Shown here: in pieces, positions 1 to 25,352 of the stretch
Layout of the letters: the number at the start of each line of letters is the position of its first letter
Position numbering within the stretch: the first letter of the stretch is position 1
IMG/VR virus record: IMGVR_UViG_3300033064_001224
Location: 1 to 25,352 of that record
DNA from: a virus
Reading direction: 5' to 3' (one strand)
Length of the DNA stretch: 25,352 nt
Made by a program: the position numbers and the translations under genes
The notes under the pieces: model-generated
What the model was told of the DNA's origin: nothing
Database searches by the model: none
The model's input: the letters and a program-made list of their open reading frames with translations, nothing else

Positions 1-341
1 GAGAGGTCATCCGTGGCTGCGTCTGCCTCGGTGTCAATCGTGTGGGCCGAGCGGTCCACCGTCACCGCACCCGTGGCGATGGTCAACTCATCCGCACCGA
101 AAGCAAGCGATCCATCAAGAAGGTTCTTCACCCCGTCGTCGGTGTTGATGCTCTTGGCAAAGGCCGCAGACGTATTGGAGATGTCTGCCTCCGCAAGCGT
201 CTTGATGGGGTCGCCTAGTTTGGTCTTGTGCTTCGCCCACGAAACTCTGTTGTCTGAGGACTGCGAACCGTCATCATCCGGGGGTGACGTGTTGTACCCG
301 GAGATGGATGCAGAGGTGTATGGATTGGTGCCTGTCGTCAT
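1..341 (-). CDS. Partial virion structural / tail appendage protein (N-terminus)
   Basis: The frame opens with ATG at 341 and runs without a stop off the left edge, giving about 113 residues. The N-terminus is rich in Gly, Ser, Thr, Asp and Pro, then reads WAKHKTKLGDPIKTL, and becomes an Ala/Thr-rich stretch of short beta-prone repeats (TIATGAVTVD, HTIDTEADAATDDL). I associate this look with tail-appendage or collar proteins of marine podoviruses. That is a memory-based family impression, not a search. The start overlaps the stop of the upstream ejection-type gene by four bases (ATGA), which supports the start and translational coupling. The product is probably a spike or fibre anchored at its N-terminus, but the C-terminal, function-defining part is outside the window. 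Confidence 0.65.
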   Translation of the reverse strand, partial: MTTGTNPYTSASISGYNTSPPDDDGSQSSDNRVSWAKHKTKLGDPIKTLAEADISNTSAAFAKSINTDDGVKNLLDGSLAFGADELTIATGAVTVDRSAHTIDTEADAATDDL

Positions 342-2353
342 TGTTGCCCCACATTAGGAGTTACTGCGCCCTGGACAGCAGCCCCTTGAAGGAGGCCGTT
401 GGACATGGTCACAATGTCATTGATTTGATCTGCCGGAAGAAGAAGAATGTCAGCCATTTCTTGGATGTTTTTGTTGTATCGAAAATCTCTCAAGAATCCT
501 GGAATTCCAGTGAAGGGTGATGTAGCCACCTCAACGACACTCTGAACCGGCCCGCTGGAACGAGACGCGATATCAGCAGTCTTCTCCGCTGTCTGTGACC
601 CAGCCGCGAGGCGCTTACTCTGAGCAGAAAACACCTCCAGCAATTCCTGAACGGCTCTCGCTCTGTTGGCCCCATCAGGCAGAGATTCCAGCGCAGCTAT
701 AAGGTTGTCCTGCATTCCGCTTTCGCCAACCACCTTATCCACAAATCGCCCTCCGGCTCGCGAGGCAGTGTCCACTGTGCCACCCTTAGCAACCTTGTTG
801 AACGCCTGGGTTAAGTAGAAGTTCACGAAGTCTTCGGCCAACTGAGAATCAGCCCGCATCAGTCCTGTGATTAATTCACGGACCTGTCGGGGGTCGGCGG
901 ATAGCGGGTCTTGGAAGACCTTCGCATACTGCGCCCTCAGTTCTGGGGTGTCAGAGACCTTGCCCATCGGACCCGCCCTGAGCGGATTCTCAATGTTCGC
1001 CCGTCGCGCCGCCTGAACTTGCTGTGCAATGAGGTAGTCTGTGAAGGACGCGCTCAACTCACCGTCAATCGCTTCTGCGGCGCTTGCCGCGATGGACGCT
1101 GTATCTGCATCGCCGGCCTGGTCCGCCGTATCTGCTATGCCACGAAGACGTTTTCTAGCGGCGTCGAGGACTGCCGGGGAACTGTCTGGTAGGGCGTCAA
1201 GCCCCCCACGTCTAGTAGGGGCAGAACGAACGCCCTGGATAGCACTCTCGATAGATGGGTGCCTCCTCATAATCCCATCTAGGCGAGCAGGGGCAATGAC
1301 ATTGCCCGCAGCTTCTACTCTCTGATAAAGGGGCCTTGTGATGGCGTTGGTGAAGTTTCTTTCGCCCTGGATCGCAGCGTCTGCGGCGTCCTGCGCGCCC
1401 GTCCCAATCTGCGAACCGGGTCTGCTTGCCGGGGGAACGACTTGCTCAAGAGCCTGACGCTGCGTTCCTGGGGTGCGGCCATCGGGGCCGGTTGGAACAT
1501 CCCCCCTGGCGTCTATCCGCTGCTGCACCTCGGCTACAGAGCCCTCTGACTTTCCACTCTCGACGGCTCTTTGACCCTTCAGGGAACTTTTGCCACCGCC
1601 AACTTGAGCCATAGCCTCGGCCACCGTCACAGGCGTACCTAGCCGCTGGCCGTTCTCCATGATTCTCATTACGTCAGCAAGTTGCTCGTCACTGAGTGCG
1701 TCGAGGTCTGCCCTTACGGTGTCGGACGGGTCTTTGCGAACGCGGCCACCAGCAGCCCTCGCGCCAAATGGCGCTAAAGCCCCCGTTATGCGAGCAATCA
1801 TTTCAGCGCGCGGGCCTTGGCCCTCTGCAAGTTGACCGGCAAGTTCGCTGGTTCCGCCAGATACTGTGGAAGTCTTCGGGGTTCTCAGACCGGCAAGCAA
1901 AGCGGTAACACCCATTTGCATGATCTTTCCGAACGATGACTCTGCTTCCACTCTGCGAAGCCCTGTCAAGTTTTGTATAGCAGAGGAAATTTCTTCGAAG
2001 CTGGGGAGAATGTCGGTAGCCTCTATCGGCCCTCGCTCATCCCCCACCTTCTCCCGGTAAAAGTTCACCAGAAAAGCGGGCAACTGCTCCAGCAAAAGGT
2101 CTGGGGTTGCCGCGATACCAGCGACCGCATCCTGTACCGGGGTGACAACCATTCTGTTCAAGGCCCCCTGAAGTCCCTCCGCTCTGGACGTGGCTTCTGA
2201 CAGATCAGCCCTGACGATATCGCGTCCACTGGACGAGAACATATCTCGTGGCGTTGACTCGCGGGCAGGGAGGGCCTGCGAAATAGGAACGCCAGCAGGG
2301 CCATTTTCTCTGGCCCCAAATGGAAGGGCGTCGTCTATGCTTACCCCGCCCAC
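338..2353 (-). CDS. Large internal virion / ejection-type protein (671 aa)
   Basis: This is a 671-residue, Ala/Arg/Gln-rich protein starting at GTG 2353. The start lies directly after the stop of the upstream gene and is preceded by a GGGGGAG Shine-Dalgarno. It is largely predicted helical, with amphipathic stretches (ADVMRIMENGQRL, AALESLPDGANRA) and disordered Gly/Pro/Asp-rich linkers around residues 250-320. I see no catalytic motif; in particular I could not find a convincing lytic transglycosylase signature. It is the last of three consecutive large helical proteins lying between the tail nozzle and the tail appendage gene. In podoviruses that position holds internal core or DNA-ejection proteins (T7 gp14-16, P22 gp7/16/20). 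The role is therefore inferred from position, size and composition. Confidence 0.6.
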   Translation of the reverse strand: MGGVSIDDALPFGARENGPAGVPISQALPARESTPRDMFSSSGRDIVRADLSEATSRAEGLQGALNRMVVTPVQDAVAGIAATPDLLLEQLPAFLVNFYREKVGDERGPIEATDILPSFEEISSAIQNLTGLRRVEAESSFGKIMQMGVTALLAGLRTPKTSTVSGGTSELAGQLAEGQGPRAEMIARITGALAPFGARAAGGRVRKDPSDTVRADLDALSDEQLADVMRIMENGQRLGTPVTVAEAMAQVGGGKSSLKGQRAVESGKSEGSVAEVQQRIDARGDVPTGPDGRTPGTQRQALEQVVPPASRPGSQIGTGAQDAADAAIQGERNFTNAITRPLYQRVEAAGNVIAPARLDGIMRRHPSIESAIQGVRSAPTRRGGLDALPDSSPAVLDAARKRLRGIADTADQAGDADTASIAASAAEAIDGELSASFTDYLIAQQVQAARRANIENPLRAGPMGKVSDTPELRAQYAKVFQDPLSADPRQVRELITGLMRADSQLAEDFVNFYLTQAFNKVAKGGTVDTASRAGGRFVDKVVGESGMQDNLIAALESLPDGANRARAVQELLEVFSAQSKRLAAGSQTAEKTADIASRSSGPVQSVVEVATSPFTGIPGFLRDFRYNKNIQEMADILLLPADQINDIVTMSNGLLQGAAVQGAVTPNVGQQ

Positions 2354-3661
2354 CTATTGCTCCCCCGTTTCAAATTCTCTCGTCTCGCTGTTATAAATGC
2401 CTACACCAATACTACCGTCATTATTCCTGAAGCTGTAGGTAAGGCCGTGAGTCGCATTCTTGCCGTCAAAGGGAATGGCGTTGCTGGGAACGACCGTCTC
2501 CCCGTTAGTATTGATAGCCATTGCAGATGCGTCGGCATGTTGTTGCACCAGTTCATCAGCCGCTGTCGTGAACAACTCGTGCTCCTTCATTATGGAGTTG
2601 AGTCTTGCGTCCCACTGTAGGGCCAAGCGAGGATCGCCAAGGCGGGCGTCGTTCTCGGACAGGAACTTTGTCATCTCAGTTGCAATCAAATCGGTGCGTT
2701 TCGCTGATATGTCCAGAAGGCCAAGGATCAGCCTATTACCAAATTCAGAAATACCGAGATTGGCGTTGCTGTCGATGATGAACTTCAAATCAACATCTGT
2801 CGGGTTTCTGCCTAGTTGCTTGACTTGAGGCAGGATAACCCTGTTGGACAGGGCTTGAAAAAGTTCCTGACGCCCCAATTTTTCCGCGTCAACGATACCT
2901 AACTTTTGCCCAAGTTGACGGAACTTGAGCGTGAACTGCTCATCCCTGCCCGTTGGAGTCCCCATGTCCAGAAGTTGTTGCATTGTAGCGACAGAAGACC
3001 CGAGAAAAAGGGACTCCGTCCTGTTGTCGATGGCCTTGTCATAACGTTTTGCCATTGACGCCGTCAGTCCTCCTGGGCGTCCGTCGCCCACCTGAACGAG
3101 TGGGCCCCGTCCTCCGATTAACTTTTGCGTCAGCGCCTCTCTTAGGCTTTCCGGGGCCGAGTTAATAAACTCAACGTCACCCAGCGCCGCTTCGCGTTCA
3201 GACTGTTGCTTTTGGGCCTCAGCCTCTGTGCTTTGTTGCAAGAACTGGGCGAGAGTCGGCAAGCCTTCAATGGTAGCGTCCAGACGAGAAAGTGCAGAAG
3301 ACAGAATTGCAGGCGAGACCCCCAACTTCGCGGCGTCAGCACCCACCAGCTGAAGTTGAGCAGCAAGAGCGGCCCGACCCTTCTTGGCCGCTCCAAACTC
3401 CTCTGGGGTGTAGAAGGGCTTCCCCTGAAGGGCGAGTATGCTCTTGTCAACCTGAGCCACGCCCTGAGTCAGTGTGGCTGTCATCTGATCCTTGCGGCCC
3501 TTTATCTGAGCCTGTCGAGTCTTTTCCGCGTCCTGAACCAACTTTTGCTCCGATTGAGCCAGTTTCTTCTTGACGTTCTCGTCTTCCAGGCGAGCCTTGT
3601 TTGTCGCTTGGAATGACTGTGCTGCGGCCCCTAGGCCGATTCCGAAGTTACCGATACCCAT
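2354..3661 (-). CDS. Internal virion / ejection-type protein, coiled-coil (435 aa)
   Basis: The N-terminus is glycine-rich (GIGNFGIGLGAAAQSF). A charged coiled-coil follows at roughly residues 20-65 (NKARLEDENVKKKLAQSEQ, DAEKTRQAQIKGRKDQ), then helical segments. The last ~45 residues read as a small beta-rich domain ending GIYNSETREFETGEQ. No enzyme motif is visible. The start overlaps the stop of the upstream gene as TAATG, and the stop directly abuts the next start, so the three ejection-type genes form a tight translational series. Gene order and composition suggest a virion-internal protein injected with or forming the channel for DNA. The exact counterpart in T7 or P22 cannot be named from the sequence. 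Confidence 0.55.
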   Translation of the reverse strand: MGIGNFGIGLGAAAQSFQATNKARLEDENVKKKLAQSEQKLVQDAEKTRQAQIKGRKDQMTATLTQGVAQVDKSILALQGKPFYTPEEFGAAKKGRAALAAQLQLVGADAAKLGVSPAILSSALSRLDATIEGLPTLAQFLQQSTEAEAQKQQSEREAALGDVEFINSAPESLREALTQKLIGGRGPLVQVGDGRPGGLTASMAKRYDKAIDNRTESLFLGSSVATMQQLLDMGTPTGRDEQFTLKFRQLGQKLGIVDAEKLGRQELFQALSNRVILPQVKQLGRNPTDVDLKFIIDSNANLGISEFGNRLILGLLDISAKRTDLIATEMTKFLSENDARLGDPRLALQWDARLNSIMKEHELFTTAADELVQQHADASAMAINTNGETVVPSNAIPFDGKNATHGLTYSFRNNDGSIGVGIYNSETREFETGEQ

Positions 3662-5118
3662 TATCCGAATATCCCCTTAATGCCTCTGCCCAAGAGAGAA
3701 CCCCCAATGGAGTCCTTGGAACTTCCAAAGATGGAGCCGATGAAGCTACCAATCCCCGCAGCGTTTCTCCCGGCGCGTTCGTCAGCCGATGTCTGAAGGC
3801 CCGCAGCAGCGTTGATCTGTGTCCGCTCAGTCGCACCAAGGTTAGACCGAATGCTGTCGGCCTCTTGCTGTGCAACCAACATGCGGGTACGGAGGTTGAT
3901 TTCCTCCATGTTAGCAAACGATGCGGCCAACTCACTCGCAAGGGCGGTGTCACCAACGAGGTCTTGAACCTCTAACTGGTATGCCTCGATGCGGGCCTGA
4001 CTTGCCTGGGTCTCCAACTGGAACTGACTCTCAAGTTCCGTCAAACCCAACTGCGCTTCAATCTGTGCCTGTTGCGCGGTCAACTCGCCTTCTTGGTCTC
4101 CGAAGAACTGCTCCAACTGAGCAACAGAACCGGAAGCCAATGGGCCAAAGATGCGCCGGCGAGACAACTGCGCGCCGAGATCGCCAACTTCCTTGGTGCG
4201 GCGGTCAGACGCACGCTTGATGGTTTTCTCGAATACGTCACGGGATGCCTTTTGCAGTGGTTTGGTCGAGAACTGTCCTGCCTGTGCCTCGAAGCGGTTC
4301 GCTGCATCCAACAAGGATTTCTTGCGTTCACCGCGTTGCGCCGTCAGCGCAGCAGAGGGGTCAAATTCAAACTGTCCGTTCTCACCGGAGAACTCACCTG
4401 CCTGGGCCTCGAAGCGTTTTGCCGCATTGAGCAAAGAGTCTGTGCGAACCTGTCGGCCTACCGTGAGCGCCGCAGATGGATCAAACTGAGATTGTCCGTC
4501 CTTGCTGGAGAACACACCTCCAGGGGTACGGATACCGATGCCGGGGGTTTTGAAGGCGTCGGTGTTGATGGGCCGATTGGGGTCCGCAGGGTTGAAGCCG
4601 CCCGGAGTGTCGGACACGATGCGCCCTACATCCATGAACTCACTTTGCTGTTGTGGGGGGCGAACGCCGCGCGCTGCCATAGCCATTGCCTGCTCGAACG
4701 TCCCTGCCTGACCCGTCCTTAAAAGTTCATCAGCTATCGCCACTTGTGGGGTCGAACCCCCGGCACCGTTGAGCGCCTGATTGCCGGGGCCACCGAAGCC
4801 GCTCTCGTTTACGCCTGCGCCGTTGCCACCGAAAGTGCCGCCACTGCCTGAAAAGTGGTCTGTGGCAAAACTTTGTCCAGCAATGTCAACCGTTCCCCGA
4901 TTAAAGGAAAACGGCAAGCCGCCAAATGGCAGTCCCACCGCAGCCATTCCAGCACTAAATGGATTGAAGTCCACACTAGGGGCGGTCACACCGGGAGTGC
5001 CGATGCCCGTATTGCCCGTCCCCGTGCCGCTTCCACCAAACGAACTGGACAGACCCTCAACGTCAGCAAAGGATATGGAATTATTGCCGCTGAAAGGATT
5101 AGGTAATGATATACCCAT
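3661..5118 (-). CDS. Internal virion / ejection-type protein with 40-aa tandem repeats (485 aa)
   Basis: The first ~150 residues are a low-complexity Gly/Ser/Asn/Phe-rich region (GGSGTGTGNTG, GGTFGGNGAG). A duplicated 40-residue unit follows, containing FDPSAALT and FEAQAGEFS/FEAQAGQFS. Then comes a long Gln/Glu/Ala-rich coiled coil (about residues 290-430), ending in a glycine-zipper-like tail (GIGSFIGSIFG, GGSLLGRGIKGIFG) that could insert in or cross a membrane. This layout is typical of podoviral ejection proteins that build a trans-envelope channel. The Shine-Dalgarno AGGGAG overlaps the upstream stop codon and lies 6 nt before ATG 5118. The function is inferred from composition and position. 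Confidence 0.6.
   Translation of the reverse strand: MGISLPNPFSGNNSISFADVEGLSSSFGGSGTGTGNTGIGTPGVTAPSVDFNPFSAGMAAVGLPFGGLPFSFNRGTVDIAGQSFATDHFSGSGGTFGGNGAGVNESGFGGPGNQALNGAGGSTPQVAIADELLRTGQAGTFEQAMAMAARGVRPPQQQSEFMDVGRIVSDTPGGFNPADPNRPINTDAFKTPGIGIRTPGGVFSSKDGQSQFDPSAALTVGRQVRTDSLLNAAKRFEAQAGEFSGENGQFEFDPSAALTAQRGERKKSLLDAANRFEAQAGQFSTKPLQKASRDVFEKTIKRASDRRTKEVGDLGAQLSRRRIFGPLASGSVAQLEQFFGDQEGELTAQQAQIEAQLGLTELESQFQLETQASQARIEAYQLEVQDLVGDTALASELAASFANMEEINLRTRMLVAQQEADSIRSNLGATERTQINAAAGLQTSADERAGRNAAGIGSFIGSIFGSSKDSIGGSLLGRGIKGIFG
4268..4507 (-). repeat. Two in-frame 120-bp tandem repeats inside the ejection-type gene
   Basis: The unit beginning gagaactgtcctgcc at 4268 recurs at 4388 (gagaactcacctgcc), and a third, quickly diverging start appears at 4508 (gagaacacacctcc). 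The period is exactly 120 bp, so the repeat encodes 40 residues per copy and keeps the reading frame. Copies differ at many silent positions, so the duplication is not recent. Protein copies share FDPSAALT, a basic stretch, SLL(N/D)AA(K/N)RFEAQAG and FS. Confidence 0.8.
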
Positions 5119-5121
5119 ACG

Positions 5122-5835
5122 TTATCTCCCTACGCTCTGAAACATCAGGGCGTTCTGTTTGTCTCCGAAGAAATCGTTGAACTTGCCGATTCCCCGGACA
5201 ACACCGTACTTACCCAAGTGGGTCAGCAGCAGTTCGCCCCCTTGAGGGACGGTTAAAAATAGCTGATGGTTCTTCTTTGCCTCCAAGAAGAACTTCAGCG
5301 CAGTCTCTAGTTTGTTTCGTGGTGATGCCCATGAAAACCAATGGAACACAGGTTCCGCAACACGGTCTCGTACTGGCCGTAAGAAAACCAACCCCACAAC
5401 GGACTCGGGTGAAAGCAACGCCCACACCCCTGAACCGGATTCTTCTAGTTGAGTTACAAACGCCCTGAGCGTCGGTGCGAAGTCGAGCGGTGTTAGGTCT
5501 TCAGGAAGAAAGCCAATCTCTCCCATCCCGTATGCGACGTAGAGCCTCTTGACGAACCGTTCATCAATCTCTTGCACGTCTGGACGCCGATATAGCGCCC
5601 GGTCCCTTACAAAGGGCTTCGCAGTCCGGCTACGTCTGAGAGAAGTTGAGCCCGATTTGGTCGATTTCGAACTCGGTGCTTCCGGTGATTTTCGCCTTGA
5701 CCGCGAACGACGAACTTTGACCGGCTCCTGAGAAGGTTTTTCGGGCTGTCCGGTCTTGACCTCCTGTTCCGTAATAGCTGGAGGGGCCGTTTCCGGCTTC
5801 GTCGTAGTAGACACTGCTGCTTGTTCCTGCATCAT
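5122..5835 (-). CDS. Acetyltransferase-like / gp13-type internal virion protein, start uncertain
   Basis: The C-terminal ~140 residues (from LYVAYGMGEIGF) form a folded alpha/beta domain with WALL, VVGLVFLRPV and VFHWFSWASP. It resembles the degenerate GNAT fold found in podoviral internal virion protein A and related proteins; this is low-certainty recognition and no acetyl-CoA loop is clear. The longest frame begins at ATG 5835 but its first ~69 codons overlap the 3' end of the nozzle gene in another frame. They encode a disordered Lys/Arg/Ser/Pro-rich tail with no Shine-Dalgarno before the ATG. Inside the non-overlapping part the only obvious alternatives are a GTG (PDVQEI) without a good Shine-Dalgarno and a Met deep in the domain. 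The start is therefore open. Confidence 0.55.
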   Translation of the reverse strand: MMQEQAAVSTTTKPETAPPAITEQEVKTGQPEKPSQEPVKVRRSRSRRKSPEAPSSKSTKSGSTSLRRSRTAKPFVRDRALYRRPDVQEIDERFVKRLYVAYGMGEIGFLPEDLTPLDFAPTLRAFVTQLEESGSGVWALLSPESVVGLVFLRPVRDRVAEPVFHWFSWASPRNKLETALKFFLEAKKNHQLFLTVPQGGELLLTHLGKYGVVRGIGKFNDFFGDKQNALMFQSVGR

Positions 5836-7234
5836 AAACCGCGAAATCCGCTGAATCCTCTATGGGAATGGTGATGGCTTGGTCGAAGAAGTTCACACCG
5901 CCGTGCTGGAAGGTGAGTTCTAGGCTGTTGTCCGCCAACCTACGGAAGTCAACAAACCCATCGGCCCCAAAGACCAACTCGTTGTTCGTGTTGGGGTCGC
6001 GTGGCGGGTCGATAATTCCAGATGTACGGGAGGACGATATGTCGGTCGTGCCGCCGTCTTGGTCTCCAGAACCTTCCATCTCGTAAATCTTGCCGTCCGC
6101 ACCGCCCATGTAGACGACCTCAACCCCGTCAGAGGGACGCCGCAACTGCATGACTGTGGTGGGTTGGAAGTCGAGGGCTTCGGTGGTTGTCCACTTGCTC
6201 CACGGGCTTCCGTCCTTCTGAATCAGGATGCTCTTGTGAAGCACCCAGCACTCGGAACGATCCTTCGGAAAGCAGTAAATCTTGTGAACCGTTGGATTGT
6301 AAACCATCGTCCACTGGGTCACGTCCTCAATGAGAGGGTGTATCCACCGGTCGAGGTCGTCAGTCTCTACGTCACCGAAGTTCTGCACACCCGAAAGGGC
6401 GTCGATATTCGCAGCGCGTCCCACAACGATGTCATTGCCGATGTTGACAATGGCCTCGTCCCCGGCAGCGTTGGAGCCAGAGAACATGGGAACCAACTCG
6501 TAATCAAACGAGGACGTTCCGATAAGTTGATACAGCCTGCCGCGTTCCGTCGAGACAAGGATTTTGCCGAAGGCGTCCTCCAGGCCGTTGATGGGCCGAA
6601 AGTCGGGAACCGGAAGGAACCACGGGTCGCTCTGATTGGTCGTCAACAGGGCACGGGTTGAACTGTCGAGGTCTGTGTAGTCGCCCCTCGCAGAGGCCAA
6701 GAACACATGGGGTGTATCGACCGCGTTGATGTTGACGTTCCCAAAGTAGGCAACCTCGTTCTCAACAAAGCAGTATTTGGCAATGAAGTCCCCGGTCAGG
6801 TTCTCCGTCATCGTGGCGAGCGTCGTGCCGTTCCAAGTCTTGACTGTTTCGACCTTCGCTAGGTCGGTGATGATGACTACATCGTCAAGTGTCCAGATTT
6901 GGTCCTTGTGACCACGCAGTCTCGCAGAGGTGGAAACCGTTCCAACTGAAGTAAACGTGGACGCCCCATCCCAGGAATACACAACCTCATTGGACTGAAC
7001 CAACGTGGTGATGGTCCCGTCTGATTTGACCAACTGTGCGAAGCCGTTGATGCGCCCCCCGTTGGTGGTCGTGGCTACGAGGTCGTAAGGTTTTCTCCGA
7101 CGCCAACCGCCGAAATCCAGGTCAAGGGCAAAGTTCTCACCCCTGGTGCATTCCCTTGGGTCGATGTCCCTCGCACGCGCAGCGGCGTTGATACCCCTTG
7201 AGAAGGGTATCGTTGCTGATTGCCTAACGGGCAC
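5630..7234 (-). CDS. Probable tail nozzle / stabilisation protein (gp12/gp10-like)
   Basis: This is a 534-residue, beta-rich protein. Near the N-terminus it has the pattern 'ARDIDPRECTRGENFALDL' followed by GGWRRRKPYDLVA, which looks like the opening of podoviral tail nozzle proteins (the list of sites, then the RPG/RKP motif). Repeated Trp/Asp blades (WDGASTF, WTLDDVVIITD, VYMGGADGKIYEM) suggest a propeller or beta-sandwich. It starts at GTG 7234 and overlaps the adaptor gene stop by 11 nt. Its position directly after the adaptor agrees with a tail tube or nozzle protein. The family name is by analogy with T7 gp12 and P22 gp10; sequence identity to those is not evident by eye. Confidence 0.5.
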   Translation of the reverse strand: MPVRQSATIPFSRGINAAARARDIDPRECTRGENFALDLDFGGWRRRKPYDLVATTTNGGRINGFAQLVKSDGTITTLVQSNEVVYSWDGASTFTSVGTVSTSARLRGHKDQIWTLDDVVIITDLAKVETVKTWNGTTLATMTENLTGDFIAKYCFVENEVAYFGNVNINAVDTPHVFLASARGDYTDLDSSTRALLTTNQSDPWFLPVPDFRPINGLEDAFGKILVSTERGRLYQLIGTSSFDYELVPMFSGSNAAGDEAIVNIGNDIVVGRAANIDALSGVQNFGDVETDDLDRWIHPLIEDVTQWTMVYNPTVHKIYCFPKDRSECWVLHKSILIQKDGSPWSKWTTTEALDFQPTTVMQLRRPSDGVEVVYMGGADGKIYEMEGSGDQDGGTTDISSSRTSGIIDPPRDPNTNNELVFGADGFVDFRRLADNSLELTFQHGGVNFFDQAITIPIEDSADFAVYDAGTSSSVYYDEAGNGPSSYYGTGGQDRTARKTFSGAGQSSSFAVKAKITGSTEFEIDQIGLNFSQT

Positions 7235-7973
7235 GTCTAGTACCGCGTCCTGGTCGTGGCTGATCTTGGCGTAGTTTCCTTACTGCCCTGGCAACGGCAA
7301 TCTTGAACTTGGATGAATCGACTTCCTTCTTCATTGCCTGATTGTGGAACTCGGCCCACACGGGAACCATCGCGTCTACAATCTCGTCAGCAAACGGGAA
7401 GTTGTCGGTCCCACCCGTGGCAGTAGATGTCGTGCTCATCGTGGTGGTGTACCGTAGGGACTTCTCGTAGAGCATCCGATAGGTGGACGTGGCGGTGTTG
7501 GTGTCGTCGTTCTCGGTATTGAGTCTCCAGTCACCCGAAGAACTGTTCACCGCGAACAGGGTCGGAGTCCCGCCAAAGTTCGTGGCTGTTAGCTGGTCAA
7601 CAAGCATCTGCTGATACCCACCGGGGTACTCATGCAGAACGCGCTCGTTGGTCGCGCCCCGAAACACTCTCGTCTGGTGGTCAAGCCCTGCCATCCGAAT
7701 GTAGTCGGACGGCGGTGAATATTCCCGTGTCCCAGAGACACCCACGATTGTCGCTGTGGAGGTCTCGCGCGGGAAAACACCCATGTCAAAGACGTGGTGT
7801 ATGCCCTCGTTCATCACGTCAATGCCGGTCGAAATCTCGCGGGCGTGAGATGTGTTGCTCGAACCCGCAGTCGCCGTCATCGACGTAATGTCACCAGTGG
7901 CCCCCTGGATAATCCCGTTCCTCTTGAGGACGGAATTCAGGGCGTCAATGAAGTGGATGGTAGAACTAGGCAA
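7224..7973 (-). CDS. Head-to-tail adaptor / tail tubular protein A-like (249 aa)
   Basis: The N-terminus IHFIDALNSVLKRNGI is the 'ALN..L..IG' type opening common to T7 gp11-like adaptors. It is followed by the characteristic PRETSTATIVG...YSPPSDYIRM segment (the family pattern is Y.LP.DFIR.). The C-terminal helix is highly basic (KKEVDSSKFKIAVARAVRKLR). These proteins form the dodecameric ring beneath the portal. The start is TTG at 7973 with GAGG 9 nt upstream; it overlaps the preceding small gene by 8 nt. The nozzle gene follows with an 11-nt overlap, as expected for an adaptor-nozzle pair. Confidence 0.65.
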   Translation of the reverse strand: MPSSTIHFIDALNSVLKRNGIIQGATGDITSMTATAGSSNTSHAREISTGIDVMNEGIHHVFDMGVFPRETSTATIVGVSGTREYSPPSDYIRMAGLDHQTRVFRGATNERVLHEYPGGYQQMLVDQLTATNFGGTPTLFAVNSSSGDWRLNTENDDTNTATSTYRMLYEKSLRYTTTMSTTSTATGGTDNFPFADEIVDAMVPVWAEFHNQAMKKEVDSSKFKIAVARAVRKLRQDQPRPGRGTRRAR

Positions 7974-8349
7974 GGAGTTCCCTCAACTCGTCAGCGGACT
8001 TCTGGAAGGAATTGATGCCTTTTTCCTTGGCCATCCTGCGTAACTTCTCGAAGTCAGCAATCTCAACCACGTTGGCTTCTTCAGGCCACATCTCGGGGTT
8101 GTTGGGATAGTGCGCCATCGCCGCTGCGCGCTCGTCAATGGGCTTCTTGTTGAAGACACCATTGGCCTCGGCGGCAAGCATGAACGGCAGAATCTCCTTC
8201 TTCGTCCCATCGGGGTTTGGAAGGTAGACATCGTAGGCTTTCGCAAGGTGGATCAGAGTCCGCTTGCGGAGATCGTCCCAGACCGTTGCTTCTCGCTGAC
8301 CGGGACCAGGGATGCGGCTTTCAGGGACGGGGGTTTCAAAACTAGCCAT
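7966..8349 (-). CDS. Small protein with C-terminal SAP-like helix pair (127 aa), unknown
   Basis: The protein begins MASFETPVPESRIPGPGQREATVWDD in pieces typical of a flexible N-terminus. It then has a helical region (DLRKRTLIHLAKAYDV), an acidic middle, and ends FEKLRRMAKEKGINSFQKSADELRELL. That ending looks like a SAP/LEM-like or rho-N-like helix-turn-helix. I do not recognise the family. It starts at ATG 8349, overlapping the Rossmann protein gene by 8 nt, and its 3' end overlaps the adaptor start. Its place between capsid and tail genes suggests a minor virion or assembly protein; this is inference. Confidence 0.6.
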   Translation of the reverse strand: MASFETPVPESRIPGPGQREATVWDDLRKRTLIHLAKAYDVYLPNPDGTKKEILPFMLAAEANGVFNKKPIDERAAAMAHYPNNPEMWPEEANVVEIADFEKLRRMAKEKGINSFQKSADELRELLA

Positions 8350-9169
8350 TCGTCTTCACCTCTAATATGCGTGCGTTGGCCTGCTCAAGTGCAGATTGAT
8401 GATGTGCGGCGTCCTGTTGTGCTGAAAGCACCTTTTGCTTTCTCAGAACTTCGTCTATTTCTTCGGCATTCTCTGCTGCGCCTTCTTTGATGAGCGCAAT
8501 CAGCCGCCTCCCAAGAATGTCACTCTCCTGATTCGGGGTGACAACTCTTAGCGTCCTCCCGTCAGTCAAGGTAATGACAGGCTGGTCATCGTATCCGTAC
8601 AGGCTGCGGGGGATTAGGTTCCCGTCGTTATCAACCTGACCGGCGCGATTGAATAGGCTCGTTGACTCAGGGAGGGAAACCTCCCCGTCGCCCGCCTTGT
8701 AAGCCATCAGCCAAGCCTCAACTGATGCCCTGCCGGATTCGGCAAAATTCCTATTGGGGTAGGTAAAGTCCGCCCCGTATATCTTGATGCGCTCAAACCC
8801 CTCAAGCATGGCGAGGGCGATGGCGTAACAGATGGTGTTTGGTAGATAAACGTCGTTGAAAAGCTGCAAGGACAACTCAACGGCCTCATTGATAGGGTAG
8901 GCCATGCTGTTGGGAACAAGGTCAGGGTACGCCTTGGACGTAATGACCGGGACGCCAAGTCGAGCCAAGTCCTTCACGCAGTAGTCGTTGCGTTCGGCCT
9001 CTCTTTGGAGGTCGTCCATCCAGAATACGCGGTTACATCTGACCGGAAACACGGCACAGTTGATTGCCCAAATCTCGTCGGCTATCGGTTCCTTGCGGTC
9101 CTGCGTCATCAACTCTTGGATGAACGCATTGTAAGACGGACCCATACCGACTATGCAAACAGTCTTCAC
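8342..9169 (-). CDS. GPS-motif Rossmann protein, DUF115/GT42-like (candidate glycosyltransferase)
   Basis: The N-terminus is IVGMGPSYNAF (residues 6-16). It is followed by EIWAINCA, CNRVFWMDD and, near residue 120, AIALAMLEGFERIKIYGADFTY. The order 'G-x-GPS ... N/C-N ... G(Y/F)xxIxxxGxDF' resembles the GT42 sialyltransferase / DUF115 (MptE-like) fold group, which begins with a GNGPS loop and has a GIDF motif. That similarity is motif-level only. A Ser/Thr/Gln-rich insertion and a C-terminal coiled coil (AAENAEEIDEVLRKQK) follow. The start is GTG 9169 with AGGAGG 4 nt upstream, right behind an intrinsic terminator. If it is a transferase, it could use the CMP-sugar implied by the upstream cassette. 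If not, it is a phage DUF115-like protein of unknown role. Confidence 0.5.
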   Translation of the reverse strand: MKTVCIVGMGPSYNAFIQELMTQDRKEPIADEIWAINCAVFPVRCNRVFWMDDLQREAERNDYCVKDLARLGVPVITSKAYPDLVPNSMAYPINEAVELSLQLFNDVYLPNTICYAIALAMLEGFERIKIYGADFTYPNRNFAESGRASVEAWLMAYKAGDGEVSLPESTSLFNRAGQVDNDGNLIPRSLYGYDDQPVITLTDGRTLRVVTPNQESDILGRRLIALIKEGAAENAEEIDEVLRKQKVLSAQQDAAHHQSALEQANARILEVKTNG

Positions 9170-9180
9170 TTAACCTCCTG

Positions 9181-9212
9181 AAAAGAAAGAGGGGAGCCCG
9201 AAGACCCCCCTC
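9181..9212 (-). terminator. Intrinsic terminator after the capsid genes
   Basis: On the minus strand, GAGGGG and a GC-rich extension pair with CCCCTC around a TCTTCGGG-type loop (stem 9189-9212). The stem is followed by TTTCTTTT (9181-9188). It lies in the only sizeable gap of the head module, between the small capsid-associated gene and the Rossmann protein gene. It probably lowers expression of tail genes relative to capsid. The U-tract is immediately followed by the Shine-Dalgarno of the next gene. Confidence 0.75.
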
Positions 9213-9217
9213 AGTCG

Positions 9218-9589
9218 CTAGCTGTTGGTAGCTGTTGCCTGGGTAGACGACGTATTGAACGTCTTCCAGCCACCATTGATGTACTGTCCCATCCAGATGT
9301 CTTCAGCAGCGGTCATGGTAAAGCTACCCGTGGCCGTGCCGCCTGCAACATCCAGTTTGGCCTCGCCAGTCGCCAACATGACAACCGACTTGTACTGACC
9401 TTCGTTACCCGCAGCGAGCAGATAGCGGTCGGCACCAAAACCAGTGGCGGTGCCACCGGAGAGAGTGCTGACATCAGTAACGGCGGACACTGCTTGTGCC
9501 GTCGTAGCCGTGGACTGTGAAAGCGCCTCGGTGGAACTGAAAGTACCACCAGCGCGCCGTTGAGTTCCTTGAGTGATCGTAACAGTCAT
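9218..9589 (-). CDS. Small capsid-associated / head decoration-like protein (123 aa)
   Basis: This short beta-rich, Thr/Ala/Gly/Ser-rich protein ends WMGQYINGGWKTFNT plus a Thr/Ala-rich tail. It starts at ATG 9589 with GGAGGGC 7 nt upstream. It directly follows the major capsid gene and precedes the terminator, so it falls in the highly expressed capsid unit. Composition and place suggest a decoration or stabilising protein. I do not recognise a defined family, and a fibre-like surface protein is an alternative. Confidence 0.55.
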   Translation of the reverse strand: MTVTITQGTQRRAGGTFSSTEALSQSTATTAQAVSAVTDVSTLSGGTATGFGADRYLLAAGNEGQYKSVVMLATGEAKLDVAGGTATGSFTMTAAEDIWMGQYINGGWKTFNTSSTQATATNS

Positions 9590-9601
9590 TGCTATGCCCT
9601 C

Positions 9602-10672
9602 CTAGTAAAGGGTTGCTGCCGACTGAATTCCACGAATCCAGTTAGCATTGAGAATGACTGCCGCGTGCCAAGACTTCCAACCGATAGAAGCAACCTCGTT
9701 AAGAGGGTCGCCCGTACCAGCGGAGCCTTTTGCCTTCGAGATCATCTGGACACCCGGAAGCGGATCGCCCGCTTCGTAGATTTCCTTGACGTGCTCGAAA
9801 CCAAGGCCAACGGAACCGTGAGCGTCCATGCCAAAGACCACCGAAGTATAGAGGTCATTGCTGTTGGACGTGCTGCGGAAGTCAGTGCCGACAACAGTCG
9901 TGCTGGTAGCCGTACCCCCCGAGCCAGCATCAATCGACGCTTCCTCGGTGGACACCCAGCGGATGCCGTTGGCTGCACCAAATTCACCCTTGGCTAACGC
10001 AACGTGCGCGCCGTAGGTTTCCGAAGAGACAAAGCCGGTCGCGTCGCGGATATCTTCCTCGACATCGACATGGCAAATGCCCCAAAACGCATCACGAACA
10101 GGGGTCGAACCCACGCGGTCTGACCCAAAGGCCCTCGGCGTAAATTTCATCGCGCTGTTGTTGTGCAAATCGTTGACCGCCGAACGCATGGCGGTCTGAT
10201 CCACACCAGCACGAACACCCGTCGCAATGGTCGCGGTTCCGGTGAATACGGCAGTGGCGTTGTCTTCCAACTGGTTGCGCTGCAACCGATTGAGAGACTG
10301 GCCGGCGTTGATGCCCATAATCTCGACCAGTTTATTTGTCTGGCCGGAGAAGTTTTTGAGATCAACTTCCTCAGAGAGGAACATGAAGTTGCCGTACTTG
10401 GAAAGCGTGGCGGTGTAATCCGTCACGGAAGGCTGAACAGCGGTGCGCGTCGGGAATGACACGGAGCCGGTGATTTCAGCAAGTGCTGTCGTAGTGGGGG
10501 TCAGGTTTTCAATCCGACGCCACTTTGCGGTGAACGTACCGCTGTGCTCTGAGATGTCAGCAGGCATCGAGCCTGTGAAATACGGAGCACGACTTTTCGC
10601 GTTGCGAAGCAGATTGAGTTGGAAGTCAACGTCAACCGGCCCAGCAATTTCAGTCGTGGTTGTCACACTCAT
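9602..10672 (-). CDS. Major capsid protein, N4-gp56 family
   Basis: This 356-residue protein has the hallmarks of the N4-gp56-type HK97-fold capsid: an N-terminal FQLNLLRNAKSRAPYF helix, GTFTAKWRRIENLTP followed by TALAEITGSV, then YTATLSKYGNFMFLSEEVD, a long spine helix (AGQSLNRLQRNQLEDN) and HVDVEEDIRD. The C-terminal P-domain/A-domain strand is GWKSWHAAVILNANWIRGI. Its length is normal for the family. It is preceded by a scaffold-like gene and started by ATG 10672 with GGAGG 6 nt upstream. That Shine-Dalgarno lies in a hairpin (10679-10694). Confidence 0.85.
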   Translation of the reverse strand: MSVTTTTEIAGPVDVDFQLNLLRNAKSRAPYFTGSMPADISEHSGTFTAKWRRIENLTPTTTALAEITGSVSFPTRTAVQPSVTDYTATLSKYGNFMFLSEEVDLKNFSGQTNKLVEIMGINAGQSLNRLQRNQLEDNATAVFTGTATIATGVRAGVDQTAMRSAVNDLHNNSAMKFTPRAFGSDRVGSTPVRDAFWGICHVDVEEDIRDATGFVSSETYGAHVALAKGEFGAANGIRWVSTEEASIDAGSGGTATSTTVVGTDFRSTSNSNDLYTSVVFGMDAHGSVGLGFEHVKEIYEAGDPLPGVQMISKAKGSAGTGDPLNEVASIGWKSWHAAVILNANWIRGIQSAATLY

Positions 10673-10678
10673 GACAAA

Positions 10679-10694
10679 CCTCCAGAAATGGAGG
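10679..10694 (-). promoter_or_regulatory. Hairpin sequestering the capsid Shine-Dalgarno
   Basis: On the minus strand CCTCCA-TTTC-TGGAGG forms a 6-bp stem with a 4-nt loop in the 22-nt gap between the scaffold stop and the capsid start. The 3' arm contains the capsid Shine-Dalgarno GGAGG. Ribosomes finishing the scaffold gene would open it, so it may couple capsid to scaffold translation. It could also mark a processing site. No U-tract follows, so it is not an intrinsic terminator. Confidence 0.55.
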
Positions 10695-11267
10695 CTAGAA
10701 AGTTGGGACTATGGCCCCGCGAGAAGCAAGGTGCTGATTCCATTGAACATCGGACATCGCCTTCTTCTGCTCCAGGGTTGGACCCGTATCTTTCGTCGCC
10801 TCGTTGGGTGAGGAAGTCCGAGCCGATGCCTTGGCTGCTGCCAAATCGTCGGTAACTTTCTTGTCCGGCACGCCTTTGAATGAGGCAGATGCAGCTTCCG
10901 TGGCTTCGGTCAATTTCGCTTGCCATGCGGTCGGGTTTTTTGCCCGGTCGTCAAAGGCTTTGGCGAATGTCTCGTCACGGTTTGCGTAGTCGTAAACGTA
11001 CCCACGAACAAACTCGTCGGGGAGCGTTGCAACTTCATCTGACTTCTTGATGGCCTCTACAGCTTGGTTCAGGCCCTCATCGAGGGACTGTTGCTGTTCC
11101 GATTCCATCTGTTTCTCGACGTACTTCCGTACAGGATCGTTTTCTACTCGGGCTGTGTATTGGGCGTCAAAGCGACGCTCCAGTTCTTGTTCCGATGTCC
11201 CGGTGACTGACCCCGATTCGTCTTGGAACGAACCATCGTCATCTGTCCGATTTTCGGCCATTATCAT
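10695..11267 (-). CDS. Scaffolding protein (190 aa)
   Basis: This is an acidic, Gln/Glu/Asp/Ala-rich, almost entirely helical protein with no hydrophobic core pattern. Stretches include ELERRFDAQYTARVEND, KQMESEQQQSLDEGLNQAVEAIKK and a Lys-containing C-terminal region (LEQKKAMSDVQWNQHL). It lies immediately upstream of the major capsid gene, the usual scaffold position in podoviruses. The ATG at 11267 overlaps the preceding stop as ATGA and has AGGAGA 5 nt upstream; a second ATG two codons later is possible. The scaffold assignment rests on place and composition. Confidence 0.7.
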   Translation of the reverse strand: MIMAENRTDDDGSFQDESGSVTGTSEQELERRFDAQYTARVENDPVRKYVEKQMESEQQQSLDEGLNQAVEAIKKSDEVATLPDEFVRGYVYDYANRDETFAKAFDDRAKNPTAWQAKLTEATEAASASFKGVPDKKVTDDLAAAKASARTSSPNEATKDTGPTLEQKKAMSDVQWNQHLASRGAIVPTF

Positions 11268-11482
11268 GTATCTCCTGCTATAATTGCTTCAAGTTTATCG
11301 AGGCACCTCATGTGCCCTGATGCGATTAGAAAGTCGTGAAAGTCTGCCTCTGCGTCCTTACTGGACTTGGCTGGGCGCAAAGGACGCGACATCTTGCGGA
11401 ATTCCTCCACCAGCACCCGCAGGGCCTCCTGGTTGTTCAGCAGAAACATCCGGCTTGTCTCCGATAACTCTTGCCGCGTCAT
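11264..11482 (-). CDS. Small helical protein overlapping the portal 3' end (72 aa)
   Basis: This is a charged helical small protein (EALRVLVEEFRKMSRP, AEADFHDFLIASGHMRCLDKLEAI). It overlaps the last 125 bp of the portal gene in another frame, a stretch where the portal tail is Gly/Ala/Pro-rich. Its stop overlaps the scaffold ATG by four bases (ATGA), which is how most gene pairs here are joined; this supports that it is translated. Met12 (11449) is an alternative start that would shorten the overlap. No function is recognised. It could be an assembly chaperone. Confidence 0.55.
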   Translation of the reverse strand: MTRQELSETSRMFLLNNQEALRVLVEEFRKMSRPLRPAKSSKDAEADFHDFLIASGHMRCLDKLEAIIAGDT

Positions 11483-13172
11483 TAATCCCGCCCTTTTGCA
11501 AAATGAACTCTGAGATTTCCTTCATCTTCAGTTCAGGCAGACTCTCGGGAGTAATGCCCATCTGAAGTGCAAGGCCGTGTAATTCCATCACCTGACGAAT
11601 TGCGCCAATCGCTATCTCTGTCTCCTGGCGTTCTTCAGCAGGGCCGGAAGCCCCAAGCACCTTGAGTGCAATTCTGTCGGGGAGGTCTTCAGCGGCAACC
11701 TTCACCCAACCCTCAATACCCAAAGCACTTAGGGGCATGGGTTGTGGGGTCTTCAGCACCCGCTTGATGATGTCGTACTCCTTGTAGAGTATCGAGGTCA
11801 GCGGGCCTTGCTGTCTGTCGTCGGCGTAATCCGAAGTTCTTGCCTGTCCACGTTCTGCCTGGATTTGGTTTCCAGACGCCGTGGTGTGGCTCTTGACCTC
11901 AGTACCCCTTCGAGGGTCGTTTACTCCGGTGACTTCCTCGTAATACTTCTTGAGGAACTGCACCACTACCGCGTGGGCTTCGGGATTGGCAACGTCGAAT
12001 GTCTTCAACGAGTCCATGTCGTCCAGGCCAATCTGCGCGCCGGGAGCCATCTCTGGTCCGCCGTTGGCAGCGAGGGGGCCGTCGTTCCGGTCGTAACCAA
12101 TCGGTGGTTCCGCATCCAGGGCAACCGCAGCCATCATCCGATTGATGCCCTCGGAAAGCGCCTCTTGCAGGGGTTGCCCCTTCATCAGGGGTGACGTGCC
12201 GTAGGCCGAGTCAACGTGCTCACGAATGTAATGGCCGATGACCATTTCACACTTGATGTTGTCCTCGTACCGAATCACGACTTGCGCGTTGTTGCCAACC
12301 GCGACAGTGATACGAGTGTCGGGAAGGAAGGTGCCGTCATCAAAAAGGTGGTCGCCTTCAGAGATGACTACCTCAACGTGCTCCTTCTTGTCGTCATCAC
12401 CGTTGAGCGTGTCGAGGTTGTTTATCGCGCCCTTAACCCACCCAGAGGAACCCTTCTTCATCGCCTCTTTGATGTCTACGAGTTTCTTGTAGGCACAGTG
12501 GATGGTGGTTCCCGACGTGACGAAACCCTCATGGAGCATCGCCAACGGCGACTCATCAAGATAGGTCGTCTTGATGGAATAAGGTACGATTACTGGTCCC
12601 CGAAGTTCCCTGGAAAATGCTCCACGCGAGGATATATCGAACTTGGGCATAACAGCTTCTCGCACCGCTGTAGCAGAGGTTCCATATTTGAACTCCTCCG
12701 CCATGCAGAGATCGTGCATCCCTCGGAAGTTGTAGAGGGAGTGGTAGTGGTCAAAAGTCCCTTTCACCAGAGCGTCTGCGGTCTGCTGGTTGACAATCAT
12801 CGGCACCGTTGCGTTCCCAATCATCGGGAAGCGTTCACGACGCTTTTCGAATCTCTCGACGTACTCGTCAGAGACATAGGATGAAACATCAAACCAGTCC
12901 CGACTACGCGGGAAGATCAGTCTGCGAGCGTCTGCAAGAAGGACTTCAAGTGAGTTGAACTGTGACGGCATCTCCAGATTGGGGTACCAGTCTTCGGTGA
13001 CGCCAGAGCGCACCTCCCTTGCAACGGGTTTCATTGCAAGCTGACGGTCTACTTCCTTCCAGCGGCGCTCAAGGTCGATGCGCCTGTTGGTGCCGGCGCG
13101 ACGTTGTTTCTCTGAGGCGATTTCCTCGCCTATCGCTGACCATTTGTCAGGTCCGAAATCAGGTAGAGCCAA
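11358..13172 (-). CDS. Portal protein (head-tail connector)
   Basis: This is a 604-residue protein from TTG 13172. It has the general layout of podoviral portals: an N-terminal helical region with a WKEVDRQLAMKP stretch, DWYPNLEMPSQFNSLEVLLADARRLIFP in parts, and helical MIVNQQTADALVKGTFDHYHSLYNFRGMHDL-type segments. A beta-rich middle contains VPYSIKTTYLDESP, followed by the long stem and crown helices with many Glu/Gln near the C-terminus. I chose TTG 13172 because AAGGGAGG sits 7 nt upstream and it leaves only a 14-nt overlap with the preceding gene. The longer frame to 13244 would add 24 residues and an 86-nt overlap. The position between terminase and scaffold is canonical. Confidence 0.75.
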   Translation of the reverse strand: MALPDFGPDKWSAIGEEIASEKQRRAGTNRRIDLERRWKEVDRQLAMKPVAREVRSGVTEDWYPNLEMPSQFNSLEVLLADARRLIFPRSRDWFDVSSYVSDEYVERFEKRRERFPMIGNATVPMIVNQQTADALVKGTFDHYHSLYNFRGMHDLCMAEEFKYGTSATAVREAVMPKFDISSRGAFSRELRGPVIVPYSIKTTYLDESPLAMLHEGFVTSGTTIHCAYKKLVDIKEAMKKGSSGWVKGAINNLDTLNGDDDKKEHVEVVISEGDHLFDDGTFLPDTRITVAVGNNAQVVIRYEDNIKCEMVIGHYIREHVDSAYGTSPLMKGQPLQEALSEGINRMMAAVALDAEPPIGYDRNDGPLAANGGPEMAPGAQIGLDDMDSLKTFDVANPEAHAVVVQFLKKYYEEVTGVNDPRRGTEVKSHTTASGNQIQAERGQARTSDYADDRQQGPLTSILYKEYDIIKRVLKTPQPMPLSALGIEGWVKVAAEDLPDRIALKVLGASGPAEERQETEIAIGAIRQVMELHGLALQMGITPESLPELKMKEISEFILQKGGINDAARVIGDKPDVSAEQPGGPAGAGGGIPQDVASFAPSQVQ

Positions 13173-13500
13173 GGGTGAACCTCCCTTCAGACCAAAGACC
13201 GCTTGTCTTGGCCTCAACGACGAACTTCGCCACATGGTCAACAATGCTAAGACGGAACCGCTTTACTTCCGGCTGCCCCTGCTTTGCGTTGTAGGGGTCG
13301 TCGTTGTCCCACTCGTAGGGGCCAAACGCCATCCCACCCGTAACGCTGATGCCTCTTAGGCCGATAGGGGTCTCGTCAATGATCGTGAAAATCTCGCTCT
13401 CAGGGAAGGCAAATCGGTCCCACCATTGGCCCTCAAGGCCGAAGCGTTTCGCAAGTGAGAGGGCGAGTTCACGCTCCTCTGTACTCCGAAAGCCACTCAC
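13159..13500 (-). CDS. Unknown protein between terminase and portal (113 aa)
   Basis: A helical N-terminus (STEERELALSLAKRFGL) is followed by a beta-rich domain (FAFPESEIFTIIDETPIGLRGI, FRLSIVDHVAKFVVE). The start is GTG 13500, overlapping the terminase nuclease stop as GTGA. The 3' end overlaps the portal start by 14 nt. The family is not recognised. By position it could be a packaging accessory or a small virion protein. No small terminase subunit has been identified in the window, but this protein does not show the DNA-binding helix pattern expected of one. Confidence 0.6.
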   Translation of the reverse strand: MSGFRSTEERELALSLAKRFGLEGQWWDRFAFPESEIFTIIDETPIGLRGISVTGGMAFGPYEWDNDDPYNAKQGQPEVKRFRLSIVDHVAKFVVEAKTSGLWSEGRFTLGST

Positions 13501-14258
13501 CGCTGACCCCCAAGAATGGGGCGGGTGTAGCGTTTCTGACTTGTGTTTCCCTGGTGCATATTGACCCTCGCCTTACGCTTCATCATCACCGCGTATCTCG
13601 TTGCGGCCATGATGTCGTCGTGTTTGTCTACAATCTGTCCGCTCTTGCGGTGGTACATTCGCTTTTCTTCAAACCACTCCCTCAGATGAGAGAACACCTT
13701 GAAGCGCCCTGTCTCCATCCGCTCCAGTATCTCAATCACCACCGGCTCAATCGGTTGCGCGCCCTGCTTCTTGTCGTCATACGAAGCGGACTTCGGAAGC
13801 ATGTTCGCGTTGTGGCTCTTGTAAATCTTCCACAGAGGCCGTGACTTCTCGCTGCCCTTGTCCCTGTTCACCCCGTCGTGCGGCCATGCCACAGGAACCC
13901 ACTTGCCCCACTTGTTGATTTCAGCAGCGTGGTACAGCGGTGTCTTGTTTGCCCTGCGGTAACAATCCGTCACATAGATGGTGTCTGCGTCTTTGTCCCA
14001 GGCAATCTTGACGCCTGCCGCAGGATGGTCGATGCCGAAGTCGATCCCCGTAATTTGGTAGTAGTGATGCGGTATCTCGAACGCCGGAACCGAGATCAAC
14101 TCGTCCAGAATTGGGTACACAGCACCGGAGCCCAGAAGCGGGATGCCCTTGGAGCGGGTTTCCCTTTCATGCTCTGGGTACGCCGCGAGAATGATGTTCT
14201 TTGTTTCTTCGTCTAGGTGCGGGGCGTCATCCCACGTCACGACCTTGAACCACGCCAT
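13497..14258 (-). CDS. Terminase large subunit, nuclease domain polypeptide
   Basis: This 253-residue product corresponds to the C-terminal half of a phage large terminase. It opens with VVTWDDAPHLDEE and YPEHERETRSKGIPLLGSG, which in ordinary terminases links ATPase and nuclease. It continues with the RNase H-like nuclease: first acidic strand ITGIDFGIDHP (about residues 69-79), VAWPHDGVNRDKG, and the C-terminal acidic helix DKHDDIMAATRYA. The C-terminus is basic. It starts at ATG 14258, overlapping the stop of the ATPase gene by one base (TAATG), with GGAGG 10 nt upstream inside the ATPase gene. So it has its own ribosome-binding site and need not be made by frameshifting. Confidence 0.8.
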   Translation of the reverse strand: MAWFKVVTWDDAPHLDEETKNIILAAYPEHERETRSKGIPLLGSGAVYPILDELISVPAFEIPHHYYQITGIDFGIDHPAAGVKIAWDKDADTIYVTDCYRRANKTPLYHAAEINKWGKWVPVAWPHDGVNRDKGSEKSRPLWKIYKSHNANMLPKSASYDDKKQGAQPIEPVVIEILERMETGRFKVFSHLREWFEEKRMYHRKSGQIVDKHDDIMAATRYAVMMKRKARVNMHQGNTSQKRYTRPILGGQR

Positions 14259-14983
14259 TACTCAGAATCCTCCACGATTTCAGCGTCGTTCATAAAGTGG
14301 TTGACCACATTCGTTGCACCCTGCAAGGGAGTAAATGTCAGCATCAGCCGTCCCTTGGAATCAAGGATACGAGTCAGTGCTTCCGTGTAGAGTTCTGGCG
14401 GTGGCTCCTCGTCCAACCAAATCAGGTCGCGTGAGGTGCCCTGCCACTGCCTTCGTGCAGGCTCGCCCTTGCCCGCGTGATACGTCTTGAGCGTAACAGT
14501 CGAATCACCCCCTGACACATGCTTGACACGGATGGTATCAACAACGTCCTTAACGCCACTCTGTCGGTACGTTACCCGACCTAAGTGACTTCGGGGTATC
14601 CATCCGGTGCCGTGCTCGCCCTCCTCACCGAGAAGACCGAATTGAACAATGTCCTTTGACAGTTCGTTTGACTCGCAGCCCGTCCACACTTTTATGGGGC
14701 GGTCCCACTTCCGACCCTCCCACCAATCGGGATACAGGCCGGTCATCTGGATGGCTACCTCTGCACACGCAGTCTGCGTTTTGCCAACACGATTTCCGGC
14801 GAATAGCCCACGCTCTAACTCAGTGAGTCCAGCGTCGTGAAACTCTTTCTGCCACCAGTACGCACCAATGTTCGAACCTCCAAAGGGAAGTTTGTGGTCG
14901 TACAGATTGTGATAGGTGGCGAGGAGTTTGTTGTAGGTTAGGTATTCAACGAGGTCGTTTAACTCGTCCGTGCCAAACTTCAT
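14258..14983 (-). CDS. Terminase large subunit, ATPase domain polypeptide
   Basis: This 241-residue product holds the packaging ATPase. It has an adenine-binding-type WWQKEFHDAG (about residues 43-52), Walker A AGNRVGKT (62-69), Walker B LIWLDEEPP (187-195) and coupling motif LTFTPLQG (215-222), then stops just after VVNHFMNDAEIVEDSE. A normal large terminase continues here into the nuclease; the nuclease is the next gene. The start ATG 14983 has GAGG 5 nt upstream and overlaps the GNAT gene by 38 nt. Both halves look intact in their motifs, which argues against simple decay. Confidence 0.85.
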   Translation of the reverse strand: MKFGTDELNDLVEYLTYNKLLATYHNLYDHKLPFGGSNIGAYWWQKEFHDAGLTELERGLFAGNRVGKTQTACAEVAIQMTGLYPDWWEGRKWDRPIKVWTGCESNELSKDIVQFGLLGEEGEHGTGWIPRSHLGRVTYRQSGVKDVVDTIRVKHVSGGDSTVTLKTYHAGKGEPARRQWQGTSRDLIWLDEEPPPELYTEALTRILDSKGRLMLTFTPLQGATNVVNHFMNDAEIVEDSE

Positions 14984-15395
14984 ATTCCTCGACTACTGAA
15001 AAGCCCAACTCTTGGTAGAGTCTCAGGGCTGGATTGTTCTTTTGCGTGCCGACCTTCACCGAAGGGCAGACATGCAGGATGTGCTCTACGAGTTTTCGCC
15101 CGTAGCCCATGCCCCTAAACTCGGGGTCAACTGCGATGAGTTCTAAACGTCCGTCTTTTAGACTGACAAATCCAAGCGGCGGGTCGCCGTGAACGAACAC
15201 CTTGTCTTCTCGGATGTTTCGCTCAACCCAGTCCCGCTTGACGCGATCCGCCTCAGCGTTTGGGAACAGGGGGTCTGCATGGAATCTGTCGTGTTCGAAT
15301 GTGCTTGCGATTTCACGACACGTTGGGATGTCGCTGTCGCCCGCGAGTCGTAGGCCCCAATCGGAGCCACCACCCTGACCCTCAAGCTGGACCAT
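14946..15395 (-). CDS. GNAT-family N-acetyltransferase (149 aa)
   Basis: Acetyl-CoA-dependent N-acetyltransferase fold: the core strand LELIAVDPEFRGMGYG carries the R-G-x-G-x-G pyrophosphate loop (RGMGYG), followed by RKLVEHIL and the C-terminal NNPALRLYQELGFSVVEEYE motif. I prefer ATG 15395, which leaves a 14-nt overlap with the methyltransferase gene, over 15461, which would add 22 residues inside it; the Shine-Dalgarno is weak. The gene closes the sugar cassette, so an amino-sugar substrate (as for PseH, LegH, WbpD) is the favoured inference. Protein or small-molecule acetylation cannot be excluded. Its end overlaps the terminase start. Confidence 0.75.
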   Translation of the reverse strand: MVQLEGQGGGSDWGLRLAGDSDIPTCREIASTFEHDRFHADPLFPNAEADRVKRDWVERNIREDKVFVHGDPPLGFVSLKDGRLELIAVDPEFRGMGYGRKLVEHILHVCPSVKVGTQKNNPALRLYQELGFSVVEEYEVWHGRVKRPR

Positions 15396-16314
15396 CGTCG
15401 TTACCAGACGGTGGCCCTTCGGGGGGTTCGGGCCTTGGTGGAGAGATACTGTGCCAGTCATCGAAAAACTTTATGACCATCCTGTAATCAAGTGGGCCGG
15501 TGGAGTCCGGTTCGCCGTCTTTGTAGCCGATGGCGTACATCAGCCCAACGTCCGGGTTGTGGGTAGCGCCCTCTTGAACAGGCAGCTTTACGCTGTTCAG
15601 CATGGAACGAAGGCATGACGCACTCCAACGGGTCGGGTGCGTGTCAGGCGGTGTCTTGCTTAGGTAGGCACCAAGCGACCTGTTGATGGGCGCGAGCACT
15701 CTGTGGCCCGTAACAACAATGATCATCCCGCCCGGTCGAAGCAGGCTGTAGGTTTTCTCCAGAACCTCGCGGGGGTTTCCGCAGTTCTCCAGAGTGAAGT
15801 TGAATATCGCCACGTCGAACAACTCTGCCCCAGGATTGAACTCCTCCAGGGTGCCCTGAAAGACGTTCGCAGAGGGGTTCCGAAAGCAATTCTCGCCCGA
15901 AGGCTCAACGTGCCACGTTACGCAACCAAACTCCCTGTCCAGATAGCGCCCCATATGACCCTCGCCGGCACCAACATCGAGGACCAATTTGTCCTTCAGT
16001 GGGGAGGCGGCATCAAGAATGTGGCCGATGTATGTATGCTGCGCCCTCACATGGGGCAGTATCGCGTTGTAAGCACCCCTATAGAGTTCCGACCATGCCT
16101 CGGCTATGGCAGCCCCCGTGCGTCGCTCGATGATGTAGACGTGCCCACAGGACTTGCAAACGTGTAGTGGCCCGGTCATGTAGTGGCGGGCAACCTCAAT
16201 CTCTGCTGGGTCGTCCGCACCGCATACGTCGCAAACGTGGTGGGTGTACTCTAAATGAGAGTTGTCCCAGTCAGGCAACCAGGCAACCATCTGCGGGTTG
16301 CTGATATCGTTCAT
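15382..16314 (-). CDS. Zinc-binding SAM-dependent methyltransferase, sugar type
   Basis: The N-terminal domain has two Cys pairs (CDVCG at residues 28-32, CKSCGHVY at 53-60), as in the putative zinc-binding domain of sugar C-methyltransferases and related class I enzymes. The Rossmann domain follows: motif I VLDVGAGEG (111-119), LFDVAIFNFTLEN (motif II region) and LLRPGGMIIVVTG (motif III region). The C-terminus is proline-rich and disordered (SISPPRPEPPEGPPSG). The ATG at 16314 overlaps the amidotransferase stop as ATGA with AAGAGG 9 nt upstream. I chose it over an ATG 24 nt further upstream. It probably methylates a sugar or its amidino/amino group in this cassette; the substrate is inferred from context. 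Confidence 0.75.
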   Translation of the reverse strand: MNDISNPQMVAWLPDWDNSHLEYTHHVCDVCGADDPAEIEVARHYMTGPLHVCKSCGHVYIIERRTGAAIAEAWSELYRGAYNAILPHVRAQHTYIGHILDAASPLKDKLVLDVGAGEGHMGRYLDREFGCVTWHVEPSGENCFRNPSANVFQGTLEEFNPGAELFDVAIFNFTLENCGNPREVLEKTYSLLRPGGMIIVVTGHRVLAPINRSLGAYLSKTPPDTHPTRWSASCLRSMLNSVKLPVQEGATHNPDVGLMYAIGYKDGEPDSTGPLDYRMVIKFFDDWHSISPPRPEPPEGPPSGNDDGPA

Positions 16315-17423
16315 TGCGGTGGCCTCTTGAGTTGCCACTTGTCGTACTCACCGCGCTCCCACAGCTCATCATTCCGATGAAGGTTCACAATATCCTCAAG
16401 TGCGTATTCGTTCACTCCAAGGTAGTCAAGCACGTCATACAGGAACGTCCTGGGGTACTCCCCGTCGAATGCCCTGACATGCTCCAATGCCTGTGTCAGC
16501 GTCATGTGGCCGTTTTGGATCAGTCTCGCTGAATCTCTGAGCGAACGCCCAAACCCGAATTTCACATGCTGGAGGTAGAAGTAGAGGTCGTCAATCTTGT
16601 CGTCTAGCGAATCGTAGTTAGTAAACGTGCCGTCCGACCGTCCGGCAGCACAAAGACGGAAGTCAATGAGTTCTCGGACATAATCGAAGTTCTTGCGAAT
16701 GTCCCAAGGGTGCCAAGCACCGAAGTAAGTAACGCAAACGTCCGATACATCATCGGGATAAAGGTATGGTGCAAGGTCTTGCTCACTGATTCCGTCGCCA
16801 ACCCAGTTTAGAGGGTGGTCGCCAATTTGATGTTCAATTACTTCGTCGAGGTATCGGAACTTTCGGTGGTCTTCAGAGAGTATGTGGCCCCCGTATTCGG
16901 TCTCTCCGTGCTCTGCAAAGACAACCAGCTTAATTCCCCGGTTGACAGCTTCTTGCACTGGGATGGCGTTAATCCCAGCCGCACGATGTACTTCTGGATT
17001 TCCCCTTTCAACGAGGAATCTTTTGGCCAGATTGCGCGAGACTTCTTGGTTGACACGGAAATAGACGTTATCGAATCCGGCACGGCACATCGCCTCTCTG
17101 TTGTGGTTGCCTACTTCAGTCGGAAGCAGAGGTGAGTAAGTGACTAGCAGGGGGTTCATCCCGTAGTCTCGTTTCAAGTGTAACGCTACCGCCGACGAGT
17201 CCTTGCCACCAGACCAGGGGACGATGCAATCGTACTGGCCGTTCCCCCTGTGTTCGTCCGCGAGTTTCACGAACTCCTTCGCTCGCGATCCCCAATCTAT
17301 CTGACCCTTCGTTTCGTGATACCGACATGCGGTACATACTCCAGTTTCGTCAAACTCCAACCTTGGTCGGGTGGACGGCATCAGGCATCGGACACAGAAC
17401 TGGGCTTCAGCAGATTCACTCAA
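16311..17423 (-). CDS. N-acetyl sugar amidotransferase, PseA/WbpG/WbuX type
   Basis: This 370-residue PP-loop ATP pyrophosphatase belongs to the family that converts a sugar acetamido group to acetamidino. It opens FCVRCLMPSTRP...GVCTACRYHE (Cys10, 13, 30, 33). The PP-loop is VPWSGGKDSS (68-77), followed by YGMNPLLVTYSP, TEVGNHNREAM and AGINAIPVQEAVNRGIKLVVFAEHG. The family usually carries a CxxC before the AGI motif; here the equivalent is PEVHRAAGI, without Cys. The partners are normally HisH and HisF homologues; HisF is present just upstream, HisH is not. It starts at TTG 17423, overlapping the HNH stop as TTGA. Identification is confident at family level; the sugar substrate is unknown. 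Confidence 0.85.
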   Translation of the reverse strand: MSESAEAQFCVRCLMPSTRPRLEFDETGVCTACRYHETKGQIDWGSRAKEFVKLADEHRGNGQYDCIVPWSGGKDSSAVALHLKRDYGMNPLLVTYSPLLPTEVGNHNREAMCRAGFDNVYFRVNQEVSRNLAKRFLVERGNPEVHRAAGINAIPVQEAVNRGIKLVVFAEHGETEYGGHILSEDHRKFRYLDEVIEHQIGDHPLNWVGDGISEQDLAPYLYPDDVSDVCVTYFGAWHPWDIRKNFDYVRELIDFRLCAAGRSDGTFTNYDSLDDKIDDLYFYLQHVKFGFGRSLRDSARLIQNGHMTLTQALEHVRAFDGEYPRTFLYDVLDYLGVNEYALEDIVNLHRNDELWERGEYDKWQLKRPPQ

Positions 17424-17890
17424 CTAACATGACTCCATAGTTTTCGACCCTTGACCATGCTGACCAAGGGCTGTGAGATACCGTAATCGGCAGCTATCGT
17501 CCGCTGAAGGCGGCGGTCAGCGCGGATGGACAGGACGTCCTCCTTCGTCAACTTTGCCATGCCGCTATCCTCGCCACGCGCCGCGTTAACTCTCCCTTTG
17601 GCCGCCTTATCCCTCATGTTGTCTCTGTGTGTGCCGAGAAACAGGTGCTCCGGGTTCACACAGGCAGGAACGTCGCAGTGGTGGCAAACGCACATGCCTT
17701 CTTTGATTGGGCCGTGGTGAATCTCGTATGATGCTCTGTGCGCGTATACGTATGCGCCGTCAATCGAGAGCGCCCCGTACCCAGGGCCGGTTCGTCCCCC
17801 CGTCCACAACCAGCAACCCCCTGGCCCAGATGAATCAATCTTCGGCCAAAACTTTTTATCCAATTGGGCGGACGGGGATTCCGTTGGCAC
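17420..17890 (-). CDS. HNH endonuclease with C-terminal HTH (156 aa), homing-type
   Basis: The HNH domain is GCWLWTGG...GYGALS, AHRASYEIHHGPI, then VCHHCDVPACVNPEHLFLGTHRDN with His/Asn metal ligands and two Cys. A C-terminal helix-turn-helix (IAADYGISQPLVSMVKGRKLW) probably gives target recognition. It is a paralogue of the HNH gene at 19260-19724. It lies between hisF-like and pseA-like genes, overlapping hisF by 35 nt (GTG start 17890) and pseA by 4 nt. It thus splits a functional gene pair without breaking either. This is typical of a free-standing (intron-less) homing endonuclease. Confidence 0.85.
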   Translation of the reverse strand: MPTESPSAQLDKKFWPKIDSSGPGGCWLWTGGRTGPGYGALSIDGAYVYAHRASYEIHHGPIKEGMCVCHHCDVPACVNPEHLFLGTHRDNMRDKAAKGRVNAARGEDSGMAKLTKEDVLSIRADRRLQRTIAADYGISQPLVSMVKGRKLWSHVS

Positions 17891-18542
17891 TAAGGTACTC
17901 CTTCGCTTTTGTTAGTGACGCTTTGGAAAAGTGGTAAATGTTTTGCGTAGCGACCGCATGAGCCCCAGCCTCCATACCGCCCACGATATGAGACCAAGCA
18001 CCGACACCACAGCAAGCCACAACGGGAATAACCACAGCATCAGAAACGCTGCTAATAAGACCATCATCCAGTCCCCCAAGCGATCCGTCTCTCTCAACGC
18101 TTTGGAGGAGGATTTCTCCCGCGCCAAGGCGTTGCGCCTCAATTGCAGCGGTAACGGGGTCATCGCATCTTCCTTTGTCAATCCCACAGGTTAAACTTTG
18201 AGAGCCGAGGTGTCCGGCGAGATTATCAATAGACGCTCTGTGCTTCCAGCCGACGAGCACTTTGTCCGCTCCGAGGTCAAGTAATCGTTTGGATTCGGCC
18301 CAGTCATGAACGTGGCCCCCGGCAGCGATAGGGACGAAGCACTCGCCAGCAATTCTCTCAAGAGCGTCATAGTAGGGTTGTCTGGGGCTTCCCCTGGGGG
18401 AAACGTCAATGACAAAGATTTCGTCTGCAAGGTCTACATCTACCATGTTCAGGGTGTAGCGATAATCCGCACGAAACTTCTTAGTCCGGTACAAAATCCC
18501 ATCTTGTAGGGTTAGGGAGATTATTAAACGGGACTTCAGCAA
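17856..18542 (-). CDS. HisF-like protein of acetamidino-sugar synthesis (HisF2 type)
   Basis: This 228-residue (beta/alpha)8 protein is homologous to imidazole glycerol phosphate synthase. The N-terminus is KSRLIISLTLQDG...RTKKFRADYRYT, with PIAAGGHVHD (71-80), LGADKVLVG and GIDKGR (catalytic-type Asp122). The first HisF catalytic Asp (in PCLDV) is replaced (ISLTLQ), as expected of the HisF2 subfamily that works with WbpG/PseA rather than in histidine synthesis. I chose TTG 18542, with AGAGG 8 nt upstream, because it begins exactly where the family begins; the price is a 62-nt overlap with neuB. In the known systems HisF delivers ammonia from HisH; no HisH is present here. Confidence 0.75.
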   Translation of the reverse strand: MLKSRLIISLTLQDGILYRTKKFRADYRYTLNMVDVDLADEIFVIDVSPRGSPRQPYYDALERIAGECFVPIAAGGHVHDWAESKRLLDLGADKVLVGWKHRASIDNLAGHLGSQSLTCGIDKGRCDDPVTAAIEAQRLGAGEILLQSVERDGSLGGLDDGLISSVSDAVVIPVVACCGVGAWSHIVGGMEAGAHAVATQNIYHFSKASLTKAKEYLSANGIPVRPIG

Positions 18543-19263
18543 GTGTCACTACCTCTTTTACGTCGCGCACAATCTCCGCAAGTTCGTCAGGGGTTGCCGA
18601 TAGCTGATGGTCCCTGAATGCCGAATGATCGTGGGCGATGGTGAAGTGTTTCTCAATGACGCGAGCGCCGTAGGCAGCGGCAACCTTGCACGCCATCGTT
18701 CCGATAGTATGGTCCGAATACCCCGCAAGACCAAATGTTTGCTGTATGTGAAGAACAGACACCAAGGATGCTTCCTCGGGAGGCGTTGGGTACTTCGATA
18801 CACAATGCAAATACATCATCTTGGGGCCGAATAGCGGTGGTGGGTTGCCCATACCCGTAGAAACAAGAACCGGCTTGCCCGTCGCATACGCTGCGCCAAT
18901 AAGCCTGAAGTCATCATGTGAGCGAGATGCAATCTTGAACGCCGGCACCAGAGGGGTCAGTAAGTCAACCGCCTCAGTGTCGAAGGGTGTGGACATGAAC
19001 AGGATGTCTTCGTGATCAGCAACCTTGGCTAGTTTCTCGAAGTCCTCCCAAGGAAGACAGATGCGTTGCAACTCCTCCAACCGCTCCGCGTCGCCAGCAG
19101 CCAACTTCCAAGGATTGATGGTCTGGAACTTCACCGCGTCGGCCCCCGCTACTTTAGCGAGGTGAATCAATTCAGCAGCGAGTTCGTAACTGCCTTCGTG
19201 ATTGTTACCAATCTCAGCGACAACGATGGGACGCTCAAGAAGGTCGAAAGGACCAATCTTCAT
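18481..19263 (-). CDS. NeuB-family nonulosonic acid synthase, no SAF domain
   Basis: It condenses phosphoenolpyruvate with an N-acyl hexosamine. Family motifs are all present: AEIGNNHEG (16-24), AVKFQT (43-48), STPFD (91-95), KIASRS (110-115), STGMG (135-139), LHCVSKYPTPPEEASL (152-167), GYSDHTIG (181-188) and EKHFT (204-208). The 260-residue protein ends after the TIM barrel; bacterial NeuB/SpsE/LegI/PseI enzymes are about 330-350 residues, with a C-terminal SAF (antifreeze-like) domain that helps close the active site of the partner subunit. Its loss is unusual. The ATG at 19263 overlaps the HNH stop (ATGA); four more residues upstream are possible. The sugar product (Neu-, Leg- or Pse-type) cannot be told from the sequence. 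Confidence 0.85.
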   Translation of the reverse strand: MKIGPFDLLERPIVVAEIGNNHEGSYELAAELIHLAKVAGADAVKFQTINPWKLAAGDAERLEELQRICLPWEDFEKLAKVADHEDILFMSTPFDTEAVDLLTPLVPAFKIASRSHDDFRLIGAAYATGKPVLVSTGMGNPPPLFGPKMMYLHCVSKYPTPPEEASLVSVLHIQQTFGLAGYSDHTIGTMACKVAAAYGARVIEKHFTIAHDHSAFRDHQLSATPDELAEIVRDVKEVVTLAEVPFNNLPNPTRWDFVPD

Positions 19264-19724
19264 ATGTGGGTCCACACTTTGTGAGTCTTTATTTGGCTGA
19301 CTAATTGCTGACTCACGCTGTACTCTAAAGCAATGTGCCTCTGTGGCCGAGCGTCACGGCGAATGGCGGCAACTTGCAACTTGCTTAACTTGGCGCTTGA
19401 ATTGTCTTCACCCTTTGGGTGAAAGTCGCGGCCCTTCCGCACCATGTCGTCCGTGTTGTCTTGATGTGTCCCCAGAAACAGGTGGTCAGGGTTCACGCAG
19501 CCGGGGACATCGCACTTGTGACAAACCAGGACTCCGTCAGGAACCTTCCCGACAAACATATCATACGAGGCTCTGTGAGCGAGTTTCCAACGCCCTAAGT
19601 ACCAGAACTGACCATAACCAGCGGACTTCGTATAAGCCGTCCACAGCCAGCAGCCGGTGTTGGGTTCGGGGGAAACCTTTTCGAAAAACCTCGCTTCAGT
19701 CTCGCTCGCTGTACCAACGGACAT
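19260..19724 (-). CDS. HNH endonuclease with C-terminal HTH (154 aa), homing-type
   Basis: The domain order is the same as in the gene at 17420-17890: GCWLWTAY...GYGQF, AHRASYDMF, VCHKCDVPGCVNPDHLFLGTHQDN, then LEYSVSQQLVSQIKTHKVW. The two proteins share most of the HNH core and the HTH, so they arose by duplication or came from one element family. It overlaps the SDR gene by 29 nt at its start (ATG 19724) and neuB by 4 nt at its end. It inserts between them without disrupting either. Expression probably relies on read-through of the sugar operon. Confidence 0.85.
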   Translation of the reverse strand: MSVGTASETEARFFEKVSPEPNTGCWLWTAYTKSAGYGQFWYLGRWKLAHRASYDMFVGKVPDGVLVCHKCDVPGCVNPDHLFLGTHQDNTDDMVRKGRDFHPKGEDNSSAKLSKLQVAAIRRDARPQRHIALEYSVSQQLVSQIKTHKVWTHI

Positions 19725-20664
19725 AAGCCGGTATCCCCTTCTCTAAAGGCCATTTGGGTTCATGGCCTAGCATATCCCGAGCCTTTGCCATAACGCAAGT
19801 ACCTCTTGCGGGCATCTTCATCTCGTTGGGCTGCTGTTCCCAAGTAAGGGTGGGGTAGTGTTCTCGCAATATGCTCAAAACCTCGATCAACTGTCGGGCC
19901 TTACCAAATGTCATATTGAATGTTTCGCCCCGGATGTCGCTTTCGAGTGCGAGAACAGTCCCGTCTACGAGGTCGCTTATGAACGTAAAGTCCAGCGAAG
20001 AAGAATCCTGCACCCTTACGGGTTGTCCACTCCGAGCGGCCTCAATAAATTTCTGAATTACCCTTCCCGAAATGCACCGGGGACCGTACAACGCTGACGG
20101 TCGAATAATTGTGTATGGGAGGTCCATCTCCCGGTATCCCTTTATGAGGTTCTCTCCCGCCAGCTTCACACCGCCGTAGAGCGTCTTGGGATCGCACTCG
20201 TTGCTCTCCAGCGCCATGCCCAATTGAAAGTCGCCGTACACCATTGATGAGGAGAAGTACATCACATGGGGTCTGTCAGGAAAGACATCCTCTTGGACTG
20301 AAACGTCCAGGATGTTCTCCAGGGTCTTGAGGTTGTTCGCGAAGGTTTCGTGCATCATCTTTCTTGCACGGTTCGCGTGAGCAACCGCAGAGAGGTGGAC
20401 AATCGCGTCAGGCTGGAATTCCCGTGCGACCTTTGACAGTGCTTGGTAGTCAACAGCATCTACGACTCTCGTATCGACCCCAGCGTCCCGCATGAGGAAC
20501 TGCCGGTCTGCAAGCATGTCTCGATACGCTTGGGGCTTTTCCTCGGGGGAGTAGATGTTGTTGATGCGAAGGAAGTCCGCAACCATGACTTCGTGTTTGG
20601 GTCGTAACGCTATGGCGAGGTTGTGGCCTATGAATCCGGCACCCCCGCAAAGAAGTACCCTCAC
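19696..20664 (-). CDS. Extended SDR: NAD-dependent nucleotide-sugar epimerase/dehydratase
   Basis: This 322-residue extended SDR has dinucleotide-binding GGAGFIG (7-13), LSAVAH (91-96), the active-site Ser strand MYFSSSMVYGD (135-145), YGGVK with catalytic Tyr163/Lys167, IIRPSALYGP and a DFTFISDLVDG substrate-domain motif. Length is typical. GTG 20664 overlaps the HNH stop as GTGA with GGGGG upstream; the longer frame to 20742 lies inside the HNH gene. It could be a UDP/GDP-sugar 4-epimerase or 4,6-dehydratase (LegB-like); the exact reaction is not decidable by eye. A remnant resembling its first codons lies upstream of the HNH gene (21091-21126). Confidence 0.85.
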   Translation of the reverse strand: MRVLLCGGAGFIGHNLAIALRPKHEVMVADFLRINNIYSPEEKPQAYRDMLADRQFLMRDAGVDTRVVDAVDYQALSKVAREFQPDAIVHLSAVAHANRARKMMHETFANNLKTLENILDVSVQEDVFPDRPHVMYFSSSMVYGDFQLGMALESNECDPKTLYGGVKLAGENLIKGYREMDLPYTIIRPSALYGPRCISGRVIQKFIEAARSGQPVRVQDSSSLDFTFISDLVDGTVLALESDIRGETFNMTFGKARQLIEVLSILREHYPTLTWEQQPNEMKMPARGTCVMAKARDMLGHEPKWPLEKGIPAYVRWYSERD

Positions 20665-21098
20665 GGGCGTTTCCCCCGGTAGTGGTTGAGTGTGCAGGCG
20701 CGCGAACAAAACCGTGGTCGGGCACGCCCCTTGTACCGCCACCTAGGTCTGACAAAATCCACACCGCAGTCGTCGCACTCAAAAGTTTGGCGCGAATCGC
20801 TGTGTATAATCTTATGCTCCGACGGTGAGAGTGGCTCAAGGTTCTCGATGCGGTCGTTATCCCGTGACCCGTCAATGTGGTGCAGTTCCATCCCCTTTGG
20901 GTGCGGTTCTCCGGTTTCCAGCCACCAAACCACATGCGCCCTCAGAGCATACCCACTTTCATACGAACGAGGGCAGTCCGGTCGATAGACACGGAATCGG
21001 CCCCTGTTGTCCGTGTAGCCATCGTTCCAATCATCAGGAGACCACGGCTCCACACGCTGGCGCGTGAACCGACCTTTTTCGTCCTGAACTCTAAGCAT
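20661..21098 (-). CDS. HNH endonuclease with C-terminal zinc motif (145 aa)
   Basis: The HNH core is ELHHIDGSRDNDRIENLEPLSPSEHKIIH (metal-binding His-His, Asp, Asn, His), seen in pieces. It is followed by a zinc-ribbon-like tail with FECDDCGVDF and RFCSRACTLNHY. The N-terminal WND-GYTDNRGRFRVYRP segment resembles the DNA-binding leader of phage HNH proteins. It is a different subfamily from the pair at 17420 and 19260. It sits between the aminotransferase and SDR genes: the ATG at 21098 is inside an 11-codon vestige of the SDR start, and the stop overlaps the functional SDR start. That is strong evidence that it arrived by homing at the SDR 5' end. Confidence 0.85.
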   Translation of the reverse strand: MLRVQDEKGRFTRQRVEPWSPDDWNDGYTDNRGRFRVYRPDCPRSYESGYALRAHVVWWLETGEPHPKGMELHHIDGSRDNDRIENLEPLSPSEHKIIHSDSRQTFECDDCGVDFVRPRWRYKGRARPRFCSRACTLNHYRGKRP

Positions 21099-21126
21099 CA
21101 GAGCCGCCGACCAAAAGAACTCTCAC
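21091..21126 (-). pseudogene. Vestigial 5' end of an SDR gene upstream of the HNH gene
   Basis: A GTG at 21126, with GGGAG 5 nt upstream, opens an 11-codon frame reading MRVLLVGGSDA and a TAG stop. The functional SDR at 20664 starts MRVLLCGGAG. Codon by codon the two match in meaning, but many third positions differ (AGA/AGG, GTT/GTA, TTG/CTT, GGC/GGG, GGC/GGT), so this is not a perfect target duplication. The vestige is more likely the old start of a diverged allele left behind when an HNH gene plus a foreign SDR 5' end was copied in. The HNH ATG lies within it (ATGCTTAG), so HNH translation may be coupled to initiation at the old GTG. Confidence 0.7.
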
Positions 21127-21185
21127 GAAAACTCCCGTTGTTAGGTGTTCTGGTACTCGTTGAGACTAAACCGAATGTCAGTCAG
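21127..21185. other. Short gap after the aminotransferase gene
   Basis: This 59-bp spacer is one of the few non-overlapping gene joints in the cassette. It contains three tandem TGAC units next to the aminotransferase stop (21180-21188) and the Shine-Dalgarno of the vestigial SDR start. I see no gene, terminator or promoter in it. Confidence 0.5.
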
Positions 21186-22073
21186 TCATTTCAGAGCCTT
21201 CAAAATGGTTTCCATGTCGTCAGACCCCAAATGAGGCCCGATGGGGAGCGATATTGCTCGTTTGGCGATCCTCTCTGACTTCGGGAATGAACCCTCGGGG
21301 TAGCCAAAGTAGGACATCAGGGGGACCGGGCGTGGATAGTGGATGCTGGGCTGAACTCCAGAATGTCTCAGCTTCGTAATCCACCAGTCCCGGTCATCTC
21401 GGTAGACGTTCACGCAATAAGCGTCCCCGATCATCTCAGATTCATCTAATTCAAGCAGTATTTTAGCGTTTTCACGCCTCTTTGCTTGCGTTTCAGGTAA
21501 TCTTTGGAGTTGAGACAGCCCGATGGCCGCTTCAACCTCGTTCATGCGGTAATTGAAGGCCAAATCAGGTACGTCGTACCCGTAACCCTCTTTCACATAC
21601 CCGAAAGCCCGTCGATGACGACAGAATTCCGCAATCGCGTCGGAATCGGTGGCTATCATGCCCCCCTCTAAGCATGTCAAATTCTTCGTCGGGAAAAACG
21701 AATAGACTCCGGCGCTCGTCTCCGGTTTTGTCTCCACATTCAGTGCTTTGTCCGTCCATTTACCGCTCCAGACGCTCTCATCAATCCACTGTGGCCTCAA
21801 CCCGGCGTATTCGGCGGCAAATCCCGTCGCAACGTGGGTCATGGCCGGTACTTCTATCTCATCAATCCCATTCAGCACTTTATACGCCAGATACACCAAA
21901 TGAAGGCCCGATGTGCAGGAGTTCACCGCGATGGCGTGTTTTACACCCAGATGACTTGCAAATGCTGCTTCAAAGGCCGGTGTGACCTTCCCTGCGACGA
22001 GTTGGGGGTCGGAAAGGGTGATATCTGCCACATATCGGTCGAAATCGGTTATCGTGGGGCGGAAACCTATCAT
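21186..22073 (-). CDS. DegT/DnrJ/EryC1/StrS-type aminotransferase, internally shortened
   Basis: PLP-dependent sugar aminotransferase family. The features are AVNSCTSGLHL (49-59), the EIEVPAMTHVATGFAAEYAGLRPQWID segment seen in pieces, the Schiff-base lysine in SFFPTKNLTCLEGGMIATD (Lys130), FNYRMNEVEAAIGLSQLQRL and SIHYPRPVP. At 295 residues it is about 70-100 shorter than usual. The stretch that normally lies between the 'VDVD' strand and the Lys motif, with IIPVHLYG and the E-D-A-A/C-x-A/G motif whose Asp holds the PLP ring nitrogen, is not visible. About 20 residues (VWSGKWTDKALNVETKPE) replace it. It may be a compact phage form or catalytically altered. ATG 22073 overlaps the upstream stop (ATGA). 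Confidence 0.8.
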   Translation of the reverse strand: MIGFRPTITDFDRYVADITLSDPQLVAGKVTPAFEAAFASHLGVKHAIAVNSCTSGLHLVYLAYKVLNGIDEIEVPAMTHVATGFAAEYAGLRPQWIDESVWSGKWTDKALNVETKPETSAGVYSFFPTKNLTCLEGGMIATDSDAIAEFCRHRRAFGYVKEGYGYDVPDLAFNYRMNEVEAAIGLSQLQRLPETQAKRRENAKILLELDESEMIGDAYCVNVYRDDRDWWITKLRHSGVQPSIHYPRPVPLMSYFGYPEGSFPKSERIAKRAISLPIGPHLGSDDMETILKALK

Positions 22074-22309
22074 GATGGCTTGAAGTCCTCCATCGAAACA
22101 ATATCGGCGCTTACTCGTGCCTTTTGCTTGGCAACGGTAAGGAGCATCTCGCTCACAGCGACATTGTACTGCTTGGTCAGCACTCCAATCCAGTCTCCAA
22201 GAACATCGGCGCGGTAGAGTGCATCCTCATTGATGAAGTCCTCGTCAAAGACCACATCCCCCTCGCCCGTGAAGTCGTCTTCTCTGAGTCGCGTCTTGGC
22301 GAACTTCAT
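22070..22309 (-). CDS. Small acidic protein of the sugar cassette (79 aa), unknown
   Basis: It begins MKFAKTRLREDDF, has an acidic segment (GEGDVVFDEDFINEDALYRA) and a C-terminal helix (YNVAVSEMLLTVAKQKARV). It is joined by 4-nt ATGA overlaps on both sides, to the oxidoreductase and the aminotransferase. Such joining supports real translation and a link to the sugar genes. I see no phosphopantetheine-type Ser motif or metal-binding pattern, and no family is recognised. Confidence 0.65.
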   Translation of the reverse strand: MKFAKTRLREDDFTGEGDVVFDEDFINEDALYRADVLGDWIGVLTKQYNVAVSEMLLTVAKQKARVSADIVSMEDFKPS

Positions 22310-23037
22310 AACTTAAAAACGTCCTCCATCAAGCCGAGGGTATCCTCGGTCGTTACCATTGGTTCAACTTTTCGGTCACGGATATGAGCCACGAAGGACT
22401 CCAAAACGTCCGTATCAGGGTTCTCTCGCTTCCCGTCATACAGGTATCGTCTTTCGTCAGGATACCATGCTGAGAAGTAGTGGTGATGCGGCGGTGATGA
22501 CTTGAGGTCACTCGTCAGCGTTCCCGAGCCCCTGGCGAAGCTGATGACGCTGAGTTCACATTCGTCGGACTGTATTGTCTTGGCTTCCACCACAGGGCCT
22601 AGATAGAGCCGCATTATGTCCAATAGGTGAATCCCGCCGCACAGGTGAGGCCCCACCTTTTCCCATTCGCGTTTCTCGTCCTTTCGGCCCCAATTGTATG
22701 AGGCGTCGATCCGATACGGTTGAGACTTGAGTTCCGGCATCCTTGCCCGCATGGGAAGGTTCATTGAGAGAATACCCCCGGTTCTTCGGCAACGGTCGGT
22801 GATGTCGTCGAGTTCGTGTGGTTCCAGGCAAAGAGGTTTTTCGCAGAAAATGGGAATTCCCGCAGACAGAAGGGACATCACCTGATTGTAGTGAAACCTG
22901 TCGGGAGAGGAGACGATCGCGAAGTCGCAGGCCACCTCAGCCCACATGTCGTATGCATCAACCTCTACGCCCCAACCCTCAAGGGCCGCGATGTGCTTCT
23001 TGCCCTGATGACCGGCACCTAATACTAAGGCCCTCAT
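22306..23037 (-). CDS. Gfo/Idh/MocA-family sugar oxidoreductase (compact)
   Basis: The Rossmann NAD(P) loop is VLGAGHQGKKH (5-15), followed by VSSPDRFHYNQVMSLLSAG, the family CEKPL motif with Lys67, and GGIHLLDIMRLYLG (134-147) with the usual Asp/His of the active site. At 243 residues it is about 80-100 shorter than standard members, the loss being mainly at the first domain and the C-terminal sheet. In sugar pathways such enzymes oxidise C3 (WbpB) or reduce keto sugars (PtmA-like context). It lies between the SpsF-like and DegT genes. The ATG at 23037 overlaps the upstream small gene (ATGA). Confidence 0.8.
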   Translation of the reverse strand: MRALVLGAGHQGKKHIAALEGWGVEVDAYDMWAEVACDFAIVSSPDRFHYNQVMSLLSAGIPIFCEKPLCLEPHELDDITDRCRRTGGILSMNLPMRARMPELKSQPYRIDASYNWGRKDEKREWEKVGPHLCGGIHLLDIMRLYLGPVVEAKTIQSDECELSVISFARGSGTLTSDLKSSPPHHHYFSAWYPDERRYLYDGKRENPDTDVLESFVAHIRDRKVEPMVTTEDTLGLMEDVFKL

Positions 23038-23213
23038 TTCAGGCCCTCCAGACGCGATGCTATCATGGCGTTCAGGTTGTCCTGGGTCGTGAAGTGAGCA
23101 AGAACGTCAGCAATGAAAGCGTCCATCTTCTTGTCGAGGGCGTCCATCCGTTCCTTCAGGTCAGCGATGTCCTGCCGATGGTCTACAACGAATTCCAATT
23201 TGCCGTATCCCAT
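23034..23213 (-). CDS. Small coiled-coil protein (59 aa), unknown
   Basis: After MGYGKLEFVVD the protein has a strongly heptad-patterned helix (DIADLKERMDALDKKMDAFIADVL) and a second helix (NLNAMIASRLEGL). It may form dimers or trimers, perhaps as an adaptor for the cassette enzymes. The ATG at 23213 overlaps the cytidylyltransferase stop as TGATG; a GTG one codon upstream is also possible. The stop overlaps the oxidoreductase start. No family is recognised. Confidence 0.6.
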   Translation of the reverse strand: MGYGKLEFVVDHRQDIADLKERMDALDKKMDAFIADVLAHFTTQDNLNAMIASRLEGLK

Positions 23214-23863
23214 CACGCACCCATCCAGGCAACGAGGTCTTCGCGGGTGTCAATCGTCGGGCCAGGGTACTTCCCCGGAAACTTCAAAACGCGGTCCTTG
23301 TTCTTGTAGAGCGCCTTCGTGACGTGCTCCCGTTCGTCGTCATCCATCTCGGGATAAGCCTGTCTTAAAGCAGCCACGCAGACCACCTCGACGGAATTTC
23401 CGCTATTCGGGACGTTCGTGACCAAATCATTCAAAACGTACTTCGGAGCAACCTCCGGGTGGCCCTTCTTCGAATTTGCAAACGTGGTGGGTTGATATCT
23501 CGTGGCCTTGTGATGCCAGAGGTAAATCGCCTTGTCAACCGAGCCGGCGTGAATCTCAGGAGAGTCAGCACAGACCCTCACGAAAGCCTGATCGAAAGGA
23601 GCCTTGGTCGCCATGAACTCCAGAAACCTATCAGCGACGTCCATAGGAGCGCCGTCGTGGCGGTAACAGTGCACGCTGTGCTGACTGCACCACTTCGCAA
23701 TCTGCTCGTCCTCTTCCTCCATCGTGGTCAAAACGTGAATCTCAGATGCCCGGACGCACTTCCGTAGTCTCTTGACCATGCGTTCGAGAATCGGTGGATC
23801 GCCTAGGAGAACTTTCCCCGGTAGGCGGGTTGACCCCATTCGGGCCTGTATAAGGATTTTCAA
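23213..23863 (-). CDS. SpsF/CMP-NeuA-type cytidylyltransferase
   Basis: Nucleotidyltransferase of the SpsF family, which activates sugars as CMP derivatives. The N-terminal signature ILIQARMGSTRLPGKVLL (3-20) contains the nucleotide-binding loop. It is followed by EIHVLTTMEEEDEQI, the PMDVADRFLEF motif (the family's 'DVLxRF'), VRVCADSPEIHAGSVD and the terminal DTREDL. The 216-residue length is near normal. The start is TTG 23863, overlapping the preceding stop by four bases (TTGA). With the NeuB synthase 4 kb downstream it suggests a CMP-nonulosonate route. Direct evidence for which sugar is activated is lacking. Confidence 0.85.
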   Translation of the reverse strand: MKILIQARMGSTRLPGKVLLGDPPILERMVKRLRKCVRASEIHVLTTMEEEDEQIAKWCSQHSVHCYRHDGAPMDVADRFLEFMATKAPFDQAFVRVCADSPEIHAGSVDKAIYLWHHKATRYQPTTFANSKKGHPEVAPKYVLNDLVTNVPNSGNSVEVVCVAALRQAYPEMDDDEREHVTKALYKNKDRVLKFPGKYPGPTIDTREDLVAWMGA

Positions 23864-24045
23864 AGCGCTGCCGGTGTGAGGATGAAAGCACCGTAAACCA
23901 TGTCGTCCTCAAGGTGGTTTTTAATCGCCTCCAAAGCATCACGCCTGCTTTCGCAGATGTGGGCCTCGTCGCCAAAGCGCCAATCCCCGTTGTCGTCTTG
24001 AGGAGCAACAACCCAAACCTCAAACTCGCTCTTGTCGATAAGCAT
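23860..24045 (-). CDS. Small protein before the sugar cassette (61 aa), unknown
   Basis: Begins MLIDKSEFEVWVVAPQDD and continues with a helix of acidic and basic residues (ESRRDALEAIKNHLEDDM) and a hydrophobic end (YGAFILTPAAL). The alpha/beta pattern could be a small compact domain. A perfect AGGAGG lies 5 nt before ATG 24045, so it is probably well translated. It follows the tmRNA-like RNA and overlaps the cytidylyltransferase start by 4 nt. The family is not recognised. Confidence 0.65.
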   Translation of the reverse strand: MLIDKSEFEVWVVAPQDDNGDWRFGDEAHICESRRDALEAIKNHLEDDMVYGAFILTPAAL

Positions 24046-24110
24046 AGAACCTCCTGTGTGAGGCTCAAACCTACCCTTTGGGGGGCGGGGGGTCTAATCA
24101 CGTTTCCGTG

Positions 24111-24244
24111 AAGTATTGACCGGGGCTGCTACCCCGTCGCCCCCTCAAGTGAGGACCGAAGCGTGACCCGTCAGTCAGAGGCTCCGGCCATAAATGTTGG
24201 AGGCGGTGGGAGTCGAACCCACGTTGGCCCCGGTCAATTTACTT
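24111..24244 (-). ncRNA. Permuted tmRNA-like (tRNA-Ala-like) structured RNA
   Basis: On the minus strand a tRNA-like domain can be folded in permuted order. The 3' half comes first: a helix strand at 24238-24227 (ATTGACCGGGGC), the linker CAAC, a T arm (stem GTGGG/CCCAC, loop TTCGACT with the full tRNA consensus, 24222-24206) and acceptor 3' strand CGCCTCC (24205-24199) with discriminator A. A ~53-nt intervening segment follows, then acceptor 5' strand GGGGGCG (24144-24138), an 11-nt D-loop analogue (ACGGGGTAGCA) and the second helix strand GCCCCGGTCAAT (24126-24115). The 12-bp helix is perfect and extends by AAGT/ACTT after a 2-nt bulge. The acceptor stem contains G3-U70, the alanine identity pair used by tmRNA. 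No tag reading frame is obvious downstream and CCA is not encoded. Confidence 0.6.
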
Positions 24245-24430
24245 CTTGCCAGGAATCCGCTGCAACTTCCGCTTGGACGAAGAATTCGCAGCCCGGATGG
24301 TCCGTAACTCGCGATTGGTCATCTGTCCAAAACCCGTCGATCCAGTCGGACCCTTCGGACCCTTCGCCGCCGCCCTGACCAGCGCAGCCTCACGATTGGT
24401 CATCGCTCCAAGACCTGTTTTATTCGCCAT
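24239..24430 (-). CDS. Small basic protein with internal repeat (63 aa), unknown
   Basis: It contains two copies of a short motif, GAMTNREAALVRAAAK and GQMTNRELRTIRAANS, separated by a Gly/Pro/Lys linker, and ends in a basic tail (SSKRKLQRIPGKK). The repeat and charge suggest nucleic-acid binding, but no family is recognised. I chose ATG 24430, which has AAAAGG 7 nt upstream. A TTG at 24466 overlapping the HNH stop as TTGA would add 12 residues and fits the joining habit of this operon. Its stop codon lies inside the first strand of the tmRNA-like helix. Confidence 0.65.
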   Translation of the reverse strand: MANKTGLGAMTNREAALVRAAAKGPKGPTGSTGFGQMTNRELRTIRAANSSSKRKLQRIPGKK

Positions 24431-24462
24431 TTTGATGCCTTTTCTACTTAGGGTGGGTGAAC

Positions 24463-24867
24463 TCAAATTAGTTCGGTGTGGCGCGTCTTTGGATAATGCT
24501 TGTCGCTACAGACCAAAGCATGAAAAGAATCCATTACCTCATCGTCTGTGTACTTGCGAGGCCGTGCCGCCGCAAAGTCTATGTCCTTCGACCGGGGACG
24601 ACGAATCGGGCCGATAACAGTCACACCCTTGCCAGAGTGCAACCGGGCATGATCCGCGCCATCGACCATCACCAAATTCAATGGGTCGTTGTTTCCATGG
24701 TTCCCATCCAAATGATGAATGTGGAACCCGTCCTTCATTCTCGCCCGAAACCAGCGCCGAGTTCGATCCGAATGTGCGCGCAACCAAGCCTCGTGATGGG
24801 GCTTCCTAACCTGCACATTCTGTGCTCCAAACCTATCGTAATCGCTAATAGGTTGCGAATAGAGCAT
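24463..24867 (-). CDS. HNH endonuclease (134 aa)
   Basis: The HNH core is GFHIHHLDGNHGNNDPLNLV with the His-His pair, Asn/Asp and a downstream DHARLHSG. It is preceded by a basic helix (WLRAHSDRTRRWFRARM) and followed by a ~55-residue basic tail that may bind DNA. It is a third HNH subtype in the window and opens the minus-strand operon. The start ATG 24867 has only a weak Shine-Dalgarno (GGGGTT). Its stop overlaps a possible TTG start of the next gene. Confidence 0.8.
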   Translation of the reverse strand: MLYSQPISDYDRFGAQNVQVRKPHHEAWLRAHSDRTRRWFRARMKDGFHIHHLDGNHGNNDPLNLVMVDGADHARLHSGKGVTVIGPIRRPRSKDIDFAAARPRKYTDDEVMDSFHALVCSDKHYPKTRHTELI

Positions 24868-24991
24868 ATAACCCCGTCTAAGTCGATACTTTTGTCAGCC
24901 TCGAAGCCTCTTTTCGTGGTCCGATACAGTTCCAGGTTGTATTCCGCTCATTTCGGCTCAAGCATTGTGGTCATCCTCAGCCACATCCCCG

Positions 24992-25015
24992 ACCCCTCGG
25001 GGGGTGCCCCACCCC
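24992..25015. other. GC-rich overlapping hairpins
   Basis: Two alternative stems share bases: ACCCC-TCGG-GGGGT (24992-25005) and GGGGTG-CCC-CACCCC (25001-25015). They cannot form together. No U-tract follows on either strand, so an intrinsic terminator is unlikely. They may be part of the leader of the minus-strand operon. Confidence 0.35.
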
Positions 25016-25072
25016 TTGTTGCGGTGCACCATAGAACGGGGGAACAAACCGTGAACATGCCCGGCGGTGTCG

Positions 25073-25088
25073 CATAATATGCATTATG
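25073..25088. repeat. Inverted repeat CATAAT-ATGC-ATTATG, possible operator
   Basis: A 6-bp perfect inverted repeat with a 4-bp centre. It overlaps the left edge of the candidate -35 box at 25086-25091, the position of a repressor or activator site. No matching protein is encoded in the window. Confidence 0.4.
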
Positions 25089-25114
25089 ACAAATGACTTA
25101 CTCAACCTTATCAA
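25086..25114 (+). promoter_or_regulatory. Candidate sigma70-type promoter for the rightward gene
   Basis: ATGACA (25086-25091; 5 of 6 to the -35 consensus), a 17-bp spacer, then TATCAA (25109-25114; 4 of 6 to the -10 consensus). The implied start is about 45 nt before the ATG at 25165. Read on the other strand the same boxes give TTGATA-17-TGTCAT, so the site could also fire leftward. Confidence 0.4.
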
Positions 25115-25164
25115 TGACTTAGCGTCATGGTGCACTGCTTCCTGACAGCAACCGAGGTGTGTTC

Positions 25165-25352
25165 ATGCTTTGTTCTTGTGCGCTGCAACATGCTCATCTC
25201 GTACAGTTTTGGGGGCAGAGTGAGAGCGCGACGGCCCGAGGCTTTGAATCTAATGATTGGGATGACCTAGGTTATGGTCTATTCCCCTTGGTCTATAAGG
25301 TGACTGGTCGAGGTATCCAAAAACCCATGATCCACGGGCATTGGTCCTCTTA
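25165..25352 (+). CDS. Partial rightward gene, unknown
   Basis: An ATG at 25165, with GAGGT about 7 nt upstream, opens a frame of 62 codons with no stop before the right edge. The product begins MLCSCALQHAHLVQFWGQ and includes SNDWDDLGYGLFPLVYK. No family is recognised. The Shine-Dalgarno, the open frame and the candidate promoter upstream support a divergent gene, but the frame is short and could be chance. Confidence 0.4.
   Translation, partial: MLCSCALQHAHLVQFWGQSESATARGFESNDWDDLGYGLFPLVYKVTGRGIQKPMIHGHWSS

Follow-up and report, generated by a model that had tools for sequence, protein, structure and literature searches.

A free-standing HNH endonuclease gene, HNH1, lies between the aminotransferase (DegT) and SDR genes of a nonulosonate sugar cassette carried by a phage. 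The DegT-SDR junction is closed in most related loci, and the 11-codon frame in front of HNH1 is a vestigial SDR start, separate from the start of the working SDR gene behind it. In the most favored account, which is given about even confidence, HNH1 entered the resident SDR gene at codon 10 and the lost 5′ end was restored from a diverged allele. The window is the whole stretch of DNA that was analyzed, 25,352 bases of virus record IMGVR_UViG_3300033064_001224 (IMG/VR), a podovirus-like fragment whose genes include those for terminase, connector, and major head.

Sugar cassette and HNH genes

The nonulosonate cassette is compact, occupies the right part of the window, and is encoded entirely on the minus strand, with genes for a kdsB-like cytidylyltransferase, a Gfo/Idh oxidoreductase, a DegT/PseC-like aminotransferase, an SDR, NeuB/PseI, HisF/WbuZ, a WbuX amidotransferase, a methyltransferase, and a GNAT protein (Table 1). 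Aligned with bacterial orthologues, the working SDR has intact GGAGFIGH, SSSMVYG, and YGGVK motifs. With its WbuX/WbuZ amidation genes the cassette spans positions 16311-23863 (minus strand). The DegT (295 aa), NeuB (264 aa), and Gfo/Idh (243 aa) proteins are all markedly shorter than their family models, and nothing matching WbuX turned up in the phage collection. Small minus-strand frames lie between cassette genes at 22073-22309, 23860-24045, and 23034-23216, and a PHROG search of two of them returned no match. At 24137-24222 on the minus strand, a segment resembling part of a permuted tmRNA (its T arm and acceptor end) scores 27.7, below the Rfam gathering score of 47; it may derive from a host tmRNA or mark an attachment site, and it hints at an alphaproteobacterial host.

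Table 1. Features of the DegT-SDR junction, the cassette, and the HNH genes, with positions in the window
Feature	Position	Strand	Remarks
HNHa	24463..24867	-	Precedes cassette; same HNH type directly before SDR in virus G017
DegT/PseC-like aminotransferase	21186..22073	-	Upstream of junction
Gap from DegT stop to vestige start	21127..21185	-	59 nt
Shine-Dalgarno-like GGGAG before vestige	21132..21136	-	Read directly; 5 nt spacer to GTG
Vestigial SDR start	21091..21126	-	11-codon frame, MRVLLVGGSDA and stop
HNH1, free-standing HNH endonuclease	20661..21098	-	145 aa; HNH_3 motif, Pfam PF13392 E 2e-10; PHROG HNH endonuclease families
Working SDR, NAD-dependent epimerase/dehydratase family	19696..20664	-	Pfam Epimerase E 1e-33
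HNH2, SDR-NeuB boundary	19260..19724	-	Begins within the 3′ end of SDR; 4-nt overlap of its stop with the NeuB ATG (ATGA); vestige absent
NeuB/PseI-like nonulosonate synthase	18481..19275	-
HisF/WbuZ-like amidation protein	17856..18542	-
HNH3, HisF/WbuZ-WbuX boundary	17420..17890	-	Begins within the 3′ end of hisF; 4-nt overlap of its stop with the WbuX TTG (TTGA); vestige absent
WbuX-like N-acetyl sugar amidotransferase	16311..17423	-	TIGR03573 271 bits

Three HNH genes, HNH1, HNH2, and HNH3, are wedged between cassette genes, and the TGA of each overlaps the next start by 4 nt. Together with HNHa they belong to Pfam family PF13392 (HNH_3, cut-off 24.8 bits), with scores of 40.6 for HNH1, 45.8 for HNH2, 51.3 for HNH3, and 24.9 bits for HNHa. 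The HNH_3 motif of HNH1 is nearly full length, and the C-terminal tail of the protein is a zinc-finger-like CxxC...CxxxC.

A vestigial SDR start

In the DegT-SDR spacer, the start of the vestige reads GTGAGAGTTCTTTTGGTC, and its codons (21126-21091) are GTG AGA GTT CTT TTG GTC GGC GGC TCT GAT GCT TAG. The working SDR gene starts at 20664 with GTG AGG GTA CTT CTT TGC GGG GGT GCC GGA (MRVLLCGGAG). After the start codon, six of eight residues are identical, and the DNA is identical at 17 of 27 nt. The first-pass annotation had proposed that this short frame, with its own Shine-Dalgarno sequence, matches the SDR start, and both parts of the proposal are borne out: GGGAG is present, and on a profile built from 79 orthologous SDR starts, with the window's own SDR left out, the vestige scores 15.7 and the working SDR 14.2. 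None of 285,664 start frames in matched random sequence equals the vestige on this profile, nor does any other start frame of the window score as high, and the BLOSUM score of the peptide match is equalled by only 2 of 143,223 random start frames. Judged by these scores, the vestige is an SDR start and not a chance likeness, a case resting on about eight codons, no close HNH1-free allele having been found. The gfo and kdsB starts were also considered as sources of the vestige and were ruled out, the motif fitting the orthologous SDR profile instead. No RNA structure or Rfam family of an intron-like kind was found around the vestige.

The likeness to the SDR ends exactly at the ATG of HNH1 (21098), which is the first base of codon 10. 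The HNH gene had been described as starting within the vestige and stopping over the working SDR start, and this is how the reading frames lie: its TGA (20663-20661) overlaps the GTG of the SDR (20664-20662), the shared 4 nt being GTGA, and the vestige stop in turn overlaps the HNH1 start (ATGCTTAG). The ribosome site and the latter overlap would also suit a short leader that evolved for translational coupling to HNH1, with only an accidental likeness to the SDR; these HNH genes often overlap their neighbors, and a DNA local alignment of the vestige region with the working SDR start is alone not significant (P 0.19). Coupling, however, requires no particular peptide, and this peptide beats all random start frames on the profile and stands exactly where an SDR start is expected, which makes an accidental leader quite improbable.

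Codons 2-9 of the vestige and of the working SDR are distinguished by 10 differences in 24 bases, of which 6 fall at third positions. The earlier description of these differences as synonymous does not hold for all of them, because two residues also change (V/C and S/A). The two starts fit genes that diverged while both were functional rather than a decayed duplicate, in keeping with the diverged alleles first suggested. Tandem duplication within one genome that placed a second copy of the SDR 5′ end in front of HNH1, followed by decay of that copy, would likewise leave similar flanks around one gene. Such a decayed duplicate explains the vestige poorly because the differences lie mostly at third codon positions, a bias with P of about 0.001-0.002 under random decay (about 0.0014 for ten random changes that keep six of eight residues, and 0.0015 with transition bias), in a test flattered by the choice of the vestige for its peptide. 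This origin is considered very improbable.

A junction closed in relatives

The SDR of an Azospirillum brasilense plasmid (41% identity) was the entry point to related loci, and the gene order kdsB-gfo-degT-SDR-(GNAT)-neuB-...-wbuX was found in many bacterial phyla. Among 80 bacterial loci examined (78 genome contigs and 2 plasmids), the DegT stop lies at most 71 nt from the SDR start in 72, with the two genes mostly overlapping or almost touching. Typical spacing in related clusters is an overlap or a gap within about 20 nt, compared with the 59 nt that separate DegT from the vestige. Nothing is encoded between DegT and SDR in these 72 loci or in the HNH-less virus G018 (101 kb), where the junction is closed by a 4-nt overlap (L205). 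Since DegT and SDR abut in both sets, all of them distant relatives, HNH1 is an insertion into a junction that is otherwise conserved. The vestige lies on the DegT side, where the old SDR start would be expected.

Nearly all SDR orthologues keep the GGxGFIGH motif. The first-pass annotation had made its reading depend on whether the SDR starts of HNH-less relatives align with the vestige, and they do so in protein (L[IV]GGAGFIGH), across relatives that are far diverged, so that the outcome named as a refutation was not observed. A different source for the vestige would be another Rossmann-fold gene, a second SDR that was lost through HNH1 or by deletion, with the working SDR never interrupted. 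Close SDR paralogues are inseparable on eight residues, and a second SDR does occur elsewhere in some bacterial and viral loci. Nevertheless, descent of the vestige from a third gene is less likely because DegT and SDR have no intervening gene in the closed junctions (72 of 80 relatives), and the motif fits the orthologous SDR profile, unlike the gfo or kdsB starts of the window. A lost second SDR is therefore regarded as unlikely, and it is placed below insertion of HNH1, as are the accidental leader and the decayed tandem copy.

Viral relatives

Searches of IMG/VR with SDR, DegT, and WbuX protein patterns gave no match for any of the three, and neither a DNA search in phages nor the DNA pattern for MRVLLxGGxGFIGHN found a close HNH-less relative. 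Relatives by terminase (L005-L025) are without this SDR. The nearest viral relative is G017 (22,354 bases), with an SDR identity of 46-48%, and the two have terminase, connector, GNAT, methyltransferase, and SDR in common, in the same order. In G017 a relative of HNHa (51% over 68 residues) immediately precedes the SDR, which it overlaps by 4 nt (ATGA), and it has no visible vestige in front. The HNH gene there is of a different type, so the pairing of HNH and SDR recurs while the HNH gene itself differs. The vestige is identical to the G017 SDR at 16 of 24 nt and to its own SDR at 14 of 24, a comparison from which kinship is unreadable because several bacterial SDRs also reach 16 of 24. In an SDR tree the window branch is too long to place, and thus carries no information on SDR mosaicism.

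HNHa (window about 25075-25105, minus strand) and its G017 relative (L198, about 505-535) are both preceded by the near-palindrome CATAATG(C/A)A(T/C)ATTATG at the positions given, which may be a shared promoter or operator. The large terminase of the window is split into ATPase and nuclease genes (14258-14983 and 13497-14258, minus strand) that meet at a TAATG junction. The G017 terminase (L204, 4319-6931) is likewise in two parts, which are separated by a small zinc-finger-like frame, whereas that of relatives such as L005, L009, and L017 is one continuous frame. At Walker A, the G017 terminase has an intein-like in-frame insert (L204, about 4531-5381; GK / CVSRETLIETPSG ... VVNHN / T). Within this insert an antisense HNH_3 motif (4875-4982) resembles the hidden HNH endonucleases reported in phage inserts.

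Insertion or phage exchange

The proposal is that HNH1, as a free-standing homing endonuclease gene, inserted itself into the SDR gene within GGxGFIGH, the conserved motif for NAD binding. The vestige would then be what remains of the resident SDR in front of the insertion, its first nine codons with their ribosome site. Behind HNH1, the incoming DNA would have brought a replacement 5′ end from a diverged SDR allele, which is the proposed reason that the SDR stayed functional, and this new end would have been joined by double-strand-break repair, homologous on the SDR side. The downstream SDR would stay translationally coupled because the HNH1 stop overlaps the new SDR start, and the vestige, through the overlap of its stop with the start of HNH1, would now act as a short leader. 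The cut made by HNH1, the joint transfer of the new 5′ end, and the coupling are all steps proposed from the arrangement of the genes. The suggestion of the first-pass annotation that the endonuclease moved together with a flanking 5′ end that restores its target is thus partly supported.

The chief rival to this insertion also takes the vestige as a true old SDR start, here marking an illegitimate recombination joint between two phages, at which the HNH1-SDR block of one was joined to the DegT gene and nine SDR codons of another, without cutting by HNH1. The sequence outcome would be identical, nuclease genes are often found at the boundaries of phage exchange (PMC10448857), and HNH-SDR blocks do exist, the SDR of G017 also being preceded by an HNH gene. 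A joint of this kind, however, leaves unexplained a break that falls in the most conserved motif and exactly at the HNH start codon, and is judged somewhat unlikely.

Several points also count against insertion of HNH1, namely that the likeness covers about eight codons only and comes with no significant DNA similarity, that the searches found no close relative free of HNH1, and that free-standing phage endonucleases usually lie between genes, where restoration is unneeded (PMC2988022). No convincing vestige was found before HNH2, HNH3, HNHa, or the HNH genes of other viral records. A restored 5′ end is thus not a general habit of HNH genes, since HNH1 alone is convincing among 13 testable HNH-to-next-gene pairs (one other reached P 0.05).

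Comparison with known systems

In T4-like phages, the free-standing homing endonucleases of the HNH (mob) and GIY-YIG (seg) kinds lie between conserved genes and spread by break repair with co-conversion of flanks (PMC2988022), and HNH1 is likewise a stand-alone phage endonuclease gene between conserved genes. The in-gene cases, mobE in nrdA of Aeh1 and mobA in topoisomerase gene 60, leave their gene split in two (PMC2988022), whereas the SDR of the window appears to have been restored with a new 5′ end, leaving a vestige. HEGs have also been described at phage-exchange boundaries and in HEG-islands (PMC10448857). Similarly, HNHa, HNH1, HNH2, and HNH3 bracket genes in and around the sugar cassette; the block differs in being a metabolic cassette rather than an essential phage operon, and no high-identity island common to the window and another phage was seen.

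The mobile ORFs of fungal mitochondria replace gene C-termini, as in atp6 of Allomyces and atp6, atp9, cox2, and nad3 of Glomus, by bringing a diverged replacement end in phase, with the native end left as a remnant (PMC3630166). Here, too, two copies of one gene end flank an endonuclease ORF, one in phase and the other a remnant, of which about eight codons are recognizable. The fungal systems involve the 3′ end, LAGLIDADG or GIY-YIG endonucleases, and mitochondria, whereas the window has a 5′ end, an HNH endonuclease, a phage operon, and a remnant of only about nine codons. In the literature searched, gene-end replacement has so far been described for 3′ ends in fungal mitochondria, and no phage example of 5′-end restoration was found in the open-access literature.

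Implications

Homing endonucleases that cut within a gene must not destroy the gene that they invade, and the known solutions are self-splicing introns, inteins, and tolerated splitting. A bolder reading of the junction, judged less likely than not, is that the homing endonuclease gene of a phage moves together with a spare 5′ end of its target, so that it could invade a conserved and required coding sequence with neither intron nor intein and still keep that gene functional. If true, a free-standing phage endonuclease that supplies the replacement end would add to the solutions for insertion within genes, a splicing-free way of living inside a gene and a bacterial-virus mirror image of the fungal mobile ORFs. 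It would also help to explain why HNH genes are found exactly at gene boundaries with overlapping stops and starts, as all three HNH genes within the cassette are.

Follow-up and report, generated by a model that had tools for sequence, protein, structure and literature searches.

The tmRNA is the RNA that rescues stalled ribosomes. Its gene also exists in a permuted form, common in alphaproteobacteria, in which the coding piece comes after the helix P2. A phage tmRNA consisting of the tRNA-like domain (TLD) only, that of DS6A, was reportedly described by Mao et al. in 2009. As far as the available text of the sources goes, this mycobacteriophage RNA carries little beyond the TLD and is listed among the tag-less tmRNAs of standard form, and a similar molecule strongly inhibits tmRNA (PMC4131195; also PMC11915505), whether or not it can be charged with alanine, perhaps through titration of SmpB (PMC4131195). 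The alpha, beta, and cyano models of permuted two-piece tmRNAs, which encode a tag, have been merged into a single Rfam family, RF04321 (tmRNA_permuted; PMC11915505), and such tmRNAs are also present in marine phages such as Melnitz (PMC9004378). Finally, the tmRNAs of mitochondria (RF02544), which are usually permuted and apparently lack a coding sequence (CDS), are found together with SmpB (PMC11915505). Phage tmRNAs that are permuted, phage tmRNAs without a CDS, and mitochondrial tmRNAs with both features are thus each already known separately; no earlier description of a phage RNA with both features was found in the literature searched, outside of which most subscription journals fall.

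The window, by which we mean the whole stretch of 25,352 nucleotides analyzed here, comes from a tailed phage and makes up a 25-kb record in IMG/VR. On its minus strand, a tRNA-like RNA could be read base by base at 24245-24110, with its parts in permuted gene order: GAAGT-AA-ATTGACCGGGGC, CAAC, the T arm, CGCCTCC-A, a 53-nt intervening sequence (IVS), GGGGGCG, ACGGGGTAGCA, and GCCCCGGTCAAT-ACTTC. The reading that fits this element best is a CDS-less (TLD-only) tmRNA in permuted form. The element has the features of the permuted form (an acceptor 5' strand preceded by the T arm and the acceptor 3' strand, a 7-bp acceptor with G3-U70, a stemless D loop, and P2), as well as that of a TLD-only tmRNA, namely a tRNA-like domain without a tag frame.

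The gene order opens with the 3' strand of P2 (24227-24238), visible in both sequence and fold, which forms 12 bp with the 5' strand at 24126-24115; beyond an AA bulge, the extension GAAGT (24241-24245) pairs with ACTTC (24114-24110), so that the 5' side as a whole spans 24110-24126 and P2 comprises 17 bp in all. At the bulge, the register can slip by one base. The T arm, GTGGG-TTCGACT-CCCAC (24206-24222), matches RF04321 and RF00023 and is part of the predicted fold. It is followed by the acceptor 3' strand and A73 (24198-24205; U70 at 24201, A73 at 24198), and then by ACA (24195-24197) where CCA would stand, the latter not being encoded. The IVS (24145-24197) is predicted to form a strong hairpin. 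The acceptor 5' strand (24138-24144; G3 at 24142) closes the 7-bp acceptor stem, in which CGCCTCC (24205-24199) pairs with GGGGGCG (24144-24138), and the 11 nt between it and P2 (24127-24137) form the D-loop analogue, recognized by sequence and by spacing comparison, without a D stem. Directly 3' of P2, at the expected start of a tmRNA coding piece, lies a hairpin, CACG-GAAA-CGTG (24099-24110), seen in sequence and fold. All parts that the initial annotation had listed (the 12-bp P2-type helix, T arm, 7-bp acceptor, G3-U70, A73, and D-loop analogue) were found in the sequence; the helix extension it reported is present as well, but measures 5 bp rather than 4.

The minimum free energy fold of 24244-24105 is the TLD structure (z = -3.9), and none of 200 shuffles folded as well. 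Once CCA is attached, the two mature strands were likewise predicted to co-fold into the tRNA-like domain of a tmRNA, while in longer mRNA contexts alternative folds are predicted to compete with it. To estimate the chance expectation, we scanned for a 5-bp T arm whose loop reads TTCRANN, with a 7-bp acceptor no more than 130 nt downstream and a P2 helix whose strands lie 8-18 nt beyond the acceptor 5' strand and 0-8 nt ahead of the T stem. In simulated background of the window's dinucleotide content (1.15 Gb), the expectation was 1.3e-4 per window for this geometry with a P2 of at least 12 bp, a figure into which the exact T-arm/acceptor sequence is not counted. A block shuffle of the collected loci (22 Mb) yielded 3 matches whose P2 reached 8 bp or more. 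In the whole IMG/VR collection, only 82 stretches carry the 23-base T-arm/acceptor pattern that fits the window, and those inspected were mostly tmRNA, tmRNA-like, or tRNA genes.

Comparison with the Rfam tmRNA families, to which the initial annotation had pointed, gave a divided answer. RF04321 aligns in permuted order (T arm, acceptor, IVS, acceptor 5' strand), but with 27.7 bits stays below its curated cut-off of 47 (E = 0.0012 across all families, 9e-6 for RF04321 alone against this record). RF00023 matched the T-arm half of the element with 23 bits, the mitochondrial family RF02544 had no match in the window, and no Rfam family reached its curated cut-off there. ARAGORN called no gene on the element. 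The 11-nt D loop and the 3-4-nt linker from P2 to the T stem resemble those of intact permuted phage tmRNAs recovered by the same scan (D loops of 11-13 nt), and gene order, G3-U70 acceptor, T arm, IVS, and P2 are likewise shared with the RF04321 tmRNAs. Unlike these, however, the element is tag-less, and its D loop lacks UUCGAC, the canonical tmRNA motif (GG-UUCGAC) being replaced.

To examine covariation, the de-permuted TLD of the window, shortened by one linker base to equalize lengths, was aligned with one permuted tmRNA and four TLD-only RNAs. Each of the seven P2 pairs compared had changed on both sides between the window and the other TLDs, and 99.1% of cells pair, a count that leans toward structure because the register of each row was picked by pairing. 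The covariation score was reached by no shuffle and was destroyed by sliding the partner strand. Acceptor and T arm are invariant and give no covariation signal, since their sequence served to retrieve the other rows.

As the initial annotation had stated, no tag frame follows the element. The three frames after P2 hold early stops, the frame of a 61-aa gene, and a long overlapping frame, respectively, and none shows an Ala-Ala-type tag ending. Since the GAAA-loop hairpin follows P2 and no frame ends in such a tag, the element looks CDS-less. The structural reading proposed earlier, a permuted and tag-less TLD with an alanine identity pair, is backed by the fold, the order of the Rfam alignment, the spacings, and the statistics. 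Among the three options left by the initial annotation, a tmRNA reduced to its TLD is best supported and a decoy has a precedent in DS6A, whereas the failure to find a tag makes a full, divergent tmRNA unlikely. A permuted tRNA was ruled out: the 11-nt D region has no stem, there is no anticodon arm, and ARAGORN was silent.

The element sits between two co-directional genes on the minus strand. The upstream gene (24239-24430) encodes 63 aa from an ATG, or 75 aa from a TTG at 24466, and its stop codon overlaps the element, the TAA (24241-24239) falling inside the extended P2, as had been noted from the sequence before. The downstream gene (23860-24045) encodes 61 aa, with its Shine-Dalgarno sequence AGGAGGT (24055-24049) in a predicted hairpin. 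No relatives of either protein were found, making both orphans, and no promoter-like site of the element's own was seen. The acceptor 5' strand GGGGGCG is also predicted to pair exactly with CGCCCCC (24087-24081), 50 nt downstream, within the C-rich segment ACCCCCCGCCCCCC (24080-24093). Through this pairing, the 5' piece (24081-24144, minus strand) would fold on itself in a structure mutually exclusive with the TLD.

The capsid protein of the phage shares 41% identity with its counterpart in "Podoviridae sp." MW202713 and 76% with that of its closest IMG/VR relative, L090/L175. In L090/L175, the equivalent of the HNH gene at 24463-24867 directly adjoins the epimerase gene and the RNA is absent, which places the small genes and the RNA in variable cargo. 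The noncoding stretches 5' of the HNH gene (24870-25352 in the window, 500-798 in L175) look alike by eye, share a CACCCC/GGGGTG-rich motif, and may form a conserved control region. Rhizobial and Pelagibacter phages are among the many relatives of the terminase, which hints at an alphaproteobacterial host. The large terminase itself occupies two adjacent frames on the minus strand (14258-14983 and 13497-14258, together 13497-14983), each matching terminase families; in MW202713 it is a single gene. The two frames may reflect a real split or a frameshift. The minus strand at 15382-23863 carries sugar genes, encoding a NeuB/PseI-like synthase, a PseC-like aminotransferase, a cytidylyltransferase, an epimerase/dehydratase, a WbuX-like amidotransferase, and a WbuZ/HisF-like protein, a set that suggests a nonulosonic acid pathway with acetamidino modification. 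Four HNH endonuclease-like genes on the same strand (17420-17890, 19260-19724, 20661-21098, and 24463-24867) lie among the cargo genes.

A second copy of the element was sought in several ways. None was found in the available sequence of 80 capsid relatives, many of whose records are fragments and which had been collected with a two-sequence capsid alignment; neither the neighboring proteins nor a single-protein capsid search returned relatives from viral contigs. RF04321 matches of about 10 bits in these relatives turned out, where inspected, not to be permuted elements but tRNA-like 3' ends, one of them next to an integrase-like frame. Pattern scans of IMG/VR and GTDB genomes gave no second permuted CDS-less RNA, their matches being tmRNA genes with tags or false positives in tRNA clusters and coding sequences. 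By itself, the D-loop pattern matched too often and added no TLD among the matches listed, and most BLAST matches in phages and plasmids, 25-45 bases long, fell on the T arms of tRNAs or tmRNAs.

The T-arm pattern search did, however, fetch several groups of unannotated TLD-only RNAs of normal order from other IMG/VR phages, 73-83 nt long and without a tag: on the plus strand L019:12375-12454, L006:7286-7365, L007:7492-7571, L016:791-872, L044:7982-8060, L067:1235-1316, and L025:1422-1494, and on the minus strand L001:175-254. With the message skipped, RF00023 matched L019 (71 bits), L001 (61), L007 (56), L016 (42), L025 (42), and L067 (39), of which only the first three pass the cut-off. Judged by sequence and predicted structure, these are TLD-only RNAs beyond DS6A. 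L001, L006, L007, L016, L019, L044, and L067 share the acceptor and T arm of the window element, a similar D-loop length, a covarying P2, and the missing tag, but differ in their standard order and in a P2 closed by a loop; among those compared, the P2 stems vary with compensation. In L044, the RNA is flanked by the genes of a co-directional phage cluster. ARAGORN missed most of them and called those of L006 and L007 tRNA-Ala(TGC), while it reported tags for the permuted tmRNAs of L024, L029, L045, L047, L083, and L085. Unannotated permuted tmRNA-like genes were also observed in Pseudomonas phage SM1 (L303), with the predicted tag ANDTSFDVRLAA, and in Tunturiibacter phage Tunturi_4 (L306), where the gene adjoins one annotated as an RF-1 domain peptide release factor. 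L007 additionally contains a match to the type II hammerhead ribozyme (RF02276, 6046-6110, plus strand; 39.7 bits, above cut-off).

The explanation we tentatively favor is that the element is a permuted CDS-less tmRNA, processed within the operon, which most likely serves as a decoy that occupies SmpB and damps host rescue. It would be transcribed as part of the operon and cut by RNase P before G1 (24144) and by the tRNA 3' machinery after A73 (24198), the intervening hairpin being lost as in known permuted tmRNAs (PMC11915505). The product would consist of two strands joined by the 17-bp P2, with CCA added and with the alanine identity pair, and could thus be expected to be alanylated. Because the tag frame is missing, trans-translation could not be completed; instead, such a decoy would tie up SmpB, and possibly alanyl-tRNA synthetase or EF-Tu, and lower host ribosome rescue during infection. 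We favor a decoy because the TLD-only precedent of DS6A and the permuted, CDS-less form of the mitochondrial tmRNAs are combined in the window. Fold, chance estimate, permuted RF04321 order, spacings, P2 pair changes, and the absence of a tag all support a CDS-less decoy, as do the inhibition precedent of DS6A, the mitochondrial forms, and the TLD-only RNAs of other phages. It is weakened by the score below cut-off for RF04321 and by the failure to find a homolog among the 80 capsid relatives or in the pattern scans, so that conservation lends the copy in the window no support, as well as by the replaced D-loop motif, the missing promoter-like site, the competing folds, and the unencoded CCA. 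With respect to the precedents, DS6A was compared by description rather than by sequence, from the available part of its source, and the mitochondrial tmRNAs, while usually permuted and tag-less like the window element, are organellar.

Since alternative folds compete in the longer mRNA, a cis-acting element is a serious rival, albeit one we consider unlikely. It would either part the two small genes by recruiting RNase P and the tRNA 3' machinery, or act as a switch controlling the 61-aa gene, in which the acceptor strand alternates between its upstream partner (the TLD fold) and the downstream C-rich segment. The location between co-directional genes, the overlap with the first gene's stop codon, the exact GGGGGCG/CGCCCCC pairing, the Shine-Dalgarno sequence held in a hairpin, and the failure to see a separate promoter-like site would all fit such a role, which by itself leaves the exact tmRNA T-arm/acceptor sequence, G3-U70, and D-loop spacing unexplained; moreover, a C-rich run makes alternative pairing easy by chance. 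Decay of a full permuted tmRNA formerly present in the phage appears improbable. Complete permuted tmRNAs exist in phages (PMC9004378) and the RNA is missing from L090/L175, but decay should break pairs, whereas the T-arm, acceptor, and 17-bp P2 helices are all unbroken, and no trace of a tag was found.

A functional, tag-less rescue tmRNA, which takes alanine and enters stalled ribosomes with SmpB while another factor completes release, has been proposed for the usually permuted, seemingly tag-less mitochondrial tmRNAs that occur with SmpB (PMC11915505). For the window we regard it as rather improbable, since weaker rescue would bring a phage little benefit in a host already equipped with tmRNA, and the only similar molecule tested, according to the available text on it, was inhibitory (PMC4131195). 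That the element is instead a complete tmRNA with an unrecognized tag frame seems very improbable: its permuted TLD is typical and tags can be as short as 2 aa (PMC11915505), yet no Ala-Ala-type tag occurs in the three frames and a tetraloop hairpin stands in the place of PK1. Slimmer still is the chance that a temperate phage carries a host tmRNA gene copy as its attachment site, as the tRNA 3' ends in distant relatives (one beside an integrase-like frame) and the integrase of MW202713 might suggest. A copied gene end should not include both acceptor strands plus a self-complementary P2 that lacks the coding piece. We rejected a prophage attachment site on the grounds that the TLD is complete and not a partial gene copy, that no integrase was recognized near the element or among the genes examined, and that in MW202713 the integrase sits at the opposite end of the structural cluster.

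More broadly, and with more doubt than for a decoy at this one locus, phages may repeatedly have made tag-less tmRNA domains, in both normal and permuted two-piece form, as RNA antagonists of host rescue, with the window as the first permuted phage member. Together with the IMG/VR TLD-only RNAs, the element would turn the single phage case in the literature searched, DS6A, into a testable class, whose members current gene finders miss or misname, as in the "tRNA-Ala" calls of ARAGORN. If the proposed function holds, phages can reduce tmRNA to an alanine-accepting shell that is used against ribosome rescue, and the permuted two-piece form of the gene can outlive the loss of its message.
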